In this document: in pieces, positions 1 through 64,000 of the stretch
How positions within the stretch are numbered: the first letter of the stretch is position 1
Layout of the letters: each line of letters starts with the position of its first letter
From: Eubacteriales bacterium
GTDB taxonomy: Bacteria > Bacillota > Clostridia > Lachnospirales > Lachnospiraceae
Reading direction: 5' to 3'
NCBI GenBank assembly: GCA_030536555.1
Contig: JAUNPU010000003.1
Coordinates: 124,001-188,000 of the forward strand
Length of the DNA stretch: 64,000 nucleotides
Made by a program: the position numbers and the translations under genes
The notes under the pieces: model-generated
What the model saw: the letters and a program-made list of their open reading frames with translations, nothing else
Told to the model about the DNA's origin: nothing
Databases searched by the model: none

Positions 1-597
1 CTCCTTGTGGTCTGACTCGGATTCCTGGTTGTCGGAGTCTGACTCCAGGCTGTTGTGCTTCGATTCTGCACTTTCGGGTTCCGGTTTTCCTCCCGTCGGA
101 AGTCTTCTTCCAAATGCCCGGTCTGCCCGTGCCTCCATTCCCAACGTTCCATCGGAGATGTCTGCCAGCTCCTTAATATCGTCCATACATTCCCGCATGG
201 TCCACACGCGGTTTAAGCGAAAGGGAATCCAGTAGCGAATGTACTGAAACTCGCTCACCTCTCCCAGATAGCTGCGCTCATACAGCTTACAGAGACAATA
301 TGCATAATTGCGGTATACAATATCCTCCGGCGTTCCGGTCTTACAGGTAGAGAGATAGGCTCCCATCATCATCATGCCCTGACCAAACTGAACCGCTTTC
401 TTCTCCCTGTCAGCTCTCATATAGACGCTTTTTGTCATCTCGACATACTGCTGCCCTTCCTGCCTTGCCTCTTCCCCGGGAACAGCGGGCGAAAGCAGAT
501 AGAACGCTCCATTTCCCCACAGGCAGTAAGCGCATGCAAAAGCCAGAAGGATTCCTGCCACTGTATTTCTGATGCGTTTGATCCAGATTCGTCTCAC
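1..597 (-). CDS. Partial hypothetical protein with N-terminal membrane anchor
   Basis: The reading frame stays open from a GTG at 597 to the window edge, 199 codons, so the C-terminus is missing. The GTG is chosen because AGGGGGAAGAG lies just upstream; no ATG fits. Residues about 8-30 form one hydrophobic segment (signal anchor), after a basic MRRIWIKRIR start. The rest looks extracytoplasmic, with a YMRADREKKAVQFGQGMMMMGAYLSTC stretch (read in two parts) and a Ser/Asp/Glu-rich tail (ESDSDNQESESD). It follows the membrane protein at 610-1176 with a 12-base gap, so both are probably cotranscribed. I do not recognise the family and infer only a cell-envelope location. Confidence 0.7.
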   Translation of the reverse strand, partial: MRRIWIKRIRNTVAGILLAFACAYCLWGNGAFYLLSPAVPGEEARQEGQQYVEMTKSVYMRADREKKAVQFGQGMMMMGAYLSTCKTGTPEDIVYRNYAYCLCKLYERSYLGEVSEFQYIRYWIPFRLNRVWTMRECMDDIKELADISDGTLGMEARADRAFGRRLPTGGKPEPESAESKHNSLESDSDNQESESDHKE

Positions 598-609
598 ATT
601 CTCTTCCCC

Positions 610-1176
610 CTACATGGACAGGTTCTTCATCAGAGAAGCGGCATACTCCACCGTCCCGTCATCCTCATACTCCGATGCCGGCTTCAGGCTGTCTAAGCGG
701 CGCAGAAAGCTTCGCTCATCCAGAAATATCTTCACATTCGGGTCCAGCTTATTGGCGATGAACAGAGCATTGATTGCCTTCTCCGCCTTGCCGCTGTCGA
801 TTTTCCTCAAGATGCAGTAGGCGTACACACCATTGGGATGGACCGCCACCGCATCGAAGGGCAGCACAAATTCCTTCGTGGTCACAATCAGGTCATAGAG
901 CAGAACGCACCGATCCTCATATGCCTGCATCCGCTGATGAAATTCTGCTGACGGCGTCCGGTACTTCCATGAGGCAAGCAGCGGAGACGCCATATTTGCC
1001 ATGGGAAGCACCGTCAGAATCGCCATCACTGTCAAAATATTTTTCGCAGCCTGATTGTCCGTAAAGCTCCGCGCCGCCAGCTGCGCCAGAATCCCAGCCA
1101 CAAGCACCAGGGTGATTGTCAGCCGCATCCACTTATTGCGGTCCCGGTATCCATATTGTCCTTTGTTGATTTTCAT
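610..1176 (-). CDS. Hypothetical two-segment membrane protein
   Basis: 188 residues from the ATG at 1176, preferred over the ATG at 1191 because that upstream start overlaps the AGGAG ribosome binding site (AGGAG, 7 bases, ATG). Two hydrophobic segments lie near residues 17-37 and 47-67 (LTITLVLVAGILAQLAA and ILTVMAILTVLPMANMA), followed by a soluble domain of about 120 residues with no cofactor motif that I can see. It starts 15 bases after the stop of the dehydrogenase gene and precedes the truncated membrane protein at the window edge, suggesting a three-gene operon. Family not recognised. Confidence 0.75.
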   Translation of the reverse strand: MKINKGQYGYRDRNKWMRLTITLVLVAGILAQLAARSFTDNQAAKNILTVMAILTVLPMANMASPLLASWKYRTPSAEFHQRMQAYEDRCVLLYDLIVTTKEFVLPFDAVAVHPNGVYAYCILRKIDSGKAEKAINALFIANKLDPNVKIFLDERSFLRRLDSLKPASEYEDDGTVEYAASLMKNLSM

Positions 1177-1191
1177 GTTCCATCTCCTCAT

Positions 1192-1950
1192 TTACAGCCG
1201 TGTCATGATCTGCAGCAGCACCTCATGGGGCACGACCTTGCTGAGCAGCCAGAATGCCTTCATCACCGGTCCATAGACGGAAACACTCTTTCCCATCATA
1301 CTGTCGCGGATTGCCAGCTGTACCACCTTTCTGGGATTTGCCATGGTCAGCCGCTTATAGAGTGGAATCTTTCCGGTGGTCTCGGCAATATCGAAGAATT
1401 CCGTCTTCACCGGACCCGGGCAGACTGCAGTCACCACAATGTCCCGACTGCGCAGCTCTGCATTCAGCGCTCTGCTGTAGCTTAAGACAAATGCCTTCGT
1501 TGCCGCATAGATGGCAAATTTCGGCTGGGGCAGAAATGCCGCCGAGGACGCGTACTGGATGATCCGGCTGTGATCCGGAATATAGGGAAGCACCAGATGG
1601 GTCACGGCGCAAAGCGCCTCGCAGTTGAGCTGAACCATGCCGGTCTCATCCTCCAGCGCCAGATCGCCCACAGTGCCGATCTTGCCAAATCCGGCGGCGT
1701 TGACCAGGATGCGGACCTGGGGCTGTTCCTGCTCCAGTGCCTCCTTTAAGGTATCAAACGCCTCTCGTTTGCACAGGTCCAGGGAAAACGTGCGAAGGGG
1801 CACCGGAAGCTGGCTGCGCAGCTCCTCCAGCCGTTCCTCACGTCTGGCGATCGCCCAGATCTCTTCGATCCCGCCAAAGCGGTCTGCAAGCTGAATGATG
1901 GTTTCCCGTCCCATACCGGAGGACGCTCCCGTTACGATTGCAATCTTCAT
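1192..1950 (-). CDS. Short-chain dehydrogenase/reductase (SDR)
   Basis: An NAD(P)-dependent oxidoreductase of the classical SDR family, about 252 residues, as expected for the family. The Rossmann cofactor motif TGASSGMG is at the N-terminus, NAAG follows near residue 88, and the catalytic YAATK (Tyr-xxx-Lys) lies near residue 150 with a preceding Ser pair. PGPVKTEF after the active site is typical. The ATG at 1950 (MKIAIVTG) has AGGAGG ten bases upstream; the alternative ATG at 1959 sits one base from it. A C-terminal hydrophobic stretch may associate with the membrane. Substrate cannot be told from sequence; closest in style to YqjQ/DltE-like SDRs. First of a probable operon with the two membrane proteins downstream. 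Confidence 0.9.
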   Translation of the reverse strand: MKIAIVTGASSGMGRETIIQLADRFGGIEEIWAIARREERLEELRSQLPVPLRTFSLDLCKREAFDTLKEALEQEQPQVRILVNAAGFGKIGTVGDLALEDETGMVQLNCEALCAVTHLVLPYIPDHSRIIQYASSAAFLPQPKFAIYAATKAFVLSYSRALNAELRSRDIVVTAVCPGPVKTEFFDIAETTGKIPLYKRLTMANPRKVVQLAIRDSMMGKSVSVYGPVMKAFWLLSKVVPHEVLLQIMTRL

Positions 1951-1986
1951 CTGTCTCATGCCTCCTGAAATGATTACTGCCAGCTT

Positions 1987-4041
1987 TTATGCTTTCGGCG
2001 ATTTCTTGTGTACGTTGCGGATCGTCTTCTTTTTCGCCGACTTCTGTGCTGCGCTACTCTTCTGGCTTCCGCCAGCTGCGCCGAATCCGCTTCTCTTTCC
2101 GGCACTGTCATTGGCGCTGAATCCGCCTCTCTTCCCGGCACTGTCTTTTGTACCGAATCCGCCTCTTCTTCCGGCATCTTTGCCTGCGCCCGGCTTTCCC
2201 TTCTGGTATCCGGCGCCTGCGTCACGATTTGCGCCCCAGCTTCCGGTCCGCGGACGGATCAGGCACTTTTTGTCATATCCAATCAGGTCGGTTCTTCCGG
2301 CCTTCTTCAGTGCCTCTTCCACCAGCTCATAGTTCTTCGGATTCCGGTACTGGATCAGTGCACGCTGCATGGCCTTCTCATGCGGATTGATCGGCACATA
2401 GACCGGCTCCATGGTCCGGGGATCCAGCCCCGTGTAGTACATACAGGTGGAAATGGTGGAGGGAGTCGGGTAGAAGTCCTGCACCTGCTCCGGCATATAG
2501 CCTAAGTCACGCAGATACTCCGCCAGCTCAATTGCCTCCTTTAAGGAAGAACCCGGATGGGAAGACATCAGGTACGGCACCAGATACTGCTCCTTGTGAA
2601 GCCGGGCATTCATTTCCTTATATTCCTTCACAAACTGACGGTACACGGCATTGCGCGGCTTGCCCATCCGGGTCAGCACCGCATCCGCCACATGCTCCGG
2701 CGCAACCTTCAGCTGACCGCTGACATGGTACTCGCACAGCTCCTTTAAGAACTTGCGGCTCTTATCTGCCAGCAGATAGTCGAACCGGATACCGGAGCGG
2801 ACAAATACCTTCTTCACCTTCGGCAGATTCCGAAGCTTTCGCAGCAGCTCAATATAGTCGCTGTGGTCCGCCCGCAGGTTCTTGCAGGGTTCCGGATACA
2901 GGCACTGCTTATTGGGGCATGCCCCCTTGGTCAGCTGCTTCTCACAGGCAGGGAACCGGAAGTTGGCAGTGGGACCGCCCACATCGTGAATATAACCCTT
3001 AAAGTCCGGCTCCTCCGTCAGAAGCTTTGCCTCCTCGATCAGAGATTCATGGCTCCGCGCCTGAATAATGCGTCCCTGATGGAAGGTCAGCGCACAGAAG
3101 CTGCAGGCGCCAAAGCATCCCCGGTTGCTGATCAGGCTGAACTTGATCTCCCGGATCGCCGGAACGCCGCCTGCCTCCTCGTAGGACGGATGATAATTTC
3201 TCATATAAGGAAGCGAATACGCCTCGTCCATCTCCTCCTGGGTCAGCGGCTTGGACGGCGGATTCTGCACCACGTATTCTTTGTCGCTGTACGGCTCCAC
3301 CAGTCGCTTTCCGCTGAAGGGATCCGTGTTATTGTACTGGATGTAAAAACTCTTTGCATACTCCGTCTTGTCCCGCTTCAGATCATCAAAATCCGGAAGC
3401 AGCTGATAGTCATAGACACTGTCCAGGCTGCGGGTCTTATATACCGTTCCGTCAATAAAGGTAATGTCCTTCATATCAATCCCGCTGTCCAGGGCATCCG
3501 CAATCTCCACAATGGAATGCTCCCCCATACCGTAGGAAATCAGATCTGCCTGGGAATCCAGCAGAATCGACCGCTTCAGCTTATTGGACCAGTAGTCGTA
3601 GTGTGCCAGACGACGCAGACTGGCCTCAATGCCACCGATGATAATCGGGGAATCCTTGTATACGGAGCGGATCAGATTGCAGTACACCACAGTCGCATAG
3701 TCCGGGCGCTTTCCCATCTCTCCGCCCGGCGTGTAGGCATCCTGCTGTCTCCGCTTCTTGGATACGGAATAATGGTTCACCATGGAATCCATATTGCCGG
3801 CAGAGACCAGGAATCCCAGCCGCGGCTTTCCAAGAATCTGAATGCTCTTCGCGTCCTTCCAGTCCGGCTGGGCGATGATGCCCACCTTGTATCCGTGCGC
3901 CTCCAGAATCCGGCTGATAATCGCCGTTCCAAAGGACGGATGGTCCACGTATGCGTCACCGGACACATACACAAAATCACACTGGTTCCAGCCACGGATG
4001 CTCATATCCGCCCGGCTGATCGGTAAATAATCATGAATCAT
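1987..4041 (-). CDS. YgiQ family radical SAM protein
   Basis: A 684-residue homologue of E. coli YgiQ, a conserved radical SAM protein of unresolved reaction. The N-terminal domain carries GDAYVDHPSFG and GGIEASLRR, which are near-invariant in YgiQ; the radical SAM cluster motif CFGACSFC (CX3CX2C) lies near residue 310. The ATG at 4041 (MIHDYLPIS) is chosen because AGAGG lies nine bases upstream; an ATG at 4059 has no site. The last about 70 residues are a Gly/Arg/Lys/Ser-rich tail with a 12-residue repeat, absent from the E. coli protein as I recall it and suggesting an RNA- or nucleic-acid-binding extension. It lies 28 bases downstream of the HAD phosphatase gene. Confidence 0.93.
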   Translation of the reverse strand: MIHDYLPISRADMSIRGWNQCDFVYVSGDAYVDHPSFGTAIISRILEAHGYKVGIIAQPDWKDAKSIQILGKPRLGFLVSAGNMDSMVNHYSVSKKRRQQDAYTPGGEMGKRPDYATVVYCNLIRSVYKDSPIIIGGIEASLRRLAHYDYWSNKLKRSILLDSQADLISYGMGEHSIVEIADALDSGIDMKDITFIDGTVYKTRSLDSVYDYQLLPDFDDLKRDKTEYAKSFYIQYNNTDPFSGKRLVEPYSDKEYVVQNPPSKPLTQEEMDEAYSLPYMRNYHPSYEEAGGVPAIREIKFSLISNRGCFGACSFCALTFHQGRIIQARSHESLIEEAKLLTEEPDFKGYIHDVGGPTANFRFPACEKQLTKGACPNKQCLYPEPCKNLRADHSDYIELLRKLRNLPKVKKVFVRSGIRFDYLLADKSRKFLKELCEYHVSGQLKVAPEHVADAVLTRMGKPRNAVYRQFVKEYKEMNARLHKEQYLVPYLMSSHPGSSLKEAIELAEYLRDLGYMPEQVQDFYPTPSTISTCMYYTGLDPRTMEPVYVPINPHEKAMQRALIQYRNPKNYELVEEALKKAGRTDLIGYDKKCLIRPRTGSWGANRDAGAGYQKGKPGAGKDAGRRGGFGTKDSAGKRGGFSANDSAGKRSGFGAAGGSQKSSAAQKSAKKKTIRNVHKKSPKA
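2081..2188 (-). repeat. Three 36-bp tandem repeats in the ygiQ-like tail
   Basis: Three in-frame 36-base units begin at 2081, 2117 and 2153, each carrying (C/A)CGAATCCGC-type sequence followed by CCGGCA on the plus strand. They encode a 12-residue unit of the form GxxDSAGKRGGF. The units differ by several substitutions, so the array is not recent. Confidence 0.8.
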
Positions 4042-4069
4042 ATTCACTTTCCTCTTCATCTATATAAAA

Positions 4070-4756
4070 TCAGTTATCTAAAAGCTCGTCATAGTCCTCA
4101 ATAAAATAATCCGCAAGGGCTTCCTTCTCCGCCCGCATCATGCTGGAATAGCCGTCCTCCACGGCGCATACCACCATTCCGGCAGCTTTTCCCGCCTGAA
4201 TGCCAGCCGGTACATCCTCAAACACCATGCACCGCTCCGGCAACACGCCCAGCGTCTCCGCCACCTTCAGATAGATATCCGGCGCAGGCTTCCCTGCCGC
4301 CACCTCACATGCGGTGGTGATCACTTGAAAATACGGAGCAATCTCCAGTGACTCCAGCACCGCATCCACCATGTCCCGGCCATTGCTGGTGGCGATTCCC
4401 GCCCGGATGCCGCGACGCTTCAAATACTTCAGAAACCGCCCGACCCCCTTCTTTAACGGCACTTCGTTCCGGTACTTTTCGATGCTCATATCGATCCACG
4501 CCTGCTTGATCTCCTCCAGGGTGTCCGGTATCTGAAAGGTCTCCTTAAAATACACCGCCGTCTCAGAAAAGCTCATGCCCTCGATTTCTTTTTGCAGAAG
4601 CTCCGGACATTCATAGCCGTAACGGCCCAGATATTCCACATCGATCTGATGCCACATCCACATGGAATCCACCAGTGTGCCGTCCAGATCGAAAATCACT
4701 GCATCCTTCTCAGACAGTATTAGGCGAATCTCTGCCGGATCTGTTGTCTTGTTCAT
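4070..4756 (-). CDS. HAD family phosphatase, beta-phosphoglucomutase-like
   Basis: A 228-residue haloacid dehalogenase-superfamily phosphatase of subclass I. Motif I DLDGTLVDS (nucleophile Asp23, acid/base Asp25) is followed by an alpha-helical cap; motif II is ATSNGR, motif III the Lys of GKPAPD, and motif IV FEDVPAG binds magnesium. This layout matches phosphoglycolate phosphatase/beta-phosphoglucomutase relatives; substrate is undetermined. The gene lies between the pseudouridine synthase and YgiQ genes in the same direction, separated from the former by a set of repeats. Confidence 0.9.
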   Translation of the reverse strand: MNKTTDPAEIRLILSEKDAVIFDLDGTLVDSMWMWHQIDVEYLGRYGYECPELLQKEIEGMSFSETAVYFKETFQIPDTLEEIKQAWIDMSIEKYRNEVPLKKGVGRFLKYLKRRGIRAGIATSNGRDMVDAVLESLEIAPYFQVITTACEVAAGKPAPDIYLKVAETLGVLPERCMVFEDVPAGIQAGKAAGMVVCAVEDGYSSMMRAEKEALADYFIEDYDELLDN

Positions 4757-4783
4757 ATGTTCTCCTAACTTTGATTGTCTTTC

Positions 4784-4907
4784 TTATGCTGCTGCAGTTG
4801 GGCAACCGCTCTTACCTGTGTTGCTTCAACCGGGCATCCGCTCTTACCTGTGCTGCTTCAGTTGAGCCGGCACGCTTATTTGTGCTGCTGCAGCCGGGTA
4901 ATCTCTT
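4784..4907 (-). repeat. Tandem copies of the pseudouridine synthase 3' end, ~32 bp
   Basis: On the plus strand units start with TTA at 4784, 4812, 4844 and 4876 (spacing 28, 32, 32). The unit at 4876 is the true end of the pseudouridine synthase gene (stop plus the last ten codons, LQQHK); the other three lie beyond the stop and are diverged copies of it, each sharing CTG(T)G(C/T)TGC(A/T)(T/G)CA and a G/C-rich second half. Because 32 is not a multiple of three, the extra copies would not extend the protein in frame. Confidence 0.8.
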
Positions 4908-5667
4908 CTTCCGTCAGACTCCGGTATTCTCCCGGTGCCAGCGTTTCATCCAGCTGTAACGATCCCATGGACAGGCGTTTCAGATATTCCACCCGGCAAT
5001 CCAGTGCCTCAAACATCCGCTTTACCTGGTGAAACTTACCTTCATGGATCGTCAGAAGAACTTCGGTACACGGAATCGTCTGTTCCAAATCCCCAGCGTT
5101 CTCCTGCGGTTCTGATGTTCCCGTTTTCGCTCTTAAAAGCTCCGTGCAGCCACCAATCTCCAGTATTGCCGGCTTCACCTCTGTCCCATCACTTAAGGTC
5201 ATGCCCTCAGCCATGATCTCCACGCTGTTATCCGGCAGACTTCCGGACACCTTTGCGTAATACTGCTTATCTACATGCTTTTTCGGGGCAAGCAGCCGGT
5301 GTGCCAGATCTCCGTCATTGGTCAGAAGCAGCAGTCCCTCCGTGTCGATATCCAGCCGCCCCACCGGAAACAGATCATTGCGCTTCTCGCCAGTCAGCAG
5401 GTCAATGACCGTCTTATGCAGGTTGTCTTCTGTGGCAGAGACCACCCCCTGGGGCTTGTTAAGCATATAGTATTCCAATGCCCGATATGCCACCGGCATG
5501 CCGTCAAACAGCACCTGATCCGTATCCGGGTCAATCTTGCGCTCCGTCTTCTTCTCCACCTGACCATTCACCTGAATGCGGCCCTTTTTGGCAGCTTCTT
5601 TGATCTGGGAACGGCTGCCTCGATCCATTTCTACTAAGAATTTGTCCAGTCTGATTGATTTTCCCAT
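4876..5667 (-). CDS. RsuA/RluB-family rRNA pseudouridine synthase
   Basis: Converts a uridine in rRNA to pseudouridine. An N-terminal S4 RNA-binding domain (IRLDKFLVEM to about residue 55) precedes the catalytic domain with GRLDIDTEGLLLL, in which the second-position Asp of RLD is the family's catalytic residue, and KQYYAKV. A short Ser/Thr/Glu-rich insert near residue 180 precedes HEGKFHQVKRM, a typical RsuA/RluB motif. The start is the ATG at 5667, which shares its A with the TGA of the upstream methyltransferase (TGATG), a layout typical of translational coupling; a start at 5682 would overlap by 16 bases. Its 3' end is duplicated downstream. Confidence 0.92.
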   Translation of the reverse strand: MGKSIRLDKFLVEMDRGSRSQIKEAAKKGRIQVNGQVEKKTERKIDPDTDQVLFDGMPVAYRALEYYMLNKPQGVVSATEDNLHKTVIDLLTGEKRNDLFPVGRLDIDTEGLLLLTNDGDLAHRLLAPKKHVDKQYYAKVSGSLPDNSVEIMAEGMTLSDGTEVKPAILEIGGCTELLRAKTGTSEPQENAGDLEQTIPCTEVLLTIHEGKFHQVKRMFEALDCRVEYLKRLSMGSLQLDETLAPGEYRSLTEEEITRLQQHK

Positions 5668-7076
5668 CACTGCCACCGCCATCCCGGGTAATATTTATTT
5701 TTCAGTGCGCTTCCAGTGTATTTTGCCCAGCCAAGAGGATACCCGTCCACGCAGACCAGCGTCCAGCCCTTCTTCAGCGTCTCACCGTCTTCAAGGAAAA
5801 TCGTCTCTCCTTTCAGATAACGAATCACGCGCTCATCCTGACTGCTCATGGAAAAGGTCTGGGAATATTCTTTCTGTCTCAGGACCATCGCCACCGCCTG
5901 TGACGGCTCAAACCGCTGCTTTTTCCACTCGCCAAGAAGCAGCCCCGTCCGCAGATACCGAAGCTTCCACTTCGGGTCAAATTCCTCCGGCAGGTAGTAG
6001 ACCAGATTGTCCTTTACCATCATCCGGCTGCGGTCAAGAGGTTTACAAAGCATCCGCTCCCATTCCAGGAAATCGCTTTCTTTTTCAAGAGCGGCGACTT
6101 CTTTTGCAGTCTTTCCCTTCGCTGACATTCCTGCCATTTCGTCTGATCGTATTGCAGCAAAGTCTCTGGAATAATTCCTGTTCTCAAGTTCCGGTTTCTT
6201 CCGCAGCAACGCCACAAAGTGCCCTTCCCCGTGAATCTTATGAGGGAACAGGCGGATTACCGGTTTCCCGTCCACACCGCCGCAGGCACCTTCCCACGGC
6301 GTCAGCGGCACCAGTTCCATCTCCGGGGCTTCCTGTAAAATCCAGTCCATGGTATCCTCATCCTCCATCTTCGCAAAGGTGCAGGTAGAGTACAGAATCA
6401 ATCCGCCCGGCTTCAACATTCGCACAGCCTGTTTCAGAATCTCCCGCTGAATCGGTGCGTAATATTCCGGTCCATGTTCCAGCCAGCTTTTCACCAGATC
6501 CGGGTCCTTGCGGAACATTCCCTCGCCGGAGCAGGGCGCATCCACCAGAATCTTATCAAAAAATTCGCCAAAGGTATCCGCAAGCTTCTCCGGTGCCTCG
6601 CTGGTCACACAGATATTGGGAATCCCGAAAAGCTCCAGATTTTTAAGCAGAGAACGCGCCCGGGAATTGCTGATATCGTTGGACACAAGCAGCCCTTCTC
6701 CACACAGCTTCGTTCCCAGTTCTGTACTCTTGCCGCCCGGAGCCGCACATAGATCCAGCACCCTGTCTCCCGGATTCACGGAAAGCAGAGCTGCTGGAGC
6801 CATAGCACTGGGTTCCTGCAGATAATAAAGCCCTGCATAATAATAGGGATGTTTCGCCGGGCGCACATCCTCCTTGTAATAATATCCATTTTTCGTCCAC
6901 GGAACCAGTGTCAGCTCAAATGGCGATACCCGTTCCTGCCAGTCCGACGGTGTTACCTTTGTGGTATTCACTCGTAGTCCCTGAAAAGGAGTATTCTCGT
7001 AGCTCGTCAGCCATGCATCATACTCCGCTCCCAGTAAGACCTTCATATTTTCTAAAAACTGTTCTGGTAAATTCAT
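5667..7076 (-). CDS. RsmF/RsmB-type 16S rRNA m5C methyltransferase
   Basis: An SAM-dependent cytosine-C5 RNA methyltransferase of about 469 residues. The SAM-binding loop LDLCAAPGGKST, the catalytic PCSGEGMFRK and the second cysteine in YSTCTF (TC motif) are all present. The C-terminal third (about residues 290-469) corresponds to the RsmF-type linker and PUA-like RNA-binding domain found in YebU-like enzymes. The ATG at 7076 has AAGGGA eight bases upstream; a start at 7130 lacks a site. It heads a two-gene RNA-modification operon with the pseudouridine synthase. Confidence 0.93.
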   Translation of the reverse strand: MNLPEQFLENMKVLLGAEYDAWLTSYENTPFQGLRVNTTKVTPSDWQERVSPFELTLVPWTKNGYYYKEDVRPAKHPYYYAGLYYLQEPSAMAPAALLSVNPGDRVLDLCAAPGGKSTELGTKLCGEGLLVSNDISNSRARSLLKNLELFGIPNICVTSEAPEKLADTFGEFFDKILVDAPCSGEGMFRKDPDLVKSWLEHGPEYYAPIQREILKQAVRMLKPGGLILYSTCTFAKMEDEDTMDWILQEAPEMELVPLTPWEGACGGVDGKPVIRLFPHKIHGEGHFVALLRKKPELENRNYSRDFAAIRSDEMAGMSAKGKTAKEVAALEKESDFLEWERMLCKPLDRSRMMVKDNLVYYLPEEFDPKWKLRYLRTGLLLGEWKKQRFEPSQAVAMVLRQKEYSQTFSMSSQDERVIRYLKGETIFLEDGETLKKGWTLVCVDGYPLGWAKYTGSALKNKYYPGWRWQ

Positions 7077-7120
7077 ATAGTATTCCCTTGCAATAATTTC
7101 TATTTCGCATAATCCATTTA

Positions 7121-7129
7121 AGTATAACA
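7121..7129 (-). promoter_or_regulatory. Extended -10 promoter for the RsmF operon
   Basis: On the minus strand TGT-TATACT reads as an extended -10 element (TATACT at 7121-7126) 45 bases upstream of the start codon. No good -35 hexamer is seen at 16-18 bases. Confidence 0.4.
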
Positions 7130-7256
7130 CAATTCCGGGAAGAACGATACAAATTTATAAACGATATTGAATTTGCCGTCACAATATGTTATCATAAAAC
7201 ATGAGGAAAGCCAGAAGAGCGGCTACCCTCGAACAATGTCAAAACTACATTTTTAT

Positions 7257-7289
7257 ATAGCCGTCACTATTTGCGGTAGTGGCGGCTAT
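7257..7289 (-). terminator. Hairpin terminator after the EFR1-type gene
   Basis: A 13-bp stem (7257-7269 with 7277-7289, one G-U type mismatch) with a 7-base loop lies 11 bases beyond the stop at 7300. The T-tract on the minus strand is weak (ATAAAAATG), so efficiency is uncertain. Confidence 0.6.
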
Positions 7290-7299
7290 TCTTACAGGT

Positions 7300-8067
7300 C
7301 TAGTTCATAAAAAATTCATTGTCTTTCCTGTTTTCACATGCCTTTGCCATTTTTCTGGATGCAACTGTCAGCATCAGTCTGTTCAGCTTTCTGGCATGTT
7401 TGGGACATATGGATACACAACGCATACAGGAAATACATTTGTATTTATCCGTAATTTTTGGATTCTTTGAATCAATGGCTCCGACCGGACATTGTGTAGC
7501 GCAGGCACCACATTGATTGCATGCTTTTCCTGCTTTGGGCTTCAGTGGAACTCCATGATATTCCCGATAAGTTTCATTTCCAGGCACCTTTACCTCATTC
7601 GTTACTTCTCCGCTCTGGATTTTAGTCCATATTATTTCTGCAAATCGGCGAATTTCTCTTTCATCTGCCGAATCCGGTCTCCCGGCAGCATACTGCCTCA
7701 TGATAGAATGCTCTGCAATTGCAGCAATTGCGGCAATCGGAATAAATCCCGCTTTTTTTACCGTTTCTTTCAATTCCATCAGAGTATCATCATAAGCGCG
7801 ATTCCCATACACACTGACCAGAATCACTCGAGCTTTGTTTCCATTCATTGCTGAAATTCTCTGTACTGCTACATCCGGCACACGTCCTCCATAAGATGGT
7901 ACGGAAATCACGCAGACATCCTCCTCATCGAATGAATACGCATGATAATCTGTGGTGTTGGACAGCAGGCTGATCTTTTTATGATTGCCTGCTGCTTCTT
8001 TCATAATCATACCGGAAATCTTATCTGTTCCACCTGTCGGGCTGAATGTAATTTCAAAAATATTCAT
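7300..8067 (-). CDS. EFR1-type flavodoxin/ferredoxin fusion protein
   Basis: A 255-residue electron carrier: an N-terminal flavodoxin-like domain (FSPTGGTDK phosphate-binding loop, VPSYGGRVPDVA) and a C-terminal two-cluster ferredoxin domain. The cluster motifs are CNQCGACATQCPVGAI and CISCMRCVSICP, so two [4Fe-4S] clusters are expected. Such proteins shuttle low-potential electrons in anaerobes. It lies about 230 bases past the start of the intergenic hairpin that ends the flavoprotein operon, with its own hairpin at the 3' end, so its expression may be linked to or separate from the reductase upstream. A second, diverged member is at 41050-41811. Confidence 0.9.
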   Translation of the reverse strand: MNIFEITFSPTGGTDKISGMIMKEAAGNHKKISLLSNTTDYHAYSFDEEDVCVISVPSYGGRVPDVAVQRISAMNGNKARVILVSVYGNRAYDDTLMELKETVKKAGFIPIAAIAAIAEHSIMRQYAAGRPDSADEREIRRFAEIIWTKIQSGEVTNEVKVPGNETYREYHGVPLKPKAGKACNQCGACATQCPVGAIDSKNPKITDKYKCISCMRCVSICPKHARKLNRLMLTVASRKMAKACENRKDNEFFMN

Positions 8068-8100
8068 GTTTCTTACTTGTCACCTCTATTTCAGAAAGGC

Positions 8101-8125
8101 CACAGCAGAAACATTTACTGCTGTG
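8101..8125 (-). terminator. Hairpin after the flavoprotein gene
   Basis: CACAGCAG at 8101-8108 pairs perfectly with CTGCTGTG at 8118-8125 (9-base loop), 14 bases past the stop of the flavoprotein gene. The following minus-strand sequence is GGCCTTTCTG, a poor T-tract; this may be a partial terminator. Confidence 0.55.
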
Positions 8126-8139
8126 ACCCGAAGTCGTTG

Positions 8140-9906
8140 TTATTTTGCTAAAATATGTTCTGCTACTTCTTTGCCAAATGTAATATTGACATTGGTAGGT
8201 GCCGAGCCGAATAATCCGTCATCTGCGCATTCTCCAACAGCATACAGATTTTCAAAGCTGCTTCCGTCTGCTTTCTGAACCAGACAGTCTTTATCCACCA
8301 CAATACCACCAAGGGTTACCTGCAGACCCGGACGGGTTTCTACAGCATAGAACGGAGCATGGGTAAAATCGATGCTCAGATTGTTGGTTCTGCCAAATTC
8401 TTCATCCACTCCTGTTTCTACAGCTTTCTGATATTTCTCAATGGTATTGGTCAGATTCTCCACCGGAACCCCCATATTCTCAGCCAGTTCTTCAATGGTA
8501 TTTCCTTCGATGAAATAGCCCTTTTCTTTGAAGCCCTGAAGACGCTTGGAATTGTCCATTGCAGACTGGTCAATCAGGACGTACACAGAATCTCCTTCCT
8601 GCTCCATCATCCATTTGGAAAGAGTCGTGTAATCCGGATAGTAATCATTACAGAACCGGAGTCCTTTCTGGTTTACAATAATTCCGCCTTCTGCACGTGC
8701 TGCACTTAAGCTGGAATGAACTCCGTTTTCCGTATGTACAGACGGATTCAAACGAACTGAATCCATATGTCCCAGTACGCCGCCGATTTCTTCTACATAA
8801 CCAAACATCTCTCCGGTAGAACCAGCTGCAGAAGTGGATGGCAGTCCTGCCCAGTCCGATGCATATTTTTTCACTGCCTCATCCCCGGACGCATAGCCGC
8901 CGGTTGCAATCACCACATCATCCGCAAATACGGAATACTCTCCGGCAGCATCCTTGACTCTGACACCGATAATGGCATCGTCTTCCTTCAGGATTCCGAC
9001 TGCCTCAGTCTCCAGACGAAGATCAACAGTTGAAGCATCCAGTGAAGCAGACATGGCTTTTACGATGGTTGCTCCCAGAGAAGATCCATCCTCTGTTGCA
9101 ACCTGATAGTTAGAAAGAGGACGATTGATTTTTGTCCCAAGACTATTCAGCCAGTCAAGACTCTCCTGAGATTTTTCCAAAAGCCGTCTCAGATTTTCTT
9201 CGTTCAGATTCGGACTGGTTTTCATGACAGTTTCTATATACTGGTCAATAGTTACGTCAATTCCGCTTTCTCGCTGGAATGTGGTATCTACTGCTACAAA
9301 GTAAGTGGCAGCAAGGTTTGTAGCCCCGCCTACCATTGCCTGTTTTTCAACCAGGATCACATTCTGACCATTCTGAGCCAGCTCCAGTGCAACCTTCATG
9401 CCGGCACCGCCTGCTCCTACTACAACCGTATCACAGGTCACATCCTCTTTTGCAGTCTGTTCCTTTACAACCTCTTTGTTTTTCCAGACTTCCACATCAA
9501 GTCCTGCATCCTTTAAACACAATGCTGTAGCTTCCAGTATGGCGTTACTTGTATTGGTTGCCCCGGAAACCGCATCAACTGCCAGGCTCTGATGCTCGAC
9601 AATTGCCGCCGGAATTGCTTCAATCGGTTTATCTGACAGTCCTTCTGTCTCCTCATGCTCGATTACCGCTACACGAATCACAGTTCCGTCCTTTACTTCC
9701 ACCTCTACCTTCACATCGCCGTTATTTCCTTTTGCGGAATGTGTGTAGATGCCATCCTGTACACCATCTCCCGCTGCTTCGGAACTGACAGTCGTCTCTG
9801 GTGTTGTCACCGCCTCCGTAACAGCCGTCGTCTCCGCCTTCTGTCCGCATCCGGCAAGGCACACCATGCTCATCATTGCCGCTGCAAATAAAATCTGTTT
9901 TCTCAT
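8140..9906 (-). CDS. Surface FMN/FAD flavoprotein reductase (fumarate reductase-like lipoprotein)
   Basis: A 588-residue exported flavoprotein. The N-terminus is a lipoprotein signal peptide with the lipobox LAGC; then a Thr/Glu-rich linker; then an FMN-binding domain (about residues 50-125) ending in DAVSGAT, the site where ApbE attaches FMN covalently; then an FAD_binding_2 domain starting at VVGAGGAGMKVA. This is the layout of extracytosolic reductases for fumarate, urocanate and related enoates. However the family's HPT, HTMGG and RxGGN substrate motifs read LNPS, QVTLGG and APTNVN here, so fumarate is unlikely. No CXXCH heme motif is present. The ATG at 9906 lies six bases after AGGAGG. 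It follows the permease gene by 13 bases, in one operon with a PatB-like enzyme. Confidence 0.85.
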   Translation of the reverse strand: MRKQILFAAAMMSMVCLAGCGQKAETTAVTEAVTTPETTVSSEAAGDGVQDGIYTHSAKGNNGDVKVEVEVKDGTVIRVAVIEHEETEGLSDKPIEAIPAAIVEHQSLAVDAVSGATNTSNAILEATALCLKDAGLDVEVWKNKEVVKEQTAKEDVTCDTVVVGAGGAGMKVALELAQNGQNVILVEKQAMVGGATNLAATYFVAVDTTFQRESGIDVTIDQYIETVMKTSPNLNEENLRRLLEKSQESLDWLNSLGTKINRPLSNYQVATEDGSSLGATIVKAMSASLDASTVDLRLETEAVGILKEDDAIIGVRVKDAAGEYSVFADDVVIATGGYASGDEAVKKYASDWAGLPSTSAAGSTGEMFGYVEEIGGVLGHMDSVRLNPSVHTENGVHSSLSAARAEGGIIVNQKGLRFCNDYYPDYTTLSKWMMEQEGDSVYVLIDQSAMDNSKRLQGFKEKGYFIEGNTIEELAENMGVPVENLTNTIEKYQKAVETGVDEEFGRTNNLSIDFTHAPFYAVETRPGLQVTLGGIVVDKDCLVQKADGSSFENLYAVGECADDGLFGSAPTNVNITFGKEVAEHILAK

Positions 9907-9919
9907 ATTCATCCTCCTC

Positions 9920-11230
9920 TTATTTTTCTGTAAAGCTTGCCTTTACTTCTACCCTTTTATGAAGCATCATTGCAAATATAACTGCAATGCCAAGGATACA
10001 GCAGTTTCCGCAAATCTGCGCCAGAGATGTCGTCACCAGAAGCATCAGAACCGATATTCCGGCAAGAATGATACCGATGAAGCAAATCACCTTTAATTTC
10101 CCGTCGCTAATATAAAATGCAGACCGTTTCCACAATTCCGGCATTTTCTTTGGCAATGACATTGCAACAAATGCAATCACTCCGCGAACAGAGGTTGTCA
10201 GGATTACCGTGCTGTTTGCAATGGTACTCAAATCCAGTCCTACCAGAATCGGCACGATACTGATCAGATAGATTGCAAGCAGAATCCAATGCGTTGTTCC
10301 AAAACGCTTGTTGGTTACTGCAAGATTCTTTGGCAGCCAGCCATCTTCACTTGCTTTCTTCAACGGGTAAACCAGCATACCGATGTTAAAGTTCAGGGTG
10401 GTAAGCAGGGCAAACATTGCTCCGCCCACTACAAAGAAGGTATACACAGCCTTTGGCATAAAGGATACTGCAGAAACGCTCAATGGCTTATTAGCAACCT
10501 CCTCTACAGGAAGAACACCTGCCGCAATAGTAGCCATAACTGCATAGAGAACTACGATTGCCGCAGTAGAAACAATGATAACAAATGGAATATCTTTCGT
10601 CGGATTCTTTGCCTCAGCACTGAAATTCACCACATACGTTGCACCACCTGCCGCAAACGTCAGATAAATGGATGCAAGAATAAATCCGCTGATTCCGCCG
10701 GTTGCAAATCCCGGCATATCCGTATATCCCGGCTGAATATGTCCGATACCAAATACAATGTAAGAAGCAATTCCAACTGCCAGAATCGCACACATGATAT
10801 TCTGGAGTCTGGCTGCCTGCTTCATTCCTGCAATATGCATCAGCATAAGTACCGTCAATACGACGAAGGAGACCAGCTTTGCATTTGCTCCCGGAAACAG
10901 GGAAAGAAAATATTCACTGAATGATAACGTATACATGGAAAGTGCAAGCGTCATGGCAATCTGTATGTAAATAAATATTCCTGCCAGTTTCTTGTTTCCC
11001 AATACCGCAATCTGCGAATACTGTCCTCCGATAAAGTTTGCAGTACCGCCGATGTAAATCTGAGGAATTGCAGATATTACCGTCAAAACTCCCGCAACAA
11101 GATAGGCAATATTTACGCTACGTCCTGTAAATCCAATGGCAATTCCCGTCATGGTCATAATTCCTACTCCGATGATCTGACCAAGCGCCATGGAAAACAA
11201 ATCTGTTCTTGTAAGTTTCTGTTCATTCAT
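9920..11230 (-). CDS. APC family amino acid permease
   Basis: A 436-residue integral membrane protein with about 12 hydrophobic helices. The first helix contains GQIIGVGIMTMTG, the unwound substrate-binding segment typical of APC-superfamily transporters (GxGI). Ionic partners and substrate cannot be read from sequence, but the neighbours (PatB-like C-S lyase/aminotransferase, flavoprotein) suggest uptake or exchange of an amino acid consumed by this operon. It starts 22 bases after the PatB-like gene stops and ends 13 bases before the flavoprotein start. Confidence 0.88.
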   Translation of the reverse strand: MNEQKLTRTDLFSMALGQIIGVGIMTMTGIAIGFTGRSVNIAYLVAGVLTVISAIPQIYIGGTANFIGGQYSQIAVLGNKKLAGIFIYIQIAMTLALSMYTLSFSEYFLSLFPGANAKLVSFVVLTVLMLMHIAGMKQAARLQNIMCAILAVGIASYIVFGIGHIQPGYTDMPGFATGGISGFILASIYLTFAAGGATYVVNFSAEAKNPTKDIPFVIIVSTAAIVVLYAVMATIAAGVLPVEEVANKPLSVSAVSFMPKAVYTFFVVGGAMFALLTTLNFNIGMLVYPLKKASEDGWLPKNLAVTNKRFGTTHWILLAIYLISIVPILVGLDLSTIANSTVILTTSVRGVIAFVAMSLPKKMPELWKRSAFYISDGKLKVICFIGIILAGISVLMLLVTTSLAQICGNCCILGIAVIFAMMLHKRVEVKASFTEK

Positions 11231-11252
11231 ATGTTTTTATCCCCCTAATAAT

Positions 11253-12461
11253 TTATGATTCCAGAGCTTTCCGGATTCTTCCCAGTGCCTGCTCCAACGT
11301 TTCTCTCTGACATCCGATATTAAGCCGCAGATGATGTTCTCCACCTTCTCCAAACCACGCGCCTGGAACGCAGATAACGCCTGCATCCAGATTTACCCGC
11401 TTTAACAATTCCTCATCACTCATACCATAATCGGTAAAGTCAAGCCAGCAAAGAAAGGTTCCCTCCGGCTTTCTCATTTTTACTTTTGGCATTTCACTGG
11501 CAATGAAATCTGACACCAGTTCTGCATTGGCTTCCAGATAAGAAAGCAATCCGCTTAACCACTGAATTCCTTCCTGGGTATAGCAGGCACGAATGCACTC
11601 CACGCCAAAAGTATTTCTGATATCCAGTGACATAGCAAGCTGCATCTGCTCGAAAGCCTTTTTGATCTCCGGATTCGGAATCAGAGAGAAGCTCATTTTA
11701 AGACCGGGAACATTGAATGTTTTTCCCGGAGCAGACAGATGAATAAAATGCTCTGCGTAGCGCCGATCCAGAGAAAGCAGCGGCGTATGCTGATTATCTC
11801 CGTACACAATATCAGAATGAATCTCATCGGTCACAATCATGACATGATTCTCCAGACAGAGTTCTGCCAGACGGATCAGTTCCTCTCTGGTCCAGACACG
11901 ACCAACCGGATTATGAGGACTGCAGAGAATCAGCATTTTATTCTTTTCATTCTGAACCTGTTTCTCCAAAGTTTCAAAATCCATCTCATAATGTCCGTTC
12001 GTTTCCTTCAGGCAGTTATAAACCGGTGTTCTGCCTGTCCGCTTTACAATGGTGATAAACGGATCATATACAGGTGTCTGGATAATCACACCATCTCCTT
12101 CCTCTGTAAATGCGCGGATAGCAATATTGATTCCACTAACCACAGACGGAAGGGCAGTAATCCACTGAGGCAGAATATCCCACTGGAATCTTGCCTTCTC
12201 CCAGAATATGATTCCACTGTAAAAGTCTTTTCCCGGTGCGCAGTAACCGTATATCTCATGTTCTGCTCTTTTTTTCACTGCATCTACAATTTCCTTCATA
12301 CATCCAAAATCCGTGTCCGCAATCCACATGGGAATCATATCTTCCCGGATCGGCTGAGACAGATAAGACTCGACCCCTTCCCTGCGCCACTTTAAGTCGT
12401 GAGTATTCTGTCTGTTATGTCTGCGGTCAAACTCACTTATGCCCTTCTCCTTGTTTTGCAT
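11253..12461 (-). CDS. PatB/MalY-type PLP-dependent C-S lyase or aminotransferase
   Basis: A 402-residue fold-type I PLP enzyme. It begins with FDRRHNRQNTHDLKW, which matches the FDxxxxRxxTxSxKW signature of MalY/PatB cystathionine beta-lyases, and continues with PMWIADTDF. The PLP-binding region includes SPHNPVGRVW, TDEIHSDIVYG (Asp contacting the pyridine N) and APGKTFNVPGLK (Schiff-base Lys). Family members cleave cystathionine or cysteine to pyruvate, ammonia and a thiol, or act as transaminases. It is the promoter-proximal gene of a MarR-controlled operon; two operators lie in the 160 bases upstream. Confidence 0.88.
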   Translation of the reverse strand: MQNKEKGISEFDRRHNRQNTHDLKWRREGVESYLSQPIREDMIPMWIADTDFGCMKEIVDAVKKRAEHEIYGYCAPGKDFYSGIIFWEKARFQWDILPQWITALPSVVSGINIAIRAFTEEGDGVIIQTPVYDPFITIVKRTGRTPVYNCLKETNGHYEMDFETLEKQVQNEKNKMLILCSPHNPVGRVWTREELIRLAELCLENHVMIVTDEIHSDIVYGDNQHTPLLSLDRRYAEHFIHLSAPGKTFNVPGLKMSFSLIPNPEIKKAFEQMQLAMSLDIRNTFGVECIRACYTQEGIQWLSGLLSYLEANAELVSDFIASEMPKVKMRKPEGTFLCWLDFTDYGMSDEELLKRVNLDAGVICVPGAWFGEGGEHHLRLNIGCQRETLEQALGRIRKALES

Positions 12462-12474
12462 AGTCCCTTCTCCT

Positions 12475-12497
12475 TTGCTTTAGCTGTTAAAGTAATT
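12475..12497. promoter_or_regulatory. MarR-type operator, promoter-distal copy
   Basis: TTGCTTTAGCTGTTAAAGTAATT, split as TTGCTTTAGC and TGTTAAAGTAATT, is repeated exactly 54 bases away. The core CTTTA-N5-TAAAG is an inverted repeat. It sits between the promoter and the start codon at 12461, where a bound regulator could block elongation. Confidence 0.7.
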
Positions 12498-12526
12498 TGA
12501 TAAAAATATGCAGCTAAATCATCCAT

Positions 12527-12551
12527 AATTGCTTTAGCTGTTAAAGTAATT
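12527..12551. promoter_or_regulatory. MarR-type operator overlapping the -10 box
   Basis: The 23-base sequence of the other operator recurs at 12529-12551 with no mismatch. The flanks extend it to a 25-bp inverted repeat of 10-bp arms (one mismatch) around a 5-base centre. It overlaps the TATAAT box, so binding should compete with RNA polymerase. Confidence 0.75.
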
Positions 12552-12577
12552 ATAAATAAGAAAACCTCTTATGTCTA
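12549..12577 (-). promoter_or_regulatory. Sigma-A promoter of the patB-like operon
   Basis: Minus strand: -35 TAGACA (12572-12577), 17-base spacer, -10 TATAAT (12549-12554). It drives the PatB-like gene, permease and flavoprotein. The -35 lies within the hairpin that ends the marR gene. Confidence 0.75.
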
Positions 12578-12603
12578 TGGAAATATTAGACAATTAAGAG
12601 GTT
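12563..12603 (-). terminator. Terminator of the marR-like gene
   Basis: AACCTCTTA (12563-12571) pairs with TAAGAGGTT (12595-12603), and inner TGTCT pairs with AGACA, giving a long stem 21 bases past the stop. Minus-strand sequence after the stem is TTCTTATTTATAAT, a moderate T-tract. Confidence 0.65.
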
Positions 12604-12624
12604 CTATTTTGTACAATATGTACA

Positions 12625-13086
12625 TTATTTGTTGTTTGCCGTCCGAAGAGCCTGCCGAAATAATTCCTCTGCACGAATCAGTCTCTTAATCTCTTCTTCC
12701 GAAAACTCCTGAAAGATTTCACTGAGTGCATTTACACTCTTTTTATCGTACTCCATATGTTCCTGATAAAGCCTGATTCCCGCCTCTGTCAAACTGACCA
12801 TGGTCCTTCTTCGGTCATTCGGGTCCGGACTGCGCAAAACCAACCCTTTTTTCTCCAATTTTGTAGCCATCTGTGATACTGCTCCCAGTGTCACTTCCAG
12901 ACGCTCTGCCAACTCTGAAATAGAAATCGGCTGTTCCGGATCAGCCGCAACCAGGAAATGCACCTCCCTCATATAGAGGTTTGTCCCAGGTGCATACTCC
13001 CGCACGGTATTTAGATAATGTTCATGCAAAATGGCGGTATTATGTTTTTCAGCCAGATACTGCTCCATTAATGTTAATCGATTCAT
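12625..13086 (-). CDS. MarR family transcriptional regulator
   Basis: A 153-residue winged-helix regulator. The DNA-binding region is SISELAERLEVTLGAVSQMATKLEKKGLV (helix-turn-helix, given here as the span near residues 53-82) followed by the wing DPNDRRRTMVSLTEAG, which is highly characteristic of MarR proteins. It lies directly upstream of two identical palindromes and the promoter of the PatB-like operon and is the obvious candidate ligand-responsive repressor of that operon. Its own promoter region shows no palindrome, so autoregulation is not evident. Confidence 0.92.
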   Translation of the reverse strand: MNRLTLMEQYLAEKHNTAILHEHYLNTVREYAPGTNLYMREVHFLVAADPEQPISISELAERLEVTLGAVSQMATKLEKKGLVLRSPDPNDRRRTMVSLTEAGIRLYQEHMEYDKKSVNALSEIFQEFSEEEIKRLIRAEELFRQALRTANNK

Positions 13087-13196
13087 CTTGTTCCTTCCTT
13101 AAGCTGTCTTTCTGCTCTATTTTCCAGAATAACACAATCTTTCGGAAAAAGGAATACAAAAATAGAATAATTAACTCAAATTCGTCTGGTGAAAAT

Positions 13197-13934
13197 TCAA
13201 TATTTCATCTCTTTCGCATGCAGCCATGCCTGCGCAATCCCCGGATAGTTGGTAAATGCCCCGTCGCATCCCCATTCATAAATCTGCTCCAGTGCGCCCA
13301 TATCATTGATGGTCCAGACATTCACTGCGATATCGTATTTCTTACAGTTCTCCACAGTCTCCTGGTCCAGCCCTTTGAATCCGGGATGATAACACTGAAA
13401 ACCATGCTCATGGCAATAATATCCGGCGTTGCCAAGACCCAGCGGCTCCACCAGTGCACCGACCGGAATCTCCGGTGCCAGTTCCCTGGTTTTTACAATG
13501 GACATGTGATTGAAGGATGAGAACAGAATCCGGTCTGTCAGACCGTACTGACGGATCAGGTCCACCGTCTTTTTCTCCAGCTCCTCATAGTAATACACGC
13601 CGGTTTTCAGCTCCACGTTGGTCACAAGGTCTGTATGTTTCACCCACTGACAGTATTCCTCAAAGGTAGGTATCATCTGGAATCCATGCTTTCCACCCCA
13701 GCTGTGTGCCACATTTACCTTCTTAAGTTCTTCGTAGGTGTAGTCTCTTACAAATCCGGTTTTGTCTGACACCCGGTCCAGAGTCTCATCGTGAATCACG
13801 ACCACAACCCCGTCTCTGGTCAGCTGTACATCCAGTTCGATGCCGTAGCAACCGGTCTTCTCCGCTTCCCGGAATGCCAGCATGGTATTCTCCGGGTACA
13901 TTCCGCTATATCCTCTATGTGCAAATACGTTCAT
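13197..13934 (-). CDS. Glycerophosphodiester phosphodiesterase
   Basis: A 245-residue GDPD-family TIM-barrel enzyme that hydrolyses glycerophosphodiesters to glycerol 3-phosphate and an alcohol. Visible catalytic elements are AHRGYSGMYPENT (His, Arg and Glu), ELDVQLTRDG (metal-binding Glu/Asp) and HDETLDRV (second catalytic His). There is no signal peptide, so it acts in the cytosol on imported substrate. It is the last gene of the Ugp-like transporter operon, 17 bases after the binding-protein gene, which supports a role in using deacylated phospholipids as a source of phosphate and glycerol. Confidence 0.93.
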   Translation of the reverse strand: MNVFAHRGYSGMYPENTMLAFREAEKTGCYGIELDVQLTRDGVVVVIHDETLDRVSDKTGFVRDYTYEELKKVNVAHSWGGKHGFQMIPTFEEYCQWVKHTDLVTNVELKTGVYYYEELEKKTVDLIRQYGLTDRILFSSFNHMSIVKTRELAPEIPVGALVEPLGLGNAGYYCHEHGFQCYHPGFKGLDQETVENCKKYDIAVNVWTINDMGALEQIYEWGCDGAFTNYPGIAQAWLHAKEMKY

Positions 13935-13951
13935 TGCCCGTTCCTTTCCGA

Positions 13952-15343
13952 TTACTCGTTCAGCAGGTTGTACTCCTCGATGGATTTGTTGTCCTGCTCT
14001 GCAATCTTTGCAACCGTATCCTCCGGACTTACACCGCCGTTCAGCATGTTCTCAATCTCAGTCTCTGCAATGGTACGGCACTCGGTGAATACGCTTAACA
14101 GTGCGCCAGCGGACTCCGGTTTGGAATCATGCAGCTGATCGATTGCGGTCTGGAACTGAGGATATTTTGCAATGTTCTCTTTGAATACCGGCTCCTCATG
14201 AGCAGCGGTGGTTACCGGGAAGTAGCCGGTCTGAGAGTTCCAGTATGCCTGGCTCTCCGGGGATACCAGGAATTTTACAAATTCCCAGGTAGCTGCCTGC
14301 TTTGCTGCATCTTCATTGTTCAACGCCCACAGAGAACCGCCTCCGATGGACACACCGCCCTGATCTGCATCGGATACCTTCGGGAAGTAAGCGGTGCCAA
14401 CCTCGAACTTGCCGTTTACGTCATTTAAGATCTGCTTCAAGGAAGCCGTGGAGCCCAGTGTGATGGCTGCCTTGCCTGCGCTGAAATCAGCCAGTCCGGC
14501 ATCGCCGCCGCGGCCTACGATGGGAGCATATCCCTTGTCATAGAGAGATTTCCAAGCAGTCAGAGTATTGACACCGGCACCGTTCTGATCGAACTCCACA
14601 GCCGTTGCCACATCCTGACGGCCGTTTCCATTGTTCACGTAATTCAGACCCTGTTTGCAGGTGAACTGCTCGAAGAACCATCCGTAGATGGACAGGGAGA
14701 TGGCCTCTCCTGCTCCGCCCTCTTTCACCAGCTTGTCAGCAACCGCCTCAATCTTCGGCAGGCTGTCCGGAATCTCGGTGATGCCTGCCTTGGCAAACAT
14801 ATCCTTGTTGTAGTACATGATCGGTGTGGAAGAGTTGAACGGCATGGAGTAGAGCTGTCCGTCCACGCTGTAGTATGCAGCGATGTTCGGCTCCACCTGG
14901 CTTACATCCCATCCGTCTGCATCGATCAGCTGCTGCATGGGAACCACCCAGCCGGAGTCGATCATAAACCGGGTACCGATATCATAGATCTGCACCAGAT
15001 CTGCGCCCATGTTGCCGATCTGCGCACTTTTCAGCTTGTTGATTGCATCATCATAGTTTCCCTGATACTGAGCCTCTACGGTAATTCCCTTCTCATTTTC
15101 CTCGTTGAACTTCTTTACCAGATAGTCGATGGCCTCACCATTGACACCGCCCATGGAATGCCAGAAGGTGATGGTCTGTCCCTCACCGCTCTCGGTGAGA
15201 ACGGCCTGGGTGGATGCCTCAGAACCGGCTGCAGTGGTATCTGCACTGCTGTCTGCCGCAGAATTGGTGGTATTGCCGCCGCATGCGGTCAGACCTGCTG
15301 TCATCGTTGCTGCCAGTACGGCAGCCATCATTTTCTTTTTCAT
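13952..15343 (-). CDS. Extracellular solute-binding lipoprotein of an Ugp-like ABC transporter
   Basis: A 463-residue family-1 solute-binding protein. The ATG at 15343 (MKKKMMAAVLAATM) lies seven bases after GGAGG; an ATG at 15370 is too far upstream. A signal peptide ends in the lipobox LTAC, followed by a Ser/Thr/Ala-rich linker. The mature part begins TITFWHSMGG, a pattern shared by UgpB and similar glycerol-phosphate and sugar binders. Linkage to two permeases, a UgpC-type ATPase and a GDPD points to glycerophosphodiesters or glycerol 3-phosphate as ligand, which is inference. Confidence 0.9.
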   Translation of the reverse strand: MKKKMMAAVLAATMTAGLTACGGNTTNSAADSSADTTAAGSEASTQAVLTESGEGQTITFWHSMGGVNGEAIDYLVKKFNEENEKGITVEAQYQGNYDDAINKLKSAQIGNMGADLVQIYDIGTRFMIDSGWVVPMQQLIDADGWDVSQVEPNIAAYYSVDGQLYSMPFNSSTPIMYYNKDMFAKAGITEIPDSLPKIEAVADKLVKEGGAGEAISLSIYGWFFEQFTCKQGLNYVNNGNGRQDVATAVEFDQNGAGVNTLTAWKSLYDKGYAPIVGRGGDAGLADFSAGKAAITLGSTASLKQILNDVNGKFEVGTAYFPKVSDADQGGVSIGGGSLWALNNEDAAKQAATWEFVKFLVSPESQAYWNSQTGYFPVTTAAHEEPVFKENIAKYPQFQTAIDQLHDSKPESAGALLSVFTECRTIAETEIENMLNGGVSPEDTVAKIAEQDNKSIEEYNLLNE

Positions 15344-15406
15344 TGAATTCCTCCGAAATGTGTTTTTCATATTTTTTTGAATCTCAAAACCATGTATCGC
15401 AACAGG

Positions 15407-16318
15407 TCAGCCTTTGACTGCACCTGAGAACATGCCGCGGATCAGCTGCTTCTGTCCGATGATGAAGATGGATATGGACGGCACGATGATCATGACCACG
15501 CCTGCAATCATCAGGGTAATGGACTGGGAGTCCTCGCTGTCCAGCATGCCGATACCGATCTGTACGGTACGGTGTATGCTGGAGCCGGTAACCAGCAGCG
15601 GCCACATGTACATATTCCATGCGTTGATGAAGGTGTACACCGCCATGGCACCGATTGCCGCCTTTGTCAGCGGAATCAGAATCTTGAAAATGAACCGCAG
15701 ATTGGAACATCCGTCGATCTTCGCCGATTCATACAGGGAGATCGGGAAGGACATGTAAAACTGGCGGAACAGGAAGATTCCCATGGCAGATGTCAGGTAG
15801 GGAATAATCAGTACCGGATAAGTATCCAGCCATCCCAGCTTGCTGACGGTCAGGTAATTGGAGATGATGGTTGCCTCTCCCGGAATCATCATCGTAGCCA
15901 TGACAATCATAAACAGGATATTTTTCCCCTTGTACTCCAGGAAGGAGAAGGAAAATGCCGCCAGAGAGCAGGATATGATCTGACCGACGGTGATGCATCC
16001 TGCCACCAGGAAGGAGTTGCCTACAAATCTCGCCAGCGGCACCTTCACCAGAGCCTGCTTGAAATTCTCCAGAGTCGGATGGGACGGAAGCAGATTCAAA
16101 TCCGTGGTAAACAGTTCATTTGACGGCATAAATGCAATGCTGACCGCATATAACAGCGGCAGCAGAATGATGCCTGCCACAATCAGATTCAGGGTAACCA
16201 GCGTCACCTTCCGGACACGGCGGCGCATTTTTGCCCGCTCTCCCGCCTCACGCTGCAATTCCAGCACTTTCGCATGGTCTCTTCCGTCTGTTCTTGTTAA
16301 TATTACCTGCTGTTCCAT
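15407..16318 (-). CDS. ABC transporter permease, UgpE-like
   Basis: A 303-residue MalG/UgpE-type inner membrane permease with six predicted helices. The conserved cytoplasmic EAA loop reads ESAKIDGCSNLRFIFKILIPLTKAA, quoted as its ends ESAKIDGCS and ILIPLTKAA. A basic 35-residue N-terminal extension precedes the first helix. Its start overlaps the last base of the other permease gene, so the two are translationally coupled. Confidence 0.93.
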   Translation of the reverse strand: MEQQVILTRTDGRDHAKVLELQREAGERAKMRRRVRKVTLVTLNLIVAGIILLPLLYAVSIAFMPSNELFTTDLNLLPSHPTLENFKQALVKVPLARFVGNSFLVAGCITVGQIISCSLAAFSFSFLEYKGKNILFMIVMATMMIPGEATIISNYLTVSKLGWLDTYPVLIIPYLTSAMGIFLFRQFYMSFPISLYESAKIDGCSNLRFIFKILIPLTKAAIGAMAVYTFINAWNMYMWPLLVTGSSIHRTVQIGIGMLDSEDSQSITLMIAGVVMIIVPSISIFIIGQKQLIRGMFSGAVKG

Positions 16319-17187
16319 TAGTAGCTGACTCCTTTCTTCTCCGCCTTGAACATAAGCAATGTCAGAACCAGAATAATCAGAAACAGGATGACCGATTCTG
16401 CTGCTGCACTTCCGAAGCGATAATTAAAAAATGCATCCCGGTAGATGGAGTACACGATTAAGTTGGTGGACTCTCCCGGACCGCCCTTGGTAAGGATTTT
16501 TACCTGGCCAAAGGACTGGAATGCCTGGATGATGTTGACCACCAGGGTGTAGAACATGATCGGACTTAAGCCCGGAAGTGTCAGGCGGAAGAATTTCTGT
16601 ACCGCATTTGCACCGTCTACGGAAGCCCGCTCATAGATGGATTCGTCAATATTGCTCAGTCCTGCGGAAAAATACAGGAAGTTGATGCCGCTGTTCAGCC
16701 AGGCGGTCAGGATTGCCACACACACCAGAGCATATTTCGGATCGTTGATCCAGTTGATGTTCAGATGCAGCAGCTTGTTGACAATACCGATGGACGGATG
16801 CAGCATGATTTTAAAAATCAGGGCTGCGGAGCTGGATGCAATCGCCATGGGCAGTGCATATGCCGTACTGAAGATCCGGATACCGGGAAATGCCCGGTTG
16901 CAGAGAACAGCGCCCAGAAGTCCCAGCATCATCCCACCTGCTACCACGATTACCACAAAAATCGCCGTTACGATCAGACTGTTCCGGAAGGAGGCTGAGG
17001 TCAGCAGATCGATGTAATTGCCCATCCCTACGAACAGCTTTGCCTCGCCCATCTTGTTGGTCTTATAAAGACTCAGATATATGGTTTTCACAAAGGGGTA
17101 AAACAGGAATACTGCAAATACCAGCATGGCCGGCAGCACATAACAGTAAGCGCCCAGTGAAAATCCTTTCTTTTTCTTCGTGTTCAT
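16318..17187 (-). CDS. ABC transporter permease, UgpA-like
   Basis: A 289-residue MalF/UgpA-type permease with six predicted helices. The EAA loop contains ERASVDGANAVQKFFRLTLP. The start at ATG 17187 (MNTKKKKGFSLG) is preferred over the one at 17247 because the latter lies inside the ATPase gene and would add 20 hydrophilic residues; AGGAGATAGAAG lies upstream. It forms the channel with the UgpE-like subunit. Confidence 0.92.
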   Translation of the reverse strand: MNTKKKKGFSLGAYCYVLPAMLVFAVFLFYPFVKTIYLSLYKTNKMGEAKLFVGMGNYIDLLTSASFRNSLIVTAIFVVIVVAGGMMLGLLGAVLCNRAFPGIRIFSTAYALPMAIASSSAALIFKIMLHPSIGIVNKLLHLNINWINDPKYALVCVAILTAWLNSGINFLYFSAGLSNIDESIYERASVDGANAVQKFFRLTLPGLSPIMFYTLVVNIIQAFQSFGQVKILTKGGPGESTNLIVYSIYRDAFFNYRFGSAAAESVILFLIILVLTLLMFKAEKKGVSY

Positions 17188-17209
17188 TACTTCTTCTATC
17201 TCCTGTTTT

Positions 17210-18310
17210 CTATATGTATAAGATATTTTCTTCGGTTTCCAGATCAAAGAGCTTCACTTTGCTCATATCCGGATAGAGCCAGATTTTCTCATGGTTCTGT
17301 ACCTGACAGGACGGGGGCATCTTAGCACACACCGGTTCTCCGATGATCTCGCCGTGCAGCAGAACCTCTGCGCCGAGTCCTTCACGAACCATGACATTCA
17401 TCTGCAGTCTGCAGGTTTCGCTGCCATCCTCATGAAGATCTTCCGGGCGGATTCCCAGCATCAGCTCTTTGCCAAGATAACCTTTTTCCTGAAGCCGGCG
17501 CTCCAGAATCTTTGAAATTGCAAGACGATATTCCCCACATTTCAGTATCGCCTGCTCCCCTTCCCTGGTCACAAGGACCTTCAGAAAATTCATCGCCGGT
17601 GAGCCGATGAAGCCGGCCACAAACTGATTGACCGGATTGTTGTAAAGCTCGTTGGGCGATGCCACCTGTTGTATCACTCCCTCTTTCATCACCACGATGC
17701 GGTCTCCCAGAGTCATGGCTTCCACCTGATCGTGGGTCACATAGATGATGGTGGCTCCGAACTGCCGGTGAATCTTTGCCAGCTCCACACGCATCTGGGT
17801 TCTCAGCTTGGCATCCAGATTGGACAAAGGCTCGTCCATCAGAAACAGCTTCGGCTTTCTCACCAGCACGCTGCCGATGGCGACACGCTGCTTCTGCCCT
17901 CCGGACAGTGCATTGGGTTTCCGGTCCAGCAGATGGCTGATCTGCAGCAGCTCTGCCGCTTCCCGTACCCGCTTGTCAATCTCCGCCTTCTCCAGGTGAT
18001 TGACCCGAAGACCAAATGCCATATTTTCATAGACAGACATGTAAGGATACAATGCATAATTCTGGAACACCATGGAAAGTCCCCGCTCTCCCGGTTCCAG
18101 GAAGTTCGCCAGCTGATTGTCAATCCAGAGTTCCCCGGACGAGATGTCCTCCAGTCCCGCCACCATACGCAGGGTGGTGGATTTTCCACAGCCGGACGGC
18201 CCAACGAAAATGATGAATTCTCCATCCCTGATTTCCAGATTGAAATCCTTCACGGCCTGAAATCCGTTGGAGTAAGATTTGTTTACCGATACCAATGATA
18301 CATTTGCCAT
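17210..18310 (-). CDS. ugpC: UgpC-type ABC transporter ATP-binding protein
   Basis: A 366-residue MalK/UgpC-family ATPase. Walker A GPSGCGKST, Q-loop VFQNYALYPYM, signature ALSGGQKQRVAIG, Walker B LFLMDEPLSNLD and H-loop YVTHDQ are intact; the C-terminal third is a TOBE-type regulatory domain (LGIRPEDL). The ATG at 18310 (MANVSLVSVNKSY) has AAGGA nine bases upstream; an upstream ATG at 18469 would add 53 residues unlike the family. It is the first gene of the operon, which is unusual since the binding protein often comes first. Substrate assignment follows the neighbours. Confidence 0.92.
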   Translation of the reverse strand: MANVSLVSVNKSYSNGFQAVKDFNLEIRDGEFIIFVGPSGCGKSTTLRMVAGLEDISSGELWIDNQLANFLEPGERGLSMVFQNYALYPYMSVYENMAFGLRVNHLEKAEIDKRVREAAELLQISHLLDRKPNALSGGQKQRVAIGSVLVRKPKLFLMDEPLSNLDAKLRTQMRVELAKIHRQFGATIIYVTHDQVEAMTLGDRIVVMKEGVIQQVASPNELYNNPVNQFVAGFIGSPAMNFLKVLVTREGEQAILKCGEYRLAISKILERRLQEKGYLGKELMLGIRPEDLHEDGSETCRLQMNVMVREGLGAEVLLHGEIIGEPVCAKMPPSCQVQNHEKIWLYPDMSKVKLFDLETEENILYI

Positions 18311-18402
18311 GTTTGTTTTCCTTCTTTGTTTCGTGAAATTAGTCGAAATTCTCTGAACAATTGCAAATGTTATTTTATAGAATCTTCGTAAAATGAAAAA
18401 GA

Positions 18403-18445
18403 GGCATTTCGTAAAAGTCTCGTTAAAGAGCTTTTGCAAAATGCC
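18403..18445 (-). terminator. Terminator after the nucleotidyltransferase gene
   Basis: GGCATTTCGTAAAAG (18403-18417) pairs with CTTTTGCAAAATGCC (18431-18445) with two mismatches, and the minus-strand 3' side reads TCTTTTTCATTTT. It separates the toxin-antitoxin-like pair from the Ugp-like operon. Confidence 0.8.
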
Positions 18446-18465
18446 GGTGGGAATATTCAAATTTG

Positions 18466-19215
18466 TCATTGCGGTTTTGCTGCAGTTTCGATTGTTGAAT
18501 CAAAGTGGGATTTTTTTAATTGCTCCAGGATTTCATTGACGTTAGATTCCGTCGTAACTTTCGGATACTTTTGATCAAAATGAATAAGTGTTTCTTTTGA
18601 TTGCTGCTCTTCTATATTCACGGATTGATACACTGCCTCATAATTACCAGTCGTGAAAGCATCTTCGATGAATTTTTTTGAATGGGTGGGAAACTCAGAC
18701 CATCCACCGTACAAATTCTGTACTGCAGTTTCAATCTGCTCCCGTGTAATTGAAATTCCCTGTTTTTTATGCTCTGCTAATATTCCAATAATATCTGACA
18801 AATCATTCTTATACTTCCTTCCAGAGCGCAGCTTCATGGCAATCAGATATTCTGCTGAAATCGTGCGAATATGCAAAACATGAGAAAATGTTCGGTAATA
18901 TTTCGAATAAAACCTCAGATTTGGAGAATAAGACCCAGTACGCATAAAATCAGAATTTAGCCAACCGTTGGGCAAATGAAATCTGTCTCCGACATGATTA
19001 ATCGCACTTCTCATTGTAGAAGATGTCTGCATCACAACATCTATATCTGTAGTCATTTCGCGAAAACCATAATTTGCAAGAATTGCCGCCCCTCCAATCA
19101 AAATGATTTCTGCCGAAATTGCCGTTCCGTTTAATTTGCGAAATTCTTTCGCCAGTTCACGTAAATATATATCCAGATTTTCTTTTGTAAATACGCTAGC
19201 AGGATCAGACGACAT
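18466..19215 (-). CDS. DUF6036-like nucleotidyltransferase, putative toxin of an AbiE-like pair
   Basis: About 249 residues. The N-terminal part contains IGGAAILANYGF followed by TTDIDVV, which fits the hGG...DxD active site of the minimal nucleotidyltransferase superfamily. ISAEYLIAMKLRSGRKYKNDLSDI is the usual helix after the catalytic core (a Lys and two Asp), quoted here as the span near residues 120-143. The ATG at 19215 has GTGAGG upstream and overlaps the stop of the HTH gene by 11 bases; a GTG at 19227 is possible. Tight overlap with a regulator and this fold suggest an AbiEii-like or related type IV toxin-antitoxin pair; toxicity is inference. Confidence 0.8.
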   Translation of the reverse strand: MSSDPASVFTKENLDIYLRELAKEFRKLNGTAISAEIILIGGAAILANYGFREMTTDIDVVMQTSSTMRSAINHVGDRFHLPNGWLNSDFMRTGSYSPNLRFYSKYYRTFSHVLHIRTISAEYLIAMKLRSGRKYKNDLSDIIGILAEHKKQGISITREQIETAVQNLYGGWSEFPTHSKKFIEDAFTTGNYEAVYQSVNIEEQQSKETLIHFDQKYPKVTTESNVNEILEQLKKSHFDSTIETAAKPQ

Positions 19216-19777
19216 TGCGAACCTCACTTTCTACAATATTAAATCTCATAAACTCCGGAATCGATTCACGACACGAATCCTCTTTTATTTTTTCATCACC
19301 TGTGACAGCCGCTGCCGCAAGTACACTGGCTGGATATATGATTGTATCCAGTTTACAGCCGCGGAGATCATCATAATCTGTGCAAAGCGGCACTTGATTA
19401 AGACGGCTGAGATAGTCTAGCATTGCAAGCAAATACAGACTTTCACGATACCATTTTTTTTCATATTTCCGGCGAATCTCATTACTTTCCAGCAATTCAA
19501 TAATAAAACCAACATCTCCCAATTCCTTTACCTTATGGCAGACATTGCTCTTATAAAGTTCAAAGCTACTTCGCCTGGCAATATAAGGTTCCAGTAACAG
19601 TTCCATAGGGACCTCCAATTCTTTCGCAATTTTATAAATCGTTTCCGCAGAGCACTTCTCAAGCTGAGCTTTTCCACTGCATATATCATTTACCGTGGTA
19701 TACGGTACACCACTCTTTTTCGAAAGACGATATTTCGTAATATTCTTTTGATTCATTAACTCATTCAATACCATCAT
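19205..19777 (-). CDS. XRE-family HTH protein, putative antitoxin/regulator
   Basis: 190 residues. The N-terminus is a Cro/CI-type helix-turn-helix (KYRLSKKSGVPYTTVNDICSG, within residues 15-36) with the typical E(T)IYKIAKELEVPMEL follow-on. The C-terminal 110 residues are a helical domain, probably the partner-binding part. Translation overlaps the nucleotidyltransferase gene. The promoter carries a perfect palindrome between -35 and -10, so autorepression is likely. AGGAAGG lies six bases from the first ATG. Confidence 0.85.
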   Translation of the reverse strand: MMVLNELMNQKNITKYRLSKKSGVPYTTVNDICSGKAQLEKCSAETIYKIAKELEVPMELLLEPYIARRSSFELYKSNVCHKVKELGDVGFIIELLESNEIRRKYEKKWYRESLYLLAMLDYLSRLNQVPLCTDYDDLRGCKLDTIIYPASVLAAAAVTGDEKIKEDSCRESIPEFMRFNIVESEVRNVV

Positions 19778-19797
19778 CTTCTACCTTCCTTTGGTTA

Positions 19798-19826
19798 TAT
19801 TATATCGGTTGACCGATATAGTGTCA
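19798..19826 (-). promoter_or_regulatory. Consensus sigma-A promoter with palindromic operator
   Basis: Minus strand: -35 TTGACA (19821-19826), spacer of exactly 17, -10 TATAAT (19798-19803), both perfect. The spacer holds ATATCGGT-TG-ACCGATAT on the plus strand (19801-19818), a perfect inverted repeat with a 2-base centre, probably the operator for the XRE protein whose gene starts 21 bases downstream. Confidence 0.9.
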
Positions 19827-19866
19827 AGGAAGATGCATGTAAATTATTTCATTTCATATTTTAATC

Positions 19867-19912
19867 TTTATTCGTGCAAATCATTGTTTTATTCGTGCAA
19901 ATATCATATAAT
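19867..19912 (+). promoter_or_regulatory. Promoter with direct repeats for the orphan antitoxin
   Basis: -10 TATAAT at 19907-19912 and -35 TTGTTT at 19884-19889 with a 17-base spacer. TTTATTCGTGCAAAT occurs twice, at 19867-19881 and 19888-19902, bracketing and overlapping the -35, and could be operator half-sites for the RelB/DinJ protein. Confidence 0.65.
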
Positions 19913-19943
19913 AGCTATATAAATCAAGAAAGGCGGTGATGAC

Positions 19944-20213
19944 ATGTCCAGTTCTACTACAAATATCAGTATTCGTATGGATTCTGATTTGAAAGCGCAG
20001 GCCGATGCACTGTTTTCAGAACTTGGTATGAATCTCTCTACAGCGTTCAATATTTTTGTGCGCCAGTCGCTTCGTGAGGGAAGGATTCCTTTTGAAATTT
20101 CGCTGAATAAAGAAACCCTCTCCGCTCTTAAAGAGGCAGAAAGGATTGCGAAAGACCCTTCCGTGAAAGGTTACACTGATTTGGACGAGTTATTCGCAGA
20201 CTTAAAGAAATGA
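19944..20213 (+). CDS. RelB/DinJ-family antitoxin without adjacent toxin
   Basis: 89 residues. The N-terminal NISIRMDSDLKAQADALFSE is a ribbon-helix-helix DNA-binding unit as in DinJ/RelB; the C-terminal part has PFEISLNKETLSALKEAE and the acidic GYTDLDELFADLKK that normally wraps a YafQ/RelE toxin. A strong site (AAAGGCGGTG) precedes the ATG. A RelE/YafQ toxin gene is expected a few bases downstream, but the next gene, 13 bases on, is convergent and encodes an ATPase. So this is an orphan antitoxin, or its toxin has been lost. Confidence 0.88.
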   Translation: MSSSTTNISIRMDSDLKAQADALFSELGMNLSTAFNIFVRQSLREGRIPFEISLNKETLSALKEAERIAKDPSVKGYTDLDELFADLKK

Positions 20214-20226
20214 AAAACAGCTATCA

Positions 20227-20967
20227 TCAAACATCCTCCAACAACTTCCGAAGCAGAACTTCCCGGTGATTCAAAAACATCTCCATAACCTGATAACTTT
20301 CCGTCTCCTCATACCTGCAGCGATGAAGCTTTCCGTCATCGAATGAAATAATATCCGCCCCCGGTATCCCCAACAAAATCGGAGAATGTGTCGCAATGAT
20401 AAACTGCGCCCCAAGTTTTGCCATTTTCGCCAGCTGAATCAGCAATGTAAGCTGTCTTTGCGGAGACAGGGCTGCCTCCGGCTCATCCATGATGAAGATA
20501 CCGTCATCCTGAAAGGACTGAAAATAAGCAAGAAAGCTTTCTCCGTGAGACTGTTCGTGCAGGGATTTCCCGCCGTATCTTGCATAGTAAATCTCTTTCA
20601 GGTCCCCGTCCCGGTAATCCTCCATCTTGCTTGCCACATTGAAAAAGCTTTCTGCCCGGAAGAAGTAATTGGACTTCGGTCGGCGGTAACCTTTCGTCAT
20701 GCGAATTGCCCGGCTCAGCTCCGACACATCATCATAAGTGCTGAACCGGTAATTAATGGTGCCGCCTTCCGGATTGAATCCATACGCAACCGCAATCGCC
20801 TCCAGCAGCGTGGACTTTCCAGTTCCGTTTTCACCAACAAAAAACGTAATATTCCGCTGAAATTCCAGCTTTTTCAGTGAACGTATGACCGGAATTTCAC
20901 TAAGATAAGAGCTTTTCTCAACCTGGCTCCAGTCAATCTGGACGCTTTGAATAAAACGGTCGTTCAT
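20227..20967 (-). CDS. Predicted AAA-type ATPase (SMC/ABC-like)
   Basis: 246 residues. Walker A is GENGTGKSTLLEAI; HEQSHGESFLAYF looks like the ABC signature region; Walker B and the following loop read IFIMDEPEAALSP; ATHSPILLGIPG is the switch/H-loop. This arrangement is that of the short COG3910-like predicted ATPases related to SMC/RecF and OLD families. No nuclease domain is attached. GGAGG is six bases from the ATG. Function unknown; it lies in an accessory stretch next to toxin-antitoxin genes. Confidence 0.85.
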   Translation of the reverse strand: MNDRFIQSVQIDWSQVEKSSYLSEIPVIRSLKKLEFQRNITFFVGENGTGKSTLLEAIAVAYGFNPEGGTINYRFSTYDDVSELSRAIRMTKGYRRPKSNYFFRAESFFNVASKMEDYRDGDLKEIYYARYGGKSLHEQSHGESFLAYFQSFQDDGIFIMDEPEAALSPQRQLTLLIQLAKMAKLGAQFIIATHSPILLGIPGADIISFDDGKLHRCRYEETESYQVMEMFLNHREVLLRKLLEDV

Positions 20968-20999
20968 CGGATTCCTCCACTTTCAAATAATCTTCTTCA

Positions 21000-21731
21000 T
21001 TACACCGGCTTTCTCACCTTCACCAGCAGCATCATCGGTCTTCGCAGTTCATCTTTCATCCCGGGAATATCCATCATCTCTTTCGGCGGTTCCGCCTCTT
21101 GCACCGCCTCAATCACGAAACCGCATTGCAGCAGCCCCATCAGAATCTGTGTCAGAGTATGATGCTGCTTGGTGACCTCACACCCCAGAAAATGAGTCTT
21201 GCGCTCCCCCGGCCGATAATAATCATCAATCGCCCAGTAGAGCGGTTTTTCCTCCGAATCGTACACCCAGTCCTGCCCGATTCCAGCCGTAAATACCGGA
21301 TGTTCGATATTGAAAATAAACTCGCCGCCCGGCTTCAAGGTGTGGTAAACCTGTGTATATACTTCATTCAAATCCGCAATATAATGAAGCACCAGATTGG
21401 AAACCACAAGGTCCCAGCTGCACTCCGGATAGTCGTACTCGTCCACCCCACACACCTGGTAAGTAATGTGTTCATCCGCGTTGCGTACTTTTGCCTTCGC
21501 AATCATCTTTTCACTTAAGTCCAGTCCCAGAACCTGCGCCGCTCCCTGCTCTGCAGCATACTTGCAATGCCAGCCATAACCACAGCCCAGATCCAGCACC
21601 GATTTGCCGGAAAGCTCCGGAAATAACGGCTGCAGCTGGTGCCACTCTCCCGCACCGGAAAGTCCCTGCTTGCTGCGGGACATCTGCGCATACTGTTCAA
21701 AAAACAGATTGTTATCATAAATAGAATCCAT
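21000..21731 (-). CDS. Class I SAM-dependent methyltransferase
   Basis: 243 residues with the UbiE/COQ5-like fold. Motif I is VLDLGCGYGWH, post-I LGLDLSEKMI, and WDLVVSNLVLHYI is motif IV/V. The C-terminal part with YYRPGERKTHF and LLQCGFVIEAVQE is typical of small-molecule methyltransferases of this type. AGAGGAATACAGGT precedes the ATG. No substrate evidence; it follows the ATPase start by 32 bases and may be in its transcript. Confidence 0.88.
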   Translation of the reverse strand: MDSIYDNNLFFEQYAQMSRSKQGLSGAGEWHQLQPLFPELSGKSVLDLGCGYGWHCKYAAEQGAAQVLGLDLSEKMIAKAKVRNADEHITYQVCGVDEYDYPECSWDLVVSNLVLHYIADLNEVYTQVYHTLKPGGEFIFNIEHPVFTAGIGQDWVYDSEEKPLYWAIDDYYRPGERKTHFLGCEVTKQHHTLTQILMGLLQCGFVIEAVQEAEPPKEMMDIPGMKDELRRPMMLLVKVRKPV

Positions 21732-21772
21732 ACCTGTATTCCTCTTTCTTCTGATTATTTATCTGCTGGCTT

Positions 21773-22516
21773 TTAGCCCCGGAAAAATCTCCGGAACGCC
21801 CTCGCCATCTGTGCTGCATCCTTTTCCGCATAATAGAAATGTCCGGAATGAGGCAGCAGCCAGCACTTTATATGGTCATTTCCCTTGAGATATTTTACCG
21901 CGGAAAGTGCCACCAGCTCATCCTCCTTCGACTGGAACACAAAGCAGGAAATCGAAATTTCTTTTATCTTTTTCCGCGTAGATCTGATCTCTGCAAACAG
22001 TGCCAGGTAGTTGGGAATCCACTTTCCATATTTCCACAGGCGCCGATCCGGTGTGATGCTGTATGCATCTCTCGTAGCTGCAGCCACTGCGTCCCCATCA
22101 CTGATTTTATCAAAAATCACCCGCAGGGAATTAATCACGATGGTGGATTTTAGCGTCGCCCGAAGTGGCACATTGATCAGAAAAAGTCGTTCAATCCTGC
22201 GCTGCTGCAACGCCTCATTGATTGCAAACAATGTCCCCATAGAGTGCGCCACCATGTAAACATGCTCATATCGTCTGCACAGTTCTTCGGTCAGATGATG
22301 AACCTGTCCTTTCCACTGGTCCATTGTTGCAGTAGCGAAATCATCTGCCGTTCCCCCGTGACCGGCCAGCAGAATATTGTAAATGGACCAGTCCTCCGGT
22401 ACTTCCTCCACCAATCCCAGTCGGGTGAAGTGGTCCGGAGTTCCAAGAATCCCATGAATGAACAGAACCGCCGTGTTGCTTTCAGGCAGTTCCCGGATAT
22501 ATTGCTGATGCTTCAT
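21773..22516 (-). CDS. Alpha/beta hydrolase, carboxylesterase-like
   Basis: 247 residues. The oxyanion region is LFIHGILGTPDHF, the nucleophile elbow AHSMG (Ser), and the likely acid and base are Asp in KEDELV and His in HSGHFYY near the C-terminus. This is the layout of carboxylesterase Est30/monoacylglycerol lipase-like enzymes. No signal peptide. GGAGG lies six bases before the ATG. It begins 30 bases after the large hypothetical protein gene. Confidence 0.86.
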   Translation of the reverse strand: MKHQQYIRELPESNTAVLFIHGILGTPDHFTRLGLVEEVPEDWSIYNILLAGHGGTADDFATATMDQWKGQVHHLTEELCRRYEHVYMVAHSMGTLFAINEALQQRRIERLFLINVPLRATLKSTIVINSLRVIFDKISDGDAVAAATRDAYSITPDRRLWKYGKWIPNYLALFAEIRSTRKKIKEISISCFVFQSKEDELVALSAVKYLKGNDHIKCWLLPHSGHFYYAEKDAAQMARAFRRFFRG

Positions 22517-22546
22517 CTGCGACCTCCATGTCCGGCAGTATGATGA

Positions 22547-24412
22547 TCACTGCTGCTCCTTTTCCAGCAGTTCCAAAAGCTCATATACTCTGGCTTTTGT
22601 AAGCTCCGCAGCTTTCAGATTTCTCACCATCGGCTGCATGGAACCACCTTCAAATTCAGCTGCTTCCTCCTGCACCGCCTGATCTTTCCGATTGATCCAT
22701 TCACGCTCTTCTATGGTGAGACTTGCCATCTCCTCTTCCTCCAGAATCTGCTTCAATGCGTCCCAGATACTGTTCAATGCATAGTCCCAGGTGGAATACA
22801 GCTCATACGATTTCTTATTATAATCTGTCTGTGACAACGGTTCATTTTCCAGCGTCTTCTCCAGCGAAGCCGCCAGATTTTCCTGACAGGACACCAGCTC
22901 TTTGGTGCGCTTTATGATATCATAACCACGGAAACCACACTCCCTGGCGGCATTATACAAGCCCCAGAAAGGAAGCTTCGTCTCCTCGGTCTGAGAGAGA
23001 TCATAAAATCCCACCCAGCTTCGATAAGCCTCCGGCAGCTCTGCAAGTGGTGCTCCCGGCAGGTAGATCAGGATCTCCTCTGTGCCAGCCAGACCATAGG
23101 CTTCCGTGTAACAAAAGCGCATCTCATTGACGATTTCCTCCGTTCCCGGCTCCTTCTCATAGCGGATATCCTGAATCTGCATGGAATAGGTATATGCATT
23201 CACCTGCACCGGTTCCAGAAAGGTTCCACTGAAGTCACACTGATACCGGGTCCCATTTGAATAGCCGTCCCCGGCGTCGCCCATATCACTGTCGTAATAT
23301 ACTCCGGAGAACTCGCCGTGGGAATCAATCCGTAACTGCGTCTGCCAGCCACCTGCACCACTCTCGAAAGTAAACGATACATTTGCAAAATTGGCGAAAG
23401 GAAGTGATTCTTTTGCTGATTGAGACGACCTGGACTCCTCCACAGCCTCCATCGTAATCGCCACCAGGTCCGTCTGCCCGCCATCATCCTTCTGCTGTCC
23501 CAGGTCGATTCTGCACTGATTTTCTCCAATTTCACGACTCCAGCATATGGTTGTATGGTAAGCTCTCGCTTTGCCTGGCTCATCCTGCACCTGATTTTTC
23601 ACCGCATCCTGCTCATAAGTTTCTGTAAATTCTTCATAGAGCTGATCCTGATGTTCGCAGCCGCCAGCCAGAAGCGAAGCAAGCCCCATTACCTGCTTCC
23701 ACTCGCCCTTCCCAATGGAGCTTCCTACTCCGTATTTGTCATTGGCAGACGGCATGAAGCTCATATGCAGCCGCCTCTTTTTATCGTCTTCCGTACTCAG
23801 AATGAAGGCTTTGATCTGCCCTCCCTCATCCTGCATCGTAAACACTGTCCGGTTCCCTTCCCACTGCTCTTCCTTGGCAATCGTCCAGGCAAGTCCCGCA
23901 TCCCCGACTGCTTTCTCCAGCTCAGAGGCTTCCAGCGGATAGACCGGCTGAGGCAGATATTCCCTCTGATACGTCAGCGTCTGAATCCCATCTATCTTCG
24001 CCACGTGAAACCTTGCATTTTCGTCGTAGGTAATTTTCGATGTGAAATCAATCGCATATCCCAGCTTACTGCTGTAGCCGAGAACGCTCGCTGCAACCCT
24101 GTCACCATTCACAAACAGCAGGTGTACCATGCCCTCATTGATATCATTTTCCCTGATATCGACACTGGAAAATCCGATGATTTCCTCAATCTCTTTCTTA
24201 CTCTGATACGGGCCAAAGGTGTACAATGTATCCCACACAAACGGGACAATATCATTGAGAAATACCGTATCGCTGTTAACGGATTTAACGGACTTCGCCA
24301 GCTTGCGATTGTTCCTAAATACAACTGGATTTCCTATGAAGAAAAGCACCGCCATTGCAGCTGACAACAGGCAAATCAATCCGATAACAGCCCGTTTTGT
24401 ATGATTTTTCAT
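22547..24412 (-). CDS. Large hypothetical membrane-anchored extracellular protein
   Basis: 621 residues. One hydrophobic segment near residues 8-27 (AVIGLICLLSAAMAVLFFIG) works as a signal anchor; there is no lipobox cysteine. The remainder is a mixed alpha/beta soluble region with no motif I recognise; the last 100 residues are helical and Glu-rich (coiled-coil-prone). GGGAGG lies six bases before the ATG. It precedes the alpha/beta hydrolase gene and follows the Mbeg1-like lipase gene. I infer a cell-surface role only. Confidence 0.75.
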   Translation of the reverse strand: MKNHTKRAVIGLICLLSAAMAVLFFIGNPVVFRNNRKLAKSVKSVNSDTVFLNDIVPFVWDTLYTFGPYQSKKEIEEIIGFSSVDIRENDINEGMVHLLFVNGDRVAASVLGYSSKLGYAIDFTSKITYDENARFHVAKIDGIQTLTYQREYLPQPVYPLEASELEKAVGDAGLAWTIAKEEQWEGNRTVFTMQDEGGQIKAFILSTEDDKKRRLHMSFMPSANDKYGVGSSIGKGEWKQVMGLASLLAGGCEHQDQLYEEFTETYEQDAVKNQVQDEPGKARAYHTTICWSREIGENQCRIDLGQQKDDGGQTDLVAITMEAVEESRSSQSAKESLPFANFANVSFTFESGAGGWQTQLRIDSHGEFSGVYYDSDMGDAGDGYSNGTRYQCDFSGTFLEPVQVNAYTYSMQIQDIRYEKEPGTEEIVNEMRFCYTEAYGLAGTEEILIYLPGAPLAELPEAYRSWVGFYDLSQTEETKLPFWGLYNAARECGFRGYDIIKRTKELVSCQENLAASLEKTLENEPLSQTDYNKKSYELYSTWDYALNSIWDALKQILEEEEMASLTIEEREWINRKDQAVQEEAAEFEGGSMQPMVRNLKAAELTKARVYELLELLEKEQQ

Positions 24413-24475
24413 AGAATTCCTCCCTTTTGATTCCGATGAAGCTGACTTCTAAAACAGTTGATGGAACAGCTTGTA

Positions 24476-25573
24476 TTATGTTCGTCCATACTCGTCCTTT
24501 ATGCTTTCTCTTGCACTTTTAATCAGCAGCGAAATCGCCTGAGTGATAAGCTTTCGGGTATTATCATCCAGATTGATTGTCGATGAAAGGATTGATTTTA
24601 CCGTATCAAACCAGTTCGCTTCCATATCGTTGAAGGTATTGGCATTGGTCTGGGCAACGACATCATACATGGTATCAATGAGCGTTTCCCGCTGCACTGC
24701 ATCCATATCTGCCACCCATTTTTTCAGTGTCTGATCGATAAATCTGCTGCTGTTGGTTACCTGATCAAGATACAGGAAATGATCCCGCTCCACTTCCCAC
24801 GAATAGATATCGTGCTGCATAAATCCGCTTTTCTGGGCACTCTTTACGATGGTGTAGGTCTCTTCATGCTCCAGCAGCATCCCCACAATCGAGGACTGAG
24901 GGACAAAGGTAACCGCCCGGTCCCGAATACTGCGATACTGTCCGGTCTTCAATACCTTCTCATCAAATCCGGGGCCATCAAAATTATAGACCGAGATAAG
25001 CCTGTCCTGAATCTCCTTGCGGCAAAATGCAGCCGCATACACAGCCAGATTGCCTCCCTTGGAGTGTCCGCCCAGTATAATATCACCGTGGAGCAGCGGG
25101 GCGATGTGCTCCAGATATTCCACCGCCTGCTCCTGCGCCGGAACCGGACTCATGAAGCTCATATTGAAATCTTCCTTCCACCCGATGAGGGTATTGTCTG
25201 TCCCTCGAAAAGAAATATAATTCAGTCCCTCTGCCACTCTCACTGCCACAGCCGAAAACTGCATCTGTGTCTTAGCATCGATCAGATTCACATAATTGCT
25301 CAATGTCATGCCGCAGAACCGGGTATTTTTCGATACCGCAGACAGCAGGTCCACGTCGTACTTCCACAGAACCTGCTGCTGGATATCCGGAACCGCCAGC
25401 AGCAGATTGGCGGCATTTTTAACCGTGATTGGCGTATCTGTCGCCTGCAGATTGATCTCGTCGAAAGGCGCATAAGAAAGCCGCGCCAGAACCAGACTGT
25501 CCAGCTCATTGAACGCAGCACTTTCCATGGACAGATCCCCGCGCCAGCGTATGTAATCAAAAATATTTTCCAT
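24476..25573 (-). CDS. Mbeg1-like (DUF2974) lipase-fold protein
   Basis: 365 residues. The core contains YISFRGTDNTLIGWKEDF and the nucleophile elbow GGHSKGGNLAVYAA, the hallmark of DUF2974/Mbeg1-like proteins of Firmicutes, which share the class 3 lipase fold. NFDGPGFDEKVL follows as usual. The C-terminal 70 residues are helical. No signal peptide, so it is probably cytosolic. It starts two bases after the EcsC-type gene stops, so the two are coupled. Confidence 0.87.
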   Translation of the reverse strand: MENIFDYIRWRGDLSMESAAFNELDSLVLARLSYAPFDEINLQATDTPITVKNAANLLLAVPDIQQQVLWKYDVDLLSAVSKNTRFCGMTLSNYVNLIDAKTQMQFSAVAVRVAEGLNYISFRGTDNTLIGWKEDFNMSFMSPVPAQEQAVEYLEHIAPLLHGDIILGGHSKGGNLAVYAAAFCRKEIQDRLISVYNFDGPGFDEKVLKTGQYRSIRDRAVTFVPQSSIVGMLLEHEETYTIVKSAQKSGFMQHDIYSWEVERDHFLYLDQVTNSSRFIDQTLKKWVADMDAVQRETLIDTMYDVVAQTNANTFNDMEANWFDTVKSILSSTINLDDNTRKLITQAISLLIKSARESIKDEYGRT

Positions 25574-25575
25574 AT

Positions 25576-26388
25576 TTAATTCCCTTCAAATTCCCAGTTT
25601 CGTTCCTGTTTTCGCAAATATCTCCGCCGGTATTTCAGCGCAGCATACTCTGAAATCTGCTTCATATAAATAGCATCATACGCCCCACCCACAGCGCCGA
25701 CGACCGGTATTCCCTGCAAAAATTTCATATAGAGCAGTTCCTTTGACAGCACACTGGCTGTTTCTGCAATCTGCTTCCTTTCATCATAATCTTCAGGAAG
25801 TGTTTCTGTTTCGATGAATCGGTCTACAGCATGGTTGAGACTGCAATAATTCTCCCCACAGGACACTGCCCCCTGAATCATCAGCAAAATAAAATACCGT
25901 TCCTGCTCTGTATCATAGGTGTACCCGTAATGCAGTGCAAGCTCATAGATAGTTTTTAAAAGCATGCCGGTAAACACCGGAATATCCGGAATGCCGATTC
26001 CAAGAACTCCCATGCCGACCCCGGAAGCTCCGGAAATCAACAGATTTTTCGCACTGGTATCTCTTGCTTTCCTCGTAAATGCCCTCAGAGACTTGCTGTC
26101 CTGCTTGATCTTTGCCGTGTACTGCCGAATCTTATAATCCTGCTCCAGCTTCTCTCGAGGATATGTCTTTTCAATCACCCCAGTCCCCTTTTCAAATATC
26201 AGACCAAAGGCTTTTGCAAAGGCCGCATCCAGCGTCTGCTGTAGTTTCGGCGGTACTTTTTCTTCCAGTTTCTGGTTCAAAAAGGATTCTTTTCTCTCCA
26301 GATGCTTCCGAAGAAACCGCTCTTCCTGTACATTTAATCTTGCCCATTCTTTCTGAAACGGCGTCTTTTTCTCAAAAAAACGTTTCAT
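25576..26388 (-). CDS. EcsC family protein
   Basis: 270 residues. A basic helical N-terminus (residues 1-100) precedes the EcsC core with LLISGASGVGMGVLGIGIPDIPVFTG, glycine-rich and amphipathic (quoted as a span near residues 113-138), YGYTYDTEQERYFILLMI and FLQGIPVVGAVGGAYDA. EcsC proteins are associated with membranes and protein secretion in Bacillus, with unresolved activity. It is directly upstream of the Mbeg1-like gene with a 2-base gap; the pair recurs as a plausible lipid-related module, which is inference. Confidence 0.85.
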   Translation of the reverse strand: MKRFFEKKTPFQKEWARLNVQEERFLRKHLERKESFLNQKLEEKVPPKLQQTLDAAFAKAFGLIFEKGTGVIEKTYPREKLEQDYKIRQYTAKIKQDSKSLRAFTRKARDTSAKNLLISGASGVGMGVLGIGIPDIPVFTGMLLKTIYELALHYGYTYDTEQERYFILLMIQGAVSCGENYCSLNHAVDRFIETETLPEDYDERKQIAETASVLSKELLYMKFLQGIPVVGAVGGAYDAIYMKQISEYAALKYRRRYLRKQERNWEFEGN

Positions 26389-26438
26389 TGTTCCCCCTTA
26401 GTCACCTGATGTTGCGTCTCTCCCAGAAGGTCCAAACT

Positions 26439-26828
26439 CTATTTCTTGATGGCAAAGTCATAAGACATTTGTATCCATTCCATCAGTTCTTCATCGATTT
26501 CCTGCGGACCGGAGATCAACACATGATGGGTCCAGCGATTCGGATATGGTTCCGTAGCAACATCAATGCGAGGAGACAAAAGTTGTGTTCCAAGCCCAAA
26601 TGTCACAACAATATACTCTTTCGGTCGGTCTTTTGCTTTCCTGACTTTCGCCATGGACACACAGGCAAATACCCTGGGGTTAGTAAATGTAATCTGCGTC
26701 TTTTGCACACGCATCCCCGTCTCCGGGAACATGACAAGCAGTTTTTGCCTGAACTGTTCAAAGAGGCTTAATGCATAAGGGTGCTGATCAAAAAACAGGT
26801 AAACGTCAAGATTGCTTTCATTCTGCAT
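26439..26828 (-). CDS. DUF5655-like protein
   Basis: 129 residues. FFDQHPYALSLFEQFRQKLL near the start, QKTQITFTNPRVFACVSM in the middle and RWTHHVLISGPQEIDEELMEWI at the end match the DUF5655 pattern as I know it (a small cytosolic domain often paired with DNA-related genes). GGGGGAGG precedes the ATG. Function unknown. Confidence 0.75.
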   Translation of the reverse strand: MQNESNLDVYLFFDQHPYALSLFEQFRQKLLVMFPETGMRVQKTQITFTNPRVFACVSMAKVRKAKDRPKEYIVVTFGLGTQLLSPRIDVATEPYPNRWTHHVLISGPQEIDEELMEWIQMSYDFAIKK

Positions 26829-26858
26829 AAATACGTCCTCCCCCCATATGCAATCAGC

Positions 26859-27179
26859 TCATTTCTTCTTTCTCAGTTTCGGTTCCGGCAATTCCTCATA
26901 CATGATAGTAAACAACCCTGCCAGAAACGCTTTATCATCAACTTCAGTTACCAGCAGCATTTCTTTTGCCCCCTCATAAGGTAACTCATACGTAGCTGTT
27001 GGCATATACGCAATCGCTGATTTTGTCGGTTTCACAAGCAGCCTGTCATCATAAATACCGCCTACGATCCTGCCACGATAGTAAAGAATATATTCGCCCA
27101 TCATGGCTCGATATGTAATATCATCCAAGTTTGATAACTGTTCTAAAATAAATTGTAAATACGCTCTGGTTGATGCCAT
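26859..27179 (-). CDS. TfoX/Sxy N-terminal domain protein
   Basis: 106 residues. The whole protein is a TfoX-N domain: RAMMGEYILYYRGRIVGGIYDDRLLVK is the characteristic beta-hairpin (quoted as its parts RAMMGEYILYYRG and IVGGIYDDRLLVK), and KAFLAGLF plus PEPKLRKKK close it. In Proteobacteria the larger Sxy induces competence; the stand-alone form in Firmicutes has no assigned role. AGAAAGGGA precedes the ATG. Confidence 0.88.
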   Translation of the reverse strand: MASTRAYLQFILEQLSNLDDITYRAMMGEYILYYRGRIVGGIYDDRLLVKPTKSAIAYMPTATYELPYEGAKEMLLVTEVDDKAFLAGLFTIMYEELPEPKLRKKK

Positions 27180-27223
27180 ATGATTCCCTTTCTAATAAGA
27201 ATTTATTATATTCTGGTTGCCTA

Positions 27224-27655
27224 TCAATACAGTTCTTCTATAGCACGATAAATATGTTTGTTCGTGTGTAATAAGCAATGAACCTGATTGCCATTTATCC
27301 GTATACTGCCGTCATTGTATATTTCGAAAGTATATAATATTTTTCCATGTTTTTCTCCAGTTTCAGTAAAATATATGACATAAGCAGTTAGTGGGCTGTC
27401 ATGAGAACTACGGTTTTGAACAATATTTTTAACATATATGTTATTCTCTATAATTTCCTTTAACACTAAATAGTTACTCTCTTTGGTACTTACTATCGTT
27501 TCCTTGATTTTGGGGGCACTTAATCCATAATACTCTTGAAATTCGATTGTCACAAATGCAACCTCTTCCGGTATCTGCACTTGATATATTCTTATGAATA
27601 TTTGTATAAAAAAAGCAAAAATAATTGCCAAAATAACTTTCAAATATTTTTTCAC
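27224..27655 (-). CDS. Hypothetical protein with N-terminal membrane anchor
   Basis: 143 residues from a GTG at 27655, chosen because TAGGGAG lies seven bases upstream and the peptide then starts VKKYLKVILAIIFAFFIQIF, a normal signal anchor. The frame is open up to an ATG at 27709, directly after the stop of the preceding gene, but that start lacks a binding site. The extracellular part (EEVAFVTIEFQEYYGLS onward) shows no known motif. AT-richer than its neighbours, as is the next gene. Confidence 0.6.
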   Translation of the reverse strand: MKKYLKVILAIIFAFFIQIFIRIYQVQIPEEVAFVTIEFQEYYGLSAPKIKETIVSTKESNYLVLKEIIENNIYVKNIVQNRSSHDSPLTAYVIYFTETGEKHGKILYTFEIYNDGSIRINGNQVHCLLHTNKHIYRAIEELY

Positions 27656-27708
27656 GAAAGCACTCCCTAATTCCATTTCATTCTGCATCTTCACAAAACC
27701 ACATTCCA

Positions 27709-28119
27709 TCACGCAATCGGAATCTGCCCCTTAAATTCCAGCGAATCCCCATCAATAATTGCAGTAAAATTCGCATGCTGAGAAGTATCCCCTATTGTCA
27801 CGTTCCAGTCATTCAGTTCAATCTTCTTTCCATCTACCGTTCCAAGCTGATCTCCCGTCTCAAATATCTCTGATAACTGCTGGGCAGTGATCATGTGAGA
27901 ATCTGAAATCGTGTCAGGATTGACAATATGATCGATAGCAATACAGATAACCGTCTTTTCTTTCTCGGAGAACGCCTCTATCTGCATCACATATGACTTC
28001 AATTCACTGTGATATGTCTCCAGGTCATCTGCTCTTTTTCCTCTGATTCCCAAAAGCAAAACCATATAGCATATAACAAAACCACAAATGCCGATAATCA
28101 GTTGCTTTCTCGTAATCAT
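27709..28119 (-). CDS. Hypothetical membrane-anchored protein
   Basis: 136 residues. One hydrophobic segment near residues 6-25 (LIIGICGFVICYMVLLLGI) follows a short basic start; the rest is soluble and acidic with DGKKIELNDWNVTIGD. GGGAG lies eight bases before the ATG at 28119. An extended -10 promoter is about 70 bases upstream. It is followed at once by a second anchored protein, suggesting a two-gene unit. Family not recognised. Confidence 0.7.
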   Translation of the reverse strand: MITRKQLIIGICGFVICYMVLLLGIRGKRADDLETYHSELKSYVMQIEAFSEKEKTVICIAIDHIVNPDTISDSHMITAQQLSEIFETGDQLGTVDGKKIELNDWNVTIGDTSQHANFTAIIDGDSLEFKGQIPIA

Positions 28120-28186
28120 CAAAACCGCTCCCTTCTATCTGTGTTTTGCCTGTCAGGTACTCCTCCACCCATCCTTGAACAGTTCC

Positions 28187-28195
28187 ATTATAGCA
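28187..28195 (-). promoter_or_regulatory. Extended -10 promoter upstream of the anchored-protein pair
   Basis: Minus strand TGC-TATAAT (TATAAT at 28187-28192, TG at 28194-28195). No clear -35. It lies 68 bases upstream of the ATG at 28119. Confidence 0.55.
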
Positions 28196-28290
28196 TACCC
28201 TTTACCAGGATATCTTACTTTTGGATTAATTTTGTATATCTGATTTTTTTCGTTTATTTGAGGGCATACTGATTCTGGAGGTGATTACAC

Positions 28291-28506
28291 ATGTGCCACA
28301 GGTATAGACGCAATCCGGACACGGACCGTTACGGCGACGGAGATGTCCCGGAGGCAGATATGGAACCATATCAGAGTTCCGAATCTGCAAATACAACGAC
28401 CCCTTCTTCCAACAGCGGTCCGCAAAAAAGCAGGGATTACTACAAGGATGTTGAACCGCTGCCGGAATCTTCCCGCCCAAGACGGGATGGTCCCGGAGGT
28501 AATTGA
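28291..28506 (+). CDS. Small polar protein, plus strand
   Basis: 71 residues, no Cys pair repeats or hydrophobic segment. The composition is Pro/Ser/Asp/Arg-rich (NPDTDRYGDGDVPEADMEPY, then SSRPRRDGPGGN), which looks disordered. The case for a real gene is the site GGAGGTG seven bases before the ATG and its position as the only plus-strand frame in a 450-base gap between divergent minus genes, followed by a strong hairpin. I do not recognise it. Confidence 0.5.
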   Translation: MCHRYRRNPDTDRYGDGDVPEADMEPYQSSESANTTTPSSNSGPQKSRDYYKDVEPLPESSRPRRDGPGGN

Positions 28507-28527
28507 GTTCAGGTACGAATTACAAAA

Positions 28528-28561
28528 TGCCTTCCGGAGTCCGCAGGACTTTTGGAAGGCA
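28528..28561. terminator. Bidirectional hairpin
   Basis: TGCCTTCC (28528-28535) pairs with GGAAGGCA (28554-28561), and the inner GTCC/GGAC extends it. On the minus strand the stem is followed by TTTTG, so it probably ends the gene at 28587-29606; on the plus strand it follows the small open frame. Confidence 0.65.
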
Positions 28562-28586
28562 CATGAAAAGCGATAACCATGGTTCT

Positions 28587-29606
28587 CTATTTTTTCTCAT
28601 CTTCAATCTTGATTTCGACCCTGATTTCATCCAGGTTTCTCTTCATAAACAACGTCCTCCACTCCACATCCTTCTGCGGTTCAAAGTACAGTGACGAACA
28701 GGCAATCCGCTCCCGCTGCACCTTATTGCCTTTGCCGGCAAGGAAGACTGCCGTCGGTCCGGAGGATCCGCCGATGATGCTGACTGAGGACTTTCCACGT
28801 CCGCTGCATTCGGGGTCTATCCTGCGGGGCTGGTCACTCTGGCGGCAGTCCCACAGATAGAACATTCCATCTGGAATGTCGGGGGTAATCCGGTAAGTCA
28901 TCTGGGTATAATGCGTGGGAAACAGTAATCCGCGGTCTGGAAATGAATCCTTTGGCGCTGTTTCCGACATAAGATTCAGGACTGTCAAACGATGTTCTTC
29001 ACCTGTGACCGGATTGACAAAGGGCACTGTCTGCCCTTCTGTAAGTCCGGACAGGTGGACTCCCTGTACCTTGTGCATTTCCGGCTTCAGCGTAATCTGA
29101 AGCTGCCGGATATCGGATGGGATAGCGGAAGTCCAGAAGAAAGATTCTCGGTGCAGATTCCACCCCATTGTCCGGTCAAGTGCGTAGTGTTCCATAAATC
29201 GTTCAGCTGTCACATCACCAGCCGCTGCCTCCTCCACAAGCGGATTCCAACCCATTCCGCATCCACCGTTTCCCGACAGCAGAGTTCCATTGCATACCAC
29301 TTCGGAGCGAAAAGAATCAGTTGTGGGATTCTCCTCCTCCAGTGCCTCCATAAGCTCCGGGGATACCTTTCCGCTCTCGCCGCCGCATTCCTGGACGCGC
29401 CTTATAAAGCGGGCAATCGCTTCCGGCTCAATCTTTTTACAGATGTCAAGCACAAGCCCTTTCTCGCAAAGGTAAGCGGAAAGCACCTTCCACTGACTCT
29501 CTCCCCAGATAAATTCCCTGTTTACGGGAAACTCTGTTCCCGGCTGTTCTTCCTCCGGCTGTCCCCAGAAATTTCCGGAAAAGTATACCTTCCAGCTCGT
29601 ATCCAT
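28587..29606 (-). CDS. Hypothetical cytosolic protein carrying an OadB-like IGGxxGPT motif
   Basis: 339 residues. The ATG at 29606 (MDTSWKVYFSGNF) has GGGAGG ten bases upstream. No signal peptide or membrane helix. Near residue 285 it contains SIIGGSSGPTAVFLAGK, nearly identical to the IGGADGPT(A/S)IFL loop of the beta subunits of sodium-pumping decarboxylases (OadB/GcdB), which are otherwise multi-helix membrane proteins unlike this one. The microprotein at 36063-36290 has the same motif. The remaining sequence is unfamiliar, with several Trp/Cys residues (NGGCGMGWNPL). Function unknown. Confidence 0.75.
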   Translation of the reverse strand: MDTSWKVYFSGNFWGQPEEEQPGTEFPVNREFIWGESQWKVLSAYLCEKGLVLDICKKIEPEAIARFIRRVQECGGESGKVSPELMEALEEENPTTDSFRSEVVCNGTLLSGNGGCGMGWNPLVEEAAAGDVTAERFMEHYALDRTMGWNLHRESFFWTSAIPSDIRQLQITLKPEMHKVQGVHLSGLTEGQTVPFVNPVTGEEHRLTVLNLMSETAPKDSFPDRGLLFPTHYTQMTYRITPDIPDGMFYLWDCRQSDQPRRIDPECSGRGKSSVSIIGGSSGPTAVFLAGKGNKVQRERIACSSLYFEPQKDVEWRTLFMKRNLDEIRVEIKIEDEKK

Positions 29607-29661
29607 TGAATCTTTTCCTCCCTGCTGTCTTGGAAAATCTGCCGTCCTCAATCCTGATGTT

Positions 29662-30489
29662 CTACAATCTGATTCGCATCCCCGTATAAATCTGATGCAC
29701 TATATCGCCAAGCTGCTCTTTTAAAAGTTCTGCGGCGTGCTCCCCGGTGCAGTGCCCGGTGTAGATCTGCTCAATCCCGGTTTCTTTTACCCGATTGGCA
29801 AATGCCAGAATTTCTTCGTCCGTAGACTTGTACAGATGAAATCCGCCAAATACTGCATAGATGTTCCGGTTCGGGTATGTCCGTGCCACTTCCGTAATGA
29901 TGTTGTCAGCACCGCCGTGGGAACAGCTGTTGAAGATTACCAGTCCTTTTTCCGTCTCAAACACAAGGCTCTGCTCGTGGTCATAGCACTCCGGACACAT
30001 CTGACCGTCCACCTCCACGCACATGCCGATCCGCTTTCCAATGGTATCCAGCCCCTCCGTCTTGTGGGGAATCAGGGCGATTCCGTCCGCCAGTTTATAA
30101 TCCCCGTCTACATACTGAATCCGGTCTGCGTATGCCTCCAGAAATCCTCGTTTGATTCCGATATACCGCAGCTCCTCCTTGCTGCAGTCATAGCAATTCT
30201 CCCCGGTTCCTGACCGCACATAAAGCTTTGCATGATCATTTTCCGCAAAAAATGCCGGCAGTCCGTCTGCATGATCATAGTGTGCATGGGACAATACGGC
30301 AAAGTCTGCCTGACCGAGATCAATTCCCAGAATTCGCGCATTTTCCGCAAATACACCGCTGGTGCCCCCATCCAGAAGGATACGCCTGCCCCTGTAGGAA
30401 ATCCACACAGACAGCCCCCATTCCGGCTTCAAACTACTTTCTGTCACATTTTTCTGCACCAGATTATCAACCAGTACACAGATATCCAT
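29662..30489 (-). CDS. MBL-fold metallo-hydrolase
   Basis: 275 residues of the metallo-beta-lactamase superfamily. Metal ligands are in SHAHYDHADGL (HxHxDH), NSCSHGGADN (His) and YTGHCTGEH (His). The LDGGTSGVFAENA strand is typical of the COG1237 subgroup, which includes archaeal dihydropterin-ribofuranosylaminobenzene phosphate synthase homologues; the actual substrate here is unknown. AGGAGG lies ten bases before the ATG. It sits between a hypothetical gene and a radical SAM gene, all in one direction with gaps of 30-55 bases. Confidence 0.88.
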   Translation of the reverse strand: MDICVLVDNLVQKNVTESSLKPEWGLSVWISYRGRRILLDGGTSGVFAENARILGIDLGQADFAVLSHAHYDHADGLPAFFAENDHAKLYVRSGTGENCYDCSKEELRYIGIKRGFLEAYADRIQYVDGDYKLADGIALIPHKTEGLDTIGKRIGMCVEVDGQMCPECYDHEQSLVFETEKGLVIFNSCSHGGADNIITEVARTYPNRNIYAVFGGFHLYKSTDEEILAFANRVKETGIEQIYTGHCTGEHAAELLKEQLGDIVHQIYTGMRIRL

Positions 30490-30522
30490 ATCGCCTGTTC
30501 CTCCTGATTCTGTTTCAAAATC

Positions 30523-31776
30523 TTACAGCTTCATCCCCTTGGGAAATGCTTCTTTCCGCATCAGTCCCCACATCTGATCAATGTAAGAAAGGGTATAATA
30601 ATTCTCGTAATAATGATAGTAAAATGCACCTTTCAGCGTCATATGGTACACGCCCTGTTCCTTTTTGGCGAGTCCAAGCTTCTTCGCAAGCCAGAACTCC
30701 AGACCATACATCTTCTTCAGCGGAACACCAAAAAATCTCTCGAAATCCGCCGGATCCACCTGAGTGCTGTAAGCAGTCCAGAACAGATAGTAGATCATCC
30801 GCTGTCGTCTGGTGAAACGGATTGTCAACGAAGTCGGAAGCTCCTGACTGCCCAGTCTCCTGCCATATTCTGTCACAGAAAAGGTGTTGATTTTGAACTG
30901 GTCTTTTAGCAGTGTCGTGGCGGAGCAGCCGAATCCAAGGAAATTGTCCCGTGTCATGGACGAGTATTTTGCCCCCTTTTTGCTGGAAAAGGTCCATATG
31001 GAATCCCGCACATAGCCCTGGGTCTGACAGTACCGGGTGATTGCGTCCAGCAGCGCACGTTTCTCCCGCTTCTTCATAGGTGGAACCTGGCTGGCTGTGA
31101 AGGTAAAGTCGATAAACGGATAGATGGCAATGTGATTTGCCCCGTTTTGAAATGCCATATCAATGTCAGACTTCAAATCCTGAAAGGTCTGACCTGGCAA
31201 TGCAAAGATAAAGTCCATGGACACAGTCTCAAAGGAAACCGCCCTCAATACGTTAGCTATCTGAGCCGGATCGATGTCATTTCGCCCCAGCACAGACAGG
31301 AATTTATCCTGAAAAGACTGAATTCCGATACTGATTTTTGTGACACCGGCTTTCTTTAAGGTTCGCAGTGTCTCCTCCGTCACATTTTCCGGGTGCAGCT
31401 CCAGACCGATGCCTTCTTTGATTTCAAAATGCTCCCTGACTGCACCTATAATCTCTCCAATCCGGTTAGCCGCCAGTGCCGGAGTTCCGCCACCGAAATA
31501 GAGGCTGGTGACCTGCTTTTTGCCTGTAATCTGGCTTCCGACCATGTGGATTTCCTGAATCAGATCATCAATATAACGGCTGCAGGTTTCCTCCTTATAA
31601 ACCTCCTTACAGTACGGGCAAAAGCTGCAGAGTCTGCGGCAAAAAGGAATATGCACATACAATCCGAGACCATCGCACTCAGCAAAGGGAAGCTGGTTGT
31701 CGTATTCATTTTGAAAGATAAATGGCTGAGTTGACCGCGTCAGCCACATTCTTGTAAGTGTTGTAATGACTTTCAT
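30523..31776 (-). CDS. HemN/HutW-like radical SAM protein
   Basis: 417 residues. LYVHIPFCRRLCSFCPYCKE carries the 4Fe-4S motif CX3CX2C with a further Cys two residues on (CPYC), where true HemN has CxC; YFGGGTPA and SIGIQSFQDKFL are the next HemN-family motifs. The C-terminal 140 residues form the HemN-like domain. Family members include coproporphyrinogen dehydrogenase, HutW and ChuW-type enzymes. The ATG at 31776 (MKVITTLTRM) is chosen for AAAGG just upstream; a start at 31896 would run deep into the neighbouring gene. It follows the other radical SAM gene by 23 bases. Confidence 0.88.
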   Translation of the reverse strand: MKVITTLTRMWLTRSTQPFIFQNEYDNQLPFAECDGLGLYVHIPFCRRLCSFCPYCKEVYKEETCSRYIDDLIQEIHMVGSQITGKKQVTSLYFGGGTPALAANRIGEIIGAVREHFEIKEGIGLELHPENVTEETLRTLKKAGVTKISIGIQSFQDKFLSVLGRNDIDPAQIANVLRAVSFETVSMDFIFALPGQTFQDLKSDIDMAFQNGANHIAIYPFIDFTFTASQVPPMKKREKRALLDAITRYCQTQGYVRDSIWTFSSKKGAKYSSMTRDNFLGFGCSATTLLKDQFKINTFSVTEYGRRLGSQELPTSLTIRFTRRQRMIYYLFWTAYSTQVDPADFERFFGVPLKKMYGLEFWLAKKLGLAKKEQGVYHMTLKGAFYYHYYENYYTLSYIDQMWGLMRKEAFPKGMKL

Positions 31777-31799
31777 AAGACCTTTATCCTGTAGTTTGT

Positions 31800-32702
31800 C
31801 TATATGTATTTCAGATAAGTACGAAGAATATCCAGAATCACCTTCATATTGCCCTGAAACAGCAGTGTATATTCTGCAACAAAAAAGTATCCACACTGTT
31901 TGCAGAGATCCGGTACATCAATACACCGTCCACAGATGCTGATTTTCCCATTTTCCATCACCACGCACTGATAACAGGGCGTGGGAAAGCGGTTGGCAAT
32001 CAGATAAGGGAAAGCGCTCTTCACATTGAACACCGGCGCTCCCTGACGCATCATTTCCGCAATTACCTCACAGCAGCTGCGCTTCTCCTCCGGGGAAAGT
32101 GCAAGCTCCTTCGTGTCAGGATACGGAGTGTGAAAGTTGAAGGATACAGCCCGCACATGGGACAATTCCTTCGCAGTATTGCAGACATCCCTGATTGTAT
32201 CCTTGTTAATCTGATTAATCGCCATATAAAAGCAGATGTTGTCGGAGGTGGCATGAGCAATGTGATCCATGATGATATCATAGGTATCTCCGCGAATTTC
32301 ATTGTGTTTTTCCCGGTTACCGTCCAGGCTCAGAAGAATCAGATCAGCCTCTGGAAGATTCAGCTCAAAGGTGCCGTTCGTCACCGTATTGACAATCAGA
32401 AATCCCATCCGCTTTGCTTCAATCACAAGATCCCGAAGGGTCTTTCCTTTATCCCGCCATAGGAATGTCTCCCCGCCGCAGAAGAACAGAATCCTTACGC
32501 CCATGTCATATAACTGCCTCATTTCTGCCCGAATCTGCTCATAAGGGTAAATGACTGCAGTAATATTGTTGACGGAACAGTGAAGGCAGGACAGGTTGCA
32601 TCGGTCTGTCAGGATTATCGTGCCGAGAATTGGTGCTTTTCTGCGAAATAGTATGGTTTTGATGCCAAAGCCGGCAAGGTATAAAAAAGATGAAAGTTTC
32701 AA
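31800..32702 (-). CDS. Radical SAM protein with C-terminal Cys-rich region
   Basis: 300 residues. ILTDRCNLSCLHC gives the CX3CX2C cluster motif, and FFCGGETFLW is the GGE motif that binds SAM. The C-terminal part CYQCVVMENGKISICGRC then CKQC is a SPASM/twitch-like set that may hold an auxiliary Fe-S cluster. The N-terminus (SSFLYLAGFGIKTILF) is hydrophobic. The only start with a binding site (CAGGTG) is a TTG at 32702. It is cotranscribed with an ArsC-like gene upstream and the HemN-like gene downstream; substrate unknown, heme or peptide chemistry are both possible. Confidence 0.86.
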   Translation of the reverse strand: MKLSSFLYLAGFGIKTILFRRKAPILGTIILTDRCNLSCLHCSVNNITAVIYPYEQIRAEMRQLYDMGVRILFFCGGETFLWRDKGKTLRDLVIEAKRMGFLIVNTVTNGTFELNLPEADLILLSLDGNREKHNEIRGDTYDIIMDHIAHATSDNICFYMAINQINKDTIRDVCNTAKELSHVRAVSFNFHTPYPDTKELALSPEEKRSCCEVIAEMMRQGAPVFNVKSAFPYLIANRFPTPCYQCVVMENGKISICGRCIDVPDLCKQCGYFFVAEYTLLFQGNMKVILDILRTYLKYI

Positions 32703-32733
32703 GTTTTTGCACCTGCTCTCTCTTCCAGTTTTG

Positions 32734-33141
32734 TCAGATTCCTTTCTGAACCTGCCTCTTTAAATCCAGTATTTTTATCTCGATTTCACGAATGACCGCA
32801 GCAAATTCCCCATCGCTTTTTCCGGTGGGATCGTCCAGTCCCCAGTCTGTGCGATAGCTGCAGGGAAGACAGGGACAATGGACATTGCATCCCATTGTGA
32901 TGACAAAATCCATGTCCGGAATGGCATCCAGCAATTTGGGATACTGGCTCTGCTCCATGTCAATTCCATGGAGCTGCTTCATCAGACGGACTGCATCCTG
33001 ATTGATTCTGGATTTTACTTCAGTTCCGGCAGAATAGCTCTCAAAAACATCAGAAGCCAGCTTCCTGCACAGGGCTTCCGCAATCTGGCTTCTGCAGGAA
33101 TTGTGGACACAGACAAATGCTACTTTATACTTATGTTCCAT
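32734..33141 (-). CDS. Arsenate reductase ArsC-like, low-molecular-weight phosphatase fold
   Basis: 135 residues of the thioredoxin-coupled ArsC family. The P-loop is CVHNSCRSQIAEA (nucleophile Cys); VITMGCNVHCPCLPC carries the redox Cys pair and DWGLDDPTGK the general-acid Asp (DDPTGK). The ATG at 33141 overlaps the TGA of the broken DUF5714 frame (TGATG) and has GGAGG nine bases upstream. No ArsR, ArsB or Acr3 gene is near, so arsenic resistance is not supported by context; a phosphatase or reductase role within this operon is possible. Confidence 0.88.
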   Translation of the reverse strand: MEHKYKVAFVCVHNSCRSQIAEALCRKLASDVFESYSAGTEVKSRINQDAVRLMKQLHGIDMEQSQYPKLLDAIPDMDFVITMGCNVHCPCLPCSYRTDWGLDDPTGKSDGEFAAVIREIEIKILDLKRQVQKGI

Positions 33142-33698
33142 CACTGATTTCCTCCATAAAACGGACATTCCGATGCCAGACACTGCTGATTTCGCGGGGA
33201 AAAGGAACAGATCACCGGATGTTTTGCCAGCTCAATCCCGTAGTGTTGTTTTACAAAATCAATCGCTGTCAGCATGGAAAGAAATGCATTTCTCTTGCAG
33301 CATCTGGGACCTCCGATCTCTGCGATTGTGCCCAATGCCTAGGAAACAAAGCTCAGATTATCTTTATAATACTGATTGTGGCTTAAGGGTCCCGTCTCAT
33401 GAATGATTGCCAGAGCAGCGCCGATGGATGCCGCCGATCCGCAGACACCCCACTGCCCGCAGGTGGCTCCCGGCATCTTCCCGCCTCGCACAATCATCTC
33501 ATCCAGAGCCTGTTCCAGATCAAATTCCATCCCTGCGTGATGGAGCGCAGCCATAAAGCAGGCGCCGTCCAGCACATGATGCTCCGGTCCGTGAATGCTG
33601 ATGTAATCCTTTTTCATCAGTGAAATCAGCAGTCCGATGGGATCATCGGTGGCTGCCTGAAGGCACTCCTGTTTGATGTAGTTAAATCTTTCGTCCAT
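33141..33698 (-). pseudogene. DUF5714-like gene interrupted by an in-frame TAG
   Basis: The frame starting at ATG 33698 (MDERFNYIKQ, with AGAAGGGGA upstream) runs to a TAG at 33339-33341 and, without any frame change, continues with ALGTIAEIGGPRCCKRNAF to a TGA at 33141. The two halves together give about 185 residues, with the conserved pieces DGACFMAALHHAG, GATCGQWGVCGSAAS, GGPRCCKRN and CPFYGG expected of DUF5714 proteins, so one gene has been split. The 3' half still overlaps the arsC-like start (TGATG). A recent nonsense mutation, a sequencing error or readthrough are all possible; no function is established for the family. Confidence 0.75.
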
Positions 33699-33745
33699 AA
33701 TAAATCCCCTTCTAAAAATTAATGATCTGATTTCCCGCCCCACAC

Positions 33746-34126
33746 TCAGGGCAGTTCTTTCCCGCACTTGTTACAGAACCGGTAATCTGCATCTGCCTTT
33801 GCCCCACAGTAAGGGCAGAATCCGCTTTTTCGGTCTTCATCCTCCGGTTCGTGGATAAGCTGTCCGCCAAACCTCGCATTCAGCGGATCCGGCTCCTCTC
33901 TGTCATCCGTGATATCATACGCGGAATAACGCTGTTTCCCGGTTGCATTTTTAAAATTATACACCGTCTGCGTGATTGCAAGCCCGGTCCAAAATACCCC
34001 GAACAGGGCAAACAAAGGACTCATTTTCGCCGCAATCAGCGTCCAGACGACTCCGAATCCGATCATAAAGATTCCAACGACTCCCCCCATCATCGATGGG
34101 CCTCTGCCGGGTTTTATACTTTTCAT
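33746..34126 (-). CDS. Membrane protein with C-terminal zinc ribbon
   Basis: 126 residues. Two hydrophobic helices (MMGGVVGIFMIGFGVVWTLI and SPLFALFGVFWTGLAIT) are followed by a linker and FCPYCGAKADADYRFCNKCG, a CX2C...CX2C zinc ribbon. Such proteins occur widely in Firmicutes with no known role. The ATG at 34126 overlaps the amidohydrolase stop (ATGA) and has AGGAGG eight bases upstream, so translation is coupled. Confidence 0.85.
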   Translation of the reverse strand: MKSIKPGRGPSMMGGVVGIFMIGFGVVWTLIAAKMSPLFALFGVFWTGLAITQTVYNFKNATGKQRYSAYDITDDREEPDPLNARFGGQLIHEPEDEDRKSGFCPYCGAKADADYRFCNKCGKELP

Positions 34127-35760
34127 ACCTGGTTCCTCCTCCAACATCTCACACCGTCCTTATAGGTTTCCAACACCGCAATGTCCGCCAGTTCTTCCGG
34201 AGCAACTGCCAGTGGATTTTGATCCAGTATCACAAAATCTGCTGCTTTTCCTGCCGTAATACTGCCTTTTTGCGCCTCCTCACGATACTGGTAAGCCGCA
34301 TGAATCGTCACCGCCCGCAGCGCATCTTCCACGGAAATCCGCTCTTCCTCCCCCAGCACCACCCCGCCCCGCGTCCTGCGGTTCACCGCACACCAGATGG
34401 TTTTCAGCATATCCGGCTGCAGCACCGGACTGTCTTGATGGAAGGTGAACGGAAGTCCCAGCTTTCCTGCCGTATTCGCCGGGGATATCCGGCTGGCGCG
34501 CTCCAGGCCAAAGTTTTTCAGGTGAATATCACCCCAATAATAGGTGTGAGCCACAAAAAAACTCGGCATCATGGACAGCGGAATCATCCGTTTCAGCTGC
34601 TCTTTATGAACCAGCTGCGCATGGACCATGACCGGCCGCATGGTGTCCAGACCGGGATGTTCCGCTGCTGCTTTTTCAAACTGAGTCACATACTGCTCTG
34701 CGGCAGCATCCCCGTTGCAGTGCGCCAACAGCTGCTGGTGATCTTCCAGTGCGATTGTTATCAGCTCATGCAGACGCTCATCAGAAAGCACCGGGTAGCC
34801 ATGATAGTCCTTGCTGTCCTCATAGGGTTCCAGCATCCACGCCGTTCTTCCCTGGGGTGAGCCGTCCAGAAAGACCTTATAGCCTCCGATTTTCAGGTGA
34901 TTCCCATAAGTATTCTGATATTCCTGATGCTCTTTCATAAGCTGGCGACAGGTCTGCACATCCAGATATCCCACCACATCCAGCTTCAGGATATTCTGAT
35001 TCGCCGCATACTGCAAAAGCTGGAACAGCCCCTCATTTACCATGCCTTCCTGAATGGTCGTCACGCCATGGCTGGCATAAATGTCCTGCGCTTTCTCCAT
35101 CATTTCCAGCAATTTCGCCATATCAAACTGTGCAGACCGGTTCTGGAAATGAATAAACGCGTTCTCCTCCATATATCCGTCTGGCTCCTGTGAACCTGCC
35201 ACGCGTCCGTATCTGCCGCCCTCCGGGTCCGGCGTTTCAGCGGTGATTCCGGCATGTTCCAGGGCTGGAGAATTCACAACCCCCATATGGGAGGAGGCGT
35301 GTACAAGGACGATTTCATGCCGTGTGGAAATGCGGTCCAGAACGAACTTATCCGGATGGCGCTGTTCCTTCAGGAAATTGTGGTCATAGTTGCAGCCCAC
35401 AACCTGAGTGCCTTCTTCCACAGGATGTTCTGCCAGAAACTTCCGCATCAGCGACACAATCTCATCAAAGCTTTCCGCTTCCGACAGGTCGCACTGCATC
35501 AGCGAATTTGCCAGTCCGGTAAAGTGGCTGTGGGCATCGATGAAGCCCGGAAGAACCGTCTTGCCGTTCAGATCAACCATGGTATCCTCGGATTCATTCC
35601 ATTCCGTTGCGCCGCTCTGTGTCAACGCATCCTTCCACGCCAGTACCTCCTCATCAGAGCCAACCTTCCGGATTTTTCCGTCCTCGATGCACATGGCACC
35701 GGCTGACGGACGCTCCTCATCCATCGTCACAATCGTTCCATGATAAAATATTGTTCTCAT
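34123..35760 (-). CDS. YtcJ-like amidohydrolase
   Basis: 545 residues of the amidohydrolase superfamily. DAHSHFTG holds the first metal-binding HxH; TTIQEGMVNEG and AHCNGDAAAEQYV carry later ligand positions; PFTFHQDSPVLQPDML near the C-terminus has the final Asp. This is the YtcJ/LAF3 group (COG1574), many members of which hydrolyse N-acyl or exo-enol substrates, here undetermined. The ATG at 35760 (MRTIFYHGTIVTMD) has AGAGG seven bases upstream. Confidence 0.9.
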   Translation of the reverse strand: MRTIFYHGTIVTMDEERPSAGAMCIEDGKIRKVGSDEEVLAWKDALTQSGATEWNESEDTMVDLNGKTVLPGFIDAHSHFTGLANSLMQCDLSEAESFDEIVSLMRKFLAEHPVEEGTQVVGCNYDHNFLKEQRHPDKFVLDRISTRHEIVLVHASSHMGVVNSPALEHAGITAETPDPEGGRYGRVAGSQEPDGYMEENAFIHFQNRSAQFDMAKLLEMMEKAQDIYASHGVTTIQEGMVNEGLFQLLQYAANQNILKLDVVGYLDVQTCRQLMKEHQEYQNTYGNHLKIGGYKVFLDGSPQGRTAWMLEPYEDSKDYHGYPVLSDERLHELITIALEDHQQLLAHCNGDAAAEQYVTQFEKAAAEHPGLDTMRPVMVHAQLVHKEQLKRMIPLSMMPSFFVAHTYYWGDIHLKNFGLERASRISPANTAGKLGLPFTFHQDSPVLQPDMLKTIWCAVNRRTRGGVVLGEEERISVEDALRAVTIHAAYQYREEAQKGSITAGKAADFVILDQNPLAVAPEELADIAVLETYKDGVRCWRRNQV

Positions 35761-35780
35761 TGCACTACCTCTCTTCCCGG

Positions 35781-36041
35781 TCAATCCCCATATCCAATCA
35801 GATATGCTGCCTCGGAAATATCCTTCTTATGCACATAAATGGTATAGATCCACACCGGCTTCATGGTTCCAAAGCTTCCATACCTTCCATACCTTGCCTG
35901 GTCCATGGCAGGTCTGGCGCACAGATCCTTCGCAATAATCTCATGCTTTATCTGATGCTGAACCAGTATCTCATGATACCTTGCCTTCTCCTCCAGACTT
36001 GCCGTGGAGATCAGTTTTCTCCTGTTAAACAACGTAAGCAT
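35781..36041 (-). CDS. Small hypothetical protein
   Basis: 86 residues, basic and soluble. TASLEEKARYHEILVQHQIKHE at the N-terminus and a WIYTIYVHKKDISEAAYLI strand-helix at the C-terminus resemble small beta-alpha-beta signal-sensing domains of the DUF2007 type, but identification is uncertain. GGAGGTG lies six bases before the ATG. It is 21 bases downstream of the OadB-motif microprotein and upstream of the amidohydrolase. Confidence 0.7.
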   Translation of the reverse strand: MLTLFNRRKLISTASLEEKARYHEILVQHQIKHEIIAKDLCARPAMDQARYGRYGSFGTMKPVWIYTIYVHKKDISEAAYLIGYGD

Positions 36042-36062
36042 ACGTTCACCTCCGTCCGCCGC

Positions 36063-36290
36063 TTACTTCTTCCTGCACATCCATATGACAATCAGCAACA
36101 GCACAATCCCCACAGCAATCACAGATATGGAGAAGCCACCTCCGACCTTTCCCGCCAGAAATACGGATGTCGGTCCGTCTGCGCCGCCAATGATTGCAAT
36201 GGAAGCCATTTTCCGGATTTTCATGATAATCCCGGCAATCACCAGGGCGGCTCCTGCCAGTCCCGCCAACACTGCTGTCCATTTTTTCAC
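36063..36290 (-). CDS. Two-helix microprotein with OadB-type IGGADGPT motif
   Basis: 75 residues: a helix at residues 5-24 (AVLAGLAGAALVIAGIIM), a loop IAIIGGADGPTSVFLAGKVG, and a second helix (SISVIAVGIVLLLIVIWM) ending in CRKK. The loop is the signature of the beta subunit of sodium-translocating decarboxylases (OadB, GcdB, MmdB), which have nine or more helices; this protein is too short to be one. The start is a GTG at 36290 with AGGAGG eight bases upstream. It is the second gene of an operon after the RDD protein. Function unknown. Confidence 0.75.
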   Translation of the reverse strand: MKKWTAVLAGLAGAALVIAGIIMKIRKMASIAIIGGADGPTSVFLAGKVGGGFSISVIAVGIVLLLIVIWMCRKK

Positions 36291-36302
36291 AACAAACGCC
36301 TC

Positions 36303-37337
36303 CTATTTCTTCATCTCAAATACAATCTTATAGTAGTTTTGCTTTGCATCCTGATCCGCCACAAGTCCGTCGATGCTCTCAATGAACTCATAGCCTTCCA
36401 TCTGGCGGGATCCCGTCAGCCGGACATTGCCCTGCATAAAGTCAAAATTATCAAAACCGGCAATCTGATTCAGCAGGTTCTGCCTTCCGGCAGGGAGAAT
36501 CCCCATCCCCTGTTCCCCGGCGGTAAATGCCAGGGCACTGAGAATCATCTCTGTACTGTAGGTGGACACCCAGCCGTCCTTCTTCCCGCCTTCTGCCAGA
36601 AGGGTCACTCCTTTCAGTACACCATCCTCCACTTCATAGGTAAATTCCGGCAGTTCATACATGTCGATATGAAAGGCTCCGTCCTCCGGTTCCGCCCAGG
36701 TGCCATCTGCGGCAAGCTTTGCCGTGTTGTCAATCTCATAGCTGTCTGCTACATAATTATAATTCTCTGCGAACTCTGCAATCGTTAAGTCTCCCCGGTT
36801 CGGCGGAATCTGCGACGCCAGAATCACCAGAAATGTCACGGCAAAGGCCGTCACGTAACCCGCTCCGTAGACCAGCCACTGATACCAGCGAGACTCCTTC
36901 GCCGTATACACCATATGCTCATCCCATGGCAGCCTGCTGCCGCCATCGGTGCACTGGCGATAGCTTTTCCACATGCAGATCAGGCTGTATATGGGAATCA
37001 TAAATCCCATACCCCTTTGAATCACCTGCCAGGTACGGTCAACCCCCTGCTTCCATGTAAGCCGCGTTCCATCCTCCTGCGTGATCAGAATGCCAAATAT
37101 CGCCTTGCCCGGCGTCGTGCCAAACCAGTGCAGAAGCAGCGGTTCAATCAGCAACGCCAGCAGGATGCTCAAAACCCCATTGAGAAGCTGCTCGGCAAAT
37201 TGCACCTCGATCAGATTCGGTTCCACGCGAAATATAAATACCAATACAACATTCCACAACAGAATGTAAAGTGACAGGTCCAGTTCTCTGGCAAGATATC
37301 TGCGCCAGGGACATTTTGCATAAGGTTGTTGTTCCAT
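36303..37337 (-). CDS. RDD family membrane protein
   Basis: 344 residues. The RDD domain covers about residues 12-140: RYLARELDLSLYILLW (the usual Arg-Asp), FGTTPGKAIFGI and a third helix. A fourth helix near residue 155-175 is followed by an about 160-residue extracytoplasmic region without known motifs. RDD proteins have been linked to ion transport in a few bacteria. AAGGAG precedes the ATG. It heads an operon that continues through the OadB-motif microprotein. Confidence 0.85.
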   Translation of the reverse strand: MEQQPYAKCPWRRYLARELDLSLYILLWNVVLVFIFRVEPNLIEVQFAEQLLNGVLSILLALLIEPLLLHWFGTTPGKAIFGILITQEDGTRLTWKQGVDRTWQVIQRGMGFMIPIYSLICMWKSYRQCTDGGSRLPWDEHMVYTAKESRWYQWLVYGAGYVTAFAVTFLVILASQIPPNRGDLTIAEFAENYNYVADSYEIDNTAKLAADGTWAEPEDGAFHIDMYELPEFTYEVEDGVLKGVTLLAEGGKKDGWVSTYSTEMILSALAFTAGEQGMGILPAGRQNLLNQIAGFDNFDFMQGNVRLTGSRQMEGYEFIESIDGLVADQDAKQNYYKIVFEMKK

Positions 37338-37443
37338 TTAAGTCTCTCCTTCAAATAGTATAAGCTGATTATATCAGATAATTGTCTGAATGTATGCAAA
37401 ATATCCTTAAATTAATCTTACAGTTTCAATTTGGCGTGGAAAA

Positions 37444-37477
37444 AGCCACTGGAGGCTTGTGGGGCGCTCCAGTGGCT
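37444..37477 (-). terminator. Rho-independent terminator after the truncated AAA gene
   Basis: AGCCACTGGAG (37444-37454) pairs perfectly over 11 bp with CTCCAGTGGCT (37467-37477); minus-strand sequence after it is TTTTTCC. The stem overlaps the stop codon of the gene at 37477-38406. Confidence 0.85.
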
Positions 37478-38406
37478 TATCGACAACTATTCAAACTGCT
37501 CTGTTTCGTAAAGGAATGCTCACACCAGTTCCACTCAATGTTATAGTTCAATATCAAAACTATCGAACACGGATTGTAAAGCATCTTCCCAGCTTTTGTT
37601 TGGTGACCATCATAACAATTCATTAATTCGTCTTTTGTTAGCTTTACTCTCTCGCTATTTTCCTGTTGGTAACGCTGATATAAATCATCCACTTCACTTT
37701 CCGTAAAACCAAAATAGTCTGAAAACCGCTCTTCCGTTGCCATGGTATATTCTGCAAACATATTAAGCTCGGAGCCACTGGAATACTTTGCAATCGGAAG
37801 AATCCCTGTCATGTATGCAAGGCGCACATAGGGCTTATCCTTCAACAGATCCCGCAGGAACATCAGATACGCTTTTTTGTCCTCTTCCTGAATAAACTTC
37901 TGATGAAATATAAAATCCCACTCATCCAGCACGAAAATAAAACGTGCTGATTCGTCCTCCGCATAAATGTCAAGAAGGGCATCTACTGCCCGTTCATCAT
38001 CGGACACTCCTGCTTCCGGATATTCTTTTCTCAGATCCCGCACCAGTCGCTTCTCAATTCGTTCAATATATTGCTGATAAGAACTGCACTGCCCTCCAAG
38101 CTCATTAAAAGAAATCTGAATCACAGAATACTGATTCAGATACTCTTCATACTCTGGAAACCGGGCAATCTGAAGAGCATCAAATACATCATGAGCATCA
38201 CGGGCTTTTGAGAAAAAAGAAGCAATCATGTTTGCCATAACCGTTTTGCCGAAACGTCTTGGTCTGGTAATACAAATATGATTATTTCCAGTTCGCACCA
38301 ATGGAAACAGTTCTTTCAACATCAGTGTTTTATCTACAAAGTAGGGCTGTTCGGTCTCATTTTTATATAATGTATATGCACTTTTGCTGTTTAAATACAC
38401 CCCCAT
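37477..38406 (-). pseudogene. Truncated AAA-ATPase/PD-(D/E)XK protein
   Basis: The first about 285 residues are an AAA-ATPase-like domain as in the 39286-40881 paralogue: FVDKTLMLKEL, the Walker A region RPRRFGKTVMANMI, Walker B FIFVLDEWDFIF, AYMTGILPI and the FGFTESEV linker. It then breaks off after YNPCSIVLILNY. The last residues are out of register; in another frame the DNA reads TEQFE-stop, which resembles the EQFEK C-terminus of the paralogue. I infer an internal deletion of about 230 codons that joined mid-gene to the 3' end out of frame and removed the nuclease domain. Promoter and terminator are intact. Confidence 0.8.
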
Positions 38407-38438
38407 AGCTGACCCCCCTTTTCCATGATTTATATGAT

Positions 38439-38467
38439 ATTGTACTATAATTGTTGTGGGGATTCAA
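38439..38467 (-). promoter_or_regulatory. Promoter of the truncated AAA gene
   Basis: Minus strand: -35 TTGAAT (38462-38467), 17-base spacer, -10 TACAAT (38439-38444). The -35 overlaps the stop codon of the lysozyme gene. The same promoter, with spacer of the same length and the shared core AATTATAGTACAATAT, precedes the paralogue at 40954-40982. Confidence 0.75.
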
Positions 38468-39231
38468 GGATAAGCCGACTCAGTCTTCTGCATCTGTAAC
38501 TCCACCCACTCTTCCCATTCTTTCTGATCTCCGCAAAACACATTCAAATCAATAAATTCTTCATTTCCAGCATATCCGTCTAATCTCGCCCGATTCGTAT
38601 ATTGCCAGAACATCCATGATTCAGAAATGCGAGGCTTTGTAAATACGTTACGAATCCAAAGCGGATACTGCTCAAAATATCCATCCAGATAGTCATTCCA
38701 CATTTCTTCGGTGCAATAAAGAATGGGCGTTACCTGATAATGCCTCTGCAGCATGTCCAGCATAATCTGCAACTGCTCCCTCACTGCCTGTCCGTCCGGG
38801 CGATTGTTCTTTTTATCTCCGTAATACTCCACATCCACCACCGGCGGCAACATTTCAGGCTGTCTCGTTACCTGGCTGATAAAGTTTTCTGCCTGTGTCT
38901 CCCCCGGACTGTCGAAGCTGAAAAAGTGATAGGCGCCGTACTTTAAATCTGTGCGCTCCACCCCGGACCAGTTTTCCGCAAAGCGACTGTCCACATGGCT
39001 GCTTCCTTCTGTCGCTTTGATAAATACGAATTCGATGTTTTCCTGTGCGAGTACTTCCCAGTCAATCTCTCCCTGATAGTGAGATAAATCTGCTCCAACA
39101 ATCGGATACTGCTTTCTGGACGGATTATTCAACAAAAGATATCCGTGATAAATGCAATAGGCATAAAAGACGCACGCCAACGCAAACACTGCCAGCCCGC
39201 CTGATATCATTCTCTTCCACTTGAGTCCCAT
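38464..39231 (-). CDS. GH25 family lysozyme with N-terminal anchor
   Basis: 255 residues. A membrane anchor lies near residues 10-28 (SGGLAVFALACVFYAYCIY). The GH25 core follows: VGADLSHYQGEIDW, FVFIKATEGSSH, KYGAYHFFSFDS, PPVVDVEYYG (catalytic Asp-x-Glu) and LWIRN/FWQYTNRARLDG. These enzymes cut the beta-1,4 bond between MurNAc and GlcNAc in peptidoglycan. AAGGG lies upstream of the ATG. It sits between two paralogous AAA-nuclease genes, but its own function in wall turnover does not obviously link to them. Confidence 0.92.
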   Translation of the reverse strand: MGLKWKRMISGGLAVFALACVFYAYCIYHGYLLLNNPSRKQYPIVGADLSHYQGEIDWEVLAQENIEFVFIKATEGSSHVDSRFAENWSGVERTDLKYGAYHFFSFDSPGETQAENFISQVTRQPEMLPPVVDVEYYGDKKNNRPDGQAVREQLQIMLDMLQRHYQVTPILYCTEEMWNDYLDGYFEQYPLWIRNVFTKPRISESWMFWQYTNRARLDGYAGNEEFIDLNVFCGDQKEWEEWVELQMQKTESAYP

Positions 39232-39285
39232 ATCTGTTTTCCCTTCGTCTTTTGATGCTTTACGGAATTTCCATATGTTATCAAG

Positions 39286-40881
39286 TTACTTTTCAAACTG
39301 TTCTATCTGACACTGATGTTTCTTGGACTCCTTATCATAGTTTATACCAACCAGAAGTATTTTTCCAATATAGCCTTCCAATGCCTGACAATAATGCTTA
39401 TCTTTAATCTGATCAATCGCTCCCTCCGCCGACTTGTTCCACTTAAGTTCCACTACTAATGCCGGCTTATCTGTATGCTTTCTTGGCAGAAATACGATAT
39501 CTGCAAATCCTTTTCCGCCCGGCATTTCCCGAATGATCAAATAGTCTTTTCTGGCACTGTAGTAAGCCAGTGAGACCACAAAACTCAAAGCATTCTCGTC
39601 ATTATAATTAAGGATGGACACATTTTCCTCATGAATCCGCTCCAATGCATCTGCCACTGCTGACTGGTTCATCATCCAGGTATCAAGCAACAGCCTCTCC
39701 GAATTCTGAATGGCGCGGATTACCTCTGTCCAACCGGTATCTTCGACAGCATTAACAAATTCCAATCTTACCTCTTCATTCGGAATATACACGGCAGATG
39801 CAGTTTCATCGTATCCAAGATATCCCAGGTGTATCAATAAAGCCAGCACATCATCGCTGCTGTTCATGGAAGTCATATCATTTTTAAACCTGGAAATATT
39901 AACCGGGAGTAATTCTCCGGCAATCAGGCGAGTCACAATTCCTTTCAGCCCGTCGAAATTCATTGTAATATAGCCTTTCAATGACTCGTAGGTCTCTGTG
40001 CTGGTCCAATGGCTTCCAAATTCCCTCTCAAGCATTGTCACGACTACAGAACGGGGATTATAAATGTCTACTTCGTCTTTCAGATGGTAACCATCATACC
40101 ATTTTTTCACTTCACTGAAATCCACCTCATATTGCCTGCACAAGGCGGTTACTTCCCGCTCTGTAAAGCCAAAAAATTCAGACATCCATCTCGGGTCTAC
40201 CATTGTAAATTCCTGAAAATTATTCAATGCCGACTGCGTACCGTATTTTTTAACGGGCAATATTCCGGTTATATATGCAAAAGCAATACATTCTTCCGCC
40301 ACAATTCCTTTAAACAGTCCTCGAAGGAAATCGATATACTCCTTCTGAAACAGATAGTCCTCCTTATAATTCCGAAATACGCTGTCCCATTCATCGATAA
40401 TAACTACAAATCTTCTTCCTGTCGCATTTGAAACATTCCAGAGTGCCTTAGACAGCGGGACACCGGTCACATTGCATTCTGGATAGTATTCTTGCAGTTC
40501 TGATGCAACTTCCTGCCGGATATATCGTAAAGCTGACTTGCCATGATCATACTCAACAACTTCAGCTGCTTCTCCCAACAGCTGCTGCATATCCATTCTG
40601 ATTACATCATACTGATTTAAATGTTTTTCAAAACTTTCCGATTGACTGATGGCAAGTCCCTGAAACAGTTCCTTTGACCTGCAGCCTCTGCTGTAATACG
40701 CCGTCAGCATATTTACTGCCATGGATTTACCGAATCGGCGCGGTCTGCTTACACAGATCATTGGCTCATTTGTTCCGATTATCTGATTCAACCTTTCTAT
40801 CATTGCTGTTTTATCAACATATATCTGAGAATTTAGCGCATTTTGAAACCCTATATTAGACGGATTCAGATATCTCCCCAC
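39286..40881 (-). CDS. AAA-ATPase with C-terminal PD-(D/E)XK nuclease domain
   Basis: 532 residues. The N-terminal AAA-ATPase-like domain holds VDKTAMIERL, the Walker A-like RPRRFGKSMAVNML, and Walker B VVIIDEWDSVF. The C-terminal DUF1703 nuclease domain has GFADIVFLPR (Asp) and ALVVELKW (ExK). Such proteins are abundant in gut Firmicutes and Bacteroidetes and have no confirmed role. The start is a GTG at 40881 (VGRYLNPSN) because GGGAGG lies eight bases upstream; a frame from 40941 would add 20 unlike residues. This is the intact paralogue of the truncated gene at 37477. Confidence 0.88.
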   Translation of the reverse strand: MGRYLNPSNIGFQNALNSQIYVDKTAMIERLNQIIGTNEPMICVSRPRRFGKSMAVNMLTAYYSRGCRSKELFQGLAISQSESFEKHLNQYDVIRMDMQQLLGEAAEVVEYDHGKSALRYIRQEVASELQEYYPECNVTGVPLSKALWNVSNATGRRFVVIIDEWDSVFRNYKEDYLFQKEYIDFLRGLFKGIVAEECIAFAYITGILPVKKYGTQSALNNFQEFTMVDPRWMSEFFGFTEREVTALCRQYEVDFSEVKKWYDGYHLKDEVDIYNPRSVVVTMLEREFGSHWTSTETYESLKGYITMNFDGLKGIVTRLIAGELLPVNISRFKNDMTSMNSSDDVLALLIHLGYLGYDETASAVYIPNEEVRLEFVNAVEDTGWTEVIRAIQNSERLLLDTWMMNQSAVADALERIHEENVSILNYNDENALSFVVSLAYYSARKDYLIIREMPGGKGFADIVFLPRKHTDKPALVVELKWNKSAEGAIDQIKDKHYCQALEGYIGKILLVGINYDKESKKHQCQIEQFEK

Positions 40882-40953
40882 CCTGCATACCTCCCTGCTT
40901 CTAAAAGAAATGCCCGCATCAACGGAATTTGCCCTTCTCATGTTTTATATAAT

Positions 40954-40982
40954 ATTGTACTATAATTGCTGAGACGATTCAA
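40954..40982 (-). promoter_or_regulatory. Promoter of the intact AAA-nuclease gene
   Basis: Minus strand: -35 TTGAAT (40977-40982), 17-base spacer, -10 TACAAT (40954-40959). The match with the 38439 promoter extends from TCCTTGAATC to TATAA across about 38 bases with few changes. Confidence 0.75.
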
Positions 40983-41049
40983 GGACAACCCTTCATCTCC
41001 CGCATCCCATCTCCTGTATCTCCATCTAATCTTGCGATACACAACGTTC

Positions 41050-41811
41050 TCATAAATAGTCCTCTATACGATGCTGTTCAATTACCTTTTTCCCAATTAA
41101 TGTAATGGCCTTTTGCGGGCAATGACTGATACAACGATAACACATGGTGCATTTGTTATTCGCCTGCGCCTTATTGTGAACAATCGAGATATTTTTCATC
41201 GGGCAAAGCTGTGCGCATGTTCCGCAGCCGCTACAGGCGTTCATATCAATATGCAGTTTGTCAGAATAAGCAATCGTCTTATTGTAAAACCATAATCTTT
41301 GTCCGAATAAACCGGCTATGTGATACCATATGTTGATTCCCTCTCGGGGCGGGCAGCCTTCTTTCATCTGCTGTGCAGCTTTTTCTATTTTTTCAGTCGC
41401 TGCTTTTACTATCTTCCGATTTTCACGTTCTGATCTTTTGAGTGCCTTCACATCACAAATACAATCAGGCATTTTTAAATGAAGTCCTCCAAGAATATCT
41501 GCTCCGTATTTTCTCAGCAATCTGGCACTGAGTCCTGCGCCATCTCCACTAAACAGTCCCATGGTTGCTATGACAAAGACTTTTTTTTCATGCCACAAGG
41601 TACTGTTTTCAATAATAAAGTCCCGAACAATCTTAGGAAGATTGCTGTAGTAAACCGGATATGCAAAGACAATTTCCTTGTGTTCTTTTAGCAGACTCAA
41701 CGTAGTTTTATCATTGACTGGCAGTACGACTGCGTCCGGACAATATCGTGACATGAATTTTTTAATGCAGTATTCTGTATTTCCTGTACCACTGAAATAT
41801 ATTCCAAGCAT
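41050..41811 (-). CDS. EFR1-type flavodoxin/ferredoxin fusion protein
   Basis: 253 residues. The N-terminal flavodoxin part begins IYFSGTGNTEYC (FMN phosphate loop) with FAYPVYYSNLP; the C-terminal part has CSGCGTCAQLCPMKNI and CTMCYRCISHCPQKAI, two 4Fe-4S motifs. The ATG at 41811 (MLGIYFSG) has GGAGGG five bases upstream; an ATG at 41838 lies before it. It has the same architecture as the 7300-8067 protein but diverged sequence. A conserved Cys in MPDCICD lies between the domains. No partner enzyme is obvious nearby. Confidence 0.9.
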   Translation of the reverse strand: MLGIYFSGTGNTEYCIKKFMSRYCPDAVVLPVNDKTTLSLLKEHKEIVFAYPVYYSNLPKIVRDFIIENSTLWHEKKVFVIATMGLFSGDGAGLSARLLRKYGADILGGLHLKMPDCICDVKALKRSERENRKIVKAATEKIEKAAQQMKEGCPPREGINIWYHIAGLFGQRLWFYNKTIAYSDKLHIDMNACSGCGTCAQLCPMKNISIVHNKAQANNKCTMCYRCISHCPQKAITLIGKKVIEQHRIEDYL

Positions 41812-41868
41812 CCTGTCCCTCCGTGATTTTAAAATCAATCATTTTCTGTTTCCATAAGCTGATTCAAT

Positions 41869-42762
41869 TCAGCCTTTTTTCTGAAACACCCTGCTTTCCG
41901 AAAGAAACAACCCAACTAAGGTCAGAATCGTCCCAACGCCTGCCAGCACCGTGATTCGTTCATGCAAAATCAGCACCGAAGTGACAACCGTAATCACCGG
42001 AACCATATAAATATAGATGCTCGTCTTAACTGCTCCCAGCACCTTGACAGCAAAGTTCCAGGTAACAAAACAGAGCGCGGACGCCCCAAGTCCCAGATAG
42101 ACGATATTGAACAGATACACCGGTTCAGCAAATCTTGACAGTTCCAGCCTGAAATCAAACAGGAACAGAGTCGGTATCATAAACAGAATGCCATAGAAGA
42201 ACACCCGCCTTGTGGTAAGAATGGTATGGTAGCCATAACGGCTGATTTTCTTGGTCAGCACCGAATAGCAGGCCCACACCAACGCCGCCAGCAGAGCCAG
42301 CAGATCGCCCACCGGGTTCAATTTCATGCTTGCTCCATTAAAACTGATCAGAAAAATTCCGGCCATAGCAACCACAAAACCGATGAAAAAATCAGGCTGC
42401 AGTTTATCTTCCTCTTTCAAAAACAGATGGGTCAAAATCGCCGTAAAAAAGGGAGCAACAGAGATAATGATTCCCACATTGGAAGCCAGTGTATAGGTCA
42501 GGGCGATATTTTCCAGCAGATAGTACATGCTGATTCCGCACAGACCAGCGGCAGCAAAGGTAACTTCCTGCCGCGCCGTTGTTCCCTTTAAGCGGCGCGG
42601 ACAGACCAGAATCAAAGCCAGCAGTCCCATGATAAAGCGGAAAAATAAAATCTCCACCGGCTGAAAATCCACCAGCAAAATCTTAGTGGAAATAAACGTT
42701 GTTCCCCAGATAATGATCGTAAACAGGGCTGATACATGCCCGGTGGTCTGTCTATTGTCCAT
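41869..42762 (-). CDS. DMT/EamA family transporter
   Basis: 297 residues with ten predicted helices in two EamA repeats (FTIIIWGTTFISTKILL at the start; GLGASALCFVTWNFAVKVLG in the second). The ATG at 42762 (MDNRQTTGHV) has GGGAGG eight bases upstream; the longer frame from 42888 lies inside the AraC gene. Its start overlaps that gene by 11 bases, so the regulator and exporter are cotranscribed. Drug/metabolite exporters of this group move small solutes; substrate unknown. Confidence 0.9.
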   Translation of the reverse strand: MDNRQTTGHVSALFTIIIWGTTFISTKILLVDFQPVEILFFRFIMGLLALILVCPRRLKGTTARQEVTFAAAGLCGISMYYLLENIALTYTLASNVGIIISVAPFFTAILTHLFLKEEDKLQPDFFIGFVVAMAGIFLISFNGASMKLNPVGDLLALLAALVWACYSVLTKKISRYGYHTILTTRRVFFYGILFMIPTLFLFDFRLELSRFAEPVYLFNIVYLGLGASALCFVTWNFAVKVLGAVKTSIYIYMVPVITVVTSVLILHERITVLAGVGTILTLVGLFLSESRVFQKKG

Positions 42763-43591
42763 CCTGATTTCCTCCCGTCGCTGTCTTAAAAATGTCCCGG
42801 TAGACGCCCGGTGCAAGACCGATAAAGCTACTGAAATAATTCGTAAAATGACTCTGATCAGAAAAACCCGTCGCCAGTGCTGCTTCAATGGGAGCCACGC
42901 CCTGCTCCAATCGTTTCTTTGCTTCCCCGATACGGATGCTTTGCAGGTAAAGGTACGGGGTCACTCCTTTTGACTTTGCAAATGCCCGGAGCAGAGTCGA
43001 TTTGCTCAGCCCGGCACAGCGGCAGATCTGGTCTAAATAAATACGCTCGGCGTAGTGCTGTTTCATAAAAGCACAGGCTTTCTCAATCTCTTCCCGACAC
43101 TCTGGAATACATCGCTCAAAGGGCTGTCCATATCGCTGAAACAGCAGAGACATCAAAAGGAGCAGATTCTCTTCTTTCCCAAACTCGCCGGAGCCAGCCA
43201 TGACCATTTCGTGAAGCGGTCGCAGATAACAGGTTACCTCTTCATCCAAAATCACATTCTCTGAAAAGCCGGGAAGTGTCCGCTTTCCAGTCACTTCCTC
43301 TGCCAGATCCAGCATCACTGTCCTGGAGATATTGAATCCCCGGTAGTCGAACGTGCCGCCATCGCTCTGTACACAGCCATGATTGTCGCCCGGATTGAAC
43401 AACATGATATTGCCCTTTTTGATCCTGTATTCCCGATTTTTACAGGACAGACACCGTTCCCCATCCTCCATAAAACCGATCACATAATACTCGTGGAAAT
43501 GATTGGGGAAAGGCTGTCTAGTCCCCTCAAAGCGGTAGGCTTCTATCCGCAGTTCCTCATCATAAACCACCGTTCTTATTTCCTTTTTCAT
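42752..43591 (-). CDS. AraC family transcriptional regulator
   Basis: 279 residues. An N-terminal cupin-like sensor domain (NHFHEYYVIGFM, IMLFNPGDNHGC) is followed near residue 180 by two helix-turn-helix units (LDQICRCAGLSKSTLLRAF, then APIEAALATGFSDQSHFTNYF and GLAPGVYR), the usual AraC C-terminal signature. The ATG at 43591 (MKKEIRTVVY) has AAGGAGG eight bases upstream. It probably controls its own operon with the DMT exporter. Confidence 0.92.
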   Translation of the reverse strand: MKKEIRTVVYDEELRIEAYRFEGTRQPFPNHFHEYYVIGFMEDGERCLSCKNREYRIKKGNIMLFNPGDNHGCVQSDGGTFDYRGFNISRTVMLDLAEEVTGKRTLPGFSENVILDEEVTCYLRPLHEMVMAGSGEFGKEENLLLLMSLLFQRYGQPFERCIPECREEIEKACAFMKQHYAERIYLDQICRCAGLSKSTLLRAFAKSKGVTPYLYLQSIRIGEAKKRLEQGVAPIEAALATGFSDQSHFTNYFSSFIGLAPGVYRDIFKTATGGNQDGQ

Positions 43592-43668
43592 GTGTGCTTC
43601 CTCCTTGACGGATTCTATTTTAGCACTCCATGTTTCAAAAGGCTTGTAAAATATCTTCATTTTTTTTA

Positions 43669-44592
43669 CTAAAACAAATCCAGCGAATGGTTCAGATATA
43701 CCTTTTCTCTCACCTTCAACTGATACTCTGGCTTTGTCATATAATAAAGCAGGAATTCAAGAATCAACGCACTGCCAAGACTTCGTCCCTCAATCTTGAA
43801 TTCCGAAAATCCCATAGGCATATACCGCTTCTGTATATCCTCCACGCCAATAAACCCGGGATTTTCCATGGCTTTTGAGAAGACATAGCCCTCGTCTGCA
43901 TCGGGCGAAGCGCACTGGTGATCTGGACAATCCTCCCCCAGCACCTTTCTGCTCACATTCTCATAGCACTGCTTCCGGCTGCTGCATCCGAAATAACAGC
44001 ATTCATTGCAGAGCAATTCCACCTTGGCTTTTTGTGCATCCGACAGCGTACCCCACTTCTCAAATTCTTTGTTCAGACGGAAATCCGGCACCACATAACG
44101 GAATATTTCCCGGTTCAGCTCCGCACATAAGGAATCAAAGTCTGTAATCACCTTCGTGGTGGAAGACACAAAATAGAACCCCGGATATTGTTTTCTCAGA
44201 TAGTCCAGAAGCAGCTCTGAATGAATGATAATTCCATTTTCTGCCGCTCCATTGTACTGGAACCTTTCACACAGCGCATTGCATCTTCGGTCCGAAAGAT
44301 GCTCCTGCCGAAGCAGAGAATTGCTGAAGGTCAGCCGTGCGGAAATCCCATAGTCGCGCATCAGCGCGGCAACCTCCGACGGGGAATTTTCTCCGAATCC
44401 AACCCGTCCGCCACCCCATAAGCAGTCGGCAGGCGCTCCGTATATGGAACCGATGCTGCACCAGCTGTAAAAATATTCCCTGTGTTCGTAAAACAGAGGC
44501 AGGAAGATTTGGTATAGCTCATAGAATTCAAACAAACCCGGCAGGTGAAACTGGGCTGTGTGCGGTTCACGGTTCTTTGTGTTCATCACCAT
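43669..44592 (-). CDS. Hypothetical protein with Cys-rich metal-binding motif
   Basis: About 307 residues. LLCNECCYFGCSSRKQCYE near residue 200 (CX2CCX3C...C) looks like a metal or Fe-S site. YYSWCSIGSIYG and GKVVxxTRN-free regions give no known family; the sequence LTFSNSLLRQE and HSELLLDYLRKQYPGFYFVSS suggest a TIM-barrel-like fold, perhaps related to U32-type or radical-SAM-lacking proteins, but I cannot identify it. The ATG at 44592 is used; a GTG at 44604 is possible. It is separated by about 75 bases from the AraC-type gene. Confidence 0.7.
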   Translation of the reverse strand: MVMNTKNREPHTAQFHLPGLFEFYELYQIFLPLFYEHREYFYSWCSIGSIYGAPADCLWGGGRVGFGENSPSEVAALMRDYGISARLTFSNSLLRQEHLSDRRCNALCERFQYNGAAENGIIIHSELLLDYLRKQYPGFYFVSSTTKVITDFDSLCAELNREIFRYVVPDFRLNKEFEKWGTLSDAQKAKVELLCNECCYFGCSSRKQCYENVSRKVLGEDCPDHQCASPDADEGYVFSKAMENPGFIGVEDIQKRYMPMGFSEFKIEGRSLGSALILEFLLYYMTKPEYQLKVREKVYLNHSLDLF

Positions 44593-44635
44593 GTCTATGC
44601 TCACTTTCTTAAAGTATCAAATAATTTCTGATTGT

Positions 44636-45340
44636 TCACAGAAACGCCCACCCCACCGCAATCACCAGCGACGGCAGCAGGTTGGCTACCTTTACCTTCT
44701 TCCCCCAGACCAGATTCACCCCGACGCAGAAAATCAGAATCGACCCGACCAGAGACAGGTTCTGCAGTGCGGTTTCCGTCATCAGCGGCTCCACCAGCCC
44801 TGCTGACAGCGTGATGCTTCCCTGAAATATTCCAACCGGAATCGCGGAGAACATACAGCCTTTTCCAAGAGAGGCAGTCATAATCAGAATGATAATCAGG
44901 TCCAGCACGGCTTTTGCCACCAGAATCGAAGTATCCCCGGTCAGACCGTCGGTGATGGAACCGACGACCGCCATGGCGCCGATGCAGACAGTCAGGGATG
45001 CGGTCACGAACGCATCCACAAAGCGGGTATCGCCGTCACTCTTTGTCTTCTGCTTCAGCCACTGGCCAAAGCGTTCCATGGCTTCCTCTATATTCAGCAG
45101 TTCGCCAAGCAGCGCCCCAATCGCCAGGCTGGCAATCATCATCATTGTGCCCTGGCTCTGCAGCCTTTGCTCGTGAATCTGCAGCATCTGCTCCATCGTG
45201 CCTGCGATGCCTAGAAATAATACGCAGACGCCCGCGGCGCTCATCAGCGTATCCTGATAGCGGGATTTCATCTGTTTACCAAATAATAACCCGCCTATTC
45301 CTCCTGCCAGAATTGCTGTTACATTTATGATTGTACCCAT
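44636..45340 (-). CDS. DUF554 family membrane protein
   Basis: 234 residues, mostly hydrophobic with six or seven helices. MGTIINVTAILAGGIGGLLFG at the start (quoted as MGTIINVTAI then AGGIGGLLFG), FVDAFVTASLTVCIGAMAVVGS and DGLTGDTSILVAKAVLD are typical of DUF554/YqgA proteins, possible transporters of unknown substrate. AGGAGACAGCA precedes the ATG. It has its own extended -10 promoter and faces away from the YlbJ-like gene. Confidence 0.92.
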   Translation of the reverse strand: MGTIINVTAILAGGIGGLLFGKQMKSRYQDTLMSAAGVCVLFLGIAGTMEQMLQIHEQRLQSQGTMMMIASLAIGALLGELLNIEEAMERFGQWLKQKTKSDGDTRFVDAFVTASLTVCIGAMAVVGSITDGLTGDTSILVAKAVLDLIIILIMTASLGKGCMFSAIPVGIFQGSITLSAGLVEPLMTETALQNLSLVGSILIFCVGVNLVWGKKVKVANLLPSLVIAVGWAFL

Positions 45341-45434
45341 TGCTGTCTCCTGTGTTCCTGATGTATTTTATCCTGATGACTCTAAATTGCTGTTTTTTAC
45401 CCTTCTGTTTTCTATTCGGGTAATTCTCATCCTG

Positions 45435-45443
45435 ATTATACCA
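45435..45443 (-). promoter_or_regulatory. Extended -10 promoter of the DUF554 gene
   Basis: Minus strand TGG-TATAAT (TATAAT at 45435-45440, TG at 45442-45443), about 95 bases before the start codon. No strong -35 seen. Confidence 0.6.
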
Positions 45444-45517
45444 GAATCGCCCGCTGCTGCACATAGATATTTGAGATAAGGCATATATATGTTAAAAACT
45501 TCCGGAGCGTGACGATC

Positions 45518-46627
45518 GTGAATCCATCCTCAAACAACATCATCCGGCGTTTTATTCCTGTGCTGCTGCTGGGACTTTTGCTGTCCGCTCCTTCTATCTC
45601 TATCCGCGGTGCTGCGGATGGACTTTTGTTGTGGTTCAACATCGTACTCCCCACCTTGTCCCCTTTTCTCATCTGCACGCAGTTGGTGGTGGCATTAGAT
45701 GGGGTTCAATTGCTCACAAAACCATTCTATCCGCTTCTACACGCTCTGTTTGGACTTTCCATGCAGGGCTGCTATGTACTGCTGTGCGGGCTGTTGTGCG
45801 GTTATCCGCTGGGAGCAAAGCTGTGCGCGGATTTCTCCAATCGCGGTGAGATCTCGGCGGAGGAAGCGCGGTATCTGCTGTCCATCTGCAATCATCCCAG
45901 TCCCATGTTCCTGCTGGGATATGTGCGGTCACAGCTGGGAATGTCCGTGTCCCCGTTGCTGCTTTTGTGCGCCCTTTATCTGCCTGTTATTCCGGTATCG
46001 TGGATGTCGCGCAGGCTCTATCGAGACAAATCGCGCAGGTTCTATTTTGGCAAATCCCGGCATCCGATTGATGTGCAGAAAAAAGCCCGCGCACCTCTTT
46101 CCGCCTGCAGCTACTCCTATAACACAAATAGCATACTCTCCGCAGCCGTTTCCGTCAGCCATCGTGAGAATACTGCCGCAACCACACCTGCCACCACGCC
46201 CCTCTCCCTCGACACCATCCTGCTCTCCACCGCCGAGACCATGGTTGTCATCGGCGGTTATATCATGCTGTTTTCCATACTGGCGGCATGGATCGGGCAG
46301 CTCACCTTCCTTCCGGTGCCCATTCAGGCGATACTGTCCGGTCTGGCAGAGATTACCACCGGGGTCCACCGGATCTGCACCGTATTTCCAGCAGGCAAGG
46401 CAGTCCTTCCAACCGTAACTGCCGTATCCTTTGGCGGCTGCAGCGGCATCTTCCAGACAGCCAGCGTCATCCGTGCCGCTGACCGTCGCAGCGACACCCG
46501 GGATACCGGACTCTTGCCCCACGCAAAAAATGCCGGACTGTCCATCCGGCATTATGCAGGCTGGAAGGCGGTTCACGCCCTCTTTGCCTGTGTCGTACTG
46601 ATACTCATACTGAAATTCAAAGGGTGA
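45518..46627 (+). CDS. YlbJ-like sporulation membrane protein
   Basis: About 369 residues, six or more helices. NIVLPTLSPFLICTQL, CGLLCGYPLGAKLCADFSNRGEISAEEA and SICNHPSPMFLLGYV match the nucleoside-recognition (Gate) domain of YlbJ/SpoVV, which is needed to move dipicolinate into the mother-cell/forespore space in sporulation. An about 60-residue insert near residue 170-230 (Arg/Ser/Thr-rich) separates the two halves. CGGAG is ten bases before the GTG at 45518; a GTG at 45509 is one base from it. Plus strand, convergent with the next gene. Confidence 0.82.
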   Translation: MNPSSNNIIRRFIPVLLLGLLLSAPSISIRGAADGLLLWFNIVLPTLSPFLICTQLVVALDGVQLLTKPFYPLLHALFGLSMQGCYVLLCGLLCGYPLGAKLCADFSNRGEISAEEARYLLSICNHPSPMFLLGYVRSQLGMSVSPLLLLCALYLPVIPVSWMSRRLYRDKSRRFYFGKSRHPIDVQKKARAPLSACSYSYNTNSILSAAVSVSHRENTAATTPATTPLSLDTILLSTAETMVVIGGYIMLFSILAAWIGQLTFLPVPIQAILSGLAEITTGVHRICTVFPAGKAVLPTVTAVSFGGCSGIFQTASVIRAADRRSDTRDTGLLPHAKNAGLSIRHYAGWKAVHALFACVVLILILKFKG

Positions 46628-46641
46628 GTCTCCCCTGATGC

Positions 46642-47220
46642 TTACTGCTCTGCAGTCGGTGCTGCTTCCTCTTCTCCACCGGTCACGCTGCCAGCCAGCT
46701 CGTCGCGGTTGCTGGTCACGATATCGTAGCAGGACTTCATGGACTCAAAATACTCGTTAAAGCGGTTCTGAGCACCTTCCATGGAGTGGGTGATGATGGT
46801 CTGCAGGCTCTTCAGCATATCATCGGTATAGTCGATGGAGCCCTGACGGATGCCATTGGCCTCCATCACAGCGTTGTCAACGATTGCCTGTGCCTGCTGC
46901 TGTGCCTCCTCCACGATCTGGTTGGCACTTGCATATGCCTTCTGCATGATCTCATGCTCATTGACCAGCTCGTTGGTCTGCGCGGTTGCCTCAGCCAGCA
47001 TGGCGTCTGCCTGGGTGCGTGCCTCGCTCAAAATGGCATCCTGATTGCTGATGATCTTCTGGTACTTCTTGATCTCATCCGGGATGCGCAGGCGCAGCTC
47101 CACAAGCAGCTCCTCCAACTCTTCTTTATTGACAAGAATCTTGGTATTGGATAACGGCTGGAACTTACAGCTGTCAATATACTCCTCAATTTCACCAATT
47201 AACTGTTCGATTCTACTCAT
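46642..47220 (-). CDS. Coiled-coil protein, ATPase-subunit/DivIVA-like
   Basis: 192 residues, long heptad pattern from about 25 to 170 (QADAMLAEATAQTNELVNEHE, quoted in part), Gln/Ala/Glu-rich, ending in an acidic Ala/Thr/Glu tail. It resembles the small coiled-coil proteins (often named V-type ATPase subunit H-like) that follow coaD in Lachnospiraceae, perhaps DivIVA-related. AGGAG precedes the ATG. It is the last gene of the rsmD-coaD operon, 20 bases after coaD. Confidence 0.85.
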   Translation of the reverse strand: MSRIEQLIGEIEEYIDSCKFQPLSNTKILVNKEELEELLVELRLRIPDEIKKYQKIISNQDAILSEARTQADAMLAEATAQTNELVNEHEIMQKAYASANQIVEEAQQQAQAIVDNAVMEANGIRQGSIDYTDDMLKSLQTIITHSMEGAQNRFNEYFESMKSCYDIVTSNRDELAGSVTGGEEEAAPTAEQ

Positions 47221-47239
47221 GATTCTCTCTCCTTACACT

Positions 47240-47740
47240 CTATACTTGATTAGCCGCGGCCTTTTCCTTTAGCTTATTTCTTACCTGTTCTGCCACAGCC
47301 GGATGCAGGAACTCGCTGATGTCCCCATCATAACCGGCGATTTCCTTCACAATACTGGAACTTAAGTAAGAATATCTCAGATTTGTCGTCAGGAATATAG
47401 TGTCCACATCCGGCGCAATGACACGGTTGGTCTGCGCCAGCTGAAGCTCATATTCGAAGTCTGTGATTGCGCGAAGTCCTCTGACAATAACATCTGCATG
47501 ATTCTGATGGACAAAATCAACCAGCAGTCCACCAAATGCCTGTACCTCCACATTCTTTAAGTGGGAAGTTACGCTCTTTAACATATTAACACGTTCTTCG
47601 ACAGAAAACAACGGAGTTTTGGAATTATTCTGTAAAACTCCGATAATTACGTGGTCCATCATGTGTGCAGTGCGCTCAATGATGTCCATATGTCCCAATG
47701 TGACCGGATCAAAGCTGCCCGGATATACTGCTACTGCCAT
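47240..47740 (-). CDS. coaD: Phosphopantetheine adenylyltransferase
   Basis: 166 residues, the family's usual length. Penultimate-but-one step of CoA synthesis: adenylates 4'-phosphopantetheine to dephospho-CoA. [16 protein letters not shown] carries the TxGH nucleotidyl-transfer motif, [12 protein letters not shown] is the usual central motif, and [11 protein letters not shown] the ISSS-type motif. GAGGAG is six bases before the ATG at 47740, and the longer frame from 47854 lies inside rsmD. It overlaps rsmD closely, a gene order common in Firmicutes. Confidence 0.96.
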
Positions 47741-47741
47741 C

Positions 47742-48296
47742 TCATTCTCCTCGGTAGATAAATAAATGTTTGTTGGTCTTATAGGTTTTATTCTTCTCCA
47801 GCACGAAACCAAGTCTCTCCAGATAGTCAAACTCCGTCTCCAGCGATGCCTCAACGATGATGGTGCTCTGTTTGTCGATCATGGAAGACTTTGCCAGATA
47901 TTCTAACATCTGCTGCTCCAGCCCCTGCTCATAAGGCGGATCCATGAAAATATAGTCGAACCGGTACTTGCCTTCCAGCCGCTTTAAGGCTGTCAGCGCA
48001 TCACAGTTCATGACCACCGCCTGACTCTCCAGTCTGGTCGCACGCAGATTCTCCCGCACGACCTCCGCCGCCTTCGGGTTCTGCTCCACAAATACAGCCT
48101 GCTTCGCCCCGCGGCTTAAAGCCTCAATTCCAATTGCGCCGCTTCCCGCAAACAGATCCAGAAAGGTACTGTCTGCCAGGTCGTACTGCAGCATATTAAA
48201 AAGCGTCTCTTTGATCCGGTCTGTGGTCGGTCTGGTGTCCATCCCTTCCAGTGTTTTCAGTGCAATTCTTCTGGCACTTCCGGCTATTACACGCAT
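47742..48296 (-). CDS. rsmD: 16S rRNA guanine-N2 methyltransferase RsmD
   Basis: 184 residues. RsmD methylates G966 of 16S r[21 protein letters not shown] and [13 protein letters not shown] are the RsmD N-terminal signature; [20 protein letters not shown] is the SAM loop; FMDPPYEQG the catalytic DPPY. AAAGGAG lies seven bases before the ATG at 48296. First gene of the rsmD-coaD operon, with its own promoter upstream. Confidence 0.96.
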
Positions 48297-48327
48297 GTCT
48301 GATCTCCTTTGAATTTTATTCTTTACC

Positions 48328-48356
48328 ATTATAAAGGCAAATTTTACAATGTACAA
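48328..48356 (-). promoter_or_regulatory. Promoter of rsmD operon
   Basis: Minus strand: -35 TTGTAC (48351-48356), 17-base spacer, -10 TATAAT (48328-48333), 32 bases upstream of rsmD. Confidence 0.7.
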
Positions 48357-48440
48357 GCAGTTTATGCAGGATTCCGGTACAAATTTTGATACAGGTGACT
48401 GTTTGCTTCAAGATTCTGACAAACGACACAAAAGATGCCA

Positions 48441-48469
48441 GTGTATTTTCACAGTGCCTCCACATACTA
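48441..48469 (+). promoter_or_regulatory. Possible sigma-G promoter for the spore protein
   Basis: CATACTA (48463-48469) fits the sigma-G -10 consensus CATWHTA exactly, and GTGTA 17 bases upstream (48441-48445) fits GHATR in four of five positions. Location upstream of a spore protein gene supports it. Confidence 0.5.
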
Positions 48470-48561
48470 TCACCGTAACAAAAAACAAAACCAGTCGTGA
48501 GCAGGAAGAAATCAAGGAAGCCTGTCTCATGACAGGCAAGTTCAGAGAGGAGGCCAATCAT

Positions 48562-48768
48562 ATGGCAAGCAGATCTTCTAACAGAGCAGAGGTACCTGAG
48601 GCAAAAGAGGCACTGGATCGTTTTAAAATGGAAGTAGCAAGCGAGCTGGGAGTGCCGTTATCCAACGGTTACAACGGTAACCTGACTTCCGCACAGAATG
48701 GTTCTGTGGGCGGTTATATGGTGAAGAAAATGATTGAGGCTCAGGAAAGACAGATGGCAGGTAAATAA
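48562..48768 (+). CDS. Alpha/beta-type small acid-soluble spore protein
   Basis: 68 residues. SASPs coat spore DNA and protect it; germination protease cuts within them on germination. FKMEVASELGVPL includes the protease-cleavage-like (K)xEVASE site, and NGYNGNLTSAQNGSVGGYMVKKMIEAQERQ is the DNA-binding half (quoted as ends NGYNGNLTSA and GYMVKKMI). GAGGAGG lies eight bases before the ATG at 48562. A sigma-G-like promoter is about 100 bases upstream. Its presence shows that the host makes spores. Confidence 0.95.
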   Translation: MASRSSNRAEVPEAKEALDRFKMEVASELGVPLSNGYNGNLTSAQNGSVGGYMVKKMIEAQERQMAGK

Positions 48769-48819
48769 CCTGCATTCATGAATATGCCGGACTGAAAAGC
48801 AAGGCATTCATGGCGAAGA

Positions 48820-48858
48820 AGCTTCCGGACAGCAGCAAAACTGTCCGGGGGCTTTTTT
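48820..48858 (+). terminator. Rho-independent terminator of the spore protein gene
   Basis: AGCTTCCGGACAG (48820-48832) pairs with CTGTCCGGGGGCT (48841-48853) with two G-U pairs, followed by TTTTTT. Confidence 0.9.
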
Positions 48859-48980
48859 GCAGCCGACTCACACTCCCATTAAAAATTAATCCGGAATTTA
48901 CAAATTCAAAACAAGAATTGCACGATTACTATTGTATAAGTAGTATATGAACGTATTCTATAGAACAGGGGGATTTGCCG

Positions 48981-49175
48981 ATGTTACCATGTCAGTCTAC
49001 ATGTATCAATTATCAGCCCGGCTGTCACAAAAACTGTCTCAAGTGGAAGTTATTTCTGGATGAGCAGGAGCTCTTACGAAAGTCAAAAAAGGAATACCTG
49101 AAATACTACAACACACGCTGCAACATGGAGATTCACTCACTTCTGGCTCTGCAGCCCAGAAGCTATTCCAGATGA
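48981..49175 (+). CDS. Small Cys-containing hypothetical protein
   Basis: 64 residues, basic. CQSTCINYQPGCHKNCLKW has four Cys in a CX3C...CX3C spacing, followed by a Lys-rich helix (LLRKSKKEYLKYYN). AGGGGG lies eight bases before the ATG at 48981; an upstream TTG at 48975 is less likely. A plus-strand terminator follows 50 bases after the stop. Small proteins of this type (C-x3-C-x7-G-C-x3-C-x-W) recur in Clostridia, with no known role. Confidence 0.7.
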   Translation: MLPCQSTCINYQPGCHKNCLKWKLFLDEQELLRKSKKEYLKYYNTRCNMEIHSLLALQPRSYSR

Positions 49176-49224
49176 TGCGAAAAGCGCTGCGGGTGCCTTC
49201 TCTTCTATAATCAGACGTCAAAAC

Positions 49225-49262
49225 AAGGTGCGGGAACCGGTTTTCACCAGTCTCCGCACCTT
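49225..49262. terminator. Bidirectional terminator
   Basis: AAGGTGCGG (49225-49233) pairs with CCGCACCTT (49254-49262). Between the convergent small protein gene and the YibE/F gene; the minus strand continues GTTTTG, the plus strand TTCC. Confidence 0.7.
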
Positions 49263-49287
49263 TCCATTCATAAATCCGTAACTTTTG

Positions 49288-50406
49288 TTAATCGTACTTA
49301 TATATGGTCGCTGCCAGCACCACCGTGGCAGGCACACTCAAGATCACACCGAAGCTTCCCGACAATCCCTGCATCACTGCGATGCCGATATTATTGGAAT
49401 TGATGATCTGCAGAAACGGCAGATTGTAGGCATAATCCATCAGCAGCATGGATACGCTGCTTCCGGCAAATGCAAGGATCAGCGTGTTGGAATCTGTGCC
49501 CATCATATCACGGCCGACCCGCATTCCAGCCCCCATCAGCTCCATCCGCGTAATATCCGGGCGCTGGTCGCACAGCTCCTGCATGGCACTGGATATGGAC
49601 ATGGCAACATCCATGACAGCCCCCAGGGAGCTGATCAGAAGTCCGGAAAACAGCAGTCCGCCCACCAGGATGCCATTGGTCTCATGAAGGGTCAGAAGGC
49701 TCTCGATATCTGACACATTCCATCCGGTGATCCCGGACATTTTTGAAAAGATGGTGGCTGTCAGACCGGCACTGAACACACCCGCCAGAGTTCCGGCCGT
49801 GGCGCACAGGGTTTTCTTCGTAATCCCGCTGATCAGGTAAAAGGTCACCGCCGTGGTGACCGCACAGATCAGCACCGCAGACCAGAAAGGCGAGTGCCCC
49901 AGATACACAAGGGGCAGATATATATAGATGATAGCGACGAAGGTGAACACCAGTCCCAGTGCTCCACGGATTCCCTTCTTTCCTCCGATCACGCACAGCG
50001 CCAGCAGATAAAGCACTGCAAATCCAATGATTACCCCGGTCCGGTCCATGGAATAAATGCTGGTGATCACAGTCTCTCCTGCCAGGCTCTGCAGCACGAT
50101 CACCTTCATGCCCACGGTGCAGGCTGCTCCGAACAGATAACCGGCGCTGCTGGTGGTCTCCAGATCCTCGCCCTGCTTCTCGCCGCTTGTCATATGGACC
50201 ACAACCACCTGCTGCCCTACCCGGGTACCGTCCTCCTGTATATTGTCCTCTAAAATTTGAACAACCACACCGGTCTCAAAGGTTTGACCAGTGCGGTTGA
50301 TAAGCTGTGTTTTCGTGATGCCATTCAGCCGGATTACACCAAACAGCATCACGAATATGATAACAGCCGGTATCAGATCATGTACTGCAAATTTCTTCAT
50401 ATCCAT
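49288..50406 (-). CDS. YibE/F family membrane protein
   Basis: 372 residues. A signal/anchor segment (AVIIFVMLFGVIRL), then an extracytoplasmic OB-like part (residues 35-115), then eight or so helices, with GLVFTFVAIIYIYLPLVYLGHSPFWSA and LHETNGILVGGLLFSGLLISSLGAVMDVAMSI (read as ends LHETNGILVGG and LGAVMDVAMSI) as the YibE/F signature. Role unknown. It starts 18 bases after the phosphatase gene ends and has AAGGGA upstream. Confidence 0.9.
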   Translation of the reverse strand: MDMKKFAVHDLIPAVIIFVMLFGVIRLNGITKTQLINRTGQTFETGVVVQILEDNIQEDGTRVGQQVVVVHMTSGEKQGEDLETTSSAGYLFGAACTVGMKVIVLQSLAGETVITSIYSMDRTGVIIGFAVLYLLALCVIGGKKGIRGALGLVFTFVAIIYIYLPLVYLGHSPFWSAVLICAVTTAVTFYLISGITKKTLCATAGTLAGVFSAGLTATIFSKMSGITGWNVSDIESLLTLHETNGILVGGLLFSGLLISSLGAVMDVAMSISSAMQELCDQRPDITRMELMGAGMRVGRDMMGTDSNTLILAFAGSSVSMLLMDYAYNLPFLQIINSNNIGIAVMQGLSGSFGVILSVPATVVLAATIYKYD

Positions 50407-50423
50407 GCTGTCCCTTATGGTTG

Positions 50424-51986
50424 TTATCTTCTTCCAGAAGTTTTGTGGATGGTAAAGGTATCGTCAATCATCTCCACATTACCCTGATCGGTAATCTGAT
50501 AAGAAGTAATCTTGAAGTCATTTGCAGTCATGTTGATGACAGAATAGCTTGGCAGCCAGTTCTGGCTTCTGTTTGCGATATAATCCTGCTGTGCATTGAT
50601 CAGCTCGTAGTATTTGGAACCGGAAGCGGAGTTGGCACTCATGTACAGGGTTCCTTTCGGGTCGGTAACGGTCTTCTGATTAGCAGTCTCGATGGTATAG
50701 CAGCGGTTGTCCTGTGCGAACTGCTCCAGTGCAGCAGCACCTTCTGCATCTCCCTCTGCCGGGCTCAGCGGAATGCTTGCACCGTTGATGGTATTGTATG
50801 CATGATCCCAGTCGTAGTCGTCGCCGCTCTCTTTCAGCTTGAACTCATAGGTTCCGTGATTCTGACCGTCTCCATACAGAATCTTGGAACGGCTGTAGGT
50901 GTGGTCATGTCCCTGCAGTACCACATCAATATCGTATTTGTCAAATACCGGAGTCAGCTGTGTTCTGAGAATCATGCCGTCCGTATCGGAGTGGTCCAGA
51001 CCGGATCCATAAATATCCTGATGAATGGTTACCACACGCCAGTTGGCACTCGGGAAGTTGGCAACTGCCTTCTTGATGGACTCCTCATGCTCTGCCACAT
51101 TGTAATTGTTGGTGTTCAGCACGATGAACAGGCCATCACCATAGGTGTAGTAGTAGTCTCCGCCTGCCTGCGTCTTGCCCAGGTTGGTCGGGTTCGGATT
51201 ATTGAAATGATATGCATAGTCCGGATTCAGAGAATCATGGTTTCCGATGGTGGTTGCAACCGGAAGATTCTTCAGAGCGCTTGCAGACAGATAGGATGCA
51301 TACTCCTCTTCCTTTGCCTTACCGGTCTTGTTGACCTGGTCTCCGGCAGAGATTACGAAGTTCAGATTCGGATTCTGAGCCAGTGCCGTGTCCAGAGTAC
51401 GATCCCATGCAAAGCCATCGTTGCGTGCAGCGGTATTTTCAACACCGGAAGCAGCAGACAGCTTGCCCTCTCCCTGGGGCTGTCCCTTGGATGCACCCAC
51501 CTGCGGGTCGCCTACATATAAAATATTGACATTGGAAAAGCTTCCTGTTTTATAGGTCTCGACAGGAGAGTTCTGACCGCTCTTACTTACAGAATAGTAG
51601 TAGGTGGTGTTCTCCTGAAGTCCTGTAACCGTCACATAGTTGTAGCAGTATGCTTTTCCACCGGTCAGGCTGGAGTCTACGGTGCTGGAAGTACCGTTCA
51701 CCGGCTGCAGGTTCTGAGCATCCGTGCCAAAATACACAACCGGAGAACCCTCTGTTCCTTCATTATACCATGCAAAATTCAGCTGAGTAGCTGCCGCACC
51801 CGGAGTCAGGGATACCGTGGTGTAATCGTTGGCTGTCTTCTCCCAGTTTCCAACCCATGCATTCCAGTCCTCTGATTTACCGGTGAGACTGGAGTCATTG
51901 TAGTGAACCGTTGCCGCCCATACCTGCACTCCGCCTGCCATCAGACCTGCAGCCAGAATCGCTGCCATCACTCTTTGCTTTTTCAT
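50424..51986 (-). CDS. Secreted purple acid phosphatase-like metallophosphoesterase
   Basis: 520 residues. A Sec signal peptide ends in VWAA; residues about 60-165 form a fibronectin-like N-terminal domain; the metallophosphoesterase core has GDPQVG, SAGDQVN, GNHDSL, TIHQDIYG and GHDHTYSR (the five metal-binding motifs). This is the layout of plant-type purple acid phosphatases and PhoD-unrelated bacterial homologues that release phosphate from organic esters outside the cell. The ATG at 51986 has AAGGA seven bases upstream. TTACA repeats precede it, consistent with phosphate control. Confidence 0.9.
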   Translation of the reverse strand: MKKQRVMAAILAAGLMAGGVQVWAATVHYNDSSLTGKSEDWNAWVGNWEKTANDYTTVSLTPGAAATQLNFAWYNEGTEGSPVVYFGTDAQNLQPVNGTSSTVDSSLTGGKAYCYNYVTVTGLQENTTYYYSVSKSGQNSPVETYKTGSFSNVNILYVGDPQVGASKGQPQGEGKLSAASGVENTAARNDGFAWDRTLDTALAQNPNLNFVISAGDQVNKTGKAKEEEYASYLSASALKNLPVATTIGNHDSLNPDYAYHFNNPNPTNLGKTQAGGDYYYTYGDGLFIVLNTNNYNVAEHEESIKKAVANFPSANWRVVTIHQDIYGSGLDHSDTDGMILRTQLTPVFDKYDIDVVLQGHDHTYSRSKILYGDGQNHGTYEFKLKESGDDYDWDHAYNTINGASIPLSPAEGDAEGAAALEQFAQDNRCYTIETANQKTVTDPKGTLYMSANSASGSKYYELINAQQDYIANRSQNWLPSYSVINMTANDFKITSYQITDQGNVEMIDDTFTIHKTSGRR

Positions 51987-52037
51987 GTTCATTTCCTTCT
52001 TTCAGATTGTATTTGAACTTGTGTTGCTGACAGTTCT

Positions 52038-52080
52038 CATCATAAGAAGGAAATGTAAAATCTGTAATCGCAATTATGTA
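52038..52080 (-). promoter_or_regulatory. Promoter with possible PhoP box, phosphatase gene
   Basis: Minus strand: -10 TATGAT (52038-52043), 17-base spacer, TTACAG (52061-52066) at -35. Two further TTACA hexamers at 52052-52057 and 52075-52080 resemble the TT(A/T/C)ACA half-sites of PhoP boxes, but spacings of 9 and 14 bases differ from the usual 11. Confidence 0.4.
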
Positions 52081-52097
52081 ATATTTTGGAAAAAATC

Positions 52098-52550
52098 CTA
52101 CTCCGCCGCTTCCTTCACACTCCACCAGAATTCCTCTGGAAACTCATAGAATGGCGGCTCTCCCAGTACGCTTTTTTCTGTGGTGATGCATCCATAATTC
52201 TGGTCTCCATACAGATTGATGCACACCCCATTGTCAAATTCTACCCAGTACCGGTTCATGCCTTCCAGATAGTCCGCAGGCTTGACTTCCCGGTACCCGG
52301 ACACATTGGTGACCTGCTCTACCAGCTCGTTCACCCTGCTCTTGTTCTTTGTGAACGTTGTGGGTGGATTCTCACTGCCGTCAAAGTAGAAACTGACTGT
52401 CTCCACGCGGGACCAGTCCGCAGACCCGTCATTGATTCCTGGAATCACCTGGCTGCTTCTCTGCCACCAGGTAGTCCCCCACCAGGCCACGGACACAAAC
52501 AGGGTGAGAAACAAAATCCCAAGAATCTTCCCTTTTTCCCGTTCCCACAT
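52098..52550 (-). CDS. Hypothetical anchored protein
   Basis: 150 residues. One hydrophobic helix near residues 8-27 (ILGILFLTLFVSVAWWGTTW) is followed by a soluble domain rich in aromatic residues with WVEFDNGVCINLYGDQNYG. No family recognised. No clear ribosome binding site; the ATG lies five bases after the galM stop, suggesting coupling. Confidence 0.7.
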   Translation of the reverse strand: MWEREKGKILGILFLTLFVSVAWWGTTWWQRSSQVIPGINDGSADWSRVETVSFYFDGSENPPTTFTKNKSRVNELVEQVTNVSGYREVKPADYLEGMNRYWVEFDNGVCINLYGDQNYGCITTEKSVLGEPPFYEFPEEFWWSVKEAAE

Positions 52551-52555
52551 AGGAC

Positions 52556-53617
52556 TTACGCCTCCACAGAGAACTTGTAAATCGTGGTGGTCTGATACTC
52601 GTCCCCTGCCTTCAGCACCGGAGAATCAAACTGTGGCTTGTTGATAGCATCCGGGAAATACTGGGTCTCGAAGCAGTATCCGCTTCTGGGCTGGTACACG
52701 AATCCGCCCTTGCCCACCTGATTCTTAAGACCATTGGCGGTATAGAACTGCACGCCCGGAAGATTGGTATAGACCTCCATCACACGTCCGCTTGCCTCAT
52801 CCACTGCCTTGCAGGACAGCGCCAGCTCGCCCTTTGCATGGTTCAGTGCCCAGTTGTGATCGAATCCGCCAGCGAAGTTCAGCGCCTCAAAGTCCGCGTC
52901 GATATCCCGACCGATCGGCTTTAACTCGGTGAAATCCATCGGAGTTCCCTTGACAGAAGCCAGTTCGCCGGTGGGAATGGACTCCGCATCCGGTACGGTA
53001 TAGGTATCTGCATCGATCCATACCTTCTGATCGGCAATGGTGCCTGCATCGTGGCCTGCCAGATTGAAGTAGGCATGGTTGGTGAAGTTGGCAATGGTAT
53101 CCTCGTCACATACCATATGGTAGTCGAGACGCAGGCTGTTGTCCGGCGTCAGGGTGTAGCTGACTGCAATGTTGGCATTGCCCGGGTAATTCTGGTCGCC
53201 GTCCGGGCTGAACAGGGAGAACATGATTCTGGTTCCCAGACCGGTCTCCTCCACTTCCGCATCCCAGATTCTGTCACGATAGAAGTCCGGACCGGAGTGC
53301 AGGTTGTTCTTGCTGCCGGAGTTGATCACCAGCGCGTAGGTAATTCCGTTGAGGGTAAATGCCGCGCCGCCGATACGGTTGGCATTTCGTCCCACGATCT
53401 CCCCCAGATGGCCACTCCTGGTCAGCAGTCCTTCCACAGAATCATAGCCCAGCAGCACATCTCCCGGCTTGCCATTCTTGTCCGGTACAATCATCTCAAT
53501 CCAGGTTCCGCCCAGATTGGTAAAGGAAGCGGATGCGCCGTTTTCATTGGTCAGTGTGTACTTGTATACCTCAGCTCCGTTGTCCATTGTTCCAAATAAC
53601 TCTTTTTTCCATGCCAT
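52556..53617 (-). CDS. galM: Aldose 1-epimerase (galactose mutarotase)
   Basis: 353 residues. Interconverts alpha and beta anomers of galactose/glucose. GRNANRIGGAAFTLNG, NNLHSGP (substrate His), NHAYFNLAGHDAGTI (second His) and PGVQFYTAN are the GalM motifs; the catalytic Glu lies near the C-terminal PRSGYCFETQYF. The ATG at 53617 (MAWKKELFGTMDNG) starts as GalM proteins usually do, with AAAGGA upstream. It is followed by the 52098 gene in the same transcript; no gal operon genes are near. Confidence 0.93.
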   Translation of the reverse strand: MAWKKELFGTMDNGAEVYKYTLTNENGASASFTNLGGTWIEMIVPDKNGKPGDVLLGYDSVEGLLTRSGHLGEIVGRNANRIGGAAFTLNGITYALVINSGSKNNLHSGPDFYRDRIWDAEVEETGLGTRIMFSLFSPDGDQNYPGNANIAVSYTLTPDNSLRLDYHMVCDEDTIANFTNHAYFNLAGHDAGTIADQKVWIDADTYTVPDAESIPTGELASVKGTPMDFTELKPIGRDIDADFEALNFAGGFDHNWALNHAKGELALSCKAVDEASGRVMEVYTNLPGVQFYTANGLKNQVGKGGFVYQPRSGYCFETQYFPDAINKPQFDSPVLKAGDEYQTTTIYKFSVEA

Positions 53618-53662
53618 AATATCGTAAATCCTTTCTCTTCTCAATATTTGATTCTTGTCATT

Positions 53663-53671
53663 ATTTTAGCA
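53663..53671 (-). promoter_or_regulatory. Extended -10 promoter of galM
   Basis: Minus strand TGC-TAAAAT (TAAAAT at 53663-53668, TG at 53670-53671), 46 bases before the start codon, just after the asd terminator. Confidence 0.45.
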
Positions 53672-53676
53672 CAAAA

Positions 53677-53714
53677 AAAGAAAGCAATAAAGGGAAAAAT
53701 TTATTGCTTTCTTT
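53677..53714 (-). terminator. Rho-independent terminator of asd
   Basis: AAAGAAAGCAATAAA (53677-53691) pairs perfectly over 15 bp with TTTATTGCTTTCTTT (53700-53714); the minus strand then continues in a T run. Confidence 0.92.
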
Positions 53715-53726
53715 CAAATAATTACG

Positions 53727-54812
53727 TTATTTCGCCTGAATATAACCCTGAGCGGTCAGAAGCTCTGCACACAGAACTGCACCGCCTGCTGCGCCGCGAA
53801 CGGTGTTGTGGGACAGACCGACAAACTTGTAATCGTATACGGTGTCCTCTCTCAGACGGCCAACGGAGATGCCCATGCCATGCTCAAAGTCAACATCCTG
53901 AGTAACCTGCGGACGATTGTCCTCCTCAAGATACTGGATGAACTGCTTCGGTGCGCTGGGAAGCTCAAGCTCCTGGGGAAGTCCGCTGAAGTTCACCAGA
54001 CGGTCGATCAGCTCTTCCTTGGTCGGTTTCTTTCTGAACTTAACAAATACAGCTGCGGTATGTCCGTTCAGTACCGGAACGCGGATGCACTGGCAGGTGA
54101 TCACCGGCTCAGCAGCCTTCACGATCACGCCGTCCTTGATCTCGCCCCAGATACGAAGCGGCTCCTGCTCACTCTTCTCTTCCTCACCGCCGATGTACGG
54201 GATGATGTTTCCTTCCATCTCCGGCCAGTCCTTGAAGGTCTTACCTGCACCGGAAATCGCCTGATATGTAGTAGCCACCACCTCATACGGCTCAAATTCC
54301 TTCCATGCAGTCAGCACCGGTGCGTAGCTCTGAATGGAGCAGTTTGGCTTTACTGCGATGAAGCCCTTCTGGGTGCCCAGACGCTTCTTCTGGAACTCGA
54401 TGACCTTGAAGTGCTCCGGGTTGATCTCCGGAACTACCATCGGAACATCCGGGGTCCAGCGGTGTGCACTGTTATTGGAAACAACCGGAGTCTCGGTCTT
54501 GGCGTATGCTTCCTCGATTGCCTTGATCTCATCCTTGCTCATGTCTACGGCGCTGAATACGAAATCCACGCTGGCAGCCACCTTCTCCACCTCGTTGACA
54601 TTCATCACAACCAGGTTCTTCACAGCTTCCGGCATCGGAGTGGTCATCTTCCAGCGTCCGCCCACAGCCTCCTCGTAAGTCTTGCCTGCAGAACGCGGGC
54701 TTGCAGCCACCGTCACTACCTCATACCAGGGATGATTCTCCAAAAGGGAGATGAATCTCTGTCCTACCATACCGGTCGCGCCAAGCACGCCTACTCTCAG
54801 CTTCTTTTCCAT
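53727..54812 (-). CDS. asd: Aspartate-semialdehyde dehydrogenase
   Basis: 361 residues. Reduces aspartyl phosphate to the semialdehyde in the lysine, threonine, methionine and diaminopimelate route. VGVLGATGMVGQRF binds NADP; SNNSAHRW and KPNCSIQ (catalytic Cys) and the GRLREDTVYDYKFVGLSHN end mark the yeast/archaeal-type Asd branch rather than the E. coli branch. AGGAG precedes the ATG. It is monocistronic with its own promoter and terminator. Confidence 0.95.
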   Translation of the reverse strand: MEKKLRVGVLGATGMVGQRFISLLENHPWYEVVTVAASPRSAGKTYEEAVGGRWKMTTPMPEAVKNLVVMNVNEVEKVAASVDFVFSAVDMSKDEIKAIEEAYAKTETPVVSNNSAHRWTPDVPMVVPEINPEHFKVIEFQKKRLGTQKGFIAVKPNCSIQSYAPVLTAWKEFEPYEVVATTYQAISGAGKTFKDWPEMEGNIIPYIGGEEEKSEQEPLRIWGEIKDGVIVKAAEPVITCQCIRVPVLNGHTAAVFVKFRKKPTKEELIDRLVNFSGLPQELELPSAPKQFIQYLEEDNRPQVTQDVDFEHGMGISVGRLREDTVYDYKFVGLSHNTVRGAAGGAVLCAELLTAQGYIQAK

Positions 54813-54846
54813 AATTGCATTCTCCTCATTTTTTATTTTCCCGATT

Positions 54847-54875
54847 ATCCTATCTCATATTCCGGAAAAAATCAA
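54847..54875 (-). promoter_or_regulatory. Promoter of asd
   Basis: Minus strand: -35 TTGATT (54870-54875), 17-base spacer, -10 TAGGAT (54847-54852), 35 bases before the start codon. Confidence 0.65.
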
Positions 54876-54992
54876 GAGATATTCGTCAGAAAAATACATT
54901 TGTGTGTGTGACGCGCACATTCTCTGCCATTTACAACAGGATGCGTCCGCTGACGGGCGACCAGAATCCCTGAAACCTTGATATCTTCTCCT

Positions 54993-57227
54993 CTACAGCC
55001 GCACCTTCGTCCCTTTCCCGTCGCGCTTCGCTATCTTTAACCGGTTCAGATGGACCTCCTTGCCCTTGTAGGTGATCATCGGCTCCCGGTTCACAAAGTA
55101 AATCTTCTCAAGCACGTCTCCCTCTGCCAGCTTTATGCCACGGACGCCCCGGGCATTCTTCTTCATCTCCGAGATTTCCTCCATGGAGAACCGCAGGAAC
55201 ATATCTGCCGCCGTCTGCAGCACCACCTCCGTCTCCTGTCCGACGATCTGGATGCTGATCAGCTCATCCCCCTCTGCCAGCCTGGTAGATGCCACCATCC
55301 GGTTGTTGGTGACGAATTCCTCTGCCGGGACCTGCTTGATCATCGCCTGCTTCGTGGCAAACAGAAGCATCTGTCCCTGGATGTTGTTAAAGCAGGTCAG
55401 GTACAGAATCTCCTCCTTGCTTCCCTCGTACTTGCTGATATTGTCCACCGGTGTTCCCTTGTCACGGAGCTTGCCGTAGGGAATATCCAGCACCTTGATC
55501 TGGTGGAGATTGCCCACATTGGTGAATATGCAGATTTTGTCCGTATTAATGCAGGGAACTACATATTTATACTCCGTGTCCACCGTCTCCTGATTCCGGT
55601 CATAGGTCGCCCGGTCTAACAGCTTGCAGTAGCCGAACCGGTCCATGACAAATACCACCTCCTGAACCTCCAGGGGCGCTTCCTCAAAGACTGCTTCCTT
55701 GCCGTCCTCGATCAGTGTCTTTCTCGGCACGGCAAATTCCTTCTTGATGTTCTCTAAGTCTGCCTTGATCACCTTGTCCATGTTCTTGCGGCTCTTTAAG
55801 ATCTTCTCGTACTCGGCGATCCGCTTCAGGCACTCCTTGTACTCCTTCTCCAGCGCCAGAATCTCCAGCCCAATCAGCTTGTAGAGACGCATCTCCAGAA
55901 TCGCAGCCGCCTGCCGCTCGGTAAAATGCAGCTGCTTTGCGTCCTCCTCAAAGCCCGGATGACGGAATTTGATGTTGGAAATATCCCCGTTCATCAGACA
56001 GGCTTTCGCATCCTTCAAATTTTTTGATCCCCGCAGAATTGCAATGATCAGGTCGATGACATCGCAGGCTTTGATCAGTCCCTCCCGGACCTCCTTGCGC
56101 TCTAACTCCTTCTCCAGCAGTGCCTGATACTTGCGGGTATTATTTTCATACTGGAAATCCAGATAATTCTGCAGAACTCCCCGCAGATTCAGAGTCTCCG
56201 GCCGTCCACCGGCAATCGCCAGCATGTTGACGCCGAAGGTGTCCTCCAGCTTGGTCTTCTTGTAGAGGATATTTTTGATCTTCTCAATGTCCGCATCCTT
56301 CTTAAGCTCCAGCACAATGCGGATGCCTTCCTTGTTGGACTGATTGGAGATGTCCACCACGTCCGGAAGCTTCTTGGTCTCCACCAGATTCGCCACGTCC
56401 ATCAGGAACTTGTTGATGTTGGCGCCGATCATGGTGTAGGGGATCTCGCTGATGATCAGCTTGTCCTTGTCCGCCCGGCGCTTGCCAAGCTCCACCTCCA
56501 TCTTACCCCGCAGCTTGATCTTGCCCACGCCGGTCTCATAGATATCCAGCAGTTCCTTCTTGTTGGCAATGATGCCGCCGGTGGGGAAGTCCGGTCCCGG
56601 CAGGTACTCCATCAGCTCCTGTGTGGAGAGCATGGGGTTGTCAATATAAGCCTGTACCAGGTCAATGACCTCGCCCAGATTGTGAGGCGGGATACTGGTG
56701 CTCATGCCGACCGCGATACCGTCTGCACCGTTGATCAGCAGGTTCGGCACACGCACCGGAAGCACCTCCGGCTCCTTCTCGGACTCATCGTAGTTGGACA
56801 CAAAGTTGACCGTCTTGTCCAGATCCTTTAAGTACACTTCCTCGGCAAACTTCTGCAGCCGCGCCTCGGTGTATCGCATCGCCGCAGCCCCGTCTCCCTC
56901 GATGGAGCCGAAGTTGCCGTGACCGTCCACCAGCGCCATGCCCTTCTTGAACTGCTGGGACATGACCACCAGTGTCTCATAGATGGAGCTGTCGCCGTGG
57001 GGGTGGTATTTACCCATGGTATCGCCCACGATACGCGCCGACTTTCGGTGAGGCTTGTCGTGCCCCAGCTTCAGCTCGCTCATGTCATACAGCACACGCC
57101 GCTGTACCGGCTTTAAGCCGTCCCTCGCATCCGGGATTGCCCGCGCAGTGATGACACTCATGGAGTAGTTTAAGTAGCTGCGCTGCATTTCCTCGGAAAA
57201 TTCTGTTTTTACTATCTTCTCAGCCAT
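54993..57227 (-). CDS. parC: Type IIA topoisomerase subunit A (topoisomerase IV-like)
   Basis: 744 residues. DNA breakage-reunion subunit that, with the ATPase subunit encoded just upstream, decatenates or relaxes DNA. YSMSVITARAIPDARDGLKPVQRR, IVGDTMGKYHPHGD and AAAMRYTEARL (catalytic Tyr) are intact. The C-terminal six-bladed domain lacks a canonical GyrA box (QRRGGKG), which favours a topoisomerase IV-type role over gyrase. AAGGGG precedes the ATG. The gene order parE-parC with a 120-base gap is normal in Lachnospiraceae. The call of IV versus a second gyrase is not certain. Confidence 0.9.
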   Translation of the reverse strand: MAEKIVKTEFSEEMQRSYLNYSMSVITARAIPDARDGLKPVQRRVLYDMSELKLGHDKPHRKSARIVGDTMGKYHPHGDSSIYETLVVMSQQFKKGMALVDGHGNFGSIEGDGAAAMRYTEARLQKFAEEVYLKDLDKTVNFVSNYDESEKEPEVLPVRVPNLLINGADGIAVGMSTSIPPHNLGEVIDLVQAYIDNPMLSTQELMEYLPGPDFPTGGIIANKKELLDIYETGVGKIKLRGKMEVELGKRRADKDKLIISEIPYTMIGANINKFLMDVANLVETKKLPDVVDISNQSNKEGIRIVLELKKDADIEKIKNILYKKTKLEDTFGVNMLAIAGGRPETLNLRGVLQNYLDFQYENNTRKYQALLEKELERKEVREGLIKACDVIDLIIAILRGSKNLKDAKACLMNGDISNIKFRHPGFEEDAKQLHFTERQAAAILEMRLYKLIGLEILALEKEYKECLKRIAEYEKILKSRKNMDKVIKADLENIKKEFAVPRKTLIEDGKEAVFEEAPLEVQEVVFVMDRFGYCKLLDRATYDRNQETVDTEYKYVVPCINTDKICIFTNVGNLHQIKVLDIPYGKLRDKGTPVDNISKYEGSKEEILYLTCFNNIQGQMLLFATKQAMIKQVPAEEFVTNNRMVASTRLAEGDELISIQIVGQETEVVLQTAADMFLRFSMEEISEMKKNARGVRGIKLAEGDVLEKIYFVNREPMITYKGKEVHLNRLKIAKRDGKGTKVRL

Positions 57228-57300
57228 GCTGTTATTCCCCTTTATATCCTGTGGTAAAGAATTCCTGTTATGCAGACCTGCCCTTTGGCAGTCTGCGCCG

Positions 57301-57367
57301 GCTGTGCGTCAGTCGCCTGCGAAGCTGTGCGTCAGTCGCCTGCACCGGCTATGCGTCGATCTCCGCC
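57301..57367 (-). repeat. Tandem duplication of the parE 3' end
   Basis: GCTGTGCGTCAGTCGCCTGC occurs at 57301-57320 and, identical, at 57324-57343. The gene's true end at 57348-57367 (GCTATGCGTCGATCTCCGCC) matches it in about 15 of 20 bases. So two copies of the last codons lie past the stop at 57349. A GCAGAC...GTCTGC hairpin at 57272-57296 lies just beyond. Confidence 0.8.
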
Positions 57368-59268
57368 TCGTCCGCGTGGTCGTAGATAAACTGTCTGCGG
57401 GGCGGCACATCGCTTCCCATCAGCATTCCCGTCACCTCCGACGCCATGCGGGCATCCTCGATTTCCACCTGCTTGAGTACCCGGTGCTCCGGATCCAGCG
57501 TCGTCTCCCAAAGCTGCTCCGGGTCCATCTCACCAAGACCCTTGTATCGCTGCAGGCGGAAGTCCCCGGTGTGGTTCTTCCGGTAGCGCTCCAGCTCCTT
57601 GTCGTCGTAAAGATACTGCTCCTGTCCCCGGGACGGAATCACCTTATAAAGCGGCGGCATGGCGATATACACATGGCCGTTGGTGATCAGCTCCGGCATG
57701 AAGCGGTAAAGAAACGTCAAAAGCAGCGTATCAATATGGCTGCCGTCCACATCCGCATCGGTCATCAGTATGATCTTGTGGTAGCGGAGCTTCGCAATAT
57801 CAAAATCATTGCCGTATCCCTCGGAGAATCCGCAGCCGAAGGTGTTGATCATGGTCTTGATCTCCGCATTGGCAAGCACCTTGTCCATGGAAGCCTTCTC
57901 CACATTGAGAATCTTGCCGCGGATCGGCAGGATTGCCTGATACTGGCGGTTCCTCGCCGTCTTGGCAGAACCGCCTGCAGAGTCTCCCTCTACAATGAAG
58001 ATCTCGCACTTCTCCGCTTCCCGGCTCTCGCAGTTTGCAAGCTTTCCGTTGCTGTCAAAGGAGAACTTGGACTTGACCAGCATATTGGTCTTTGCCTTCT
58101 CCTCCGCCTTGCGGATCTTCGCGGACTTCTCCGCACAGGAAATAATGCCCTTCAGCACCTCCAGATTCCGGTCAAAGTAGTGCTGCAGCAGATCGCCGCA
58201 GACCGTAAATACCGCCTTGGTGGCATCTGCGCTGGCAAGCTTGGTCTTGGTCTGTCCCTCGAAGATCGGGTCCGGGTGCTTCACTGCCACAATGGCGGTC
58301 ATGCCGTTGCGGGTGTCGGCACCGGTAAAGTTCGGGTCCTTCTCCTTCAGGATTCCCAGCTCTCTGGCATAGGTATTGATCAGCTGGGTGAACCGGGTCT
58401 TGTAGCCCACCAGATGAGTGCCGCCCTCCTGGGTAAAAATGTTGTTGCAGAAGCCAAGGATATTCTCCTCAAAGGCATCCACGAACTGGATGGCAACCTC
58501 CACCTCGATCTTGTCCACCTCACTCTTAAAGTAAATGGGATCGTGAACCACAGTCTTGCCGCGGTTTAACTCCTTCACATATGCAACAATGCCCTCCGGC
58601 TCATGGTAGGTGATGGTCTCCTCCTCCCCGTGTCTGCGGTTCTCATACTGAATACACAGATTCGGGTTCAGATATGCAGTCTCGTGAAGGCGGCTCTTCA
58701 GCCAGTCCGCCTTGAACCGGGTCTTCTCGAAAATCTCGTCATCCGGCAGGAAATTGATCTCCGTACCGGTCTCCTTCGTCCGCCCGATAGTGGGCAGCAG
58801 ACCGTCCACCAGCTTCTCCGTCGGGATACCGCGCTCGTAGGAATCGTGATGAATGTAGCCATTCTTATATACCTTCACGTCCATGTGAGCTGACAGTGCA
58901 TTTACAACCGAAGAGCCTACGCCGTGAAGACCGCCGCTGGTCTTGTAGGCATCATTGTCGAACTTGCCGCCTGCGTGAAGAGTGGACAGAACCACTCGCT
59001 CTGCGGAAACTCCCTTCTTGTGCATCTCCACCGGGATACCACGTCCGCTGTCCCTGACCGTACAGGAGCCGTCTGCCTCCAGCGTCACCCAGATCTGGTT
59101 GCAGAAGCCCGCCAGATGCTCGTCCACGGCGTTGTCCACGATCTCGTAGATCAGATGGTTCAGCCCCTTGGTGCCAACGCCGCCGATATACATACCCGGA
59201 CGCTTCCGTACTGCCTCCAGTCCTTCCAGAACGGTGATGCTGTCTGCATTATATTGTGTCTTTGCCAT
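57349..59268 (-). CDS. parE: Type IIA topoisomerase subunit B (topoisomerase IV-like)
   Basis: 639 residues. GHKL ATPase motif I EIVDNAVDEH, motif II DSGRGIPVE and motif III GGLHGVGSSVVNALS are present, as is the TOPRIM magnesium site EGDSAGGSAK and DADVDGSHIDTL. The ATG at 59268 (MAKTQYNADSITVLEG) has GGAGG five bases upstream. Ends in EAEIDA; the 3' end is duplicated past the stop. Partner of the subunit A gene 121 bases downstream. Confidence 0.92.
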   Translation of the reverse strand: MAKTQYNADSITVLEGLEAVRKRPGMYIGGVGTKGLNHLIYEIVDNAVDEHLAGFCNQIWVTLEADGSCTVRDSGRGIPVEMHKKGVSAERVVLSTLHAGGKFDNDAYKTSGGLHGVGSSVVNALSAHMDVKVYKNGYIHHDSYERGIPTEKLVDGLLPTIGRTKETGTEINFLPDDEIFEKTRFKADWLKSRLHETAYLNPNLCIQYENRRHGEEETITYHEPEGIVAYVKELNRGKTVVHDPIYFKSEVDKIEVEVAIQFVDAFEENILGFCNNIFTQEGGTHLVGYKTRFTQLINTYARELGILKEKDPNFTGADTRNGMTAIVAVKHPDPIFEGQTKTKLASADATKAVFTVCGDLLQHYFDRNLEVLKGIISCAEKSAKIRKAEEKAKTNMLVKSKFSFDSNGKLANCESREAEKCEIFIVEGDSAGGSAKTARNRQYQAILPIRGKILNVEKASMDKVLANAEIKTMINTFGCGFSEGYGNDFDIAKLRYHKIILMTDADVDGSHIDTLLLTFLYRFMPELITNGHVYIAMPPLYKVIPSRGQEQYLYDDKELERYRKNHTGDFRLQRYKGLGEMDPEQLWETTLDPEHRVLKQVEIEDARMASEVTGMLMGSDVPPRRQFIYDHADEAEIDA

Positions 59269-59356
59269 GTTTTCCTCCATACCGTATCGTTTCTTCATGG
59301 AGTTCTGCCTGCGAACTCCCACAATGCTTTTGTCTCCCCAAAAGCACACCGTTTTC

Positions 59357-59386
59357 ATTATACACAAAAAGCCCTGTAAAAAGCAA
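59357..59386 (-). promoter_or_regulatory. Promoter of parE-parC
   Basis: Minus strand: -35 TTGCTT (59381-59386), 18-base spacer, -10 TATAAT (59357-59362), 89 bases before the start codon. Confidence 0.6.
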
Positions 59387-59440
59387 GTTCTTTTATCGAA
59401 CTCACTTTCGATAGGAACTCACTTTTTTAGACAGGGCTTT
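59368..59440 (-). terminator. Long hairpin, probable terminator upstream of parE
   Basis: AAAGCCCTGT (59368-59377) pairs with ACAGGGCTTT (59431-59440); between them TATCGA/TCGATA pairs, and GAACTCACTTT is repeated. The minus strand continues with a T run (TTTTTGTG). It may end the serpin operon while holding the parE -35. Confidence 0.6.
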
Positions 59441-59490
59441 GCGCTGTTATGGCTCACGCAAGACAAAATATACTTTGCTTTATAGAGGGA

Positions 59491-59760
59491 GATTGGACAA
59501 TTTCAACCTGAAATACCTGAAAATTGTCCAATCCACCCTGGCAATCACGGAATATGAGGACTAGTTAGTTGACATAAAACACGTTTTGGACAATTTTTCT
59601 TCAAACAGCCCCTTAATTATCCAAAATCTCCGGAATTTTGGACATGGATAGCCTTTCAAGGGCAAAAATTGTCCAAAATTTACTTTATGTCAACTGATAA
59701 TCGCCCCATCCAGAATACTTTGGACAATTTTTTCAATAATATCCATTTATTATCCAAAAC
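59491..59760. repeat. Intergenic array of TTGGACAATT motifs, locus 1
   Basis: Eight copies or near-copies of TTGGACAATT (or its complement) lie in alternating orientation: 59493, 59522, 59586, 59615, 59638, 59667, 59720 and 59748. The first pair makes a 43-base hairpin (59491-59533). No gene is convincing between 59441 and 59852; this array is its main content. Similar motifs fill 63733-63904. I do not know this element. Confidence 0.8.
59568..59694. mobile_element. Putative MITE-like element with 11-bp terminal inverted repeats, copy 1
   Basis: GTTGACATAAA (59568-59578) and TTTATGTCAAC (59684-59694) are perfect 11-bp inverted ends of a 127-base element that holds four of the TTGGACAATT motifs. 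No open frame. A 124-base relative with the same ends is at 63797-63920. I see no target-site duplication, so mobility is inferred from the ends and the second copy only. Confidence 0.6.
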
Positions 59761-59852
59761 GTGAGACCTTTACGATATTACCGTGATGTTACGCTATGAG
59801 AGCAAACAGCAAACCTTCCTCTTCCGCCAGAGAATAAACAGCAGCTTTGCGC

Positions 59853-60581
59853 TCACTTCCTGAATACATACCAGGCTTCTCCGATGGAGACCATCAGCCA
59901 TCCGTCAGCATCGTAGTCATTAGTATAGGACTCTCCCACGCAGCCGAAGTTCGACTCCCCCTCCTCATCCGGAAGCTCTCCCGCCGGCACCGATGACCGG
60001 ATAGCCCCTCGCACACAGCCGGAATCTCCCATCGGTCCGGTTTCCTTCGTCCCGTGATACAGAGTTCCATTCACATACAGAAGCCGTTCTTCCATCTCCA
60101 TATGATTCAGCGGCAGATAATTTCCGAAAAATTCTGTAATCTCCTCGATTCCCATGCCGTCCAGCGTATAACGATTGGGATACCCGGCATCCCTGTCATG
60201 AGTTCCGTAGTAAAATGCAGGACTGTCCCCGAATCCAATGGAAAATAATGTCTCACCCGTCCGCTCTTTAAAACAACACACTTCATAGGACCCCTCATAA
60301 TATCCTTTTCCGCTTTCCCGGTTCGTCCCTTTCACACCACCAAGAAACGCAAGAATCTTCTCAATCTCCTCCGGCTTCTCAATCCAGACATACTCTCCGG
60401 AATGCATACTCTGCACCCTCACGCAGTTGACCTGACCAAATTCTGTATCTGCAAAGGATATCGCGGCACTTTGCCTTCTGCCGCCAGACAAAGCAAAGAC
60501 AGCAGCAGCGACACAGACTGCCAGGACTACGCCAACAGCCACCCTTGCAGCAGATAACGGTCTCTTTTTCGTGTTTTCCAT
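59853..60581 (-). CDS. Hypothetical anchored protein
   Basis: 242 residues. A hydrophobic segment near residues 13-32 (VAVGVVLAVCVAAAVFALSG) follows a basic start, then an extracytoplasmic domain with RVQSMHSGEYVWIEKPEEI and ADGWLMVSIGEAWYVFRK-like (C-terminus WLMVSIGEAWYVFRK). No known motif. GGGGAGG precedes the ATG. Last gene of a three-gene unit with a membrane protein and the serpin. Confidence 0.75.
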   Translation of the reverse strand: MENTKKRPLSAARVAVGVVLAVCVAAAVFALSGGRRQSAAISFADTEFGQVNCVRVQSMHSGEYVWIEKPEEIEKILAFLGGVKGTNRESGKGYYEGSYEVCCFKERTGETLFSIGFGDSPAFYYGTHDRDAGYPNRYTLDGMGIEEITEFFGNYLPLNHMEMEERLLYVNGTLYHGTKETGPMGDSGCVRGAIRSSVPAGELPDEEGESNFGCVGESYTNDYDADGWLMVSIGEAWYVFRK

Positions 60582-60603
60582 CGTGCATTCCTCCCCTCAT
60601 ACG

Positions 60604-61599
60604 CTAACTGATGGCAGCCGTCAGCAGCCCGCACACCAGGCTGGCTATATTTGCAGTCAGTGTAAATATAGCCAGCTTTCTGGTTCCAATCTCGTCAAAC
60701 TTCTTCCGATAATACCAATACTCCCCCATCACCACCACAAGCTCCAGAAAAACCAGCTTCGCAACATAGTTTCCGCCCATGCATTGCATCAGCAGGTTAA
60801 AGAGCAGATTGCTGAACAGGTTTACCTTTGCAACTGTAAGAATAGAACCGATTTTAAAAAGATAAGCCGCCACACACTCCACAATGACCGTAAGCATCAT
60901 ATGAAAGATCAGTCCGCCGGGAGCAAACAGAAGCCAGAACAGACTGGAAAGCAGTGCCCCCAAAATACTGGAAAGCGAATAACCCTCATAGATATTGGCA
61001 TCCAGCTCCCCGGTGGTTCCATTGTAGCGAAGTCCCGAGGTCAGATACCCTCTCCTGCTTTTCGGCGCAATCGCAGCTTTCGTGGAGACCTGCAGCACAG
61101 CGCCCGCATCATCCAGCACAGCTACTTTTATGGCACCGAACTGCTCCTGTATATACTTTAAGTGGGACTGCCCCTCCACAGTTCCATTGACGCCGAAATC
61201 AAACGCCCATTCCGTCCGACGCTCGCCAAGGTCATTTTCCCATGTTCTGCAGGTCGCCCCTGCCATGTGGGCACAGTAGCTGACATAGCCCTCCGCATCC
61301 CGGTAGGTCACAATCTCACTGTCGGGGTCGAGCCCTGTGAGCTCCTCAAACTTCTCATTGTAAAGCATGTAAGCTGCGTCCCCCTCCGAAATGGGAATCA
61401 ACAGCTCCAGACGATCCGTCTCCTGCGGCAGCTCATCCCCGTAGATGGTAAATGAGCCCGCCGGAGCCGGACTGTTGGCATAGGACACCATCTGACCAGA
61501 AGCAAAACAGCCAAATACAGTCAGTCCAAATACGAAAGCCACACAAATGTTCCGCATCCATATATTCTTCCTGATCAAATCCATAAGTAATTTTCTCAT
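60604..61599 (-). CDS. Hypothetical membrane protein with large extracellular domain
   Basis: 331 residues. A signal anchor near residues 16-38 (RNICVAFVFGLTVFGCFASG) is followed by an about 170-residue extracytoplasmic region (including GYVSYCAHMAGATCRTWEND with two Cys), then five or so helices to the C-terminus (SSILGALLSSLFWLLFAPGG onward). GGGGAG lies seven bases before the ATG at 61599. Gaps of 22-23 bases join it to the serpin and the next gene. Family not recognised. Confidence 0.75.
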   Translation of the reverse strand: MRKLLMDLIRKNIWMRNICVAFVFGLTVFGCFASGQMVSYANSPAPAGSFTIYGDELPQETDRLELLIPISEGDAAYMLYNEKFEELTGLDPDSEIVTYRDAEGYVSYCAHMAGATCRTWENDLGERRTEWAFDFGVNGTVEGQSHLKYIQEQFGAIKVAVLDDAGAVLQVSTKAAIAPKSRRGYLTSGLRYNGTTGELDANIYEGYSLSSILGALLSSLFWLLFAPGGLIFHMMLTVIVECVAAYLFKIGSILTVAKVNLFSNLLFNLLMQCMGGNYVAKLVFLELVVVMGEYWYYRKKFDEIGTRKLAIFTLTANIASLVCGLLTAAIS

Positions 61600-61622
61600 A
61601 AGCAAGCTCCCCTTCGTCGGTC

Positions 61623-63026
61623 TCAGGATGCATCCATCCCCCGGTACACCCCGATAAACAGCGGGATTCCTTCCCGGCTCACAATCCCGTAGAGGAACGG
61701 GCGGTCCAGAATCATATCCGCATGGTCTGTGGGCATGGCGGCTCCTGCATAACCGATTTCCGTAAATGCAGCCGCCTCCACGCCGTTCTCATCAATACCA
61801 ATATGTGCCTGCTGCTGAATCACATCAATCCATGCAGGCTGAGCAGTCATAGCCGAGAAATCCGCATCCGTCTCAAATGCCGTCGAGAGTCCAAGCGCTT
61901 TCAGAGATTCCCTGAGATCATACTGGCTTCCATAAGAAAACTTCGGAATCTTGAAGGTAATCGTTCCATAGTGATCCTCACCGCCACACAATGCATCCTC
62001 CAGCTTTTTCTCATCGCCCATCAGCGCATCCACGTCCGTTCCATCCTGCGGCAGCACAAACACCATCGAACCAAGCTCCTTCAGCCCGCATTCGGCGCGC
62101 AGAAAGCCTTCGCCGGATGCAAAGGTACCGCTGCCATTCCGGTTCATGAACGGAATCTGCCTTGTGGTTCCGTCTGCAAGATAAAAGGTATCCTCCACCG
62201 TCTTTGCCGGGTCGAACCGGTCCATCCATTCATCATACAGATAAATTGTATTGAGAATGGTCATCACCTGCTGCCCGCTGGTTTTCATCTCAGGAGTCAG
62301 AAGTCCCTTTGTCTGCTGCTTGATCCATTCGCCCATCTTCTCGCCGGTTCTCGCATCTCCAAAGTCAGCAAGGTACAGGCTGGAATAGAAATCATCCTGC
62401 GCTGATTTCAGATAGGTATCCTCAAACACTCCATCCCGGTTCAGCCAGAGAGAATTGGCAATCTGAAGCCTGCTGGTATCCTCATCAAGATACAAATACC
62501 GGTACAGCTTACCGCACTGGTCTGCCAGCTTTTCCTTAGACTCCATTCCCAGAACCTGCTCAAATTCATTAAACGTCTCTCCCTCTGCTCCCACTGCCGC
62601 TAAGGAAAGCGCATAGTACAGGCTGACCGGCGAATAGATTTCATTTTCCTTCGTATCCCGAAGCAGCCTGCTGGCTGTCTCGCATGTAAACTTCCGGATA
62701 TCCTGAATCGTATTCTCATCTACCCGATTTTCCTCCTGAAACGCCCGGAACTCATCAAACTCCTCCCGTGACGGTTTCTCCAGTGCCTGCGGTTCTGCCA
62801 CTGTAGTCACATCTCTGTCGTTTGCTTCTGTACTGTTTGCATCTGCACTGTTTTTGCTCATACTATTCTTATCTGCCCCGTTCTTATCCGCACTGTTCTC
62901 TGTCTCAATTACCTCACTTGCCATCATCTCCAATGCCTGCATATCGTCCAGCCGGACTACACAGCCGGACAGCAGTCCCACTGACATACATATTGCCAGA
63001 ATCATCCCACTCCATCGTCTCTTCAT
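61623..63026 (-). CDS. Serpin family lipoprotein
   Basis: 467 residues. Signal peptide with lipobox LLSGC, then an about 70-residue Asn/Asp/Ser-rich linker with imperfect repeats of the NSADKNS type, then the serpin fold (NEIYSPVSLYYALSLAAVGAEGET; NTIYLYDEWMDRFDP; FLYGIVSREGIPLFIGVYRG). The hinge and reactive loop read GIDENGVEAAAFTEIGYAG then AAMP; P14 is Val rather than the usual Thr/Ser. By counting, P1 is Ala. Surface serpins of gut commensals inhibit elastase-like proteases. ATG 63026 has GGGGAGG eight bases upstream. Confidence 0.92.
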   Translation of the reverse strand: MKRRWSGMILAICMSVGLLSGCVVRLDDMQALEMMASEVIETENSADKNGADKNSMSKNSADANSTEANDRDVTTVAEPQALEKPSREEFDEFRAFQEENRVDENTIQDIRKFTCETASRLLRDTKENEIYSPVSLYYALSLAAVGAEGETFNEFEQVLGMESKEKLADQCGKLYRYLYLDEDTSRLQIANSLWLNRDGVFEDTYLKSAQDDFYSSLYLADFGDARTGEKMGEWIKQQTKGLLTPEMKTSGQQVMTILNTIYLYDEWMDRFDPAKTVEDTFYLADGTTRQIPFMNRNGSGTFASGEGFLRAECGLKELGSMVFVLPQDGTDVDALMGDEKKLEDALCGGEDHYGTITFKIPKFSYGSQYDLRESLKALGLSTAFETDADFSAMTAQPAWIDVIQQQAHIGIDENGVEAAAFTEIGYAGAAMPTDHADMILDRPFLYGIVSREGIPLFIGVYRGMDAS

Positions 63027-63072
63027 CACAGTTTCCTCCCCGAAACATCGAATCGCAAGTTACTATAGAGAA

Positions 63073-63081
63073 ATTATACCA
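63073..63081 (-). promoter_or_regulatory. Extended -10 promoter of the serpin operon
   Basis: Minus strand TGG-TATAAT (TATAAT at 63073-63078, TG at 63080-63081), 47 bases upstream of the start codon. Confidence 0.6.
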
Positions 63082-63178
63082 TGGGCAGCTGTTGGATACC
63101 TTACTTTTCCATTAATATTCCTGAAGCTTTCTGTTTCATTATAAGTCATTCTGATTTTGCAAAGTCTGCCCTCAAAAA

Positions 63179-63201
63179 AAGAGAGACCCACAGCCTCTCT
63201 T
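63179..63201 (-). terminator. Terminator of the Rpn-like remnant
   Basis: AAGAGAG (63179-63185) pairs with CTCTCTT (63195-63201); the minus strand continues in a run of seven T. It lies 16 bases past the stop at 63217. Confidence 0.8.
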
Positions 63202-63216
63202 CGTCAAAATCTCTTC

Positions 63217-63564
63217 TCACAGCTTTCGCTGCCCAATGCGAATCTCTTCCAGCATCTCCAGAATCCGCGCATCCTCTGCATCCGGTTCTTCGCTGATACA
63301 CGCAGAAATCTCCGCAACCCGGCTCCCATCTTCCAGCAGATTCTCTGCAATCTTCTCGACAGTCTGACCTCGCTGCATCTTTTTCCTGATCAAAGAAATC
63401 AGCTTTAATGTTGCGCCATCCTCTCTCGCGTCTCTTATATCAAGTTTCCGCTGTTTCTTTGGATCATATTCGGTTAACAGCACTCTCGTCACCTCATTTC
63501 TATGCTTCAGCAGAAATGCTTTTAACACATCGTGATCAATGAACTTGTAACTTTTCTGGAACAT
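63217..63564 (-). pseudogene. C-terminal fragment of an Rpn-family PD-(D/E)XK nuclease/transposase
   Basis: 115 residues. FLLKHRNEVTRVLLTEYDPKKQRKLDIRDAREDG resembles the C-terminal region of Rpn/YhgA-type recombination-promoting nucleases (quoted as FLLKHRNEVTRVLLTEYD), followed by a helical tail QRGQTVEKIAENLLED. The nuclease core that should precede it is missing; upstream DNA is the repeat region. So this is most likely a remnant. The ATG at 63564 has only a weak site. Confidence 0.6.
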
Positions 63565-63730
63565 TTTTTCTCATCTCTGTACATCTATTATAATAGATTT
63601 AAAAATTGATTACAAATTCTCACGGAAAATTGATTGCAAGAAAAATTTACATAAGAGCTTGACAGAAGGTTGACAGTTAAATCTGGATAGCTGCAATTCA
63701 CTCATAGCGACTACGCTCATCATCGGTATC

Positions 63731-63920
63731 GTTTGGACAATTATAGGCGAATATTCAAAAAATTGTCCAATCATGTCCGTGAAACGGAAGTTTAAATTGA
63801 CATAACACGCGTTTTGGATAATTTCAGCCTGAAAGTCCTGAAAATTGTCCAAAAATCTTGGCATTTTGGATAATATGAGCTGGATTTCAATCATAATTGT
63901 CCAAAATAGCTTTATGTCAA
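63731..63920. repeat. Intergenic array of TTGGACAATT motifs, locus 2
   Basis: Six copies or near-copies of TTGGACAATT in alternating orientation at 63733, 63761, 63814, 63843, 63866 and 63895. The pair 63812-63855 forms a hairpin with CAGCCTGAAAGTCCTG in its centre, matching the CAACCTGAAATACCTG hairpin centre of locus 1. Region 63565-63730 holds nothing I recognise. Confidence 0.8.
63797..63920. mobile_element. Putative MITE-like element, copy 2
   Basis: TTGACATAA (63797-63805) and TTATGTCAA (63912-63920) are inverted ends of a 124-base element in the same orientation as copy 1; both begin GACATAA(A)ACACG(CG)TTTTGGA(C/T)AATTT. The hairpin module that lies outside copy 1 is inside copy 2. 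Confidence 0.6.
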
Positions 63921-63935
63921 CCAGAAATCGCTGTG

Positions 63936-63987
63936 TTGGAGATAAATTCGGATAATTTATTTGAAAGTATTAACCATATATCTCCAA
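63936..63987. repeat. Inverted repeat at the window end
   Basis: TTGGAGATA (63936-63944) is complementary to TATCTCCAA (63979-63987) around a 34-base AT-rich centre. It may extend the repeat cluster beyond the window. Confidence 0.5.
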
Positions 63988-64000
63988 ATTTCAACAAAAA

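Follow-up and report, generated by a model that had tools for sequence, protein, structure and literature searches.

Upstream of parE, in the 64,000-nucleotide stretch of DNA analysed here (the window), lies a 265-bp array of eight short sites grouped as four modules, and a second array, overlooked by the sequence-only reading that preceded this work, is found at 63733-63987. The gene between the two (61623-63029) encodes a serpin (PF00079, E 4.9e-68) with an apparent lipoprotein signal. Each module is an inverted pair of a 9-base site word, TTGGAYAAT-N20/21-ATTRTCCAA, and the two arrays, here copy 1 and copy 2, are made up as follows:

59493..59757, - strand (orientation as in alignment A1): copy 1, full four-module, eight-site array, 265 bp
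59493..59531: copy 1, module TTGGACAATT...AATTGTCCAA, 39 bp
59569..59577, + strand: copy 1, second conserved site TTGACATAA, beside one inner module
59586..59624: copy 1, inner module TTGGACAATT...AATTATCCAA, 39 bp
59625..59637: copy 1, central gap of 13 bp, the length being invariant (87/87 arrays)
59638..59676: copy 1, inner module with degenerate first site TTGGACATGG
59685..59693, - strand: copy 1, second conserved site TTATGTCAA, beside the other inner module
59720..59757: copy 1, outer module TTGGACAATT...TATTATCCAA, 38 bp
59758..59802, + strand: copy 1, outer flank, a weak match to the conserved flank of subfamily A
63690..63732, + strand: copy 2 (locus L184), outer flank, one of the 43-bp flanks conserved in subfamily A
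63733..63987, + strand: copy 2, second four-module array, last half-site degenerate

Eight alternating copies of one motif had been described upstream of parE, and eight alternating positions are indeed present over 59493-59757, but they are not all alike: five are exact TTGGACAATT, one carries a single change (TTGGATAATT at 59615, - strand), and the remaining two depart further from it (TTGGACATGG at 59638 and TTGGATAATA, with its end at 59757). All the exact copies of the motif in the 64-kb window fall within the two clusters, and the number of one-mismatch matches was equalled in only one of 100 shuffles. The perfect 11-bp inverted ends (AGTTGACATAA / TTATGTCAACT) attributed to a 127-base element are likewise there, although the segment that they span measures 129 bp (59567-59695), and it is not the unit of the family: no more than 14 of 77 arrays have the second site, TTRTGTMAA, on both sides of the inner modules, and the true unit is the four-module array of about 265 bp. 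Downstream of copy 1 the parE promoter, conserved in relatives, has been left intact. The gene upstream of parE is a different one in every relative compared. Just upstream of this promoter (window 59390-59416) there is also a TATCGAAAGTAAGTTCGATA-like palindrome, conserved in over half the congeners that were compared; it is similar to a LexA-type operator and might control parE.

The two arrays belong to a large family. In the host genome (3.59 Mb in 59 contigs, 98.7% complete), the copy count that the sequence-only reading had named as a check on its proposal shows that further copies do exist, about 90 in all, dispersed; array detection was motif-based, so that decayed copies may be under-counted in this figure and conservation over-stated. 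A blastn search with the array core gave 79 matches, the pattern TTGGAYAATN{14,26}ATTRTCCAA returned 324 modules against none for its reversed control, and the 150 scored matches of a sequence-only model of the core, on both strands, came down to 90 places. Of the 91 module chains read, 78 have four modules and about 12 have fewer, a contig end explaining some of these. In an array, a 13-bp centre (87/87) separates two inner modules, each of which is followed outward by a spacer and an outer module; of the 350 modules, 347 measure 38 or 39 bp, with the half-sites of each inverted pair 28-29 bp apart, and the outer gaps are of 42-44 bp (n=109) or 53-54 bp (n=63) and of no other length. On 74 of 154 sides, as against 2 of 154 outer flanks, an inner module has the TTRTGTMAA site 7 or 8 bp beyond its outer edge, and 60 of 77 arrays have it at one inner module or both. 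The GC content of the arrays is 35%, and within subfamilies conservation extends outward into flanks of about 43-66 bp. At one locus, L005 (1351-2200), the array is longer, with further ~92-bp units in tandem, and contains an assembly gap of 100 N. Arrays near the contig ends of this assembly (G000; e.g. L013, L137, L143, L166, L176) are commoner than expected.

Among relatives the family is scarce. Exact modules were found in five of 145 of them, with clusters only in the host genome, in G010 (STD2_177, another species of the same genus) and in G068 (Lapin-021 bin77, of another genus); in G070 the module pairs were inside genes or solitary. In 397 sampled Lachnospiraceae genomes, a draw from which G010 was absent, more than one module occurred only in the host genome and G068; the more sensitive core model matched G010 and none of the 22 other congeners, and a scan of genome contigs gave, among the matches listed, clusters only in the records of G010 and G068. 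Thus, a search of Lachnospiraceae, as the sequence-only reading had suggested, finds arrays in two further genomes, but nearly all the relatives sampled are without them. The G010 and G068 arrays share two neighbour genes with those of the host genome (a MatE transporter and a protein of ~230-280 aa), about the level expected by chance, and a shared array position across species was rejected. Nor did a phage or plasmid origin stand, as plasmids and phages were searched with no match and viral contigs held only single modules, one per contig.

Two loci compared across about 20 congeners bear on the gain of the arrays. The purO-purH gap is of 440 bp with an array in the host genome, and of ~11-103 bp in most congeners, none of which has an array (in one it is of 258 bp, with another palindromic repeat); the spoIIE-tilS gap is of 492 bp in the host genome and about 0-215 bp, without an array, in most relatives, G018 having a long gap of 873 bp and no array. 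At these loci the additional DNA is about 130-190 bp more than the array itself, which means that the inserted unit was larger or that some other change accompanied the insertion. In the congener G019 (L206, L249), another palindromic intergenic repeat, GGTCCTGTGTGCCAGTGGCACAC-like, is found in the purO-purH gap as well as upstream of parE.

What has been preserved within the arrays is not evenly distributed. Over 921 array pairs the motif differs by 1.7% and the spacer by 45%, a contrast inflated by the motif-based finding of the arrays, and in the closest pair there are 0/63 differences in the motif versus 28/181 in the spacer. Across 624 sites, conservation is 99-100% at positions 0-4 and 6, and most spacer columns carry little information. 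Among the arrays compared there are no near-identical pairs, the best reaching 87.5% overall, so the arrays are not recent copies; furthermore, arrays with several damaged sites, as neutral decay would predict, are seldom seen, even though the search tolerated up to two mismatches per site. From this we infer that, after insertion, selection has acted on the sites of each copy.

The spacing of the sites follows a rule of its own. The two classes of outer gap (43/44 versus 53/54 bp) differ by one helical turn, the four-module array of G010 (L047) has outer gaps one turn shorter than those of the host genome, and the modules of G068 are 106-149 bp apart. Eight distinct back-to-back site distances from the three species show a period of ~10.5 bp (R=0.946, P=2e-5 by simulation against uniform distances); the test was limited to distinct distances, as the spacings within the host genome share ancestry and hence are not independent. 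In G010 there is also another phase-locked layout, with single sites in one orientation every 83 bp, three times (L236, 1503-2270). The helix-phased spacing, together with a conservation of the motif far above that of the spacers, strongly supports the array of protein-binding sites that had been proposed as one of three possibilities for copy 1, and the data fit eight putative double-strand protein sites in a common register.

Another of those possibilities, a structured RNA in which the inverted pairs would form hairpins in transcripts, fares much worse. Pairing over about 9-10 bp is possible in every module, and some arrays lie within operons and are probably transcribed; against this, none of the 19 pairs predicted in the consensus fold shows compensatory change, the C/T and G/A variants of the two halves do not covary, and at the variable motif position of the four-module arrays the class with both halves changed numbers 10 where about 16 would be expected. 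Single changes are symmetric between strands (89 CA modules, 88 TG modules), so that neither strand is favored, and a search of Rfam 15 with E up to 1 gave as its sole match a tRNA beside L002, and none in the window at 58000-64000. As the array spacing, moreover, tracks the DNA helical repeat, the phasing, the contrast between motif and spacer and the absent covariation speak for protein sites on double-stranded DNA and make the RNA explanation very improbable.

The third possibility, a MITE, deserves more attention. Bacterial MITEs have been reviewed (PMC10969869), and like them the arrays are short (~265 bp), non-coding, AT-rich (35% GC) and intergenic, in about 90 dispersed copies, with array-free gaps in relatives at the two loci described above; most copies have terminal inverted repeats (TTTGGACAAT/ATTGTCCAAA) and unrelated flanks, the repeats being short and of a word that recurs internally. 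If this were an ordinary family of non-autonomous transposons, the motif would be nothing other than the binding site of a transposase, and the copies would be decaying after insertion. However, across 78 arrays target-site duplications show no excess beyond noise at any tested offset (lengths 2-10, offsets 0-15, both sides), no pair is nearly identical, all eight internal sites are retained while the spacers diverge, and the purO-purH gap has about 390 bp extra, more than an array alone accounts for. An autonomous partner was not found either: 317 of the 324 exact modules are within the arrays read, so that few remain beside a possible transposase gene, and Y1 transposases, the family searched for, are absent. 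The arrays also differ from MITEs in conserving internal sites and not only ends, and in spacing that shifts by whole helical turns. Since the defining duplication was looked for over these 78 arrays and is missing, the family is not filed here as a MITE, and an ordinary decaying family of this kind seems unlikely, even if the spread of the arrays was probably MITE-like.

Other dispersed repeats offer partial parallels. BIMEs are known protein-binding sites (PMC2817692), and the arrays are like REP/BIME elements in being high-copy and extragenic, with regularly spaced motifs that alternate and are inverted; a REP/BIME-type element could have been moved by a REP-associated tyrosine transposase (RAYT), perhaps with a DnaA-like domain, given that TTRTCCAAA is near the DnaA box. 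By contrast, the arrays are long-looped, have a fixed four-module architecture and are in a genome without a RAYT; REPs, by the tag definition in PMC3733652, are short-loop palindromes with a GTAG/CGTC-type end tag, while the loops here are of 19-21 nt and no flanking tetranucleotide or end tag is conserved (624 sites). In the host genome (98.7% complete) Y1_Tnp (PF01797) has no match and the single Bac_DnaA_C domain belongs to a 518-aa frame of the kind expected for DnaA itself; thus neither a RAYT nor a DnaA-domain transposase can be the mover in the genome in its present state, and an origin of this type is scarcely credible. The BOX element of Streptococcus pneumoniae is an A-B-C composite with a predicted RNA fold (PMC3049150), and the arrays resemble it as modular intergenic repeats in which tandem units may be added (cf. 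the 92-bp units of L005). In comparison with the published layout of BOX, all the modules of the array are variants of a single inverted pair, and there is no conserved RNA structure. The res sites of serine resolvases consist of several inverted half-site pairs, each taking one dimer, with a spacing that matters for the complex. The likeness to them is one of layout, as that is generally described; no resolvase is linked to the arrays, and there are about 90 copies instead of one.

The gene context does not favor a regulatory explanation. The arrays keep clear of predicted genes, with one exception in L005, where the ORF call is doubtful; 64 lie between tandem genes, nine between convergent and eight between divergent ones. 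Genes that face an array with their start are a median of 206 bp away from it, those that face it with their end 122 bp. The sites could be the operators of one transcription factor, with an array upstream of the genes of a large regulon; the distance to facing gene starts, rarely under 100 bp, and the intact parE promoter are compatible with this. Nonetheless, the downstream genes span 121 Pfam families, none present in more than three of 75, no family is common among the array neighbours, nine arrays lie between convergent genes, and the copies share sequence beyond the sites, which indicates spread by copying and not a site-by-site origin. With the gene theme absent, the regulon was rejected and is a distinctly improbable explanation.

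In summary, the arrays are probably best read, from sequence comparison, as a dispersed and selectively maintained scaffold for a putative dimeric DNA-binding protein. Each copy would offer, on double-stranded DNA, eight 9-bp TTGGAYAAT sites as four inverted pairs, each of which would be gripped by one dimer; with whole helical turns between one pair and the next, four dimers would be held in a shared register and could assemble cooperatively into one complex. The arrays would have spread through an insertion mechanism since silent or missing, and each copy would have been under selection after its insertion. The most likely role, and the weakest step of this proposal, would be that of a genome-wide architectural or insulating nucleoprotein site, which is likelier than a regulon operator because the neighbouring genes have no common function. 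More tentatively, and with the balance somewhat against it, these could be the parts of a chromosome-wide nucleoprotein system not described before: a patchily inherited DNA-binding protein with a four-dimer scaffold that was dispersed to ~90 intergenic sites and kept by selection, related species using other phase-locked layouts of the same 9-bp word. In the literature, a text search with the motif returned primer-type matches only and no report on the array element was found.

Repeats scattered through bacterial genomes are usually taken for mobile DNA in decay. In this family, the regular spacing and the conservation of each copy point instead to a working protein scaffold, repeated along the chromosome and missing from close relatives. 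The identity of the binder would show whether a single lineage can gain a genome-wide architectural system, and for finding it the array is a ready bait.
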